Source of the DNA: an uncultured Clostridia bacterium
GTDB lineage: Bacteria > Bacillota > Clostridia > Christensenellales > Borkfalkiaceae
Length of the DNA stretch: 45,000 nt
Assembly: GCA_944359365.1 (NCBI GenBank)
Contig: CALVST010000012.1
Location: 1 to 45,000, forward strand
Reading direction: 5' to 3'
The notes below the pieces were generated by a model, which saw only the letters and a list, made by a program, of their open reading frames with translations, ran no database searches and was not told the origin of the DNA. Of the stretch, positions 1-45,000 are shown piece after piece. The position numbers were made by a program, and so were the translations under genes. The first letter of the stretch is position 1, and every line of letters starts with the position of its first letter.

Positions 1-77
1 CGTTTCGCCTCGCTGTCGCGCCCGTTGTGGGAAGAGCCGGTTCCCTTTTTATGAGCAAACAAACTGATAAAAATCAT
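1..77 (-). CDS. rpmA: 50S ribosomal protein L27, N-terminal part (runs off the window)
   Basis: Only the first 25 codons are present. The protein begins MIFISLFAHKKGTGSS, and the AHKKGTGSSHNGRDSE stretch is the conserved start of mature bacterial L27. Seven residues precede the usual Ala start. This matches the Firmicutes arrangement in which L27 carries a short N-terminal extension removed by the cysteine protease Prp before assembly into the 50S peptidyl transferase region. The start is ATG at 77, with AAGGAG about 6 bases upstream. It lies 69 bp downstream of rplU on the same strand, the usual rplU-rpmA operon. The prp gene that normally sits between them in Firmicutes is not here; there is no room for it. 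Confidence 0.9.
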   Translation of the reverse strand, partial: MIFISLFAHKKGTGSSHNGRDSEAK

Positions 78-146
78 TGTTTTTCTCCTTCAATAAAAAT
101 TGTTCACACTTTGCGCGCCGCTGCGCGCAACTGACCGATCCGCGCG

Positions 147-452
147 TTACAGCGAGATCTTTTCGATCTTGACTTGCGTGAAAGGCTGACGATGGCCCTG
201 CTTTTTACGCTCGTTCTTCTTCGCTTTGTACTTGAAGACGACGATCTTTTTGAACTTGTCCTGCGCTTCGACCTTGCCGCTGACCTTTGCGTTCGCAACT
301 TCCGCGCCGCATTTGATGCCGTCTTCCGCGGCGATCATCACGACCGAAAAGTCCACGCTGTCGCCAACGTTCGCGTCGAGTTTTTCAAAACGCACGACGT
401 CGCCTTCGGAAACCTTATACTGCTTGTTTCCGTTTTCGATGATAGCGTACAA
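147..452 (-). CDS. rplU: 50S ribosomal protein L21
   Basis: 101 residues, the normal L21 length. The protein starts MYAIIENGNKQYKV and ends with the family-typical KKQGHRQPFTQVKIEKI. L21 is a beta-barrel protein that binds 23S rRNA during 50S assembly. I chose the TTG start at 452-450 because a very strong AGAGGAGGT lies 7 bases upstream and because the family begins exactly there; the open frame upstream of it has no family similarity. It is the upstream partner of rpmA in a leftward operon. The UUG initiator on a highly expressed gene is mildly unusual. Confidence 0.95.
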   Translation of the reverse strand: MYAIIENGNKQYKVSEGDVVRFEKLDANVGDSVDFSVVMIAAEDGIKCGAEVANAKVSGKVEAQDKFKKIVVFKYKAKKNERKKQGHRQPFTQVKIEKISL

Positions 453-653
453 AATTTTTACCTCCTCTGACCAGTCTCGCCGTATGCCAAGGCGGCGCGA
501 AAAACGCGCGCTTATAAAGCCCGCTCCGAGCGGCTCGGATTCAAATTTAACATATACGCGCATAAAAGTCAAGCGAAAACGCGTTGCGGGCGCAAATTTT
601 TTCGTATGATACGCCCTTTTTGCGCACATACTCCTTTCGGAGGGATACTTTAC

Positions 654-1094
654 ATGGCTGACATCAAAAAAGACAGCGAACTTTTGGCTGAAATTTACCG
701 CAACACGCACTATGCGCTGGAATCTATTTCCGACATACTTCCCGAAACGGAAGACGAAGAAATGCGCGACGAACTGAAAAAGATGCACGACGGCTACGAG
801 CTGATATCCGGCAGGGCGGCACAGCTTGCCAAAGACGAAGGCTTGGAACTAAAAGAACCGGGACCTTTTAAAAAGGCGATGATGTGGAGCTCCATCAAAT
901 TCAATACGATGAAGGACGACAGCCGCGCGCACATTGCCGAGATGATGACGCAGGGCACCGTAATGGGGATCACGGCGCTTTCCCGCTCCATCGGCGACGC
1001 GGGAGAAACGTGCGATCCCGACATACGCAAACTTGCGGACGACCTGTTGAAAATGGAACAGGATTACGAAAAGCGGATGAAGATGTATTTATAA
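654..1094 (+). CDS. uncharacterised all-helical protein
   Basis: 146 residues with no signal peptide or membrane segment. I do not recognise the family. The sequence is rich in Glu, Lys, Met and Ala in heptad-like spacing, with long predicted helices around residues 5-30, 35-62, 70-105 and 115-145, which would fit a four-helix bundle of the ferritin-like or PA2169/DUF2383-like type. Acidic and His residues occur on these helices (for example NTHYALE near residue 18), but no clear metal-site pair can be assigned by eye. The start is ATG at 654 with CGGAGGG 9 bases upstream; a frame extension to 606 has no RBS. It is transcribed alone, against its neighbours. The function is unknown. Confidence 0.7.
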   Translation: MADIKKDSELLAEIYRNTHYALESISDILPETEDEEMRDELKKMHDGYELISGRAAQLAKDEGLELKEPGPFKKAMMWSSIKFNTMKDDSRAHIAEMMTQGTVMGITALSRSIGDAGETCDPDIRKLADDLLKMEQDYEKRMKMYL

Positions 1095-1099
1095 AATGT

Positions 1100-1430
1100 T
1101 CACACTTTCCTCGTGCAAAGGCACTGCGGAAAGTCGTGATATTTAGGAAAACCCCAACGTTCGCCGTTTTGGCAAACGGCTCTGCGTTCGGATTTTTCCT
1201 CTTTGGCACGTCGCGGCAAATCGGGGGCTTATTCCGAAAAGTGCGATTTTCGGAAACGCAAGTAAATTATTTGAATAATCTTACGAAAAAGTAAAAACGA
1301 CGCTTTTTGCTTTTTCACTCAATTTGCCTTTGCCAAGGCTCACGGAAAGGGTGAAGCCGCGCGATTGCGTATTATGTGTGCCCTTATATATCGCGCGGCG
1401 AGGGGAAAACCGTTCGGGTTTCCCCTCAAA
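1100..1430. other. gene-free interval with many inverted repeats
   Basis: No coding sequence is credible here. By eye the interval holds a run of hairpins: 1104-1134 (composite stem ACTTTCC/GGAAAGT around GTGC/GCAC), 1163-1180 (GCCGTTT/AAACGGC), 1232-1255 (perfect 9-bp stem), 1326-1339 (GCCTT/AAGGC), 1356-1399 (GCCGCGCGAT/ATCGCGCGGC) and 1400-1427 (GAGGGGAAA with near-perfect partner). None is followed by a clear T-run. The first may end the 654-1094 transcript and the last the glmS transcript. A structured RNA is possible but unproven. Confidence 0.4.
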
Positions 1431-1477
1431 TCGCAGTAAATCGCAGGCGTCAGCACGCCGAGAAACGTGTGACCTCC

Positions 1478-3250
1478 TCACTCCACCGTTACGCTCTTTG
1501 CCAGATTGCGCGGCTTATCGGGATCGTACCCTCGCTCCAAGCACATTTTATAGGCAAAATACTGCAAGGGTATGACGGATACGGCGGGCATGAGCGCTTC
1601 GGGCAGGGCAGGCAGCAAACACTTGAAATCGGCGCAGCTTTCCGAAAGCACTTCTTCGTACTGCGAAAAGAGCGCGCAGTATCCGCCGCGCGACCTGACT
1701 TCCGCAAGGGCGTTTTCGCTCTTTTTGGCGAGCCGCCCCGACGTAGATACGCAAACCACGGGGAAACCCTCTTCCGCAAGCGCCAAGGAACCGTGTTTCA
1801 ATTCCCCTGCGGGATACCCTTCGGCAAAGACGCGGGCGATCTCTTTGACTTTCAGCGCACCTTCTTTGGCGGTGCAAAGATCCAAGCCTCTGCCGAGGAA
1901 ATACATTGCCCGCGCGCCTTTCAGCCTGTCGGCAAGGCCGTCTATTTCCGAAAAGCGGGAAAACGCCTCTTCCGCCGCCGCGGGCAACAAATTCAGGGAA
2001 GAGAACCAATCGGGATATTTTTCTTCCTTAAAAAACAGGCACTGCGCCGCCAAATAGTACAGGCACAGCAGCTGACAGTTATAGCTCTTCGTCGCGGCGA
2101 CGGCGACCTCCGCCCCCGCCCGCATGACGAGGCAAAAATCGGCAAGCGCGGCTATGGACGAACTGCCGATGTTGGTAACGGCGATCACATACGCGCCGCG
2201 CTCTGCGGCAAGGCGGACCGCCTCTAACGTATCGGCGGTTTCTCCGCTTTGGCTGACGGCGATCAGCACGTCGCCTTCCCCTATTACGGGCGGACGGTAG
2301 CGGAATTCGCCCGCCGTATGGCATATGACGGGAATGCCGAGCGACGCTTCCGCGATATCCGCGAACACGAGCGCGCTGTGGTACGCAGTGCCGCAGGCGA
2401 CGGCAAACAGCCGCTTTGCCGCGCGCAGCGCGCGGGCGCAGGGCGCGAAGTCCGCTTGCCCGAGCGCGCAGAGCGTTCGCCCGAGCGCTTGCGGGATCTC
2501 GGCAATTTCCGAACGCATAAAATATCCGCCGCCCGCGACCGACAGGGCGAAAAGCTCCTTCTGCGGGCGGAAAAAGGTGCGGCTTACCGGCTTTAAGTTC
2601 TCGTCGAAAAACTCTATGCGCCCGCCCCCGATGCGGATAAAGTCTTTGTCTTCGGCGCGGGCGATAAAGTCCGCCGCGCCCGCGAGTGCGGGGATATCGC
2701 TGCAGACGAACAGCCCCGCCGCGCCTTTGCCCGCCACGAGCGGGCTTTTATATTTTGCCGCCACCAATTCGCCCGGTCTGTCCTCCGCGATGACGGCGAC
2801 CGCATACGAGCCTTCCACGCGCGAAAGCCCTTCCTTTACGGCGGAAAGAAGATCTCCGCGGTATGCGCGGGAGATGAGCTTTGCGATGACTTCGGTATCC
2901 GTTTCCGAATAAAAGCACTCGCCCGCGCCTTCCAACTCTGCTTTGAGCGCGGAAAAATTTTCCGCGATGCCGTTGTGCACGAGGACGATCTTCCCCGCGC
3001 GGTGCGGATGGGCGTTCGTATCGGACGGGGCGCCGTGCGTCGCCCAACGGGTGTGTCCGATGCCCGTGTTCCCCTGCGCAAAAAAGCAAGACAGTGCGGA
3101 AACGCCACCCTTCTTTTTGCAGACGGAAAGTTTTTCGCCGAGCACGGCGATGCCCGCGGAGTCGTACCCGCGGTATTCGAGGCGTTTCAGCCCGTCGTAC
3201 AGCGCGCCGCAGCAATCTTTTTCGCTCACACAGCCGATGATGCCGCACAT
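1478..3250 (-). CDS. glmS: glutamine--fructose-6-phosphate aminotransferase (isomerizing)
   Basis: 590 residues, close to the usual 600-610. It makes glucosamine-6-phosphate from fructose-6-phosphate and glutamine, the first step to UDP-GlcNAc for peptidoglycan. The protein starts MCGIIGC, so Cys2 is the N-terminal nucleophile of the glutaminase domain (about 1-220; RGYDSAG and HTRWATHG motifs visible). Two SIS sugar-isomerase domains follow (SQSGETADTLEA around 330; a second from about 440). The C-terminus DKPRNLAKSVTVE is the family signature that reaches the active site. It begins 4 bp after glmM ends, with GAGAGGT as RBS, so the two are co-transcribed. No glmS ribozyme is visible upstream; the gene is internal in the operon. 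Confidence 0.97.
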   Translation of the reverse strand: MCGIIGCVSEKDCCGALYDGLKRLEYRGYDSAGIAVLGEKLSVCKKKGGVSALSCFFAQGNTGIGHTRWATHGAPSDTNAHPHRAGKIVLVHNGIAENFSALKAELEGAGECFYSETDTEVIAKLISRAYRGDLLSAVKEGLSRVEGSYAVAVIAEDRPGELVAAKYKSPLVAGKGAAGLFVCSDIPALAGAADFIARAEDKDFIRIGGGRIEFFDENLKPVSRTFFRPQKELFALSVAGGGYFMRSEIAEIPQALGRTLCALGQADFAPCARALRAAKRLFAVACGTAYHSALVFADIAEASLGIPVICHTAGEFRYRPPVIGEGDVLIAVSQSGETADTLEAVRLAAERGAYVIAVTNIGSSSIAALADFCLVMRAGAEVAVAATKSYNCQLLCLYYLAAQCLFFKEEKYPDWFSSLNLLPAAAEEAFSRFSEIDGLADRLKGARAMYFLGRGLDLCTAKEGALKVKEIARVFAEGYPAGELKHGSLALAEEGFPVVCVSTSGRLAKKSENALAEVRSRGGYCALFSQYEEVLSESCADFKCLLPALPEALMPAVSVIPLQYFAYKMCLERGYDPDKPRNLAKSVTVE

Positions 3251-3254
3251 GACG

Positions 3255-4553
3255 CTACCTCTCTTCCGCGGCGGAGATCTCCGCGCGCACCCGTTCCACG
3301 GCGGCTTTTGCCTGCTTCATGCTTTCCGCCTCCGCAAAGATGCGCACCACGGGTTCGGTACCCGACGCGCGCACTACCAGACGGGCAACGCCCCTTCTCG
3401 CGCCGTCGATGACTTCGCGGATGCGCTCGTCGCCGAGCACGCGCACCTTGTCTTTGACCTTCACGCTGCCGTTGTATTGGGGCAGAAGTTTTATATCCGC
3501 CAAGCGGGAAAGCCGCTTTTCCGCGATCAGCTCGGCGAGCTTTACCGACGTAAGGATACCGTCGCCCGTGACGGCGTAGTCGGACAAAATGATGTGCCCC
3601 GACTGTTCGCCGCCCACCTGCGCGCCGCTCTTTTGCATCGCGTCGGAAACGTATTTGTCGCCGATGTCCGTGCGGATGAGGCGGATGTTCAGCTTTTTCA
3701 GGAAGTTTTCCGCCCCCATGTTGGTATGCGCCGTGCCCACGACGACCGGCTCGCGCAGTTTTCCTTCCTCCTGCATTTTCGCCGCGAAGATGCAAAGTAT
3801 CTTGTCGCCGTCTACGATGTTCCCCCTTTCGTCGCAGGCGATCAGGCGGTCCGCGTCGCCGTCGTAGGCAAACCCCGCGTCCGCGCCCGATTCGAGCGTC
3901 ATCGCGCGGATCCGTTCGGGATGCAGCGCGCCGCAGCCCTCGTTCACGTCAAGCCCGCCGCGGTTGGTGCCCGATGCGACCACTTCCGCACCCAGGCGCG
4001 CAAAAACCTCGGGCGCGATCCTGCCCGCCGCGCCGTTGGCGCAGTCGAGCACGAATTTTTTGCCTTTCAGCGAACGGGAACAGCACCCCGCGAGGCAGGC
4101 GCAGTACGCCTCTTCCCCGCCGAGCGGGCGCATCCTGCCCATCGACAGCGGCCCAGCGAAGGAGTATTCGCCCATAAAGTGCTCGGCGCGCTTTTCCTGC
4201 TTTTCGGGGAGCTTTCTGCCGTCATCGCCGAACACTTTCAGCCCGTTGTATTTTGCGGGGTTGTGCGACGCGCTCACCACCACGCCGAAATCGGCGCGCC
4301 TTTCGAGCACGAAGTGCGAAACCGCCGCGGTAGGCAGCACGCCGCCCCAAAGAACCTCGCCTCCGCCCGACGTTACGCCCGCCGCAAGCGCGAGCGCGAG
4401 CATATCCGAAGACACGCGCGTATCCTGCCCCAAAACCACCTTCGGCGCCTGTTTCATGCGGGAAAGGGCGTTGCCCAACGCGAATGCGGTGCGCGAGGTA
4501 AGTTCTTCCCCCGCCACGCCGCGGATGCCGTCCGTTCCGAATAAATTCCCCAT
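3255..4553 (-). CDS. glmM: phosphoglucosamine mutase
   Basis: 432 residues, slightly shorter than the usual 445-450. It converts glucosamine-6-phosphate to glucosamine-1-phosphate, the step after GlmS. All hallmarks are visible: FGTDGIRG at the N-terminus, the phosphoserine loop SASHNP (catalytic Ser about 96), the metal loop DGDADR, the sugar-binding GGEQSGH and the phosphate-binding RASGTEP near the C-terminus. The start is ATG at 4553 because GGAGGG lies 4 bases upstream and the protein then begins MGNLFGTDG as in homologues; the open frame upstream is spurious. The order glmM-glmS puts two consecutive enzymes of the UDP-GlcNAc pathway in one transcript. Confidence 0.97.
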   Translation of the reverse strand: MGNLFGTDGIRGVAGEELTSRTAFALGNALSRMKQAPKVVLGQDTRVSSDMLALALAAGVTSGGGEVLWGGVLPTAAVSHFVLERRADFGVVVSASHNPAKYNGLKVFGDDGRKLPEKQEKRAEHFMGEYSFAGPLSMGRMRPLGGEEAYCACLAGCCSRSLKGKKFVLDCANGAAGRIAPEVFARLGAEVVASGTNRGGLDVNEGCGALHPERIRAMTLESGADAGFAYDGDADRLIACDERGNIVDGDKILCIFAAKMQEEGKLREPVVVGTAHTNMGAENFLKKLNIRLIRTDIGDKYVSDAMQKSGAQVGGEQSGHIILSDYAVTGDGILTSVKLAELIAEKRLSRLADIKLLPQYNGSVKVKDKVRVLGDERIREVIDGARRGVARLVVRASGTEPVVRIFAEAESMKQAKAAVERVRAEISAAEER

Positions 4554-4657
4554 GTTCCCTCCGCTTTTTTCCGCAGGGCGCGGAAAATCAAAATCATTCC
4601 ATAGTATGCGGGGAACCTTCTTCTTGTTTACGGCGGGCAAAAAAAGGCGCGCGGCGC

Positions 4658-4686
4658 TTTACTTTGCGCCCGGTTTGCGGTATACT
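4658..4686 (+). promoter_or_regulatory. sigma-A type promoter of the kinase-acetyltransferase gene
   Basis: TTTACT at 4658-4663 and TATACT at 4681-4686 are separated by 17 bp. Transcription would start about 4693, leaving a leader of only about 13 bases that is almost entirely the RBS (GGGAGAAG, 4694-4701). It lies just inside the non-coding side of glmM, pointing away from it. Confidence 0.55.
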
Positions 4687-4705
4687 TTTTTTCGGGAGAA
4701 GAAAA

Positions 4706-5632
4706 ATGAACCTTATTTTTATAAACGGCACGATGGGCGCGGGCAAAACGACCATTTCGCGCGCACTGCAAAAACATATGCCGCCCTGCGTGTTTGCCGA
4801 CGGCGACAACTTTTGGGACATGAATCCCTTTACCGTGAACGGGCGCTCGAAAGAGATGGTGCTTTCCAACATCGCCGCGTCGCTTGCGGGCTTTATAGAG
4901 AGCGGGCTGTTCGAAAACATCCTGTTCTGTTGGGTGATGCACGAAGAGAGCATCGTAAAAGACTTGCTTTCACGCATCCCCGCGCACAAATGCCGCTTTT
5001 TTCTGTTCACGCTCACCTGCGATGAACAAGCGCTGAAAGCGCGGCTTTCGGCGGACATTGCCGCAGGCAGGCGCAGCGAAGGCGTTACGGAGCGGAGCAG
5101 AGAGCGCGCGGCGCATTACGGCGGGATGCTCTCTTATAAAATAGATACGAGCCGTCTTTCCCCCGAAGGCGCGGCAGAGCGCATCGCGGACACGGTGCGC
5201 GGCAAAACGGCGCTGTTGCCCTATATAAAAACGGAAACTCTCACGCAAGACTGCCGCCGCATCCGCGAAAAGGTGTTCGTGGAAGAACAGGGCTTCGAAC
5301 GCGAGTTTGACGGGCAGGACGAACATTGCTTCCACCTCTGTTTTTATAAGGACGGAAAGCCCGCGGCTTGCTGCCGATTTTTTCAGACGGAAACCGCAGG
5401 CGTTTACGCTTTGGGGCGCATCGCCGTTCTGCGCGAATACCGTTCGCAGGGGTTGGGGCGATATGTATTGCAGGCGGCGGAAGAGTGCGCCCGGCAGAGC
5501 GGCGCCGCCGCCCTTACCCTTTCCGCGCAGGTGCGCGCACGGGGCTTTTACGAAAAGTGCGGCTTTTCAGCCGAGGGCGAAGTTTTTCCAGAAGAGGGCG
5601 TGCCGCACATACGGATGACCAAAAAGATCTGA
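4706..5632 (+). CDS. two-domain protein: P-loop kinase-like domain fused to GNAT acetyltransferase
   Basis: 308 residues. Residues 1 to about 175 form a small P-loop NTPase of the AAA_33/shikimate-kinase-like type: Walker A GTMGAGKTT at 8-16, FADGDNFWD after the second strand, and an Arg-rich LID-like AAGRRSEG near 125. Residues about 176-308 form a GNAT acetyltransferase of the ElaA-like kind: REKVFVEEQGF at its start, then the acetyl-CoA-binding motif with RSQGLG, and FYEKCGF near the end. The substrates of both halves are unknown. Small-molecule phosphorylation and N-acetylation, as in antibiotic- or metabolite-modifying enzymes, are plausible but unsupported. It is a single gene with its own promoter and terminator, opposite to its neighbours. 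Confidence 0.85.
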   Translation: MNLIFINGTMGAGKTTISRALQKHMPPCVFADGDNFWDMNPFTVNGRSKEMVLSNIAASLAGFIESGLFENILFCWVMHEESIVKDLLSRIPAHKCRFFLFTLTCDEQALKARLSADIAAGRRSEGVTERSRERAAHYGGMLSYKIDTSRLSPEGAAERIADTVRGKTALLPYIKTETLTQDCRRIREKVFVEEQGFEREFDGQDEHCFHLCFYKDGKPAACCRFFQTETAGVYALGRIAVLREYRSQGLGRYVLQAAEECARQSGAAALTLSAQVRARGFYEKCGFSAEGEVFPEEGVPHIRMTKKI

Positions 5633-5717
5633 TCTCCGCCCGTCTGCATTTTGCCGCGGCGGCGTTTGCTTTGCCCGTCCGCTTGCATCAAATCACCTGA
5701 ATCGAAATATGAAACAT

Positions 5718-5754
5718 CCCCGCCGCGTTCCGCGGCGGGGAATTACTTTATTTT
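5718..5754 (+). terminator. intrinsic terminator
   Basis: A perfect 10-bp GC stem (CCCCGCCGCG / CGCGGCGGGG, loop TTC) at 5718-5740 is followed by a T-rich tail. It lies 86 bp after the kinase-GNAT gene. Confidence 0.8.
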
Positions 5755-5792
5755 ATCATATTTTTCTCGGCATAATTCCGTTTTACAGAGCG

Positions 5793-5917
5793 GCGCAAAA
5801 TATTTGAGTTTTGCGCTCCACGGGAAACAATGTATTATCTTAATAATTTTGCCTTATCCGACCGAAAAAGCGCCGAAATGACAGCGCCGCGCACATTGCG
5901 CGGCGCATTCGGTTTTT
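5793..5917. terminator. gene-free gap with two hairpins, probably ending phoU transcription
   Basis: The gap of about 330 bp between the kinase-GNAT gene and phoU (5633-5962) has no credible gene. Besides the terminator at 5718 it holds GCGCAAAA/TTTTGCGC at 5793-5816 and GCGCCGCGC/GCGCGGCGC at 5884-5906. The second is followed on the plus strand by a short T-run (5913-5917) and on the minus strand by weakly T-rich DNA, so it may end the pst-phoU transcript or work both ways. Confidence 0.5.
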
Positions 5918-5962
5918 CAAAATATCTGCGGACCGTTCGGATGCCCGCTTTTTTGCAGATCC

Positions 5963-6625
5963 TCAGTTCAGCTTTTTATGCTCGCCCGTTACCGAAAAGA
6001 TCACCCATTCGGCTATGTTGGACGCGTGGTCGCCTATCTTTTCCAAATACTTTGCGATCATCAGAAGATCGAGCGCCTGTTCGCCGTTCGCGTCTTCGTC
6101 TATATCTTTATGCACGACGCCCGTTACCTTGCCCTTGATGACTTCAAAAAGATCGTCTACAGCGTCGTCTGCGCGGCAGACTTCCTTCGCCTTGTCGCAG
6201 CTGAGCTCCACGAACGCCTCCACTACCTTTTTGACCATATCGCGCACCTTTTCCGCCATGTCGGAAACCTCGGTAAGGTGTTCGGCATAGGGCAGCGTGC
6301 TCATTTTGATGACCAGATCGGATATATCCACCGCCTGATCGGCGATGCGTTCCATATCCGTTATCATCTTCATCGCGCTGGTAACGAACAAAAGGTCGCT
6401 CGCGACGGGCTGCTGCTTCAAAATGATCTTCAGGCAAAGGCGCTCGATGCGCATTTCCATTTCGTCGACCTGCGTTTCGACCGCTTTGGTCTTTCTCGCA
6501 AGGTCGGTGTCCTGCCTTTCCAGCGCGCCTACGGCGTCGTCTATCGCCTTGCAGTTCAAATTGCCCATTTCGATGAGCAGTTCTTTCAGCTCGTTGAGCT
6601 GTTCGTCGAATTGTTTCCTCGTCAT
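5963..6625 (-). CDS. phoU: phosphate-specific transport regulator PhoU
   Basis: 220 residues, the usual length. It is all-helical, made of two similar three-helix bundles. The metal-binding acidic motifs of the family are visible: ITDMERIADQAVDIS in the first repeat and KYLEKIGDHASNIAEW in the second. PhoU binds the Pst transporter and a PhoR-type histidine kinase at the membrane and keeps the Pho response off when phosphate is plentiful. The ATG is 1 bp after the pstB stop and the RBS (AGGGAG) is inside pstB, so translation is coupled. It is the last gene of the pst operon. No phoP/phoR is in the window. Confidence 0.96.
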   Translation of the reverse strand: MTRKQFDEQLNELKELLIEMGNLNCKAIDDAVGALERQDTDLARKTKAVETQVDEMEMRIERLCLKIILKQQPVASDLLFVTSAMKMITDMERIADQAVDISDLVIKMSTLPYAEHLTEVSDMAEKVRDMVKKVVEAFVELSCDKAKEVCRADDAVDDLFEVIKGKVTGVVHKDIDEDANGEQALDLLMIAKYLEKIGDHASNIAEWVIFSVTGEHKKLN

Positions 6626-6626
6626 A

Positions 6627-7403
6627 TCAGCCGAATCTCCCTGTGATATAGTCTTCCGTCCTTTTATCCTTGGGGCGGTTGAAAAGGTCGTCCGTTACGC
6701 CGTATTCGATGAGGTCGCCGAGCAGGAAGAACGCCGTTTTGTCGGAAATACGCGCCGCCTGCTGCATATTGTGCGTTACGATGACGATGGTGTATTTGTC
6801 TTTGAGTTCCTGCGCGAGGTCCTCTATTTTCGATGTGGAAATAGGATCGAGCGCGCTGGTCGGCTCGTCCATGAGGATGACCTCGGGTTCGACGGCGAGC
6901 GCCCTTGCGATGCACAGGCGCTGCTGCTGCCCGCCCGAAAGCCCGAGCGCGGATTTTTTCAGCCTGTCTTTGAGTTCGTCCCAAATGGCAGCCTGCTGCA
7001 GCGAGCGCTCCACGATCTCGTCGAGCTGGCTCTTTTTGCGGATGCCGTGCGTTTTGGGCCCGTAGGCGATATTGTCGTACACGCTCATGGGGAAGGGATT
7101 GGGTTTCTGGAACACCATGCCCACCCTTTTGCGGAGCACGTTGATGTCTACCTTGCCGTACAGATCTTCCCCGTCGATGAGCACCTCGCCCGTTATTTTA
7201 CAGTCGGGAATGAGGTCGTTCATGCGGTTCAGGGTTTTCAGGAAAGTGGATTTGCCGCAGCCGGAAGGGCCGATGAACGCGGTGATCTCCTTTTCCTTGA
7301 TGTCCATGGAGATGCCTTTCAGGGCGTGAAATTTGCCGTAATACAGGTTCAGATCATTTACGTTGAACTTATCCGCCCTTTCTATGGTATTTATATTTTC
7401 CAC
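6627..7403 (-). CDS. pstB: phosphate ABC transporter ATP-binding protein
   Basis: 258 residues. This is the ATPase that drives high-affinity phosphate import. Walker [10 protein letters not shown] is at 45-53, the Q-loop in [11 protein letters not shown], the signature LSGGQQQR, Walker [14 protein letters not shown] and the switch His in [18 protein letters not shown] is typical of PstB rather than other ABC ATPases. The start is GTG at 7403: AAGGAG lies 9 bases upstream within the last codons of pstA, and only 3 bp separate the genes. It works as a dimer under PstA and PstC. Confidence 0.97.
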
Positions 7404-7406
7404 CGT

Positions 7407-8339
7407 TTAGTACTCCTTTTTCAGTTTGTTGCCCACAAATTCCGCCAAGCCGTTGATGACGACGACGAGCACGATGAGCACGACAGCCGTCGCCCACGCT
7501 TCGCCGACGTGCAGACCTTCGTTTGCGAGCAGATACATATGGATCGCAAGCGTCGCGCCGCTCTGCATGAAACCGCCCGCCAGCCTGCGCGACGAGCCGC
7601 CCGTATAAATGAGCGCCGCCGTTTCGCCGACCACGCGCCCTATCGCAAGGATGATGCCGGATATGATGCCGGACATTGCCGAGGGAAGAATGATGACGAA
7701 TATCGTTCTGAGCTTACCCGCGCCCAGCGCGAAACTTCCTTCGCGGAAGGAATCGGGCACGGCGAGCAGCGCCTCTTCCGTTGTGCGCATGATGAGCGGC
7801 AGCGTCATGAGCACCATCGTAAAGATACCCGCAAGCATGCTGTAACCCCAGCCGAGCACGCCGACGAAGAATATCATGCCGAAGATGCCGAACACGATGG
7901 ACGGGATGCCCGAAAGCGTTTCCGCCGCCATGCGCACGATCTTGACGAATATATTCGTCGACTTTGCATATTCGACCATGAAGATCGCCGCGAACACGCC
8001 GATCGGCGCGGCGATGACGATCGTCATGCCTGCAAGGAACAGCGTGTTTATGATGGCGTAAGTCATAGATACGTTGTCCGAATTGTAATTCCATGCGAAG
8101 AGGGCCCCCTTTAAATTGGGAATGCCCTGAGCGAGGGTATACACGACGATAAAGATGACGATCGCAGCCGTGACCAACGCGGCAAGCATTACGAGCAGCA
8201 TCAATATCATCGAAAAGGGTTTTTTCGCATATGCTCTCAGCTTATCGCCGAAAGACTGCCTGTTTATCGGTACGATCTTCGATACGTCTACTTCCGGCTG
8301 TAATTCGGGCTCCTGCCCGATGAGGACTGTTTCTGTCAT
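7407..8339 (-). CDS. pstA: phosphate ABC transporter permease PstA
   Basis: 310 residues with an approximately 40-residue cytoplasmic N-terminal tail and six hydrophobic segments (from about residue 42). The ABC-permease coupling motif lies around LLAVPDSFREGSFALGAG, and the LSGIPSIVFG and GRVVGETAAL segments are typical of PstA/PstC. It forms the membrane channel with PstC. The ATG at 8339 has AAGGAG 8 bases upstream. It is 12 bp after pstC and 3 bp before pstB. Confidence 0.95.
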   Translation of the reverse strand: MTETVLIGQEPELQPEVDVSKIVPINRQSFGDKLRAYAKKPFSMILMLLVMLAALVTAAIVIFIVVYTLAQGIPNLKGALFAWNYNSDNVSMTYAIINTLFLAGMTIVIAAPIGVFAAIFMVEYAKSTNIFVKIVRMAAETLSGIPSIVFGIFGMIFFVGVLGWGYSMLAGIFTMVLMTLPLIMRTTEEALLAVPDSFREGSFALGAGKLRTIFVIILPSAMSGIISGIILAIGRVVGETAALIYTGGSSRRLAGGFMQSGATLAIHMYLLANEGLHVGEAWATAVVLIVLVVVINGLAEFVGNKLKKEY

Positions 8340-8351
8340 ATATGCATCTCC

Positions 8352-9263
8352 TTATTTCGCCTTTTTGCGGATGAGCGATACCAGCAGCGTTATGATGAGG
8401 ATGAACACGAACAGCACCGCCGCCGTAGCGATGAGCGCACCCCTGTGCAGCCCTTCCGCATAGCCGAGTTCGAGAACGATATTCGCCGTCATCGTGCGCA
8501 CGCCGTCGAGAATGGAATCGGGAAATTCCGTCTGGTTGCCGCACAGCATGACGACCGCCATCGTTTCGCCGATCACGCGGCCGAGCCCCAAAATAATGGA
8601 TGTTACGATGCCGGACTTTGCGGCAGGCACTTCGGTGCGGAAGATCGCCCTCTCTTTGGTGGCGCCGAGCGCGAGAGCGCCCTCGTAATAGCTCTTCGGC
8701 ACCGCGCGTATGGCGTTTTCGGATACGCTGATGATGGTGGGCAAAATCATGATGCCGAGCACGAGGGAAGCGGACAGAATGGAATAACCGTATCCGCCGA
8801 ACGTATCCCTGATGAAGGGCACGATGACGCGCACGCCGAAATAGCCGTATACGATAGACGGGATGCCCGCAAGTATATTGGTCATCGGCTTCATCACTTT
8901 ATACAGCGGCCTCGGGCAGTAGCGCGCCATAAAAACCGCCGTAAGGAACCCTATGGGAACGCCCACGATCAGCGCGCCCGCCGTAATATAAATAGAACCG
9001 ACGATCATCGTGGCGATGCCGTAGCTCCCGCCGCCCGTACCTTCTACGTCGGGATCCCATTCGGATGAAAACAGAAAATTGAAAAGACCTATCTCTTTGA
9101 GCGCGGGGACCGCCTGAACGAAGATAAAAACGCAGATCGTTACGACCGCCGCGATGAACACGACCGCCGCAATGATGAACACGATCTTCATGATCAGCTC
9201 TTTCGGATCTACTTTTATCTGCCTCTTTATCTCTTTGCCGTCTTGTAAAACTTCTTCCGTCAT
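8352..9263 (-). CDS. pstC: phosphate ABC transporter permease PstC
   Basis: 303 residues. A hydrophobic segment at about 25-50 is followed by a loop with SSEWDPDVEG and five more membrane segments. The motifs MTNILAGIPSIVYGYFG, AVPKSYYEGALALGAT (coupling helix) and GLGRVIGETMAV are shared by PstC proteins. It pairs with PstA. The start ATG at 9263 follows AAGGAG with a 5-base gap. The 79-bp spacer from pstS contains a hairpin that could lower expression of the membrane and ATPase subunits relative to the binding protein. Confidence 0.95.
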   Translation of the reverse strand: MTEEVLQDGKEIKRQIKVDPKELIMKIVFIIAAVVFIAAVVTICVFIFVQAVPALKEIGLFNFLFSSEWDPDVEGTGGGSYGIATMIVGSIYITAGALIVGVPIGFLTAVFMARYCPRPLYKVMKPMTNILAGIPSIVYGYFGVRVIVPFIRDTFGGYGYSILSASLVLGIMILPTIISVSENAIRAVPKSYYEGALALGATKERAIFRTEVPAAKSGIVTSIILGLGRVIGETMAVVMLCGNQTEFPDSILDGVRTMTANIVLELGYAEGLHRGALIATAAVLFVFILIITLLVSLIRKKAK

Positions 9264-9283
9264 TTCTTCTCCTTAACGCGGCG

Positions 9284-9312
9284 AAAGCGGGTCTTAAAAA
9301 AGCCCCGCCTTT
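9284..9312 (-). promoter_or_regulatory. stem-loop between pstS and pstC
   Basis: GCGGGG / CCCGC stem with an A/T-rich loop in the pstS-pstC spacer (core 9287-9308). Read leftward, the T-run lies in the loop rather than after the stem, so it is more likely an mRNA-stabilising or partly attenuating element than a full terminator. Such structures are common after binding-protein genes. Confidence 0.4.
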
Positions 9313-9343
9313 ACCTTATTCAAGTGAATGTATCTCGTCTCGA

Positions 9344-10240
9344 TCATTCGGCGCTTTCGCCCTTGACCTGTTCCCATGTGGTGACCTGCCCGATATAGAT
9401 GTTGCAGATCATCGTCATTTCGATATCGGAAAGAGAGTTGCTCGGGTTCACGACGACGGCGATACCGTCCTGCGCGATCGCCATGCCGGTGAGGTTTGCA
9501 AGCTCGGTCTCTCTCAGATCGCGGGACGCCATACCGATATCAAAGGTACCTTCTGCCGCGCCCGACATACCGGCGGTAGAGTCGCTCGTCTGCAGGTTGA
9601 TGGTCACGCCGGAGTTCAGCGCTTCATACGCCTCGATGAGCTTTTCCATCAAAGGGGAAACAGAGGAAGAACCGCCGACCGTGATGGAACCGGAAAGATT
9701 GCCGGGGGAAGTATAGCTGCCCGTGCGCTGATCGTCCCCTTCGGGAATGGCGATATAATTTTCCTGCGTTACGATCGCCTGACCTTGGTCGCTGTAGATA
9801 TATTTAATGAAATCGTCCCTGATCTCATTGGTGGTACCGGTCTTGTATGCGATATTGAAAGGTCTTGCGAGCTTATACGTTCCCGCAAGAACGTTATCCG
9901 CCGTGGCGGCTACCCCGTCTACGCTGAGCGCTTTGACCTGATCGTTCAAAGAACCCATGGATACATAACCGATCGCATTGACGGCATCCGCAACCGTGGT
10001 GAGGACCATGTTCGTGCTGTTGGTGATCATCGCGCTCGAAATCGTCCTGTCTCCGTCTTCATCCGTTTCGATGCCCGTAAGTTCTATGAACGCGCTGCGC
10101 GTGCCGGAACCGTCTTCGCGGCTGACAACGATGATCGTGCCGGTTGCGTCGCTCGATGTGTTGTCTGCGCAGCCGACTGCCGCAATACCTATGCCGCAAG
10201 CCATTACAAGCGACAGAATTGCCAAAAGAACCTTCTTCAT
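9344..10240 (-). CDS. pstS: phosphate-binding lipoprotein PstS, with its two halves in swapped order
   Basis: 298 residues. It captures phosphate outside the membrane for PstCAB. The N-terminus is a lipoprotein signal with a short positive start, a hydrophobic core and lipobox ending at Cys24 (AAVGC). The domain order is odd. Residues about 33-190 carry VVSREDGSGTRSAF and the segments that follow it in ordinary PstS, while residues about 195-298 carry SITVGGSSSVSPLMEK, DIGMASRDLRE and IAVVVNPSN, which are N-terminal in ordinary PstS. The protein is therefore a circular permutation of the classical fold. The start is ATG at 10240 with AAGGAG 11 bases upstream; an upstream in-frame ATG at 10282 lacks an RBS. 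It is the first gene of the pst operon, behind a Pho-type promoter. Confidence 0.93.
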   Translation of the reverse strand: MKKVLLAILSLVMACGIGIAAVGCADNTSSDATGTIIVVSREDGSGTRSAFIELTGIETDEDGDRTISSAMITNSTNMVLTTVADAVNAIGYVSMGSLNDQVKALSVDGVAATADNVLAGTYKLARPFNIAYKTGTTNEIRDDFIKYIYSDQGQAIVTQENYIAIPEGDDQRTGSYTSPGNLSGSITVGGSSSVSPLMEKLIEAYEALNSGVTINLQTSDSTAGMSGAAEGTFDIGMASRDLRETELANLTGMAIAQDGIAVVVNPSNSLSDIEMTMICNIYIGQVTTWEQVKGESAE

Positions 10241-10288
10241 TTTGCTTTTTTCTCCTTCAATCTTTGTGCTTACAGTATACAAATGAAT

Positions 10289-10330
10289 TGTATAAAATTT
10301 TCGCGGAAATTGTCATAAAGTTGTAATAAA
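10289..10330 (-). promoter_or_regulatory. pst operon promoter with Pho-box-like direct repeat
   Basis: Two 11-bp direct repeats on the plus strand, ATTGTCATAAA (10309-10319) and GTTGTAATAAA (10320-10330), agree at 9 of 11 positions and resemble the E. coli Pho box (CTGTCATAAA repeats). Read on the minus strand they give ATGACA/TTACA hexamers at an 11-bp period, as in PhoP sites of Bacillus. On the minus strand ATGACA (10311-10316) is 16 bp from TATACA (10289-10294), so the box would overlap the -35. A second TATACT lies at 10274-10279. Confidence 0.6.
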
Positions 10331-10412
10331 TAACGGCGCGGAAAATGCTGTTTACTTTCAAAATATATATTGCGCGCGGAAAAATTTTTTATGTGAACGG
10401 TTTTTTGAACGA

Positions 10413-10439
10413 AAAAAAGCTCCCCTGCAAAGGGGAGCC
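10413..10439 (-). terminator. intrinsic terminator of dxs-popT
   Basis: On the minus strand a perfect 8-bp stem GCTCCCCT/AGGGGAGC (10420-10439, 4-base loop) is followed by seven T (10413-10419). It lies 20 bp after the popT stop codon. Confidence 0.9.
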
Positions 10440-10459
10440 CGTATTTTTGCGTTTGCCGT

Positions 10460-11515
10460 TTATCTTTTTTTCCGCTCGTACCTTACGAACAGATACGCCG
10501 CCGCGAGCCCCGCGGCAAAGAGCGCCAGCCCGAGCGAAAGGTCGAGCGCGAACGGCGTACCCGCCGCCCAGCTTTTATATACCGCGTATACGTCCGGATT
10601 GAAAAACATGGTCACGACCGAGCCGAGAGAAAGCCCGGTGATGAGGAAAAAGGCGGGCTTTTTCTTCTTTTCGAATATTTTGTCGAGGACTTTGGAAAAG
10701 GTTATAAGCCCCGCCGCAAAGCCTATCACAAGGCAAAGGTACACCAAAAATATCTGCGGATTTTCCCGCCAATAGGTAAGATGCACCGAATCCATCAGCG
10801 GGGTGAAGTAGCCGAACACCATCAAAAGCGCCGTTGCGGAAAGCCCCGGAACGATCTGCGTGACGGCGACGATGTACCCGAGAATGAGGAACAAAACGTA
10901 GTGGTACCACTGCAAATTTTCAAGCGAATGCGAGCCGGATACGCACAGCGAGGAAATAAGGCTGATCGCGACGGGCACCGCAAGCCCCAAAACAAACAGC
11001 AAAACCCGCCCCGCGCTCTTCTTTTCCCCCTTGATCTCGTCCTTCACGGCGGGAAAAGCGCCGAGCATCAGCCCCGCAAACAGCCCGATGACGGTGAAGG
11101 GCGCGACGTCGAGCACGCGCTGTATGGCAAAGAACCCCGCCACGAACCCGACGGCGAGCCCGATGACGACGGGCAGCAGGAAGGCGGCGCACTTTTTGAA
11201 TTTTTTGAATATGCTGCCGATGGCGAACAGCAGTTTGCAGTACAGCTTGAATATGATGGCGACGGTAGAGCCGCTGATGCCCGGCACAATGACCGCAAGC
11301 CCTATAAAGACGCCCAAAACGCCGCTCTTTGCCACCTCTTTCCCGTTTTTATACTTTAAGCTCTCCGCAGTGACGCGCTCCTCTTCCCGCGGCGCGCCTT
11401 CCCCGCTTTCGGGGGCTGCGTTATCGGTGCTCTCTCCGTTTAAGACGGGCACCGCCTGCGCGGCGTCCTCTATTTCGGGCGCGGAAGCGCTCTCTTTTTT
11501 TTCCTCTTCTTCCAT
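10460..11515 (-). CDS. popT: DUF368 family membrane protein, probable undecaprenyl phosphate translocase
   Basis: 351 residues. The first ~60 are a Glu-rich soluble tail; the rest has about eight to nine hydrophobic segments. The inverted-repeat hallmark of DUF368 is visible: VIVPGISGSTVAI near 75 and QIVPGLSATALLM near 220. DUF368 members (PopT) have been shown to return undecaprenyl phosphate, the lipid carrier for wall polymers, across the membrane for re-use. The C-terminus is basic (RYERKKR). The ATG at 11515 has its RBS inside the end of dxs (CAGGAGTAG) and only 3 bp separate the genes, so the two are a tight operon linking isoprenoid synthesis to lipid-carrier recycling. The long acidic N-terminal tail is not part of the core fold. 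Confidence 0.87.
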   Translation of the reverse strand: MEEEEKKESASAPEIEDAAQAVPVLNGESTDNAAPESGEGAPREEERVTAESLKYKNGKEVAKSGVLGVFIGLAVIVPGISGSTVAIIFKLYCKLLFAIGSIFKKFKKCAAFLLPVVIGLAVGFVAGFFAIQRVLDVAPFTVIGLFAGLMLGAFPAVKDEIKGEKKSAGRVLLFVLGLAVPVAISLISSLCVSGSHSLENLQWYHYVLFLILGYIVAVTQIVPGLSATALLMVFGYFTPLMDSVHLTYWRENPQIFLVYLCLVIGFAAGLITFSKVLDKIFEKKKKPAFFLITGLSLGSVVTMFFNPDVYAVYKSWAAGTPFALDLSLGLALFAAGLAAAYLFVRYERKKR

Positions 11516-11518
11516 TGT

Positions 11519-13297
11519 CTACTCCTGTTTGCCGAGGGCTTCGGCGAGGTCTTTTGCGCTCAGATGCAGGCTTTCCGCCTGCTCTTCGGCGGTTGCGTGC
11601 GGCACGAACACGTCGTCCGCGCCGAGAATGCGCAGGCGGACGGGTATACCTTCCCGCGCGTAAAATTCGGCGACGGCGGAACCGAATCCGCCTTCCGCGT
11701 ACCCCTCTTCGAAGGAAATGAGCCGCCTTTTTGATACTTTGCGGAGATACGCCTCATCGAGCGGCTTTACCGTGCGGCAGTTGACGATCTCCGCGTCGGC
11801 GCCGGCGAGTTTTTTCGCTTGCATCGCCCTTGTCACGGCGCGCGCGCCGCACGCGAGGACCACCGTTTCTTCCCCCTTTGATAGGACTTCCCAAAGCGCC
11901 TCGCTTACGGGGCATGTGCCGCCGAGCTCGGGCGCGGCGCCGTTCGGGTAGCGTATCGCCGCGGGCGTGCCCTTCGCATACGCATAGTCGAAAATTTCCG
12001 CAAATTCGCGGCAGTCTTTGGGCGCATATACGCTGAGGTTGGGGATGTTTCGCAGCAGAGAAAGGTCGAAAAGCCCCTGATGCGTCTTTCCGTCCGAACC
12101 GGAAAGCCCCGCCCTGTCCACGCAGAAAATGACGGGAAGGGAAGATATGCACACATCCTGCACGATCTGGTCGTAAGCTCTCTGCAAAAAGGTGGAATAC
12201 AGGCACACGACGGGGCGCAAACCGCCCTTTGCCATGCCCGCCGCCATCGTTACGGCAAAACTTTCGCAGATGCCCGCATCGTACACGCGGGAAGGGTATT
12301 TTTCCGCAAACTCGGAAAGCCCCACGCCGTCCGTCATCGCCGCGGTAACCGCCACGAGGCGCTCATCCTTTTCCGCCCTTTCGAGCATGATGCCGCCGAG
12401 CGCCGCAGAAAAGGCGTTTTCACTGCCGCCGAACCCCTTCGCCACGCCGTGATAGCGGGCGGGATCGTCTTCCGCGGCGGCATACCCCCTGCCCTTTTGC
12501 GTAACGGCATGCAGGAGCACGGGCTCGTCTATGGCGCGTATATTTTCCAAAACGGCGCAAAGCTCGGAAAGGTCGTGCCCGTTCACGGGGCCGACGTATT
12601 TGAAGCCGCACCGCTCGAAAAAGTAATTTTTGTTCAGCCAGCCCTTGACGCTGTATTTGACTTTGCGCAGATACTTGCCGAACGCGCTCGTTTCCTTGAA
12701 CGTGCGCGAAATAAAGGTGTTCATTTTACGGTACCGCTTTTTGGCGGTCGCCTTGGAGATCGCCTTGAAAAAGGCGGAATTGTTCTTGTCGATGGACATT
12801 CCGTTGTCGTTGAGCACGACGACGAAGTTTTTCGGCTTCTGTTCGGAAGAGAAAATGCTTTCCAGCGCTGTGCCGTTGCCGAGGGAGGCGTCGCCGACGA
12901 AACAGACGACCTTTTCGCTTCTCCCCGCGGCGTCACGCGCGGCGCAGTAACCTATCCCGAGCCCTATCGACGTGCCGCTGTGCCCCGCAACAAAGGGATC
13001 GTACCCGCTCTCTTCGGGATCGGGAAATCCGCTCACGCCCCCCTTTTGGCGAAGGAGGGAAAGATCTCTTCCCGTGAGCAGTTTGTGCACATAACTTTGG
13101 TGCCCCACGTCGAAGATCAGCTTGTCGGAAGGAAAGTCGAACACCTTATGCAGGGCGAGCGTCAGCTCGACCGCGCCGAGGTTGGACGCGAGATGCCCCC
13201 CGCACCCTCTGACGTTTTCCACAATGTTTTTTCTTATTTCCCCGGCAAGCTCCTCGAGCTGTTTCACCGTATAATTTTTTATGTCTTCCGCAAGCAT
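11519..13297 (-). CDS. dxs: 1-deoxy-D-xylulose-5-phosphate synthase
   Basis: 592 residues, somewhat short for the family (usually 610-640). It condenses pyruvate and glyceraldehyde-3-phosphate, the first step of the MEP isoprenoid pathway, using thiamine diphosphate. Motifs seen: GGHLASNLGAVELT, DVGHQSYVHKLLTGR and GHSGTSIGLG in the N-terminal domain; the ThDP motif from GDASLGNG to LNDNGMS; the catalytic-Glu region in the middle domain; and THQGLFDLSLLRNIPN in the transketolase pyrimidine domain. The usual GDG is GDA here. The start ATG at 13297 has only a weak GAGGG next to it, but the protein start fits the family. It is the first gene of dxs-popT, behind a strong promoter at 13390-13418. 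Confidence 0.95.
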   Translation of the reverse strand: MLAEDIKNYTVKQLEELAGEIRKNIVENVRGCGGHLASNLGAVELTLALHKVFDFPSDKLIFDVGHQSYVHKLLTGRDLSLLRQKGGVSGFPDPEESGYDPFVAGHSGTSIGLGIGYCAARDAAGRSEKVVCFVGDASLGNGTALESIFSSEQKPKNFVVVLNDNGMSIDKNNSAFFKAISKATAKKRYRKMNTFISRTFKETSAFGKYLRKVKYSVKGWLNKNYFFERCGFKYVGPVNGHDLSELCAVLENIRAIDEPVLLHAVTQKGRGYAAAEDDPARYHGVAKGFGGSENAFSAALGGIMLERAEKDERLVAVTAAMTDGVGLSEFAEKYPSRVYDAGICESFAVTMAAGMAKGGLRPVVCLYSTFLQRAYDQIVQDVCISSLPVIFCVDRAGLSGSDGKTHQGLFDLSLLRNIPNLSVYAPKDCREFAEIFDYAYAKGTPAAIRYPNGAAPELGGTCPVSEALWEVLSKGEETVVLACGARAVTRAMQAKKLAGADAEIVNCRTVKPLDEAYLRKVSKRRLISFEEGYAEGGFGSAVAEFYAREGIPVRLRILGADDVFVPHATAEEQAESLHLSAKDLAEALGKQE

Positions 13298-13344
13298 CCC
13301 TCGCCCCCGAATATAACTATTCTATTCCCCGCCGCACATAAAAT

Positions 13345-13361
13345 ATGCCGCGGGGCGGCAT
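13345..13361 (-). promoter_or_regulatory. hairpin in the dxs leader
   Basis: ATGCCGC/GCGGCAT, 7-bp perfect stem with a 3-base loop, followed on the minus strand by ATTTTAT. It sits between the dxs promoter and start codon, so it could act as an attenuator. The T-tract is broken and short, so termination efficiency is uncertain. Confidence 0.35.
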
Positions 13362-13389
13362 CCGTTTCCCCTTTTTTCTCATTGGTACA

Positions 13390-13418
13390 ATTTTACAGAA
13401 AATATACGGCTTTGTCAA
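13390..13418 (-). promoter_or_regulatory. dxs promoter
   Basis: On the minus strand a consensus TTGACA (13418-13413) and TAAAAT (13395-13390) are separated by exactly 17 bp. The leader to dxs would be about 85 nt and includes the hairpin at 13345-13361. Confidence 0.8.
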
Positions 13419-13457
13419 GCCCCTGTTCCCCGGCTGAGCAACTTGCCGCGCAGGCGG

Positions 13458-13486
13458 TTGCTTTTCGTCGTTTTTTCTGTTATAAT
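13458..13486 (+). promoter_or_regulatory. promoter of the RlmI-type methyltransferase gene
   Basis: TTGCTT (13458-13463), 17-bp spacer, TATAAT (13481-13486). Transcription would start about 13493, leaving a leader of about 20 nt that includes CGGAGA. It is divergent from the dxs promoter 40 bp away. Confidence 0.75.
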
Positions 13487-13512
13487 CGGAAAAAATGCTT
13501 TCGGAGAAAAAA

Positions 13513-14676
13513 ATGCCCTATACGCTCTATCTGAAAAAGGGTGAAGAAAAGCGCCTGCTCGGCGGCCACAGTTGGGTGTACGCCAACGAGGTGCAGAGAA
13601 TCGAAGGAAAAGACAAAAACGGCTCGCTCGCGGAAGTGCGGAGCAGTGACGGCAGGTTCATCGGAAAAGGTTACATAAACCACCTTTCCAAAATACTCGT
13701 GCGCATCTTTATCCGCGGAAACGAAGAGGACGGCAAGGCTCTGTACTTAAAGCGCATCGCCGCGGCGGACGCGGCGCGGAAAAAACTCATCGCCGACGAG
13801 TGCTACCGCATGGTATTTGCCGAAGCGGACGACCTGCCCGCGCTCATCATAGACCGCTACGGGGATATATTCGTCATGGAATGCCTTTCCTTCGGGGTGG
13901 ATCTGCGCAAAGACATGATCGCCGAATGCCTGTGCGAACTGTTCTCGCCCAAGGGCATTTATATGCGCGGCGACGCGGCGGTGCGGCAGAAAGAGGGACT
14001 GCCGCTCGAAAACAAAACCCTCTTCGGCGACGTGCCCGACAAAGCCATCATAGAAGAAAACGGCATAAAAATGGCGGTGGACGTAAAGCGCGGGCAGAAG
14101 ACGGGATACTTCCTCGACCAAAAGGAGAACAGGTTTGCCTGCCGCAGGTATGCGGGCGGAGAAGTTCTGGACTGTTTTTGCAACAGCGGCGGCTTTTCCC
14201 TGAACGCGGCGACGCGCGCGCAGTCTGTAACGGCGGTGGACATTTCCGAATTTGCCCTGCAAAACGTGCGCGAAAACGCCGCGCTGAACGGTTTTTCCAA
14301 CATCGACACCCTCTGCGCGGACGCCTTCGAGGCGCTGCGCACCTTCCGCAAAGAGGGTAAAACTTTCGATTTCGTCATTCTCGATCCGCCCGCTTTTTGC
14401 AAGAGCGCGGCGGAAGTGAAGGACGCGGCGCGCGGCTACCGCGACGTGAACCTGAACGCGATGAAACTCGTAAAGGCGGGCGGGTACCTTTTGACCTGTT
14501 CCTGTTCGCATTACATGACGCTGCCCCTGTTCGAGCGCGCCGTGGCGGAAGCCGCGCGCGCGAGCGGGCGGCGGGTGAAGTGCCTGGAAGTAAAGGTGCA
14601 GGCGCCCGACCATCCCGCGCTTATCGCCGCGGAAGAGACAAACTATCTGAAAGCGCTGTTTTTGCAGATAAACTGA
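13513..14676 (+). CDS. class I SAM-dependent rRNA methyltransferase, RlmI-like
   Basis: 387 residues, the usual length for RlmI (23S rRNA m5C1962 methyltransferase) and its relatives. Residues 1-70 form a PUA-type RNA-binding domain (GGHSWVYANEV). A middle alpha/beta region follows, then the Rossmann methyltransferase: KTGYFLDQKENR, the SAM loop DCFCNSGGFSLNA, DISEFAL, the catalytic-loop LDPPAF and the Cys motif CSCSHYM. All are as in the family. The exact rRNA target is inferred by family only. The start at 13513 is chosen because GGAG lies 8 bases upstream; the in-frame ATG at 13495 would sit at the predicted transcription start. It has its own promoter and a strong terminator. Confidence 0.9.
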   Translation: MPYTLYLKKGEEKRLLGGHSWVYANEVQRIEGKDKNGSLAEVRSSDGRFIGKGYINHLSKILVRIFIRGNEEDGKALYLKRIAAADAARKKLIADECYRMVFAEADDLPALIIDRYGDIFVMECLSFGVDLRKDMIAECLCELFSPKGIYMRGDAAVRQKEGLPLENKTLFGDVPDKAIIEENGIKMAVDVKRGQKTGYFLDQKENRFACRRYAGGEVLDCFCNSGGFSLNAATRAQSVTAVDISEFALQNVRENAALNGFSNIDTLCADAFEALRTFRKEGKTFDFVILDPPAFCKSAAEVKDAARGYRDVNLNAMKLVKAGGYLLTCSCSHYMTLPLFERAVAEAARASGRRVKCLEVKVQAPDHPALIAAEETNYLKALFLQIN

Positions 14677-14700
14677 AACGGTCTGTTTTGCCGCAAAAGC

Positions 14701-14738
14701 AAGAAATCCCCCGAACGTTCACGTTCGGGGGATTTCTT
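14701..14738 (+). terminator. strong bidirectional terminator
   Basis: A perfect 17-bp stem with a TTCA loop (arms 14701-14717 and 14722-14738) is bounded by A-rich and T-rich ends. It can end both the rightward methyltransferase transcript and the leftward feo operon. Confidence 0.9.
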
Positions 14739-14799
14739 TGAGGTTATGTTATTCAGAGATCACAGATCGTATAAACGAGATCATGCGCGCCTGCCGCGC

Positions 14800-14997
14800 T
14801 TATTTATCCTTCTTTTGCGCATCGGTATGGCAGGCGGAACAGCCCGCACAGCCGGAGCAGTCGCACCCGCAGCCCGTTTTGCCCTTCTTTTTTCTGACAA
14901 AGTGAAGGACTACCGTCAGGACAACGATGCCGACCGCTGCGACGGCGATCGCCACCGATACGGCGGTCCCCGCCGCGGATAAAAGATTTGCAAACAT
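14800..14997 (-). CDS. FeoB-associated Cys-rich membrane protein
   Basis: 65 residues. An N-terminal membrane segment at about 8-35 is followed by a basic stop-transfer (RKKKGK) and a cysteine cluster CGCDCSGCAGCSAC at about 46-59. This matches the small FeoB-associated Cys-rich proteins that follow feoB in many Firmicutes; they are thought to take part in ferrous iron transport, perhaps like FeoC. The start is ATG at 14997 with AAAGGA upstream; the longer frame to 15036 would start within the feoB-proximal gap without RBS. It is the last gene of the feo operon, 43 bp after feoB. Confidence 0.9.
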   Translation of the reverse strand: MFANLLSAAGTAVSVAIAVAAVGIVVLTVVLHFVRKKKGKTGCGCDCSGCAGCSACHTDAQKKDK

Positions 14998-15040
14998 ATT
15001 TTTTTCCTTTCCGCCGCCCTTTTCGGACGGCGGCATTTTT

Positions 15041-17362
15041 TTATTCCCTTGCGGCTTTGTTCTTTTTTCTGAAACTCAAATTGATCTTTCCCTTATTGCG
15101 CAGAACAAAGTACGCGACCACCAGCGCGATGAGCGCCGCGACGATGAACGCCGTCCACCACCATGTGAACATGAGGTAGATCGCCGTAGAGGTCAGATAA
15201 GAGGTGAGCAGCCAGAAGGCGAGCGTCCAGCGGAATTTGCCTTTGGGAAGTTCCGCCTTGACCGTTGCCGCCGCCGCAAAGCAGGGCACGGTGAGCATAT
15301 TGAACACGCAGAAGGCGATCAGCCCCTGCCACGTTATGCCTACCTCTTCCGAGGCGAGGAACGCCGCGATGACGCCGATTCCGCTTTCACCGTCTTCCCC
15401 CGCGACGCCGAGCACGCCCACGCCGATTGCGCCCGCAAGAACATAGAAGGTGGAAATGACGTTTTCCTTTGCGATCAGCCCCGTGACCGCCGCCACGACG
15501 AATACCCAGCCGTACTGACCGAGCTGCAGCCCGAAGCCCATCGGCGTGCATATCCACATAAAGAAGGTGCCTATATCGTGCAGGATGCTCTCGTTCATGC
15601 GGCTGATCTCATCTTCCGCGACCGTGAGGCATTCCCACTCCCAATTGAAGTTGGAAAGGAACCAAATGACGATGGAAGACGCCAAAATGATGGTGAAAGC
15701 CTTTTTGATGTAATGTTTGAGTTTATCCCACAGGTGCGCCATCAGGTTGCGCAGCTGCGGCACGTGGTAGGCGGGCAGCTCCATGATGAAGGGAGCCACT
15801 TCCCCGCGCATGGACGTTTGGCGCATGAACATGACCATGAGCACCGCCATGACCATGCCGAACAGGTACAGGAAGAACACGAGAAGGTCTGCGCTGACGG
15901 GTATATTCGTGAAGTGCGCCGCGATGCCGCCGCACACGGCGGCGAGGATGGGTGCCTTTGCGCCGCAGGTAAAGAAGGGTATGACGCGGTTGGTCATGAT
16001 GCGCTCTTTATCGTCGGCGAGCGTGCGGGTGTTGACCGCCGCGGGCACCGAACAGCCGAAGCCCATGATCATGGGGATGAACGCCCTGCCCGAAAGCCCG
16101 AATTTTCTGAACGCCCTGTCGAGAATGAACGCGACGCGCGCCATGTAACCGGAATCTTCCAAAATGGAGATGAAGAGGAACAACACGAGTATCTGCGGCA
16201 CGAAGGAGAGAACGCCTGCGACGCCGCCCCAAATACCGTCGTTCACGAGCCCTTGCGCCCAGACCGCCGCGCCCGCGTTTTCAAGCCCCGTGGCGATCAG
16301 CCCGCCCAATTGATCGGTGATAAAGCCCATCAAATTGAACAGTATGGCGCCGGGCGTAGAGATGCCCGCGGAACTGTAAAACACGGCTACAAACGCGTCG
16401 AGCACTTCGTTGCCGGTAGAAATGTCCTTCGCGAAGCCGAATATCGCGTTGAGATAGAGAAGGTCCTCGCCGAAAGTCAGATGGAAGATAGCAAACAGTA
16501 TGACTATAAATATAGGTATGCCCCATATCCTGTGCGTGAGAACCCTGTCCGCCTTGTCGGATTTGGTGAGCGTTTCCTTCTTTTCGGCGCTCGTTACCGC
16601 CTGCGAAAAGTTTGCGGATATGTATTTATAGCGCGCATCGGCGACCATCGCCTCGAAGTCCCCTTCGAAAACGTCGTCTTTGAACTGCTTTTTGAAGTCC
16701 TCGACCATCTGCATCTCGTCGGGATGCGCCTTCACTTCCAATTCGTCGCCTTCGGCAAGTTTTACCGCATGAAAAAGCGGATTTTCCACGCCTTTGCCCT
16801 TCAAAGCGATCTTCACGTCGTTGATGACGTGCGAAAGACGGGAATTTTTGAGGACGGTCGAACCTTCCCTCTTTTTCTGCGCCGCGGCGAACGCGCGCTC
16901 CATCAGCTCTTTGATGCCCTCGTCCCTGAGAGCGGAGATCTCTACGACGGGTATGCCTATACGGTTTTCGAGGCTCTTCGCGTCTATTCTGCCGCCGCTC
17001 TTTTTCACCACGTCTATCATGTTGAGCGCGATGACCATGGGCACGTCTATCTCCATGATCTGCGTGGTGAGGTAGAGGTTCCTTTCGAGGTTGGTCGCGT
17101 CTACGATGTTGATGACGCAGTCGGGCTTTTCGTCGAGGATGAAATTGCGGGAAATGACCTCTTCGGGGGTGTACGGGGAAAGGGAATATATGCCCGGAAG
17201 GTCTACGATGGATACGGGCACGCTGAGTTTTTTATAGACGCCCTCTTTTTTGTCCACCGTTACGCCCGGCCAGTTGCCGACGTGCGCCGTACTGCCCGTA
17301 AGGGAGTTGAACAGGGTGGTTTTACCCGAATTCGGGTTGCCAGCAAGCGCGAATTTAAGCAT
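15041..17362 (-). CDS. feoB: ferrous iron transport protein B
   Basis: 773 residues, full family length. The N-terminal G-protein domain shows G1 GNPNSGKTT at 8-16, the GNWPGVTVDKKEG switch region, DLPGIYSL (G3) and NMIDV (G4). A guanine-dissociation-inhibitor-like helical domain follows to about 270. The rest is membrane protein with the gate motifs (GCSVPAA near 455 and PCF near 680). It imports Fe(II) across the cytoplasmic membrane. ATG at 17362 overlaps the end of feoA by 8 bp, with GGAGGTG as RBS inside feoA, so translation is coupled. Confidence 0.97.
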   Translation of the reverse strand: MLKFALAGNPNSGKTTLFNSLTGSTAHVGNWPGVTVDKKEGVYKKLSVPVSIVDLPGIYSLSPYTPEEVISRNFILDEKPDCVINIVDATNLERNLYLTTQIMEIDVPMVIALNMIDVVKKSGGRIDAKSLENRIGIPVVEISALRDEGIKELMERAFAAAQKKREGSTVLKNSRLSHVINDVKIALKGKGVENPLFHAVKLAEGDELEVKAHPDEMQMVEDFKKQFKDDVFEGDFEAMVADARYKYISANFSQAVTSAEKKETLTKSDKADRVLTHRIWGIPIFIVILFAIFHLTFGEDLLYLNAIFGFAKDISTGNEVLDAFVAVFYSSAGISTPGAILFNLMGFITDQLGGLIATGLENAGAAVWAQGLVNDGIWGGVAGVLSFVPQILVLFLFISILEDSGYMARVAFILDRAFRKFGLSGRAFIPMIMGFGCSVPAAVNTRTLADDKERIMTNRVIPFFTCGAKAPILAAVCGGIAAHFTNIPVSADLLVFFLYLFGMVMAVLMVMFMRQTSMRGEVAPFIMELPAYHVPQLRNLMAHLWDKLKHYIKKAFTIILASSIVIWFLSNFNWEWECLTVAEDEISRMNESILHDIGTFFMWICTPMGFGLQLGQYGWVFVVAAVTGLIAKENVISTFYVLAGAIGVGVLGVAGEDGESGIGVIAAFLASEEVGITWQGLIAFCVFNMLTVPCFAAAATVKAELPKGKFRWTLAFWLLTSYLTSTAIYLMFTWWWTAFIVAALIALVVAYFVLRNKGKINLSFRKKNKAARE

Positions 17363-17591
17363 TTTTCACCTCCATGACGACGCAGGAAGCCTCGCTCTTT
17401 CGCAGCGAAAGCTCGTAGCCGCGCAGGTTTACTTCCACGGGATCGCCGAGCGGCGCCAATTTTCTGAGCGTGATTTCCGCCCCGGGCGTGACGCCCATGT
17501 CGAACAGCCTGCGCCTGATCTTTCCTTCGCCTTCGATTCGCTTGACGACGCCTTGCTCACCGACGGCAAATTCATTCAGATGTTTTTCCAT
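17355..17591 (-). CDS. feoA: ferrous iron transport protein A (SH3-like)
   Basis: 78 residues. It is the small SH3-fold partner that binds the cytoplasmic side of FeoB. The pattern GEQGVVKRIEGEGKIRRRLF followed by DMGVTPGAEITLRK and a final beta strand is typical FeoA. The ATG at 17591 has AGGAGG 5 bases upstream. It overlaps feoB by 8 bp. A second FeoA-domain gene lies just upstream. Confidence 0.95.
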   Translation of the reverse strand: MEKHLNEFAVGEQGVVKRIEGEGKIRRRLFDMGVTPGAEITLRKLAPLGDPVEVNLRGYELSLRKSEASCVVMEVKNA

Positions 17592-17699
17592 ATATCCTCC
17601 TTTTAAAATTCAAAACGGCAAAAAGACGCCTTTTTCCTGTACCGAAAAACCGGCTCTCAAAAAAACGCTTTTTTTTACAAATTCGTAAAAACCTCTTTT

Positions 17700-17909
17700 T
17701 TATACGAGTATCTTCATCGCAAGCGACCTGTCAAGCGCAAGGCGCCCTTCTTTGACCTTGATGATGACGTTCCCCCCCACTGCCGACAAAACCGACAGCG
17801 TTGCGCCGATAGTGATCCCCAAATTTTCAAAATGCCTTTTGTTCTTTTCGTCCGCAAGTATCTTTTTGACGGTAAGTTCTTCTCCCGCGGGCGCGATCGG
17901 CAACGGCAT
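17700..17909 (-). CDS. second FeoA-domain protein
   Basis: 69 residues. It has the same fold pattern as FeoA: a short N-terminal segment, then KNKRHFENLGITIGATLSVL, and a closing strand LALDRSLAMKILV. It is more divergent than the other FeoA and lacks its Arg-rich middle. Two tandem feoA genes before feoB are common in Clostridia; the second may regulate or stabilise FeoB. The start ATG 17909 has GGAGGT 8 bases upstream. It is the first gene of the feo operon, about 108 bp before feoA. Confidence 0.88.
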   Translation of the reverse strand: MPLPIAPAGEELTVKKILADEKNKRHFENLGITIGATLSVLSAVGGNVIIKVKEGRLALDRSLAMKILV

Positions 17910-17977
17910 AACTTTTTACCTCCCGTTTTTTCGGCGGCTTTGCCCGCCTTTTTCTATGTGATCTCTTTTTTAATTTA

Positions 17978-17991
17978 TTAACCTTGGTTAA
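17978..17991 (-). promoter_or_regulatory. palindromic operator of the feo operon
   Basis: TTAACC-TT-GGTTAA, perfect 6-bp arms, lies immediately downstream of the -10 at about +2 to +15. It is a good position for a repressor. A metal-sensing regulator (DtxR/IdeR-type or Fur) is the obvious candidate from context, but the sequence is not a textbook box for any of these. Confidence 0.6.
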
Positions 17992-17999
17992 CGTCTGAT

Positions 18000-18028
18000 A
18001 TTTTAATACTTCTTTGTTGATTTGTCAA
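18000..18028 (-). promoter_or_regulatory. feo operon promoter
   Basis: On the minus strand TTGACA (18028-18023), 17-bp spacer, TAAAAT (18005-18000). The leader to the first feoA is about 85 nt and begins with the palindromic operator. Confidence 0.8.
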
Positions 18029-18063
18029 GCATTTCATGACAGAATCATAAAATTTTTATATTT

Positions 18064-18091
18064 AAAAAAGCCGCGCCGTTCAGGCGTGGCT
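18064..18091 (-). terminator. intrinsic terminator of rsmG-SLOG
   Basis: Stem AGCCACGCC/GGCGCGGCT on the minus strand with one A-C mismatch, loop 5, followed by six T. It begins at the stop codon of the SLOG gene. Confidence 0.65.
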
Positions 18092-18540
18092 CATTTTACA
18101 AAATAAACGATCTCTTTTCTCTTTTTTTCCGCATAACTCACTGTGTAATAAGTTCCGCCGCGCTTCGCGTACATATAGGCGAACAAAACGTCGCAGCGGT
18201 CAACCATGTAGCGGTTGCGCTCGAACATGCACCCCTCCTCGTACCTTTCGTGAAGGATCGCCGTTTCGTCGCACTCTTGCAGCAGTTCTTCGTACAGGCG
18301 GCGCGCCTCGTAAGGGTATCTTTCGCTCTGATTTTTACAGGGGATGCAGGCGATAAGTTTCAAGGGCATTTCTTTTTTCAAAGAAACGAGCACTTCGCAG
18401 CAGATAAGGTCGAACCCGAGCGCCATGCCGCAATAAAAGGTATCCGCTCCCCTTTCGACAAGCGCGCGCAGCTGTTCTTCGAGCGCCGCGCGGGAAAAAC
18501 TTTTTTCTAAAACGCGGTGCCCCGTCAATGCGCACTTCAC
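18091..18540 (-). CDS. SLOG family protein (DUF1273/YpsA-like)
   Basis: 149 residues. The start MKCALTGHR, then the GMALGFDLICCEVL motif near 38-51 and a DVLFAYMYAKRGGTYYT strand-turn match the YpsA/DUF1273 branch of the SLOG superfamily, Rossmann-like proteins thought to bind nucleotide-derived ligands. YpsA of Bacillus affects cell division; whether this protein does so is unknown. The start is GTG at 18540, overlapping the rsmG stop by 4 bp (GTGA), so it is translated by coupling to rsmG. It is the last gene of its operon. Confidence 0.85.
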   Translation of the reverse strand: MKCALTGHRVLEKSFSRAALEEQLRALVERGADTFYCGMALGFDLICCEVLVSLKKEMPLKLIACIPCKNQSERYPYEARRLYEELLQECDETAILHERYEEGCMFERNRYMVDRCDVLFAYMYAKRGGTYYTVSYAEKKRKEIVYFVK

Positions 18541-19220
18541 AGCGGTTTGCTCCTTTCCTTCCCCCTGCCGCGCGGATAAGCGGCGGGCGTGGGGCGCACT
18601 TTTTTGACTATAACGAGCGTCCTTTCGCCGGCATCCTGCGGCAGTTCGTACGTTTCCGCACGCAAAAGCTGCCCGCCGAGCACTTTTATCGCGTTTTCCG
18701 CCTCTTTCAGCTCTTCCTCCGCCCTGCCTTTATACGCTATAAACACGCCGCCCACCCTTACGAAGGGCAGGCAGTATTCCGCAAGGGTATTCAGCCGCGC
18801 CACGGCGCGCGCGCAGCAGACGTCGAATTTTTCACGATACTCCGCCTTTTTGGAGGCATCTTCCGCGCGCGCGTTCAACACGCGCGCATTCAGAGCGAGC
18901 GCGCGCACCGCCTCTTCCAGAAACGCGCACTTTTTTCCCACCGATTCCGCTAAAACAAAGGAAAGGTCGGGGCGGGCTATCATCAGCGGAACGGAAGGGA
19001 ACCCCGCGCCCGAGCCAACTTCGAACACGCGCGCGTGCAGAGGAAAATATTTTTCTCCGCAAAGGCTGTCCAAAAAGTGTTTTATGCGGCAATCTTCCTC
19101 GTCCGTGATGCGGGTGAGGTTATATTTTTTGTTGTATTCGCAGAGCAGGTCATAAAAAAGAGAAAACTTTTCCCCTTTTTCTCCCTCCTGCAGTATGCGT
19201 TCGTACTTTTCGAATTCCAT
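18537..19220 (-). CDS. rsmG: 16S rRNA (guanine-N7-)methyltransferase RsmG
   Basis: 227 residues, normal length. It methylates G527 of 16S rRNA. The SAM loop VFEVGSGAGFPSVPL near 65-80, NLTRI and HFLDSL in the N-terminal part, and FDVCCARAVARL match the family. The start at 19220 fits the family, but there is no RBS at a normal distance: the -10 box TATAAT ends only 6 bases before this ATG, so the mRNA may be leaderless. An in-frame upstream ATG at 19238 lies inside the promoter. In Firmicutes rsmG often sits near the origin; here it diverges from dnaN across oriC. Confidence 0.94.
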   Translation of the reverse strand: MEFEKYERILQEGEKGEKFSLFYDLLCEYNKKYNLTRITDEEDCRIKHFLDSLCGEKYFPLHARVFEVGSGAGFPSVPLMIARPDLSFVLAESVGKKCAFLEEAVRALALNARVLNARAEDASKKAEYREKFDVCCARAVARLNTLAEYCLPFVRVGGVFIAYKGRAEEELKEAENAIKVLGGQLLRAETYELPQDAGERTLVIVKKVRPTPAAYPRGRGKERSKPL

Positions 19221-19226
19221 GCCACG

Positions 19227-19255
19227 ATTATACCACATTCCTCCTTTTTTTTCAA
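19227..19255 (-). promoter_or_regulatory. rsmG promoter, start-proximal
   Basis: On the minus strand TTGAAA (19255-19250), 17-bp spacer, perfect TATAAT (19232-19227). The ATG of rsmG begins 6 bases after the -10, where the +1 is expected. An AGGAGG within the spacer would not be transcribed. Confidence 0.75.
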
Positions 19256-19259
19256 CGTT

Positions 19260-19605
19260 CCCGCCCGCACTTTTATACACTTGTGAAGAAATTATTCTTC
19301 CACAATGTGTAAATATTTGTGTATAACTCTCACAAACAGCCTTTCTGTTTCTTTTTTCTTTCCTCTCCTTTTTTTTTACTTCTGTTTTTTATCCACAGCT
19401 GTCCCCTTTTTCCACATTTTCTCTCCCTGTTTTCAACAAAAAATTCCACCGCCTTCTTCCCCTTTTTATCCCCCCTTTTGCTTGCTTTTTGCCCGCTTTT
19501 TCTATATAATGTTATGCAACGGGAAGAGCGGTTTCCCTTTTTCCACAAATGCACACCTCTTATTATTATTCATATCATTTAAAATAAAAATTTAAATAAA
19601 TATCT
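19260..19605. other. probable chromosomal replication origin (oriC)
   Basis: The gap between divergent rsmG and dnaN has a cluster of DnaA-box-like 9-mers: perfect TTATCCACA at 19389-19397 (+); TTATACACA at 19318-19326 (-); TTATACACT at 19273-19281 (+); TTTTCCACA at 19408-19416 (+) and 19539-19547 (+); weaker TCTTCCACA at 19296-19304. The strand is strongly pyrimidine-rich from 19330 to 19505. An A/T-only stretch at 19559-19603 would suit a DNA unwinding element. Gene orientation switches here. No dnaA gene is adjacent. Confidence 0.8.
19482..19510 (+). promoter_or_regulatory. dnaN promoter
   Basis: TTGCTT (19482-19487), 17-bp spacer, perfect TATAAT (19505-19510), inside the origin region. 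The leader of about 125 nt contains the 19539 DnaA-box-like site, so DnaA could influence dnaN transcription. Confidence 0.65.
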
Positions 19606-19643
19606 TCCCGCAAAGGGGGAACGGTATTTTTCGGAGGATCATT

Positions 19644-20744
19644 ATGAAGATCATATGCGAAGGAATAGAGCTGTCGGACGCGGTCATGAAGACGGTAAAG
19701 GCATGCAGTACGAAAACGACCAACCCGATACTCGAATGCATCAAGCTGTCTGCGGAAAACGACGTGCTTACCCTGCTCGCAACGGACGGGGAGATAGCCA
19801 TTGAAAGGAAAATAAAGGCGGAAGTGCTCGAAGAGGGCGCGGTGTGCGTGCCCGGAAAGTACTTTTCCGACTTTATAAAAAAACTCGAAAACGCGCAGAT
19901 CTGCCTCGGCTGCGAGGGGGACAAGCTGAATATCAAGTACGGCGATTCGGAAAGCAGCATACAAGTGCTTGCCGCGGAAGATTTTCCCGCGTTGGACATG
20001 AACATAGACGAAAGCCGCTTTTCCCTGCCCGCAAAGGAACTGAAAGATCTGATCGCGAAAACGACTTTCTGCTGCGCGCAGGACGATTCCCGCCCCGTGC
20101 TGAAAGGATGCCTGATCGAGGCGAAGGAAGGGATCGTAACTTTTACCGCTCTGGACGGGTACCGCATGGCGATCGCGCGCAAGAACATCACTTCCACCAG
20201 CGGCGACATCAAGATCATCTGCCCCGCAAGGACGCTCAACGAGATCGGAAGGATGATTTCCGCCGAAGAGGAAGAATTGCAAATTTATGTGCAGAAAAAC
20301 ATGATGCTCGTGAGAATAGAAGACACCGTTTTGACGAGCAGGCTGTATGAAGGCGAATTTATAAACGTTTCCAACATCATACCGAAAAGTTTTGCGAGCG
20401 AGGCGGTCATCGGCAAAGACCTTTTGAAAGAGAGCGTAGACCGTGCGTCCGTGCTTGCGAGGACGGATAAGAACAGCATACTCACCTTCGACGTGAAAGA
20501 GTCGAGCATGGCGATCACGTCGAACACGGCGATCGGGCGTGTGGACGAGAGCGTGCCCGTTCTTTTGGAGGGGAAAGACGTTACCATCGCGCTCAACAGC
20601 AAATATATAGGCGACTGCCTTTCCGCCGTGACGGACGAAACGGTGAGGATCTGCTTCAACGGGGCGGTTTCGCCCTGCGTGGTGGTTCCTGCGGAGGGAG
20701 AATCTTTCCTGTATTTGATACTTCCCGTGCGCACATCGGCATAA
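19644..20744 (+). CDS. dnaN: DNA polymerase III sliding clamp (beta subunit)
   Basis: 366 residues, the family length. It forms a ring-shaped dimer that holds DNA polymerase III on DNA. The three tandem clamp folds are recognisable: a first domain starting MKIICEGIELSDAV with KTTNPILECI, a second with RPVLKGCLIEA and LDGYRMAI, and a C-terminal end in YLILPVRTSA equivalent to the usual LIMPMRL. The ATG at 19644 has CGGAGGAT 6 bases upstream. It is the first gene right of oriC. dnaA, normally just upstream, is absent. Confidence 0.97.
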   Translation: MKIICEGIELSDAVMKTVKACSTKTTNPILECIKLSAENDVLTLLATDGEIAIERKIKAEVLEEGAVCVPGKYFSDFIKKLENAQICLGCEGDKLNIKYGDSESSIQVLAAEDFPALDMNIDESRFSLPAKELKDLIAKTTFCCAQDDSRPVLKGCLIEAKEGIVTFTALDGYRMAIARKNITSTSGDIKIICPARTLNEIGRMISAEEEELQIYVQKNMMLVRIEDTVLTSRLYEGEFINVSNIIPKSFASEAVIGKDLLKESVDRASVLARTDKNSILTFDVKESSMAITSNTAIGRVDESVPVLLEGKDVTIALNSKYIGDCLSAVTDETVRICFNGAVSPCVVVPAEGESFLYLILPVRTSA

Positions 20745-20750
20745 AAACGG

Positions 20751-20780
20751 TTGACAGGCGCGATATTTTTTATGTATAAT
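20751..20780 (+). promoter_or_regulatory. rpmH promoter
   Basis: Consensus TTGACA (20751-20756) and TATAAT (20775-20780) with an 18-bp spacer, placed right after the dnaN stop. It would drive rpmH-rnpA-yidD-yidC-jag. Confidence 0.85.
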
Positions 20781-20820
20781 ACAGGGCGAACCATATTAAA
20801 ATAGGAGAATAATCGTCAAA

Positions 20821-20955
20821 ATGAAAAGAACATACCAGCCGAAAAAGAGGCAGAGAAGCAAAGTGCACGGTTTCCGCAAGAGAATGAAGACGCAGGGCGG
20901 AAGGAAGACTTTGAAGAGAAGGAGAGATAAGGGCAGAAAGAAACTTTCTGCCTGA
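20821..20955 (+). CDS. rpmH: 50S ribosomal protein L34
   Basis: 44 residues, the family length, very basic. It starts [20 protein letters not shown] and ends GRKKLSA, typical L34. It stabilises 23S rRNA in the 50S subunit. The RBS AGGAG is about 13 bases from the ATG, longer than usual. It precedes rnpA by 23 bp in the conserved rpmH-rnpA pair. Confidence 0.97.
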
Positions 20956-20978
20956 TAAAGCCGCATAGAAGGTGCGTC

Positions 20979-21299
20979 TTGTTTACGAGATTAAAGAAAA
21001 ACAGCGATTTTCAGAAATTGTTTGCAAGGGGAAAAAAACTTTTTTCCCCTGCTTTAATTGTACTGTATCTGCCCGCAAAGCGGACGCAGATGGGTTTATG
21101 CGTGAGCAAAAAGCACGGTAAAAGCGTAAAGCGCAACCGCATCAAGCGGCTGCTGCGCGAAGCCTTCCGCGCCGTGGAAAAAGACATTGCAAAGAGCGGC
21201 GCGTTCATACTCATACCAAAACAGGCGGAAGTTTATTCGCTTGAAAAGTTTGAAGGGAGCCTGAAAAGAGCGCTTTCGAAAGAGGGGCTTTTGCGATGA
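20979..21299 (+). CDS. rnpA: ribonuclease P protein component
   Basis: 106 residues. It is the protein cofactor of RNase P, which matures tRNA 5' ends. The signature [14 protein letters not shown] is at about 50-64, with the conserved FxRxxK start ([10 protein letters not shown]) and [11 protein letters not shown]. The start is TTG at 20979, with AGAAGGTG 6 bases upstream; no ATG or GTG is available in frame at that position. It overlaps yidD by 4 bp (ATGA). Confidence 0.95.
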
Positions 21300-21589
21300 G
21301 CAGGCAGGCTGTCAGAAAATTTTTCAAAAATATGAGAAGGTATGTGTTCAGGCCGTACATCAAGATGCTCCTCATGCACGCCATCGTCTTTTATCAGAAG
21401 TATTTTTCCAAAAAGACGTGCCTTTACCGCCCTACCTGTTCGCAGTATATGCTCGAAGCCATCAACAATCACGGCGTGATCATCGGCATACTGCTCGGTT
21501 CGTGGCGGATTTTGCGCTGTAACCCCTTTTCCAAGGGCGGGTACGATCCCGTACCGGAGAATTATTTCAAAGTGCGTTGGCTATATTAA
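21296..21589 (+). CDS. yidD: membrane protein insertion efficiency factor YidD
   Basis: 97 residues. It is a small protein on the inner face of the membrane, thought to help YidC insert proteins. The hallmark [15 protein letters not shown] (about 41-55) and [14 protein letters not shown] (about 74-87) are intact. The ATG overlaps the rnpA stop. An N-terminal amphipathic, basic helix precedes the core. It sits in the standard rnpA-yidD-yidC order. Confidence 0.96.
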
Positions 21590-21608
21590 AATAACGGTAA
21601 TAAATGGA

Positions 21609-23111
21609 ATGTTGAATTTTCTTTCCGCGATGGCGACGAACAACGCCATCGAGCTGTTTTTCATACAAGGGGCAGGCGGGCTGAATTGGCTCGGTCAGGT
21701 CGTCCGCTGGATCATTGAGCTGTTCGGTAGCTATGTGGGGCTTGGCATCATCGTGTTCACGCTGGTGCTCAAGCTTATTACCCTGCCGCTCGACATCTAT
21801 TCCAAGTCGAAAATGCGCAAGAACAGCCTGAAAATGGAAAAGATGCGGCCGCAGCTGGAAAAACTGCAAAAGCAGTACCAAAACGATCAGCAGACGTACA
21901 ACATGAAGATGATGGAGCTGTACAAAAAGAACGGCTATTCCATGTTCGGCGCCTGCCTTCCCATGATCGTAACTTTGGTCATCTTCTTTTTCGTGCTCGG
22001 CGCGTTCACTTCCTATTCGCAGTACGCGAACGTGCGCGTGTTCAACGAGATGACGAACAGCTATTCCGAAGCGATCGTCGCGTTCGCGCCCGAAGGCGAG
22101 GGCGTGATAAACGTATCTTCGCCCGTGGAGACCGATCAGAAAGACGAAAACGGCAATACGTTTTATCGCATCACGAGGACGGTGACTTACTTCGAAGAAG
22201 GGAAATTCATCGCCGTCGTAGAAACGCAGATACTCAATACCGCAGATCAGGCACAGATACAGGATCCCTCCTCCATCGATTGGAGCACGGTCACTACCGA
22301 AGTTACGACTTCTTATTATATTCAGACGCAGGCTGTGATGAATTCGTCCGACGAAACCGTACAGGCGGCTTTGCAGGCGATACGCGACGCGCACGCCGAG
22401 GACGCAGACGGAACGGTATGGACGGACGACATGGTCGCCGAAGAATATATCCGTCAGGCGGGAAGAGACGCCGCCGAGCGCAGCTATGACGAAAACAAGA
22501 ACAGTTTTCTGTGGGTAAAAAACATCTGGCTGCCCGACACTTCCTACAACCATCCCGTACAGGGCTACAATGATTTCAGAAACTCCGCGAGCAAAGTGGG
22601 CGTGGAGATCACTTCGGAATTTTACGAAAACGAGCTGACGGCGAACCTCTCTTACGAAAAGGGCGCCGCGAACGGTTACTATATACTCATCGTCATATCC
22701 ATCGGAAGTATGTTCCTGTCGCAGTTCATCGTTTCAAAAAGCAACAAGGCGCAGAACGAATTGCAGACAGCGGACGGGCGAGGCAAAAAGACGCAGCGCA
22801 TCATGATGATCGTCATGCCGATCATTTTCGGTATTTTCTCCTTCATGTACAGTGCGGCTTTCAGTATCTACATGATCATAAGCAACCTGTTCGGCATACT
22901 CAGCACGGTGCTCATAAACCTCGTTATCGATTCCAAATTCAAGAAAATAGAAGAAAGAGAAATCCAGGAAAAATATCAGCGGCGTGTTCCCCGCCACAAC
23001 GGCGTACAGGAAACGATCAAGAGCACGACAGACAAAAAAGAAAAAAATCGACCGCAGGCGAGTGCGAAAACGCAGGATAAAAATTCGGTGCGGAAGGGAG
23101 GAAAGAAATAA
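21609..23111 (+). CDS. yidC: membrane protein insertase YidC, with a large extracellular insertion
   Basis: 500 residues, about twice the length of Bacillus YidC. It inserts membrane proteins with or after SecYEG. A first membrane segment (about 41-62) carries the groove charge as Lys55 in LVLKLITLPL, where Arg is usual. A cytoplasmic helical hairpin (65-110) and membrane segment (115-135) follow, then three more segments from about 357 to 440 and a basic tail for ribosome contact. Between membrane segments two and three an extra ~160-residue block (141-298), hydrophilic and outside the cell, precedes the conserved LWVKNIWLPD. There is no lipobox. The start at 21609 is poorly supported by an RBS; an ATG at 21604 is closed at once. 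Confidence 0.93.
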   Translation: MLNFLSAMATNNAIELFFIQGAGGLNWLGQVVRWIIELFGSYVGLGIIVFTLVLKLITLPLDIYSKSKMRKNSLKMEKMRPQLEKLQKQYQNDQQTYNMKMMELYKKNGYSMFGACLPMIVTLVIFFFVLGAFTSYSQYANVRVFNEMTNSYSEAIVAFAPEGEGVINVSSPVETDQKDENGNTFYRITRTVTYFEEGKFIAVVETQILNTADQAQIQDPSSIDWSTVTTEVTTSYYIQTQAVMNSSDETVQAALQAIRDAHAEDADGTVWTDDMVAEEYIRQAGRDAAERSYDENKNSFLWVKNIWLPDTSYNHPVQGYNDFRNSASKVGVEITSEFYENELTANLSYEKGAANGYYILIVISIGSMFLSQFIVSKSNKAQNELQTADGRGKKTQRIMMIVMPIIFGIFSFMYSAAFSIYMIISNLFGILSTVLINLVIDSKFKKIEEREIQEKYQRRVPRHNGVQETIKSTTDKKEKNRPQASAKTQDKNSVRKGGKK

Positions 23112-23992
23112 TGAACGAGTACGAATTCACCGGAAAAACGGTGGAAGAGGCGGTGGAAGAAGGGCTGAAAGAGCTCGGGCTTTCCCGCGAAGAGGCGGAG
23201 ATCTGCGTCCTTGAAGAGGGCAAAAAAGGACTTTTCAAGTCGGTCAAGGCCAGAGTGAAGATCTCTAAAAAGATAACGGACGGAGAGCGAGCCGTCGAGT
23301 TTTTGGACGGGCTGTATCCCCTGCTGAACATTGCCGCGGCAAACGAGCTGGAAGAGGACGAAGAGCATACGAAAATAAACGTTATCACCACGAATTCCTA
23401 TTCGGTGATCGGGCACAGAGGCGAAATACTCGACGCTTTGCAGGTGCTTGCGGGCGCCGTTGCAAACATCGGCAGAGAAGAATATAAGCGCGTCGTCGTG
23501 GATTGCGAAAATTACCGCGAAAAGCGCGAAGAAACGCTGAAACGCCTTGCAAACAAGTTGGCGGAAAAGGCGGTCAGGACGGGCAGAAAGCTCTCTTTGG
23601 AGCCGATGACGCCCTACGAAAGAAGGGTGATCCATTCCGCCCTTGCAGACAGCACCGAAGTGAAAACGCAGAGCGAAGGCAAAGAGCCGAACCGCTACAT
23701 CGTTGTGATACCCAACAACCTGCGCCCGGGCAGCGACCGTTTCGACCGCCACGAACGCAGGGGCGGTTATAACGACCGCGGCCGCGGCGACAGGCGCGAC
23801 GACCGCCGCGGCGGATATAACAAAGACCGCCGTGAAGGAAAGCCCTACGACAGGGAAAGAAGGGGCGGCAGGGATAACAGAGGCTCCTCTTACGGCGCAA
23901 AACCCGCCGCAAAGCGCACCCCCTACTTCGGCACCTATCTCGGTAACAGCAACGCAGCAAAGACCGAGGAAGAAAATAAGAGCGAAGAATAA
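23111..23992 (+). CDS. jag: RNA-binding protein KhpB (Jag/EloR)
   Basis: 293 residues. Residues 1-52 form the Jag-N domain, 90-130 a KH-like domain (IGHRGEILDALQ) and 140-205 an R3H domain (ERRVIHSAL). These proteins bind RNA, often with KhpA, and affect cell-wall elongation. After about residue 212 comes an unusual ~60-residue tail rich in Arg, Gly, Asp and Tyr, with repeats such as DRRDDRRGGYN, resembling RGG boxes of RNA-binding proteins. The ATG overlaps the yidC stop by 1 base (TAATG). A terminator follows. Confidence 0.94.
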   Translation: MNEYEFTGKTVEEAVEEGLKELGLSREEAEICVLEEGKKGLFKSVKARVKISKKITDGERAVEFLDGLYPLLNIAAANELEEDEEHTKINVITTNSYSVIGHRGEILDALQVLAGAVANIGREEYKRVVVDCENYREKREETLKRLANKLAEKAVRTGRKLSLEPMTPYERRVIHSALADSTEVKTQSEGKEPNRYIVVIPNNLRPGSDRFDRHERRGGYNDRGRGDRRDDRRGGYNKDRREGKPYDRERRGGRDNRGSSYGAKPAAKRTPYFGTYLGNSNAAKTEEENKSEE

Positions 23993-24003
23993 TAAAATTG
24001 ATA

Positions 24004-24036
24004 AAAAAGAGCTTTCCGGTCGGAAGGCTCTTTTTT
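24004..24036 (+). terminator. intrinsic terminator after jag
   Basis: Stem AAGAGCTTTCC/GGAAGGCTCTT (24007-24032, one G-U pair, 4-base loop) followed by a T-run to 24036. It ends the rpmH-jag operon and marks the left edge of the AT-rich island. Confidence 0.88.
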
Positions 24037-24039
24037 ATC

Positions 24040-24392
24040 TGTAAAATTTTTTGTAAAATAAACAGAGGCAAAGCGGCTTTTTTGCGCGGCAGGATCTTGT
24101 TTTTTTATTTATAGAACAAACATCCGTGTAAACAAAAAGATTGTAAATTATATGATTTCTATAATAGTGTCTTCATTGCGGGCGGGGCATAATATAAGTC
24201 TTCGCCGCCGATAAAGGCTTTTTCGATTTCATTTTGCTGCGATCGATCACATTTATAGATACTTTCTGTTAAAGGAATTTTTCGATTTACAAATCTTTTA
24301 CAATTCTTAAACGGAAGGATTACCTTTCTTTGACATCAGAAAAACATTTACGGATTAAAATGTAACCATCAATCAAGAGAGGTGAACAAACT
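24040..24392. other. AT-rich gap, left end of the island
   Basis: No credible gene. Base composition drops sharply after the jag terminator. A TTGACA at about 24338 has no well-spaced -10 (TAAAAT is 20 bp away), so the promoter of the following small gene is uncertain. Nothing else is recognisable. Confidence 0.5.
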
Positions 24393-24740
24393 ATGTTACA
24401 GGAAAAAGAAAGAAAGGAAATTGAAGATCTGCGCGGACAATACGAGGAAAAAAAGACTACGGATATGGATGTTCTCAGAAAAAAGAATAAAAAAGTGAAG
24501 CTTCCCGCGGAAATTTTTGCGTGGACTTTCGGCATTCTGGGTGCATTGGTGATGGGCGTCGGAATGTGCCTTGCAATGCGCGTGATCGGAGATCAGTTTG
24601 TTTTAGGAATCATTATAGGAATTTTGGGGATCGCCATGGTATGCGCAAATTATTTTATTTACAGGGCGATACTCTCATCGCGTAAAAAGAAATACTCAAA
24701 GGAAATACTTGAATTGACTTCGCAATTGCTCAATGAATGA
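24393..24740 (+). CDS. conserved small membrane protein, two helices
   Basis: 115 residues. A charged N-terminal coiled-coil-like region (1-37, many Glu and Lys) leads into PAEIFAWTFGILGALVMGVGMCLAM (described here by its ends, residues about 38-61) as the first membrane segment and a second at about 69-92, then a basic turn SSRKKKYSKEILEL. I recall similar small proteins in many Clostridia with no known function; names transferred to them in databases, such as reductases, are not supported by the sequence. The ATG at 24393 has AGAGAGGTG 8 bases upstream. It is the only rightward gene in the AT-rich island. Confidence 0.85.
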   Translation: MLQEKERKEIEDLRGQYEEKKTTDMDVLRKKNKKVKLPAEIFAWTFGILGALVMGVGMCLAMRVIGDQFVLGIIIGILGIAMVCANYFIYRAILSSRKKKYSKEILELTSQLLNE

Positions 24741-25696
24741 CTTTTTATCAAAATATGGCTTATCGGATGCGCGCCCGAAGCAAAACTGCTTCATAATTCC
24801 AACAGACCATGCTGACCGACAGTAAGTTAAATATTCAATTTAAATGAACTCCCTGCGGGCATCGTTGCATTACTGACGATGCCCGCAGGGGGTTAAACAC
24901 AAATGCTCGAGGAAGGCGTTTTCGGCGTTCAATGCCTTATAGAAAAATTGTGATGACAGCAATCGGCGTAACATGAGATCCGCGGTTTCACGGGTAAATA
25001 ACGCCTGCGGCTTCGAAAGGAAAAAACCTCTTAATCACATGGTTTAATGACGGCTGCCCTGCCTTTTAACGCCGCCATGCAGAGACTCAGCCGAGCAATC
25101 GTTTCCGCATTGAATCGTTGCACGCTTTTACGAGCACGCTGCCGTCAGCTTTTTATACGCATCGCGTAAAGCGATTCCTTTCTGCGGGCAAGAAATAAGG
25201 CAAAGCTTCTGTTTTGCATTTTTCATCGCGACCATGATTTTTTGAGCTATATCGAAGAACCTCGCCAAAGGCCGCCAACGCCCCGTAAAAAGCCGATCGA
25301 TCGCCGTTGCGATAATTTATCGAAGGACATAAAAATAAGCCGCAGCGCCTAATTCTGCGGTCTAAAAGAATGTCGATCGAATTGGGTGTGTGAGGTATCG
25401 TAAAAAGCTTTGAAGAACATTTGACAAGGAGCTCAAATAGTGTGAATTACTGCAAATACATTGCAAACCATTGCTTATAAATAACGTGATGCAACTACTT
25501 AAAATAATACGCAATATATAGCATAATATATACAATTTTATCAAAAAAGAATAAATTATCGATATTTATAAAGTTAAATGGCTAAATTGAAGAAATTTTG
25601 AATGATATTGGAATTTATAATTATTAAATTCCGAAAAGCGCATTAAAAAAGTGGAATATATTGCATATTATCAGCGACTGATTCGGTAACAAAAAT
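24741..25696. other. gene-free part of the island
   Basis: No intact gene. The first half is of mixed composition and contains the long hairpin at 24849-24892 and, on the minus strand, a stop-bounded frame of about 60 codons (roughly 25128-25310) that reads like a protein end (FFDIAQKIMVAMKNAKQK) but lacks a start with RBS. A parS-like half (GTTTCACG) occurs near 24985. The second half, 25400-25690, is extremely AT-rich. Confidence 0.45.
24849..24892. repeat. long GC-rich hairpin
   Basis: Perfect 15-bp arms at 24851-24865 and 24876-24890, extended by a wobble pair and a C-G pair, with a 10-base loop. It has no T-run on either side, so it is not a classical terminator. It stands alone about 110 bp after the small membrane gene. 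Confidence 0.7.
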
Positions 25697-26248
25697 TTAA
25701 GCAATTCGAAAATACGTTTGCGGAGCAGTCAGATAAGAAGATATTGCATCCGATATAATGTCCGCCATTTTATAAACAAGGCTGAGGCGCGTAAGATTTA
25801 ATAAGGAATAGTTGAAGACAGATTTTTCGGCAACAATGCCCATTATGCTTACATCTCCGATGGGCGCAAACTTTTTATTTGCTCCGAGTCCGGGGCGCAA
25901 GCCCTTGTTTGCGATTTTAATAAGCCCTATATCGCCGGCATCGCCTACAGCAGCATCAATAGCAATAATTTTTGAGTTTGGATGTGTTTTTTTGAAAAAG
26001 TCACCCAAATATCTGACTTCCTTAGCTGTAATAGGACGCTTTAACGTCCCATACACATAGCTTTGCTCAAATAATTTTTTTTCAGAGATCATAGTGCCGC
26101 AAATTGGTCCTAAACTGTCTCCAATGGCGAGATCGCTTCCGATGCAGAGTATCACTGGTGGTGTTTGTGTGTCCTTTAGAAAATTATTCAGTGTCATGAT
26201 CAGACCGGATGCTGCCATCTTATTGAACATATTGAAAGAATATTCCAT
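25697..26248 (-). CDS. yyaC: YyaC family sporulation-associated protein (DUF1256)
   Basis: 183 residues. The pattern VILCIGSDLAIGDSLGPICGTM, YVYGTLKRPITAK, IIAIDAAVGDAGDIGLIKI (each under 20 residues when taken separately), GLRPGLGANK and IGDVSIMGIV matches YyaC/DUF1256, related to germination proteases and hydrogenase-maturation peptidases. In Bacillus yyaC lies right next to spo0J (parB), so a location near parAB is conserved. The start is ATG at 26248 with AAAGGT 6 bases upstream; a TTG at 26275 has none. It is leftward, against the local trend, and AT-rich like the island. It suggests a sporulation ancestry. Confidence 0.85.
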   Translation of the reverse strand: MEYSFNMFNKMAASGLIMTLNNFLKDTQTPPVILCIGSDLAIGDSLGPICGTMISEKKLFEQSYVYGTLKRPITAKEVRYLGDFFKKTHPNSKIIAIDAAVGDAGDIGLIKIANKGLRPGLGANKKFAPIGDVSIMGIVAEKSVFNYSLLNLTRLSLVYKMADIISDAISSYLTAPQTYFRIA

Positions 26249-26719
26249 TGCGTTACCTTTTATTTCTTGCGCCAATCACTTTTTTAATATTATGCGCTTT
26301 TAAATTATTTAGCGCACATTAAATCTGCGCCAATAATATTTTCAGCGCACTTTTGCCTTGACGACTGTATTTTAATTCTTGACACATTTGAGCTTTTTTA
26401 TACTTCTCTTTTTAAGTCAGATTTCATAATAGCGCAATTTTACATTCAAGCGCAATAATATTATGCACCGCATTTTATATTTTGCGTTTAATTTTTTGTT
26501 CAGGTGCTAAATTGCTTAGTGCAAATTATAATATATGCGTCCAAATAAAATATTGCTTTCAGCGCATAAAATTTTAACGAATATCGCCAAATTCTGTTGT
26601 TATATTCACAGTGTTTTCTTCTGATTTAATCACGCGTATATTAATTTTATTGCGTCACTTGAAATGATGTCTAAAATCGTGTCTGCGTCTTTAAAATTAT
26701 TGCAAAAAATAGTCATATT

Positions 26720-26760
26720 AGCCATATTTTTGGCTCTTTTTTGCAAAAATATGGCTTTTT
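26720..26760 (+). terminator. terminator-like hairpin with no gene before it
   Basis: Perfect 13-bp stem AGCCATATTTTTG/CAAAAATATGGCT (arms 26720-26732 and 26744-26756), 11-base loop, then TTTT. No protein gene on the plus strand lies upstream within 1.9 kb, so it would end an unknown transcript or be a structural DNA element. Confidence 0.55.
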
Positions 26761-26775
26761 AAAAAACCTCTTCAG

Positions 26776-26851
26776 ACGATTTCAGACAGAATAATTAATT
26801 CAAAATTTCAAAATTTTCGACTAAAATTTCGCCCATTTTGTCTGAAATCGT
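26776..26851. repeat. inverted repeat, 17-bp arms
   Basis: Arms 26776-26792 and 26835-26851 match at 16 of 17 positions (core CGATTTCAGAC / GTCTGAAATCG). They are separated by 42 bp of A/T-rich DNA. A related word, GTCTAAAATCGTGTC, occurs at about 26669. Confidence 0.7.
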
Positions 26852-26965
26852 GCAGTTTTTGCATTAAATTTACGAAAAAGCATAGGTCTCGATCTCCAGA
26901 TCTGCATGGCAGTATGTTTTGGCTTATAGTGGTTCATTTTGCTTTCAGCAGCTGTTGGTAATGTC

Positions 26966-27005
26966 TGTAAAACTGAATGTTTCATATGAAACATTCAGTT
27001 TTACA
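26966..27005. repeat. perfect 40-bp palindrome with parS-like core
   Basis: The two 20-bp halves are exact reverse complements around the centre 26985/26986. The core GTTTCATATGAAAC (26979-26992) is parS with CATATG instead of CACGTG. The outer arms (CTGAAT and GTAAAA side) differ from those of the 52-bp palindrome. Confidence 0.85.
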
Positions 27006-27425
27006 TTTTGCGCTTACATTTTATTTTATATTAAATGTTCATGCGCTGCTAATTTTACAGGCATTTTTATATATACGCATACATATGAGCTGTTTTTAAG
27101 CATTTGTATGCTAATTTTTTGCACTGTTTATAATAAAATTTCCGCCGAAGAATTAGCACGATAATGTTATATAAGCGCGTTATATTATTAATTTAAAATG
27201 ACAATTAAGCGTCAAAATTAATTTAAATTCTGCTAAATTCTGACGCAAAAATTATTAAAAAATTTACGAAGTTTTAGTTTAATGCGTCTTATAGCTTACA
27301 TACTGAATAGGGTATTCTGCAGCTGAAATACAAACCGATTAATAGGAAGTTGATGTATTTGCGTAAATATTGGGCAGATTCGTGCAGTTTCTTTAATATG
27401 TGTTTGCGTTTTACCTTTCAAGCGG

Positions 27426-27477
27426 ATTTTCTCATATAAAACATGTTTCATATGAAACATGTTTTATATGAGAAAAT
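27426..27477. repeat. perfect 52-bp palindrome with parS-like core
   Basis: The two 26-bp halves are exact reverse complements around 27451/27452. The core is again GTTTCATATGAAAC (27445-27458), here extended to ACATGTTTCATATGAAACATGT. The arms continue as AT-rich sequence different from the 40-bp palindrome. Confidence 0.85.
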
Positions 27478-27502
27478 TATAAACGCGCATATATTTTTTA
27501 TA

Positions 27503-27516
27503 GTTTCACGTGAAAC
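27503..27516. promoter_or_regulatory. parS: parS centromere site
   Basis: GTTTCACGTGAAAC, the perfect 14-bp core of bacterial parS; with the flanks it matches 15 of 16 positions of TGTTTCACGTGAAACA. It lies 45 bp right of the 52-bp palindrome centre, about 8 kb from oriC and 3.3 kb before parA-parB, where ParB would load. Confidence 0.9.
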
Positions 27517-27534
27517 ATCTAAAATCTTGGGAGA

Positions 27535-27548
27535 GTTTCATATGAAAC
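27535..27548. promoter_or_regulatory. parS-like site with CATATG core
   Basis: GTTTCATATGAAAC, identical to the cores of the two long palindromes but without extended arms. It is 32 bp centre-to-centre from the canonical parS. Confidence 0.7.
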
Positions 27549-28729
27549 ATTTAAAAGGGTATTTCCAACTAAAAAATGTGATGCGCCTACATATTTTTTG
27601 TGATAATTTATGATGATTTCATAAAAAAACAGTGGTTTTAAAAAATTTTTTATATAAATTCTTGTCTTTTTTAGATAATTATGGTATGATATTAACAACT
27701 GATTTACTAAGCAATCCGATGTCACACGCGCAGCTGATCCGACTCCAAAAGGCTATTTTTGAATTGATCTATAAAGGGGGTTCGGAGTTTATAAAGGGAA
27801 AGTTTTTAAATTTGCGCCATTAATTTTTAATGCGCTAATCAATCTGTGTGGCGCTAAGATATATAACAATCGAAACTGAGCAGTACAAGCAGTGACAGCA
27901 TTAAGATGCTTATTTAGGAGACTAATCTCATCAAAGCAAAGTTTTGCAACTTGTTTAAAAAGCAACGTATATGTACAAACTTATTGGAGCGGCTACAAGT
28001 CCGCCAAGCCGGCGTAATCAAGGGCTGATCTCTTAAATAAGTTTTTTTACAGGCGGCAGTTTGTCTTTTCACTGCTTTATTGAAAAGAGGAATTGCTTTT
28101 CGGTAAAAATCTTTTGACTGAGATAAAGGCTGACAAGTGAAGGATCCGGCCGCGACGCAATGCTCTTACGGAAAACGGATTTGTTTTCCCGCCCTGCGCA
28201 GTCGGAATGGTTTGGCGAAACGGTTTTCAAAGCTGAGATGAATAAGGCTTTGCAATTGGCGGAACAGGTTGGTTGCTTGACTAATCGGTTCATTGGCAAT
28301 AAACAGCAATATTTTTTGCGCCGCGTATTGCAGGTGACTGTTCATAGGGGCGCTAAGCTAAATCCATAGTAGCGCAGAGTCTTTTTTGGCGGCGAATTTA
28401 AACAAATATTTCGGAATATTTGTTATTGCAATGCGATATGTGCGATTCGTATGCGTGAGGATATTCCGTCCGTGAAACCGCCACGGCAATGCCGCAGTAT
28501 GAGAAGAAAGTTATTGCTTAAAGACGGGGCGATAGCCGTGCATTGCAAAATGTAAGCCGAGCCATCGGAACATCGGAAAGATTGCTGAAATCAGTAAAAA
28601 AGGGTTTTTTAAAGGGAACATTCAAAAAATGTTCTTATCAATATTATATAATATATAAAATAAATATAGTAAAAACGCCGCTCTGAAAAGAGCGACGGGA
28701 AGATATCGAACTTAGCAAGGAGAAACTTC

Positions 28730-30754
28730 ATGAGCAAAACAGCAAAAATCGTACTGTGGAGCTTGCTGGGCGTCATACTCATCATCATTTTGGTGTCCGT
28801 TTTGACAAGCTGGCTCAACAGCGGAAGAACGATAGATTACTCCGAAGTCGCGGGGTATGTGCAGAGCGGCGAGATCGACCGCATCGTAGTGGACGACTAT
28901 AACCTTATTTGTTATAAAGACGGAAGAGTCGTATACGAAGCGACCTTCGGCCGTTCGGACGAAGAGATCGCTCTGCTCATCAATTGGGCAAACGATACGA
29001 AACTTGACTTCACATTTACCTTTACCGATCCGAACGCAGGCAGCTTTATCTCTTACCTGATCCCGATCATCGGCGTGGTGCTGGTCTGCGTCGTGTTCTG
29101 GCTGTTGATCCGTCAAACGCAGGGCGGCAGCAGCAAGGCGATGAGCTTTGCCAAGACGAAGGCGAGAGTCAATTCCAACATCAAGGTGCGTTTCACCGAC
29201 GTTGCGGGTGCGGAAGAGGAAAAGCAAGAGCTTGCGGAAGTCGTGGAATTTTTGAAGGCTCCCCGCAAATTTTCCGATCTCGGCGCGCGCATCCCGAAAG
29301 GCGTGCTTTTGGTAGGGCCTCCGGGAACAGGTAAAACTTTGTTTGCCAAAGCCGTTGCGGGCGAGGCGAACGTTCCTTTCTTCTCCATTTCCGGCTCCGA
29401 CTTCGTGGAAATGTTCGTCGGCGTCGGCGCGTCGAGGGTAAGAGACCTTTTCGATGCGGCAAAAAAGAGTCAGCCGTGCATCGTGTTCATCGACGAAATC
29501 GACGCAGTCGGGCGTCAAAGGGGCACGGGGCTCGGCGGCGGACATGACGAACGCGAACAGACGCTTAACCAACTGCTCGTGCAGATGGATGGCTTTGAAA
29601 CGAACGAAGGCATCATCGTTATGGCTGCGACCAACCGTGCGGATATCCTCGATCCCGCACTGCTTCGCCCGGGGCGTTTCGACAGGCAGATACACGTCAA
29701 CCTGCCCGACGTGCGCGGCAGGGAGGCGATCTTAAAAGTGCACGCGCGCAACAAACCGCTCGCACCCGACGTAAACTTTAAGATCCTTTCCCGCATGACC
29801 AGCGGCTTTTCGGGAGCAGATCTTGAAAACCTTCTCAACGAAGCGGCAATTTTGACCGCCCGCGCGAACAAAAAGATGATCGGCAACAAAGAGCTGTTCG
29901 AGGGGATCAACAAAGTGTTGCTCGGCCCGCAGAAGAAGAGCCGACTCGTTACCGAATCGGACAAGCGCATCACGGCATATCACGAAAGCGGCCACGCGAT
30001 CATCGCAAAGCTGTGCAAACACTGCGATCCCGTGCAGGAAGTTTCCATCATTGCCCGCGGCATGGCTGCGGGGTATACGATGACTCGCCCCGACAACGAC
30101 GACAACCACATGACCAAGGCAAAGCTGACGGACCTTGTCTGCGAACTTTTGGGCGGACGCGTTGCGGAAGAGCTCGTCATAAAAGACGTTTCCACGGGTG
30201 CATCCAACGACTTGCAGAGGGTTACCGAGATCGCCCGCAAAATGGTCACAGAATGGGGCATGAGCGAGCGCGTCGGGCTTGTGACCTATCAGTCTGACAG
30301 CCCTATATTCCTCGGAAGGGATATGGAAGCCCACAATTCGTACAGCGAAGAAACGGCGGGCGTCATCGACGAAGAAGTGCACAAGATCATCGAAGCCGCG
30401 CACGAGCGCGCAATGAAACTTCTTACCGAAAACAGGAAAGTGCTTGACAATATGGCGCGTGTGCTCATCGAACGGGAAACGATCTACACCGAAGAGGTAG
30501 ACATGCTCCTCGAGGGCGCGACGGTAGACGAAGTTTACGCCCATATGGACAAATTTGAAAAAGCGGAATCGGAAAACCCTTTCAAGCGGTTTGAAAATGC
30601 AGACGGCGGCGAAGTAAACAGGGCGAAACAGGAAGCCGAGGCTGCCGAACAGGCCGCCAAAGAGGCACAAAAGCCCGCCCCCGAAAAGAAAGAGGGCGCT
30701 CCTTCCGATGCCGAAGAGAAAAAGCCGGACGAAAAAGAGGATAAAGGCGAATAA
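28730..30754 (+). CDS. ftsH: ATP-dependent zinc metalloprotease FtsH
   Basis: 674 residues. It is a hexameric membrane protease for damaged or regulatory membrane proteins. Two membrane segments (about 7-27 and 106-127) flank an extracytoplasmic domain. Walker A GPPGTGKT is at 196-203, Walker B IVFIDEID at 251-258, the second region of homology ends in RPGRFDRQ, and the zinc site HESGH is at 418-422 with a downstream Asp in [10 protein letters not shown]. The C-terminal ~60 residues are a charged, low-complexity Glu/Lys/Ala tail. The ATG at 28730 has AAGGAG 8 bases upstream. The tilS-hpt genes that often precede ftsH are absent. Confidence 0.97.
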
Positions 30755-30849
30755 ATTCATGCGGCGCGGGCGCTATTGCCGCGCCCGCGCCCGTGAAACA
30801 TCGCTTTTGCAAAATTTATAGGGGAGAGACATAAGAAGAGGTATCAAAA
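30755..30849 (+). other. ftsH-parA spacer with GC-rich hairpin
   Basis: A 10-bp GC stem (GGCGCGGGCG at 30763-30772 with CGCCCGCGCC at 30782-30791) follows ftsH. It has no T-run after it, so it may slow but probably does not end transcription into parA. No separate parA promoter is evident. GTGAAACA at 30793-30800 matches half of a parS site. Confidence 0.4.
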
Positions 30850-31626
30850 ATGGGAAAGATCGTTTCGTTTTCCAACCAAAAGGGCGGCGTGGGCAAGACC
30901 ACGACTTGTGTGAACATGGCGGCGTATATTGCCGCGACAGGCAAAAAAGTACTGCTTGTGGACATCGATCCGCAGGGCAACGCGACGACGGGGTTGGGTT
31001 TTTCCAAAAGTTCGCTGAAAAAATCCGTCTATAACGTGCTCATCGACGACGAAGAGCGCGCTTCCGAAAATATTTTGAAAACGGAAGCGGAGGGGTTGGA
31101 TCTGCTGCCCTCGAACATAGACCTTGCCGGTGCGGAAGTAGAGCTTGTGTATAAAAGAAAGCGCGAAATGATCTTGAAGACCAAGCTCGCCGAGGTGAAA
31201 GACTCGTATGATTATATCATGATCGACTGTCCGCCTTCGCTCGGGCTGCTCACCATCAACGCGCTCGCCGCTGCCGATTCGGTCATCATCCCCATTCAAA
31301 GCGAATATTACGCGTTGGAAGGTCTTTCGCAGCTGATGAACTCCATCACCCTCGTGAAACAGCACCTGAATCCCGCGCTCGACGTGGACGGCGTCGTTTT
31401 GACCATGTACGACAGCCGCTCGCTCATCTCCAAGCAGATCGCGGACGAGATACGCAAGTTCTTTACCCGCAGGGTTTTCGAGATCGTCGTGCCGCGAAAC
31501 ATCCGCCTTGTCGAGGCGAGCTCTTACGGCAAGCCCATCATGCTGCACGATCCCAAATGCGCGGGGGCGCGCGCTTACAGGGCGCTTACACAGGAATATT
31601 TGGATAAGCAGGCTGAAAACAAATAA
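30850..31626 (+). CDS. parA: chromosome-partitioning ATPase ParA (Soj)
   Basis: 258 residues. It is a deviant-Walker ATPase that binds DNA as an ATP dimer and is released by ParB, moving origins apart. The deviant Walker A KGGVGKTT is at 11-18 after the SNQ start, VDIDPQGNATTGLG follows, Walker B IMIDCPPSLG near 122, and the length is that of chromosomal ParA without an N-terminal DNA-binding domain. The ATG has AAGAGGT 7 bases upstream. It is followed 96 bp later by parB. Confidence 0.96.
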   Translation: MGKIVSFSNQKGGVGKTTTCVNMAAYIAATGKKVLLVDIDPQGNATTGLGFSKSSLKKSVYNVLIDDEERASENILKTEAEGLDLLPSNIDLAGAEVELVYKRKREMILKTKLAEVKDSYDYIMIDCPPSLGLLTINALAAADSVIIPIQSEYYALEGLSQLMNSITLVKQHLNPALDVDGVVLTMYDSRSLISKQIADEIRKFFTRRVFEIVVPRNIRLVEASSYGKPIMLHDPKCAGARAYRALTQEYLDKQAENK

Positions 31627-31722
31627 AAGGCATACGCGCGCGCGACATAATATATAAATATTTATAGGTGAACGATGCGTGCCGACCGCGATCGGCGCCG
31701 GTAATACATAAGGAGAGAAAAA

Positions 31723-32652
31723 ATGAAAACGAACAGAGGATTGGGCAGGGGGCTATCGGCTCTGTTTTCCGATACGGAAGAGGCATATGAAAACGCAGCC
31801 AAACAGCCGTTTGAGGCGGAAAGCGGACCGTTCCCCGAAGAAATAAAGGGGCTGATCGAGGTAGATATCGATCTCGTGCGCCCCAATCCCAACCAACCGC
31901 GCAAACATTTTGACGAAGACGCGCTCCGCGAGCTTTCCGATTCCATCAAAAAACACGGAATGATCATGCCTATCGTCGTCAATAAAATGGAAGGCGGCAG
32001 GTACATGATCATCGCGGGCGAACGCAGGTACCGCGCGGCAAAAATGGCGGGAAAAACGACTATCCCCGTCGTTGTCCGCGAATATTCAGACCGCGAAATT
32101 AAAGAAATATCTCTCATAGAAAACTTACAGCGCGAGGATCTGAACCCCATAGAAGCGGCTACGGCTATGAAACAGCTCATGGACGAGTATCACCTCACGC
32201 AGGAAGAGCTTGCCGAGCGCATCGGCAAAAGCCGCCCGGCCGTAACCAATACGCTTCGCCTTTTGTCGCTCTCTCCCGACGTCATAAATTTGGTTTCATC
32301 GGGCAGGCTCAGTGCGGGGCACGCGCGTGCGCTCGTCACCCTGCCGGAAGACGCGCAGTACAAACTTGCGAGCGACACCATAAAGGACGGTCTTTCCGTC
32401 CGTGACGTGGAACGCAGCGTGCGCGATTATTTTGCTTCTCCCGAAGAGCTTGCAGAAAAAAAAGACAAAAAGAAACTGCAAGTTTCCATCGAACTGAAAG
32501 ACCTGATCGAGCGGATGCGGCATACTTTCAAAACCAAAGTTTCCCTGATCGGCAACGACCGCAAGGGAAGGATTTATATCGACTATTACAACACCGATGA
32601 CCTCGACCGCATCAGCGAGATCGTGGATATGGCGGAAAAGCTGGAAAAATAA
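31723..32652 (+). CDS. parB: chromosome-partitioning protein ParB (Spo0J)
   Basis: 309 residues. It binds parS, then clamps and slides on DNA using CTP. The N-terminal RGLGRGLSALF is the segment that stimulates ParA. The CTP-binding motifs GERRYRA (99-105) and ENLQRE (133-138) are intact, a helix-turn-helix lies at about 158-183, and a C-terminal dimerisation domain ends the protein. Arg in RYRA is the residue that catalyses CTP turnover in homologues. It is the only ParB-type gene in the window and should recognise the parS at 27503. The ATG has AAGGAGAG 9 bases upstream. Confidence 0.96.
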   Translation: MKTNRGLGRGLSALFSDTEEAYENAAKQPFEAESGPFPEEIKGLIEVDIDLVRPNPNQPRKHFDEDALRELSDSIKKHGMIMPIVVNKMEGGRYMIIAGERRYRAAKMAGKTTIPVVVREYSDREIKEISLIENLQREDLNPIEAATAMKQLMDEYHLTQEELAERIGKSRPAVTNTLRLLSLSPDVINLVSSGRLSAGHARALVTLPEDAQYKLASDTIKDGLSVRDVERSVRDYFASPEELAEKKDKKKLQVSIELKDLIERMRHTFKTKVSLIGNDRKGRIYIDYYNTDDLDRISEIVDMAEKLEK

Positions 32653-32671
32653 GAACCTTCGGATGAATCGT

Positions 32672-32699
32672 AAAACGGTGGCGTTGCCGCCGTTTTTTT
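32672..32699 (+). terminator. intrinsic terminator after parB
   Basis: Stem AAAACGGTGGC/GCCGCCGTTTT with one wobble, 3-base loop, followed by seven T to 32699. Confidence 0.9.
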
Positions 32700-32996
32700 A
32701 TGCCGGAAAACCCGCAGGGGAAGGCGTAAAAAGTCCGGCACGGCGGCTTTGCGCCGCATAGTTGGGGCGCAAAGCCAAGCGCTTTGCAATAATGAAAAAT
32801 TTTAACATTTTTATGCGGCAAGAAAGTATTCCTGCCGCATTTTTGCATACTTTTACAGATAAGCAAAAAATCGCATAAAAAAAGTGATTTTTGCACTAAA
32901 ATATAGGTGAACGTTTCGCTTTTAAGGAACAAGTTTCCCCTTGTCGGCAAAATCCGTCACAAAGCGGCTGCGAAAAAAGTCGAGCCTTGTTATAAG
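32700..32996. other. gene-free interval with structured segment
   Basis: No credible gene between the parB terminator and the operator region. It holds a perfect 11-bp stem GGCTTTGCGCC/GGCGCAAAGCC (32745-32776) and a hairpin ATGCGGCA/TGCCGCAT (32813-32840) followed by TTTTT. The pair would fit a short non-coding transcript ending at about 32845, but no convincing promoter for it was found. Confidence 0.35.
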
Positions 32997-33023
32997 TTAA
33001 CGTTAATTGGTCGAATTGACCAA
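32997..33023. promoter_or_regulatory. two adjacent operator-like palindromes
   Basis: TTAACGTTAA (32997-33006), with a central CG as in LacI-family operators, is followed directly by TTGGTC-5-GACCAA (33007-33023). They lie about 50-75 bp upstream of the -35 of the sugar-locus promoter. A further palindrome, GTTAATATTAAC (33095-33106), covers the -10. No regulator gene is in the window. Confidence 0.5.
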
Positions 33024-33073
33024 AAAAAGGGCAAAAAACAATAAAAAAGTCACAAATTTTTTTTGAAATTCTA

Positions 33074-33102
33074 TTGACAGTGTTGGGGAAGTGTGTTAAT
33101 AT
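33074..33102 (+). promoter_or_regulatory. promoter of the oligosaccharide locus
   Basis: Consensus TTGACA (33074-33079), 17-bp spacer, TAATAT (33097-33102). The -10 lies in the 12-bp palindrome GTTAATATTAAC, a natural repressor site. Confidence 0.75.
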
Positions 33103-33108
33103 TAACGT

Positions 33109-33371
33109 ATCGAAGGGAGAGGGGAAAAGTGATCGGGTATCCGCGTTTCGGGTAAGTCGGCGCATTTTCTGTCCGCTTCGCTGAAAGGCGGATATTTTTT
33201 GCCTATGGAGCGAACGCTTTTTCCGGTCCCGCAATTACATACCGCGCGGCGGCAAGCCGTGCCGCTTACCAAAGAGGAGTCCTCTTTTTCACTTTGCGAG
33301 CAAAGTGAAAAAGACTATTTATAAGCGGCGGCTGGGGCGGGCGTGCGGAATAAAACAAAGAGGTTTTTGGC
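33109..33371 (+). promoter_or_regulatory. long leader with attenuator-like hairpins
   Basis: The predicted leader is about 260 nt. A hairpin TCCGC (33172-33176)/GCGGA (33188-33192) is followed by a T-run (33195-33200), resembling a terminator. ATCCGC at 33139-33144 could pair with GCGGAT at 33188-33193 instead and undo it. Further on, a perfect 14-bp stem with a GA tip spans 33284-33313. The arrangement suggests attenuation, but no known riboswitch was recognised. Confidence 0.4.
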
Positions 33372-36014
33372 ATGAAAGGATTTTTGAAAAAGCTGTCGGC
33401 GACGGCGGTTGCCGGCGTCATGGTGCTCCCGCTGTGCCTCGGGCTGTTTGCGGGGTGCGGTTCAGACGCCGCTTTTTCCGCGTTCATCTTTTCCAGCGCG
33501 ACCGATCAGGAAACGAACAGGACGCTGATCAACGCGTGGGCGGAGCGCTATGCGGAAGAAAACGGGTTAGAGCCCTTTACGGTAGATCTTTCTTATCAAT
33601 CGAAAACGGAGCAGTACTTTTCCGACGTGGCCAACGATATCGCCGCGGGCACCGTAGCTGACATCTTCTATGTCGCGCCCCGCCAGGTGCGCTCGTATGC
33701 GACGGCGGGCACCGTGCTCGATCTGACGAGCTACGTCGATTGGGGAAAGTACGGCTACGGCAATGACGTATGGGAAACGGCGATGGGCATGTACGCCACC
33801 GACGCAAACCGCACCGTCATGGGCGAAACCATCAAGTTTGACACAGCGAGCGGCACTTGGAAGACGGTTGACGACAATACGACCGTCGGCATTTACGCGC
33901 TCCCGAAAGACCATTCATCGTTCGGCCTCGCGTACAATAAAAACTTCTTCTCCTCAACGCTCAAACAAAAATATACGACCACGACCACCGCGGGCCATGG
34001 CGACGCGGCGTTCTATGTGGACTCTAACGGCAGCAAGGGCGCGGCTGCACCGTTTATTTCCATAGGCAGAACGGTGCGCTATTATCCCTTCAACGTCTAT
34101 AATTTCGACTCTTACCAAGAAGCGTATGATGCGGGCGATCCCATTGCGCGCCTCGCCGCCAAAAACGACGGTTACGACGTTACCATCCTCGGCTGGCCGG
34201 GCGATACTTACGCCACGGGCGTTACGGATGATCCCGCGACCGAATATGACGAGAGCATCGGCTATGTGACCTACACTTACGCCGAATACAGCGCGCTCAC
34301 CTTCGCCATCTGCTATTATTCCGAGATCGTCGACCGCGGCGCTGACGGAAAACATACGGATATGAAATGGCTGAATGACAGCTATTACGGCAGTTATAAT
34401 TATGTATACGGCAACGACCAGTACGAAAGCACGCTGTACCTCACCGCATGGCTTTTGGGCAACGATGCCGACGTCATCAGCGACGACTACAAGTCTGTAG
34501 ACGCGCGCTACCAATTCACCGGTTACAATGAAAAAGGCGAAGCGGAGTACGCAAGCACGGGCGCGACCGACAGCGACAATGACGGGTTGTACGATTCCGA
34601 CTACGGTGTCAACAGCGAAAAATTTGCCGAGGCGTATGCCGCATTCCTCGCTTACGGCTCCGACTGGAACAACAACGCATTCTATTCCGGCAATGACGGC
34701 GAAAGCTCGAACAACCGAAACGGAGACGCCGCTATGACTTCGGGAAGAGAAGTTTTCTACGGTTGCGGCACTTGGGACTTGCAAAGATTCAATTCCACAT
34801 CCGTCAACAGGCTGCAGGTTGGGCTCATGCCCGAACCCGTGAGCGAAAAGTATTCGCCCTATGCGAAAGTGAAAAATGCGGAATACGAAAAGCAGACCTA
34901 TTCTAACGAGGCGAAAAACACTTCGGGCAAGCCGGTAACGGACAGCTCGCTCAACGTATACAACAGCGACGGCACGCTGAATGCGTCCGCCGCGGGATAC
35001 AGCACATGGAAGGCGTACCAAGACGAACGGCAGAACGTATGGCAGGCGCGTCTCGACACGGTCGGCTACGGCGTATATTCGGGCGTCATCGACAGGTACG
35101 GCGCCGATTCGTGGAAAATCAAAGCGATCGCAGACCTGTGCGCATTCCTCACGATGGGTGAAGACATTCAGCTCGCCTACACCTATTCCGGCTCGCAGGT
35201 GACCTCGCTCAAATCGCAGAGCAGGGATTACGTCTGGTATCAGACGGCGAACAACGCCGAACTCAACGGCGGTTCCTTTTCGAACATGCTCACGCCCGAC
35301 GGCAACGCGCAGGATTCGCTCAGCGTCAGCTCTGCCGAACTGGAAAAGGTGAACGACTATTATCAAGGCTTGGCAAACTATTCTGCGGAGCCGATAACGC
35401 TCAGCGGAACCACCCTCACGGGCAAAGACATCTGGTACTTTGCGGTGGGCGCTGCGAACGTCATGTACGACAGCGTTGCCAACCAGTCTGCGGAAGAGTA
35501 TATCACCGCAAACTTCCCCTCGCTCGTTCCCTATCTGAACACTTACTTCAAGTCTTTGAATATCAAGAACGAGATCACGACCGTTTCCATGGCGTTCAAG
35601 GCGCTCAACATGGTCGCGTTCGACAAAGCGGAAAGAAATTTGCAGATCAGGATGGCTGCCGGCGTGAACGGCAAGAGCGACTCCGCGACGTTTACCTTTG
35701 CCGACACATGGATGACGACGACGCTTTATAAGCAATATAAAGGATATGCGCTTATAGCGTACCTCGTCGACAAAGATCCGGGCGGTGAAAGCATTGTTCA
35801 ATACGGTGCAGAGTATGATTCCTCTACAGGGGTGTATTTCGCGGTCGGCGATTTGGACAGGATAATCGTCGGCACATGGAAGGACGGCGCGGCAGCCGCT
35901 TGGGGCGGTAAATTCTACACGCCCACGGCGTACTGCGTATCGGTGGTGGCGTCGGTACAGAACGAACTGCGCATCAACGCCGTCAATGCGGAATATACCG
36001 CAATGAACAGGTAA
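33372..36014 (+). CDS. very large extracellular solute-binding lipoprotein (sugar ABC transporter)
   Basis: 880 residues. A lipoprotein signal ends at Cys29 (LFAGC). Parts read as a type I sugar-binding protein: AFIFSSATDQETNRTLINAW near 38-57, ADIFYVAPRQVR with LDLTSYVDWG, LPKDHSSFGLAYNKNFF near 177-193, and a late AIADLCAFLTMGEDIQLAY. This order is the usual one, but the protein is nearly twice the normal 430-550 residues, with large insertions rich in Tyr, Ser, Asn and Asp. One of these has a calcium-loop-like DSDNDGLYDSD (400-410). It would bind an oligosaccharide for the two permeases downstream. The ATG has AAAGAGG 9 bases upstream. The substrate is inferred from the arabinanase-like neighbours. 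Confidence 0.85.
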   Translation: MKGFLKKLSATAVAGVMVLPLCLGLFAGCGSDAAFSAFIFSSATDQETNRTLINAWAERYAEENGLEPFTVDLSYQSKTEQYFSDVANDIAAGTVADIFYVAPRQVRSYATAGTVLDLTSYVDWGKYGYGNDVWETAMGMYATDANRTVMGETIKFDTASGTWKTVDDNTTVGIYALPKDHSSFGLAYNKNFFSSTLKQKYTTTTTAGHGDAAFYVDSNGSKGAAAPFISIGRTVRYYPFNVYNFDSYQEAYDAGDPIARLAAKNDGYDVTILGWPGDTYATGVTDDPATEYDESIGYVTYTYAEYSALTFAICYYSEIVDRGADGKHTDMKWLNDSYYGSYNYVYGNDQYESTLYLTAWLLGNDADVISDDYKSVDARYQFTGYNEKGEAEYASTGATDSDNDGLYDSDYGVNSEKFAEAYAAFLAYGSDWNNNAFYSGNDGESSNNRNGDAAMTSGREVFYGCGTWDLQRFNSTSVNRLQVGLMPEPVSEKYSPYAKVKNAEYEKQTYSNEAKNTSGKPVTDSSLNVYNSDGTLNASAAGYSTWKAYQDERQNVWQARLDTVGYGVYSGVIDRYGADSWKIKAIADLCAFLTMGEDIQLAYTYSGSQVTSLKSQSRDYVWYQTANNAELNGGSFSNMLTPDGNAQDSLSVSSAELEKVNDYYQGLANYSAEPITLSGTTLTGKDIWYFAVGAANVMYDSVANQSAEEYITANFPSLVPYLNTYFKSLNIKNEITTVSMAFKALNMVAFDKAERNLQIRMAAGVNGKSDSATFTFADTWMTTTLYKQYKGYALIAYLVDKDPGGESIVQYGAEYDSSTGVYFAVGDLDRIIVGTWKDGAAAAWGGKFYTPTAYCVSVVASVQNELRINAVNAEYTAMNR

Positions 36015-36094
36015 AAAAGCGGTAATAACGTGCGGAACGGGGCTGGCCCCGTTCCGCATTCCCGCAGGGAAAAATAACTATAGGAGGGAGTTTG

Positions 36095-37111
36095 ATGGAA
36101 GAGCAGACCGCAGTACAGGAAAACACGGGCTCTCGGCAAGCGGAAACGGCGTTCGAACCGCCCAAAAAACGGCGGATCAACCGTTCGGTGCTTGCGGAAA
36201 ACCTGTGGGGTTGGTTCTTTGTATGCTTTTTGGTCATCGGAACGACGGCGTTTATTTATTTCGCGCTCGTGCTTTCGGTGTGGATGTCTTTCACGAATTA
36301 TTCAAACAGCTCGGGCACGACGCTTTGGGAGGCGTTAAAGCATATTAATCCGAACGGGTGGGGCTATTGGTATAAGTTTATGTTCAGTCCCGAATACACT
36401 GCCGACGGCACGGCTCTTTCCGGCACGGGCATCAACGAACGGTTCTGGACGACGCTTCTGAATGCGGTCATTTATATGATCGGTATACCGATCGGCATGG
36501 CGCTTTCGCTGTTTTTGGCGGTCCTGCTCTCGCGCGACATCAAGGGCGCGGGCGCATTCCGCGTCATCTACTATATCCCCACGGTCGCGAGCGTCGTGTC
36601 CATCGCGGTGCTTTGGAACAACCTGTTCGGCAACGAGGGCGTCATCGTCGAACTGTTCGGAACGCGTTTCCTCGGCGGTTCGGCATTCATGCAAAAGGTC
36701 ACCGTCGTCATCATGACGACGTGGAAGGGCTTGGGCGGTTCGGTGCTGCTTTTGTGCGCAGGGCTGAACGGCGTCAATGCGAGCTATCACGAGGCGGCGC
36801 AGATAGACGGCGCGAACGCGTGGCGGATATTCTGGCGCATCACCATGCCGCAGCTTTGGCCGACCATCTTCTACTGCATCGTGACCAGCGTTATCGGCGG
36901 TATGCAGATATTCTCCGAACCGCAGCTTTTGTACGGCAGCTATCTGGTGGGCGATGCGTCGGTAGACGTAACGCCGTTTGTCGGCATGATCTACGGCTAC
37001 TACGGGCAGGGCAACTATGCGCTCTCTTCGGCGCTCGGCGTCGTTCTGGCGGTCATCATATTCTTGCTCACCCTCGTGCAGTTTGCGCTGGATAAGAGGA
37101 GGGACGCGTGA
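36095..37111 (+). CDS. carbohydrate ABC transporter permease (MalF/UgpA type)
   Basis: 338 residues. A hydrophilic ~45-residue N-terminal tail precedes six membrane segments. The coupling motif EAAQIDGANAWRIFWRITMP (about 231-250) is the EAA loop that contacts the ATPase. It forms the import channel with the next gene product. The start ATG 36095 has AGGAGGG 6 bases upstream; a TTG one codon earlier is less likely. It follows the binding protein by 80 bp and overlaps the second permease. Confidence 0.94.
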   Translation: MEEQTAVQENTGSRQAETAFEPPKKRRINRSVLAENLWGWFFVCFLVIGTTAFIYFALVLSVWMSFTNYSNSSGTTLWEALKHINPNGWGYWYKFMFSPEYTADGTALSGTGINERFWTTLLNAVIYMIGIPIGMALSLFLAVLLSRDIKGAGAFRVIYYIPTVASVVSIAVLWNNLFGNEGVIVELFGTRFLGGSAFMQKVTVVIMTTWKGLGGSVLLLCAGLNGVNASYHEAAQIDGANAWRIFWRITMPQLWPTIFYCIVTSVIGGMQIFSEPQLLYGSYLVGDASVDVTPFVGMIYGYYGQGNYALSSALGVVLAVIIFLLTLVQFALDKRRDA

Positions 37112-38121
37112 TGACGGAAGTTATCAATGAAATGCCCCCCGTTGAAAATGCGGGCGAAGGGCAAAAAGAGCTGAATCCTTTCTTCAAAGCGCTGCGCACA
37201 TTTTGCGGCTGGTTCGGCTTCGGCATATTCGGGGCCACGTCCAACAAAAGGCGCAGGAAGGTTTTTTACGATGTGATCACTTACATCATACTCGTATTTT
37301 TCGCGTTCATCATGATCTATCCGTTCTGGTGGATGATCGCGGCGTCGTTTGCGCGCAACCGCGCGAGCATGCTCGACACGGTGTGGTGGCCGAGCGAACT
37401 TGCCACGGAAAACCGCGGCGGGACATTCTTCTACCACTATACCAACATCATGCGGATCATGGAAAACAATAATTTCGATTATTGGCGGGTGGTGCTGAAT
37501 ACGCTCATCTATTCCATCGTTCCCGTTGTGATAGGTCTTATCACCTCTACGATGGCGGCATTTGCGTTTGCGAAGCTGAATTTTAAGGGCAAGAACTTCG
37601 TGTTCTTCTATTGCCTTGCGGCGATCATGGTCCCCGGTCCCTCCATCATGATAGCGCAGTTCTGCGTTTATTCCGAACTCAATTGGACGATGAACGGACT
37701 TTCCATGATCATACCCGGATGTTTCGGCGCCATCATGACGGCGTTCTTCATCCGTCAGTTCCTGTTCAGCATGCCCACCTCCATCATCGAGGCGGCGAAA
37801 ATCGACGGCGCGGGTTATTGGAGGATCTTCTGGGGCTTTGTTATGCCGCTTGCGATGCCTGCGGTCATGGCGCAGGGCATCCTCAGCTTTATCGGCTGTT
37901 GGAACAACTACCTCGGCCCCCTGATTTTTGTAAGAAGTTCCGAATGGTACCCGTTGGCGCTGGTGGTTTCTCAGCTGAATACGGAGATCGGCACCAATGT
38001 AGACAGCGCGCCTTCCGTTATGGCGCTTGCAGTTCTGGCGCTTTTGCCCGTTCTGGTGCTGTTCGCGGTGTTCCAAAAGACCATTATCGGTTCCATCATG
38101 CTCACGGGTTCCAAGGAATAA
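37111..38121 (+). CDS. carbohydrate ABC transporter permease (MalG/UgpE type)
   Basis: 336 residues with an N-terminal ~50-residue tail, six membrane segments and the EAA motif EAAKIDGAGYWRIFWGFVMP at about 229-248. The C-terminus is typical of MalG-like subunits (FQKTIIGSIMLTGSKE). The ATG at 37111 shares one base with the stop of the first permease (TGATG), with AGGAGGG 7 bases upstream; a GTG at 37108 is the alternative. No ATP-binding subunit follows, so a shared ATPase of the MsmK kind elsewhere must energise the transporter. Confidence 0.94.
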   Translation: MTEVINEMPPVENAGEGQKELNPFFKALRTFCGWFGFGIFGATSNKRRRKVFYDVITYIILVFFAFIMIYPFWWMIAASFARNRASMLDTVWWPSELATENRGGTFFYHYTNIMRIMENNNFDYWRVVLNTLIYSIVPVVIGLITSTMAAFAFAKLNFKGKNFVFFYCLAAIMVPGPSIMIAQFCVYSELNWTMNGLSMIIPGCFGAIMTAFFIRQFLFSMPTSIIEAAKIDGAGYWRIFWGFVMPLAMPAVMAQGILSFIGCWNNYLGPLIFVRSSEWYPLALVVSQLNTEIGTNVDSAPSVMALAVLALLPVLVLFAVFQKTIIGSIMLTGSKE

Positions 38122-38151
38122 CGCGCAAATAACGGAGCATACTGTATCGAG

Positions 38152-38193
38152 AGGGGCTGTTTCAAATATCAAAACGGCCCCTTCAAAATTTTT
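38152..38193 (+). terminator. terminator or attenuator after the permeases
   Basis: Stem AGGGGCTGTTT (38152-38162)/AAACGGCCCCT (38172-38182) with one wobble, followed by TCAAAATTTTT. It separates the transporter genes from the surface-protein genes; read-through would set their ratio. Confidence 0.65.
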
Positions 38194-38269
38194 AAGACAG
38201 CGTTGCCGGAAAAACTATGGTTTTTGTCGGCTTACGAAATAAAAAAGAAAAAGGAAGGAGACAAAAGCA

Positions 38270-41071
38270 ATGAAAGGGAAAAAGATCGCGGTTTTAAGCC
38301 TTGCGCTTTCGAGCCTTTTGGCGTTCACCGTTGCGGGCGTCGCCTGCAACAAGGGTGGCGGCGGCACGAACGCAGGCAGTGAAACGGCAGTCAGCCTTAT
38401 AAGCGATTCCACGCTTACGGACAAGTTTTTCGCCCTCTACACCTTTGAGGACACGGGCGATGTGCTTACGGCGATAAACCCGTACACGGGCGCCATTGCC
38501 GATACGTTCAACGGCAGTTACTTCAACACGGCGGGCAGAGTTACCAATCCGAAAAAGCAGACGGATGCGAGCGGCTCGCAGTATGTTCTCGATACGGACG
38601 CAGCCGTCCGCCTCGGCAATTTTTCGAGCGTCATCGGCGACGAGTTCGACGACGACAATATGCCCACGGGCAGCGTGCAGGACGGGCTTTCTTTCTCGTT
38701 CTGGGCGTATAATAACGAAACGATCGTAGGTCCCGTGGAAGGGAGCGACGAGTCTGCCGACTGGTCCAACATGATTACCAACGGATTAGAGTCCATCAAC
38801 TGGGGCAACCTTACCCACAATGCAGCCACAACAAGCGATGATAAATTTACCAACGTGTATCCTGCGACCGACAGGTCTGGAAATATGACTGTCGGCAGGG
38901 GCGCTTATACCGACGGCGCCGACGGCTCTTACGAGGCGATCCGCACGTCAGGTTTTTCGTCGGAAGATCTTAAGGTTTATCGCGATGGCTACGCCGTATG
39001 GAACGCCGTTTCGGGCAACCGTCAGGACAGTTCTGCACAAAATCCAGACAACGAATACATTGAAGACGTTGCGGCGGCGTACCTCAACAATTGGCGCTAC
39101 CTTACCGTCAATATCGACTATACCGAAGGGCTTTCCTTCTATGTGAACGGCAGGCTCGCGTTCCGCTATGCGCCTGCGGCGTTTGAAGCGGAGGCTCCGA
39201 TGCGCGAATACGGCGGCTGGGAGGCGATCTATGCAGACTTTGTTCTCGGCGCCATAAAGAGCGGTTCCGCCTACATCGATATGTTCGGCGCGGAGTGCGG
39301 CATCACGGTCGACGACCTTATCGTCGGCAAGTCCATCACCGAAACGGACGCCTGCGCCCTGTATGAAGACATCACGGGCAACATCTGGACGGAAGACGAT
39401 TTGAAGCTTGAAAGCGCCGCGTCCGCAATCGATCAGGAAAAAACAGCCTTTGATGAGGCAACGTTTAGCGCGCTCCACGAAGGCGTTCAGACTCCCGTTG
39501 AGGGCGATAAATGGGGCGAGGATGCGATTACCGGTTATGATGATAGCAACAATCCTATCGTAGCCGCAGGAGTTGAAAGGGAAGACACCGACGATGACGG
39601 TTTGATCACGGATACGGTTTACGATGCACGCAAGGCTTGGCTTGAAAATACCGATGCGTGGACTGCCGACGGCGACGGATATAATGCGAGCGACTTTTCT
39701 GAACAGGTCGGCGCGCTCACTTATGACGGCAGTTATGCGCCGGCAACCTCAAAGTATTATAAGCCCACGCTTACGGACGGTAAGTTTAATATGACAGTAT
39801 CCGGCGTTTTGTTGGCGTCGGGTGCGCAAAACTATCATAGCGCTTATGTCAGCCCTTTCCATGGTTCTTTGAATTTGGCAGACATAAGAATAGACAATTA
39901 TCTCAACAGGACAGATGCAAGCGTTGCCATTACTGCGGGAAACAATATGGATATCACATGGCCGGATGCATCCACCAATGGTATTTATCTGAACGTGATC
40001 CAGCGGTTCTGCAAACTGGATATCGTGTTTGCGTATGACGGCACAAGCCTTACGATCACATACAGAGTGTATTACTATTTTGCGGGCGAGTCTTATTCGA
40101 CCACGCTTTCCGACGGGACACCTTACACGTATACCGTGCCGAAGGATTCCTCAACGCTGTATAACTATATCACATATACCGTTACCCCCGCGGCGGGAAC
40201 GACGCTCGACTATAATGCGCTTGCTTTGCGTTTCGGAAGTGAAAGTTCTTGCTTCTTAATTTCAAACGTTACGGGCGGAGCTGCAACCGATACGCCTCCC
40301 GAAGTGAATGTGAGCGACGAAGAACAGGCAAGGGCTGACGCCATCGCGGCGGTGCAGGCAGATAGGCAAGCTGAGCTTACCAAAGCCATTAATAAGGCTG
40401 TCGGCGACGGGCAGGTTTTGGCAACGGTCGGCAATGCAACGCTCCCCGCGTATGCAGATAACAGCGGCGTAACGGTTACGCCGAATTCCGGCGATACATG
40501 GACGGTTACGGTAACGGGGTATATGCGTTCTTCGGGCGCAAACAACGCGTTTGTTCCCGGGGTTGCGCTGTATCTCGGCGGCGATAACTTCCTCGGAGTT
40601 GTCCGTGCGGACAGGTGGTTCAATCCGGGCAGCGGTTCGGGCGCATTTACCGGTTCAGTAGACGGCGGCAAGGGCGCGGCTTGGAACATTAAAATTAACG
40701 GAACTGAAGTTACAGGAAAAGAGGGTACCCAACCTGCGCCTTCTGCGGACGAATGGGCGAATTGGGCAAGCATTATTGCCTATGCTAAATACGATATAAC
40801 CATCGCTTTTGACGGCGCAAATCTGACTATAACGTATAAGGCGGAAGCGGTAGACGGCGGAACGACTTATAATGAGCAGTACACTTGGGGAACAGACGGC
40901 AGTGGCACTTATACGGAAGAGATAAGCGATAACGCATGGGAAATCTCAGTTTCTATTTCCGATTCTTCTATTATTGATAATATAGCGGATTTGGGTATCG
41001 CTCTCAGCCAAGACCATTGTTTCTATTCCATCACTTCCGTTACGGGCGGCACGGTAAGTGCGGCTGCGTAA
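38270..41071 (+). CDS. large surface lipoprotein with LamG-like domain and duplicated C-terminal beta-domain
   Basis: 933 residues. A lipoprotein signal ends at Cys26 (VAGVAC), followed by a Gly-rich linker. Residues about 50-370 resemble a LamG/concanavalin-type glycan-binding sandwich: FALYTFEDTGD, LSFSFWAYNNE, LSFYVNGRLAF. A calcium-loop-like DTDDDGLITD is near 439-448. Residues about 481-672 and 725-933 are two copies of one domain: both contain TV-(S/T)-G with SSGA/ASGA, a DGxxLTITY strand and a closing VTGG. A helical linker of charged residues joins them. No catalytic motif is visible. Likely it binds polysaccharide at the cell surface and supplies the neighbouring GH43 enzyme and transporter. 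The start has GGAAGGAG 12 bases upstream. Confidence 0.8.
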   Translation: MKGKKIAVLSLALSSLLAFTVAGVACNKGGGGTNAGSETAVSLISDSTLTDKFFALYTFEDTGDVLTAINPYTGAIADTFNGSYFNTAGRVTNPKKQTDASGSQYVLDTDAAVRLGNFSSVIGDEFDDDNMPTGSVQDGLSFSFWAYNNETIVGPVEGSDESADWSNMITNGLESINWGNLTHNAATTSDDKFTNVYPATDRSGNMTVGRGAYTDGADGSYEAIRTSGFSSEDLKVYRDGYAVWNAVSGNRQDSSAQNPDNEYIEDVAAAYLNNWRYLTVNIDYTEGLSFYVNGRLAFRYAPAAFEAEAPMREYGGWEAIYADFVLGAIKSGSAYIDMFGAECGITVDDLIVGKSITETDACALYEDITGNIWTEDDLKLESAASAIDQEKTAFDEATFSALHEGVQTPVEGDKWGEDAITGYDDSNNPIVAAGVEREDTDDDGLITDTVYDARKAWLENTDAWTADGDGYNASDFSEQVGALTYDGSYAPATSKYYKPTLTDGKFNMTVSGVLLASGAQNYHSAYVSPFHGSLNLADIRIDNYLNRTDASVAITAGNNMDITWPDASTNGIYLNVIQRFCKLDIVFAYDGTSLTITYRVYYYFAGESYSTTLSDGTPYTYTVPKDSSTLYNYITYTVTPAAGTTLDYNALALRFGSESSCFLISNVTGGAATDTPPEVNVSDEEQARADAIAAVQADRQAELTKAINKAVGDGQVLATVGNATLPAYADNSGVTVTPNSGDTWTVTVTGYMRSSGANNAFVPGVALYLGGDNFLGVVRADRWFNPGSGSGAFTGSVDGGKGAAWNIKINGTEVTGKEGTQPAPSADEWANWASIIAYAKYDITIAFDGANLTITYKAEAVDGGTTYNEQYTWGTDGSGTYTEEISDNAWEISVSISDSSIIDNIADLGIALSQDHCFYSITSVTGGTVSAAA

Positions 41072-41143
41072 AAATCCTACGGCAGTACGGCAAAGCGGCG
41101 CTCGCCGCTTTGCCGTAAACAGGTACATATTACGAGGTCATCT

Positions 41144-42817
41144 ATGAAAAAAAAGTTATTGGCGCTTATTATGGCGCTCGTCATGCTTTTGCCCCTCGCG
41201 CTCGCCGCGTGTTCGGATGACGGCAAGGACGACAACGGCGGCGATCCCACCGTCGATACGCGTTTCCCGTCCGATCCGAATTTCGACGCGCTCACGGGCT
41301 TCACTTCCACCGATAAATCGCAGTGGGGCGAGGCAAAGGCGCACGATCCCTCCGTCATCGAAGACAACGGCACCTATTACGTCTTTTCTACCGATAACGA
41401 CGGCGGTTACGGCTATCAGGTAAGAAAAAGCACCGACCTCATCCATTGGGATTGGGTAGGCTTTGCCATCGAGAACTGCGGCACGAGCGAGGCGGATGCC
41501 GCAAAAAGGTACCAGACGGATAAAAACGGCGGCTTGCAGGAAGTGTATAACGTCATCAGCCAAGATCCCAACTGGGGCACCGCGGGCGGCGGGCAAAATC
41601 AGGCTGCGGCGACATGGACGCTTTGGGCGCCCGACGTGGTAAAGGGTTCCGACGGCAAATATTGGCTGTACGGCTGTTGGACGGCAGACTTCGGGCAGGG
41701 GCATTCTATCATCTTCCTCTGCAAGGCAAATTCCGTTACGGGACCGTATACATTCGACTCCATCCTTCTGTATTCTTACGACGGCTGGCCGACGAACAAT
41801 AACAACCCCAACGCCATCGATCCGCAAATTTATACTGTGGGCGAGAGAATGTTCATGGCTTACGGCTCGTTTACGGGCGGCACATGGACGATAGAGCTGG
41901 ATCCCGCAACGGGGCGCAGGAAAGACGGGCTTTCGGGCAACGACCTTCTCAGCGGCAGCAGCAAAACGGAAGCGGAGCGCTACGGCACCCGCCTTATTCC
42001 CGGCACGGCTACGGAAGGCCCCACCGTCAATTATCACGAAGACGTCGCGATCTATCCGACCGACCTCGAATCCATCAAAAATTATGACGCGTCTAAACTC
42101 ACTTACGAAGACCGCTATTACCTAATGGGCTCGAAAGATTCCCTGAGTGCAGACTACAACATGCGCAGTTTTTGGGGCACTGCCGACGAAAACGGCAATA
42201 TCGAATTCAAGTCTTACGAAACGAGCGCGCAGAACGGCAACCGCGTCAGCGGCTCGTTCACGTGGAATACCGGCCGCCGCGACAACGACGTGCCTTACGA
42301 CTTCTTTGCCCCCGGGCACAACGATATGCTCACCACGAGCGCGGGCGATAACGTCATCGTCTATCACAACCGTATCACCCTCGGGAACGTGGGGAATCAT
42401 TATCTGTTTGTCAGCTCGTATGCCTTTAATTCGAGGGGGGATCTCGTCATCAACCCCAACCGCTATGCGGGCGAAAAGCTGTGCAAGTTCACCGACGCCG
42501 ATTTCGACGGCAACGAATTTTATTATGTGGTCATAAACAGCAACAATTACGCCGCGCTCGAAAACAGCGGCTATGCGGCGGACGGGCTCGTCCTCGCGGC
42601 GGATAATACCGTTACGCTCGACGGGCAGAACGCCGGCGAATGGTATCTGTACGGCGACTATTATATCTATATCGAGCTGAACGACACCGTTTACTACGGC
42701 GTTGCCATGCCCGCGTGGATAGAAAAGGCGAACGACGGCAAGGGCGCCGGCGGCATCACCATTTCCTGTCTGAGCGAAGACGGGCAGGATACCCTGTTCA
42801 TGAACGCTAAGATCTGA
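41144..42817 (+). CDS. surface lipoprotein GH43 endo-arabinanase-like enzyme
   Basis: 557 residues. A lipoprotein signal ends at Cys23 (LALAAC). The five-bladed propeller of GH43 is followed by a ~100-residue C-terminal domain ending in YYGVAMPAWIE and LFMN, as in Abn2 of Bacillus. The three catalytic acids are placed: Asp68 (HDPS), Asp226 (AIDPQ) and Glu291 (EGP). WAPDVVKGSDGKYWLYGC is characteristic. The family hydrolyses alpha-1,5-arabinan; activity on other arabinose or xylose glycans cannot be excluded. It would cut the polymer at the surface. RBS is weak (CGAGGTC). It is 72 bp after the LamG lipoprotein, probably one transcript. Confidence 0.92.
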   Translation: MKKKLLALIMALVMLLPLALAACSDDGKDDNGGDPTVDTRFPSDPNFDALTGFTSTDKSQWGEAKAHDPSVIEDNGTYYVFSTDNDGGYGYQVRKSTDLIHWDWVGFAIENCGTSEADAAKRYQTDKNGGLQEVYNVISQDPNWGTAGGGQNQAAATWTLWAPDVVKGSDGKYWLYGCWTADFGQGHSIIFLCKANSVTGPYTFDSILLYSYDGWPTNNNNPNAIDPQIYTVGERMFMAYGSFTGGTWTIELDPATGRRKDGLSGNDLLSGSSKTEAERYGTRLIPGTATEGPTVNYHEDVAIYPTDLESIKNYDASKLTYEDRYYLMGSKDSLSADYNMRSFWGTADENGNIEFKSYETSAQNGNRVSGSFTWNTGRRDNDVPYDFFAPGHNDMLTTSAGDNVIVYHNRITLGNVGNHYLFVSSYAFNSRGDLVINPNRYAGEKLCKFTDADFDGNEFYYVVINSNNYAALENSGYAADGLVLAADNTVTLDGQNAGEWYLYGDYYIYIELNDTVYYGVAMPAWIEKANDGKGAGGITISCLSEDGQDTLFMNAKI

Positions 42818-42864
42818 CGACACTTGCGGCCGCGGTGCGCCGCGGCCAATGCCGAAAACCTTTG

Positions 42865-42902
42865 TCCGCCGCGCGGCGTCTGCCGCGCGGCGGATATTTT
42901 TT
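42865..42902 (+). terminator. intrinsic terminator after the surface GH43 gene
   Basis: A 13-bp GC-rich stem (arms 42865-42877 and 42882-42894, 4-base loop) is followed by TATTTTTT. Another GC stem, GGCCGCGG/CCGCGGCC, precedes it at about 42827-42846. The rest of the 342-bp gap up to 43159 holds only the next promoter. Confidence 0.88.
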
Positions 42903-43063
42903 GCTCCGAACGCGCCGCAATAGCCCGCGCGAAAAAGTCTGCCTCTTCGCCCGTTCCGGCTCCGCGGGCGGGGGAAAGTACGCCTTCTTTTGCGGCAGGC
43001 AAAAAAAGTATCGTTCACCTGCCTTTTCGGGCAAAAAACCTTATAAAAACCGCCTTTATACGC

Positions 43064-43093
43064 TTGCATGGGTGCTGTGCAATGGTGTATAAT
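43064..43093 (+). promoter_or_regulatory. promoter of the cytoplasmic GH43 gene
   Basis: TTGCAT (43064-43069), 18-bp spacer, perfect TATAAT (43088-43093). The leader is about 60 nt. Confidence 0.65.
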
Positions 43094-43159
43094 GCCTGAC
43101 GGCAAAGGCGGCACGGCATGTGTCGCCTTTCATTTTACAGAAAAAACAAAGAGGCTTTT

Positions 43160-44617
43160 ATGAATTACAGCGATTTTCCGAACGGCGTCCGTTTTGACGC
43201 CCTCAATCAGGATTGGGAAGCCACCCCCGACAAGTGGGGCACCTTCGGCGTGCACGATCCCTCCATGCTCGAAGCGGACGGGGTATATTATGTGTTCTCC
43301 ACGGGCACCTTCCGCCGCGATATGTATCAGATACGCCGCTCAAAAGACCTCGTGCATTGGGAGTTCATTGGCGAGGCGATCCCCGGCGGATTTTCCGAAC
43401 TGAAACCCGTCGTGGATATGCTCAAAAGCATTTACGGCGGCGACGTGCGCACCGAAAACCTTTGGGCGCCCGACGTTTTGAAGGGCTCCGACGGCAAATA
43501 TTGGCTGTACGGCTGTTACACGGGCGTATTCGGCAATAACTATTCCGTCATATTCCTCTGCAAGGCAGAGAATGCGGAAGGCCCTTACAGGTACGAAGAT
43601 ATGCTCGTCGTATCGGGCGGGAATTGGGGGCTTGTGCCCAACGCCATCGATCCGCAGATCTTTTTCGATGCCGAAAACAGGATGTGGATGACCTACGGCT
43701 CTTTTTACGGCGGCATCCGCATTTTGGAGTTGGATCCCGCCACGGGTTTGCGCAAAGACGGTTATACTTTTGCCATGTTCCGCGAAAAAAAGCTCTCGCG
43801 CGGGCAGTATTACGGCAAGCGCATACTCACCACTACGAATGCGGAAGGCTCCGTCGTTGCCTTTCACCGCGGCGTGCCCGTCTACGGGGGCGATATCTTT
43901 GCCGGGGCGGAAAACAAGGCGCTTTGGGCGCGGAAAGACCGTTTCTTTTTGATGGCGTCTTCCGACTCTCTCTCGCGCGATTATAACATGCGCGTCTGGG
44001 CGAGCGAAACGCCGGACGGCGGCTATATGTCTTGCCCGTACGGCAGGGCGGGGCAGAAGGTCGCAAGCTCGTTCAGCTGGCGTTACGGCGAAGAGGATCT
44101 GCGCGTGCCCTTCGATTTTTATGTGCCCGGGCACAACGACCTTTTCACCACGGAAAGCGGCGTCGACCTGGTCGTCTATCACAACCGCACGCCGTATACG
44201 GCAAAACCCATTCCCCGCAAACATTATCTGTTTATCAGCATGTACGCTTTTAATTCGAAGGGCGATCTCGTCATGAGTCCCAACCGCTATGCGGGCGAGC
44301 GGCTCCGCAAGATCGCGCGCGAAGAGCTTGCCGGCAGGGAATACGACTATGTGCAGGTCGGTTCGGGCAATTTCGACTGCGCGTTTGCAAAGAGCGGCGT
44401 GCGCTTGGAAGGGGACGGCTCGCTCAGCCTTCGCGGAGAAAAATTGGGCGAGTGGAAACTGTACGGCGACAATTACGTCGCTTTCACGTTTGACGGGCTG
44501 CAATATTTCGGCGTGGCTATGCCCGCGTGGATAGAGGCGGAAAACCGCGCAGGCATCACGATCTCCGCGCGCGGGGAAGACGGGCTGCCCTTCTTCATGA
44601 ACAGCGCAAACGTATAA
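43160..44617 (+). CDS. cytoplasmic GH43 arabinanase-like enzyme
   Basis: 485 residues with no signal peptide. It is a close paralogue of the surface enzyme, with the same two-domain layout. Catalytic residues are Asp33 (HDPS), Asp164 (AIDPQ) and Glu229 (EGS instead of EGP). LWAPDVLKGSDGKYWLYGC and the C-terminal FGVAMPAWIEAENRAGITIS are shared. Lack of an export signal suggests it cleaves imported arabino-oligosaccharides. The start is ATG at 43160 with AAAGAGG 6 bases upstream; an in-frame ATG at 43118 lacks an RBS. It has its own promoter after a terminator, so it can be expressed separately from the surface genes. Confidence 0.92.
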   Translation: MNYSDFPNGVRFDALNQDWEATPDKWGTFGVHDPSMLEADGVYYVFSTGTFRRDMYQIRRSKDLVHWEFIGEAIPGGFSELKPVVDMLKSIYGGDVRTENLWAPDVLKGSDGKYWLYGCYTGVFGNNYSVIFLCKAENAEGPYRYEDMLVVSGGNWGLVPNAIDPQIFFDAENRMWMTYGSFYGGIRILELDPATGLRKDGYTFAMFREKKLSRGQYYGKRILTTTNAEGSVVAFHRGVPVYGGDIFAGAENKALWARKDRFFLMASSDSLSRDYNMRVWASETPDGGYMSCPYGRAGQKVASSFSWRYGEEDLRVPFDFYVPGHNDLFTTESGVDLVVYHNRTPYTAKPIPRKHYLFISMYAFNSKGDLVMSPNRYAGERLRKIAREELAGREYDYVQVGSGNFDCAFAKSGVRLEGDGSLSLRGEKLGEWKLYGDNYVAFTFDGLQYFGVAMPAWIEAENRAGITISARGEDGLPFFMNSANV

Positions 44618-44630
44618 ACAAACGGCATAA

Positions 44631-44672
44631 AAAGGGAGAGGTCCCTGCGGAAAAGCAGGGACCTCTCCCTTT
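44631..44672. terminator. strong bidirectional terminator
   Basis: A perfect 18-bp stem (arms 44631-44648 and 44655-44672) with loop GGAAAA, with A-run and T-run ends. It serves the rightward GH43 gene and the leftward gene at 44711. Confidence 0.92.
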
Positions 44673-44710
44673 CATTATTATATAATATAAAAGATGCTGA
44701 CGTTTGCCGC

Positions 44711-44989
44711 CTACTTGCCGCCGTCATTTTTTTCCGGGTTCTCGGGCTGCTCTTTGCCGTTTGCCTCGTCGTTCTCGGGGAGCGTGTCCTCTTCGGGAGA
44801 ATTTGGCGCCTGTTTGCGCTCCTTTTCTTCCTGCAAAAATTTGAACAGCATGCTCAGCGCAAAAAACAGCAGCGCGCCGCCCAAGCAAGCCCACACGGCG
44901 ATCATGTCCCAAAGGATCCCCGCAAAAACGCACAGTGCGATGAGCACCGCCGCGGCGACCGCGAACGCCGCGCGCAAAATTTTGTACAT
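44711..44989 (-). CDS. small membrane protein with acidic tail, unknown function
   Basis: 92 residues. Two hydrophobic segments (about 7-27 and 31-50) form a hairpin, followed by a charged cytoplasmic tail rich in Glu, Pro, Asn and Lys (from about 55). I do not recognise the family. The start at 44989 is only 11 bases from the window end; no RBS is visible in the part that can be read. It faces the strong terminator and may belong to an operon continuing outside the window. Confidence 0.6.
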   Translation of the reverse strand: MYKILRAAFAVAAAVLIALCVFAGILWDMIAVWACLGGALLFFALSMLFKFLQEEKERKQAPNSPEEDTLPENDEANGKEQPENPEKNDGGK

Positions 44990-45000
44990 AATTTATTACC

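Follow-up and report, generated by a model that had tools for sequence, protein, structure and literature searches.

A parS cluster in Candidatus Borkfalkia with long, perfect palindromes of changing arm sequence

Four parS-like sites lie in a single intergenic region of Candidatus Borkfalkia, and two of them are the exact midpoints of perfect palindromes of 40 and 52 bp. This raises the questions of which protein reads the variant core, CATATG, carried by three of the sites, and of what has made and kept the long complementary arms around two of them. The region was found in a 45,000-nucleotide stretch of DNA, the whole of which was analyzed and is called the window here. It is AT-rich (30 to 33% GC vs 52% for the whole window) and is flanked by yyaC on the minus strand and by an ftsH-like gene, parA, and parB on the plus strand, with dnaN, DnaA-box-like 9-mers, and the GC-skew minimum approximately 7.5 kb to the left of the parS sites. 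The features are as follows.

19318..19547, no strand: probable oriC, DnaA-box-like 9-mers upstream of dnaN (19644), at the GC-skew minimum
25697..26275, minus strand: yyaC (spore protease YyaC family), bounding the intergenic region on the left
26966..27005, no strand: S1, perfect 40-bp palindrome with core GTTTCATATGAAAC at 26979-26992
27426..27477, no strand: S2, perfect 52-bp palindrome with core GTTTCATATGAAAC at 27445-27458
27503..27516, no strand: S3, canonical parS core GTTTCACGTGAAAC
27535..27548, no strand: S4, GTTTCATATGAAAC, 32 bp after S3, with 14-bp symmetry only and conserved flank sequence
27503..27561, no strand: S3-S4 block, the most widely matched intergenic piece across 18 genus loci
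27662..27690, plus strand: promoter-like TTGTCT-N17-TATGAT (a sequence reading), downstream of S4, conserved in the genus
28730..30754, plus strand: FtsH-like AAA/M41 protease, bounding the intergenic region on the right
30850..31626, plus strand: parA
31723..32652, plus strand: parB, the sole ParB_N protein found in the own genome, with parS-type residues R171, T177, S182, and G199

The original prediction for this locus had located CATATG-core sites at 26979, 27445, and 27535 and a canonical site at 27503, and all four lie exactly there; the palindromes that it described around two variant sites are likewise present, at 26966 to 27005 and 27426 to 27477. The CATATG sites (S1, S2, and S4) are symmetric and agree with GTTTCACGTGAAAC at 12 of 14 bases, differing at the center alone. 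As DNA hairpins, S1 and S2 have computed energies of -16.7 and -21.9 kcal/mol, respectively. In the own-genome assembly (1.94 Mb in 76 contigs, 89.7% complete), GTTTCATATGAAAC occurs only as S1, S2, and S4 (reversed-pattern control, 0) and GTTTCANNTGAAAC only as S1 to S4, and the variant core is not scattered over the genome. Perfect palindromes of more than 36 bp elsewhere, a point that the original prediction had brought up, are absent from the window, where the runner-up even palindromes are two of 16 bp each. In a control of 400 kb of own-genome DNA (20 stretches, about one-fifth of the genome), however, there are 50 non-parS perfect palindromes with a minimum length of 14 bp; two of them extend to at least 22 bp, and one of these two is 52 bp long (C1:104142-104193; positions 4142 to 4193 of locus L153). 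It has convergent reading frames on both sides and is probably a two-way terminator.

The intergenic region holds further elements. Between yyaC and S1, a conserved element at 26743 to 26876 is matched in 10 of 18 genus loci over 36 to 135 bases at 71 to 92% identity and contains a 17-base inverted repeat (26776-26792 and 26835-26851) with no Rfam match, and a hairpin with a T run at 26721 to 26760 resembles, by eye, a plus-strand intrinsic terminator. On the other side, positions 27662 to 28729 comprise the promoter-like motif and then approximately 1 kb, unmatched in the 18 genus loci, up to the ftsH-like gene. Rfam gave no matches across the window at gathering scores and none in 27550 to 28729 even at E values up to 1.

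The cluster is shared by relatives. An exact GTTTCANNTGAAAC was found one or more times in 29 of 40 genus genomes, and the loci of 28 of these were read; the set of 29 region loci excludes L046, a match of genome G009 on another contig, and so does not cover G009's own cluster. S1, S2, a canonical S3, and S4 recur upstream of parB in 27 of the 28 genus loci read. S3 is present in the same proportion (27 of 28), the exception being L058 (genome G002), with no canonical site in the stretch examined. Usually, S2 lies 48 to 118 bp before S3 and S1 lies farther upstream. The exact CATATG core stands at +32 bp from S3 in 25 of the 27 loci having S3, i.e., at the same place in relatives, as the original prediction would have it; the remaining two S4 sites have one mismatch, accompanied by a 31-bp spacing in one of them (L043, orientation unturned).

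An exact GTTTCANNTGAAAC is missing from 11 of the 40 genus genomes, five of which (G012, G019, G022, G026, and G027) also lack a ParB match. When 32 genus loci around parB were inspected, the cluster was seen in 18 and not in 14. For eight of these 14, the contig ends closer to parB than any S4 (3.56 kb), and the other six (L069, L070, L073, L074, L080, and L084) reach 3.78 to 4.79 kb from parB, the S4 range elsewhere being 3.56 to 6.26 kb; the six contain no parS site even at up to two mismatches. Since the promoter-like motif beside S4, found in 5 of 7 tested cluster loci, is missing from the six as well, their contigs probably stop short of the cluster. The CATATG core is rare outside the genus: an exact copy was found in 7 of 297 genomes of the order, own genome counted, and in none of 21 genomes from other genera of the family, and four of the six CATATG loci outside the genus have a canonical parS within 1.1 kb. 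No S3-S4 pair was found in viral contigs.

With regard to the identity of the core, every exact GTTTCANNTGAAAC around parB has a pyrimidine-purine center, namely, 63 of 63 in 32 loci of the genus (42 TA, 18 CG, and 3 CA/TG) and 73 of 73 in 48 loci of other genera (49 CG, 23 CA/TG, and 1 TA). When one mismatch was allowed outside the center, 33 of 37 sites in other genera had such a center. Other centers were seen away from parB or at unplaced spots: L058 has a GA center at a distance of 1.4 kb from the CATATG site of that locus, and other contigs of G006 and G009 have GC and GA centers, respectively. These exceptions are taken as chance. As for the reader, domain and ParB-query searches of the own genome each found one ParB_N protein, in an assembly whose 89.7% completeness means that a paralogue could be missed. 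According to the available part of PMC7383237, ParB proteins of the parS type have R173 and G201, and Noc has Q173, K179, K184, and R201 (Caulobacter numbering). The window ParB carries R171, T177, S182, and G199 at these specificity places (R, T, S, and G, none of them a Noc-type residue), as read off with a constant offset of 2 that also fits its Q160, G168, K169, S170, N176, and R202. The Noc site signature given in the same part of that paper, with A as its first base and C as its sixth (TATTTCCCGGGAAATA), is absent, all four sites having G1 and A6. Thus, the best reading of the CATATG core is that of an ordinary parS variant with TA in place of CG as its central pyrimidine-purine step. 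Because a single ParB with parS-type residues was found and the pyrimidine-purine rule holds, the CATATG sites appear, from their sequence, to be TA-centered parS for that same ParB, and would most likely be bound by it, 4 kb upstream of its own gene. All four sites would then serve this single ParB and make up the chromosomal parS cluster, or centromere, of a Borkfalkia species. The second ParB or Noc paralogue that had been proposed is therefore not borne out by the own genome, and the premise that Noc-type sites are changed at central positions disagrees with the available part of PMC7383237, where the Noc site (NBS) differs at positions 1 and 6. What survives of that interpretation is a parS-like site with arms kept complementary.

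We then turn to the arms. A total of 37 CATATG sites at S1 and S2 were counted across the genus, a number that includes the S1 sites of L053 and L060, which abut contig ends and could be truncated or folded by assembly, unless they are explicitly excluded. Perfect palindromes of at least 28 bp were found at 22 of the 37 sites (20 of 35 without the two contig-edge cases), whereas 10,000 permutations of right flanks among genomes gave a mean of 0.185 such sites and a maximum of 3. The S1 and S2 palindromes are not due to chance. Their lengths are bimodal, 16 to 20 bp at 14 sites and at least 26 bp at 23 sites, with a range of 26 to 52 bp for the long class inside contigs. At S3, palindromes of at least 28 bp occur in 3 of 27 loci, and the enrichment over permuted flanks is less marked (22 bp or more in 6 of 27 vs a permuted mean of 1.63 and a maximum of 7); at S4, the palindrome is 14 bp in 24 of 25 cases and 16 bp in one, and none of the 25 is extended to 22 bp. 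The same stretch around S3 (27 loci) contains seven other palindromes with a length of 14 bp or more, and none of them extends to 22 bp; genus loci contain 80 non-parS palindromes of this minimum length, of which 14 do extend that far, several of these being terminator-like by eye.

The arms are AT-rich (mean GC, 0.33) and unrelated between species, the mean longest string shared by the 23 arms being 2.84 vs 2.81 for shuffled arms; the earlier observation in this genome, that the outer arms differ and the core alone is conserved, thus extends across species. Besides, the arms end abruptly: past the first mismatch, pairing over the next eight positions is 0.244 of 168 pairs, which is the chance level. 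A single internal mismatch is seen in a few palindromes, e.g., at S2 of L034, at S1 of L050, and in L058 (36 bp). The arms are otherwise perfect and the core is kept in relatives, in line with the idea that self-complementarity is kept by selection or by a copying mechanism. A mobile palindromic unit was rejected as an explanation, arm sharing being no better than chance.

By locus, a perfect palindrome of at least 26 bp is present at cluster sites in 16 of 28 and absent in 12. On a ParB tree of 24 genomes (midpoint-rooted for drawing, without an outgroup, and without G007, G017, G061, and G062, for which there was no full-length ParB among the loci used), the extended-palindrome label changes nine times vs a shuffled mean of 8.3, and 419 of 500 shuffles are as low. 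Because extended palindromes are scattered on this tree, they have been gained and lost faster than species split. Asymmetric CA/TG cores of the genus are never extended (0 of 6), even with the center pair ignored. Other genera show extension to 22 bp at 12 of 49 canonical sites, several of which follow directly on parB within A/T tracts, and 26-bp arms at 2 of 23 CA/TG-core sites when the center pair is ignored; the extended sites of both kinds lie mostly in A/T tracts. Five loci from other families of the order (L124, L127, L128, L130, and L135, at approximately 10906 to 10950) have a canonical parS just after parB in an A/T-tract palindrome, as if parS doubled there as the parAB terminator. 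Among other palindromes noted, L090 (4650 to 4677) has a perfect one of 28 bp made of two inverted DnaA boxes, approximately 0.9 kb upstream of S1, and loopless perfect palindromes of 26 to 34 bp lie within approximately 0.6 kb downstream of parB in L097 (10973 to 11006), L094 (10975 to 11000), and L068 (11500 to 11525).

parS is a symmetric site that is bound by ParB and at which SMC is loaded. We lean toward the explanation that hairpin-primed template switching at ParB-bound symmetric parS sites repeatedly rewrites one arm from the other, a mechanism for the arms that is at most probable. Where a fork stalls or slows, the nascent strand would fold back at the symmetric core of S1 or S2 and copy its own arm, so that one flank would be replaced by the reverse complement of the opposite flank; the likely trigger would be fork stalling at these sites through bound ParB or ParB-loaded SMC. 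Recurrent events of this kind would create perfect palindromes, hold the arms complementary, and swap the arm sequence fast, and rewriting would halt at constrained flanks, i.e., at S4 and on the right side of S3, S3-S4 being the constrained part of the cluster and S1 and S2 the less constrained. In the available text of PMC7202029, template switching at quasipalindromes is described as self-copying of the nascent strand by which inverted repeats become perfect, and it is raised by drugs causing fork stalling or DNA-protein crosslinks. The signature of template switching is present at the Borkfalkia sites, where arms are perfectly complementary, end abruptly, and show no cross-species conservation, although a selected structure could also give it. 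In the two longest S3 cases (L035 and L054), the right arm halts before the conserved stretch that precedes S4; this and the lack of any extended S4 fit a copying process that spreads into unconstrained DNA only.

Other observations count against copying or leave it undecided. Extension also occurs in other genera and at other cores, and long perfect palindromes are also found off parS. Furthermore, SbcD scored over the search cutoff in the own genome, and hairpins should therefore be attacked there; for the same reason, loss of the hairpin nuclease SbcCD was rejected as the cause of the palindromes. Half-decayed palindromes are few, which also suits selection. The similarity of flanks between related species is uneven and does not single out one arm as the donor in copying: averaged over 23 within-clade pairs at each site, drawn from 19 of the 28 loci, the right flank scores slightly higher than the left (5.83 vs 4.63 at S1 and 4.59 vs 3.09 at S2), and at S1 of the clade G014/G036/G063 the left flank is the more alike (scores of 11, 7.5, and 6.5 vs 7, 4.5, and 3), as though the right arm there were a mirror of the left, opposite to that average. 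The within-clade values hardly exceed the between-clade ones (4.67/4.25 at S1 and 4.03/3.39 at S2).

Selection on DNA structure is the rival to be weighed most carefully, and we consider it a tentative possibility, as we do the ParB-nucleated cruciform of the original prediction. Negative supercoiling near oriC would extrude a cruciform or hairpin with a half-parS at its tip, which would set the clamp loading or sliding of ParB or the loading of SMC; selection would act on self-complementarity alone, so that the arms would drift with compensation. Perfect pairing despite unrelated arms, the stability of the computed hairpins, the TA centers, and the bimodal lengths of S1 and S2 all agree with this; yet 12 of 28 loci manage without a perfect palindrome of at least 26 bp (the 36-bp one of L058 having its mismatch), in no phylogenetic pattern, and lengths inside contigs spread as widely as 26 to 52 bp. 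Moreover, S4 shares the core and is never extended, the CA/TG cores of the genus are unextended though their mismatch would sit in the loop, and the arms end abruptly where tolerated mismatches might be looked for. A combined version is more doubtful still, namely, a structure-read centromere whose ParB sites act partly via a cruciform or hairpin of free sequence and kept self-complementarity, with template switching induced by ParB or SMC as the arm-rewriting engine in every species.

A role of the hairpins as RNA, in terminating or attenuating transcription between yyaC and the divergent ftsH-parAB unit, would be in keeping with the terminator-like A/T-tract palindromes at parS just after parB in other families of the order and with the position of the own-genome 52-bp palindrome between convergent genes. 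S1 and S2, however, lie between divergent genes and upstream of the conserved promoter-like motif, their arms are AT-rich with no consistent T tract by eye, and the window has no Rfam match; we regard this reading as improbable. In the genus, intrinsic terminators as such are disfavored, given stems that are AT-rich and not GC-rich and genes that are divergent, T tracts having been judged by eye. That a second ParB-like, Noc-like, or other dimeric protein reads the CATATG core is very improbable. S4 keeps its CATATG core in 25 of the 27 loci that have an S3, and its flanks are conserved, which does hint that the TA center of S4 may matter, but the own genome has one ParB_N protein with parS-type residues, the NBS departs from parS at positions 1 and 6 and not at the center (available part of PMC7383237), and TA, CA/TG, and CG centers are mixed among relatives. 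Least credible of all is an assembly artifact in which metagenome contigs are folded back. The named genus records do look like metagenome bins, and two palindromes run right up to the end of a contig (L053/L077, 54 bp, and L060/L082, 120 bp); against this, 20 palindromes of at least 28 bp are found among 35 interior sites with different sequence on either side, in assemblies from several projects, and they are always centered on the same site.

Compared with known parS/ParABS clusters, the Borkfalkia locus has the same 14- to 16-bp palindrome, a canonical copy, several sites near oriC and parAB, and a ParB with parS-type residues; it differs in the TA center of three of its four sites, in the fixed 32-bp S3-S4 pair, and in the long, perfect, species-specific palindromes around S1 and S2 and sometimes S3. 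For palindromes of mitochondrial control regions, we know of no conserved protein-site core. They are likewise unusually long and situated in a replication-control region, according to the available part of PMC1762429. Noc and its NBS resemble our case in that a ParB-related protein reads a parS derivative, whereas the NBS is altered at positions 1 and 6 in the available part of PMC7383237 and the Borkfalkia sites are altered at the center only, with no Noc found. In the quasipalindrome mutations of E. coli, as far as the available text of PMC7202029 goes, repeats are also perfected by arm-to-arm copying, which is stimulated there by fork stalling; the Borkfalkia case differs in being inferred from natural sequences, in lying at a protein-binding centromere site, and in having arms replaced between species. 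Template switching that creates and maintains hairpins, in the available part of PMC8794818, similarly yields long perfect stems without compensatory point mutations, but the hairpins there are RNA, whereas ours lie in a centromere region where no sign of transcription was found.

GTTTCATATGAAAC was not found in the literature text searched, a body of text that most subscription papers lie outside, and none of the papers containing TTTCATATGAAA, TTTCATGTGAAA, or TTTCACATGAAA is related to parS by its title. Nor were extended palindromes at parS described among the matches listed, as judged by title or the start of the abstract and within the same scope. A parS cluster in which some sites repeatedly gain new perfect palindromic arms is a real and conserved feature and, to the extent of these searches, an undescribed one.

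Prediction of parS sites in these bacteria would benefit from the pyrimidine-purine center rule. If the arms are indeed copied, the cluster would be a natural hotspot of hairpin template switching fixed to a defined protein-bound site, the 28 genomes of different species would serve as replicate histories of it, and the loading of ParB and SMC would be linked to local mutation. If, instead, the structure is selected, a centromere would be recognized partly by shape and not by sequence, and a structure-read centromere with rewritten arms, if true, would be a bacterial parallel to fast-evolving centromere DNA.
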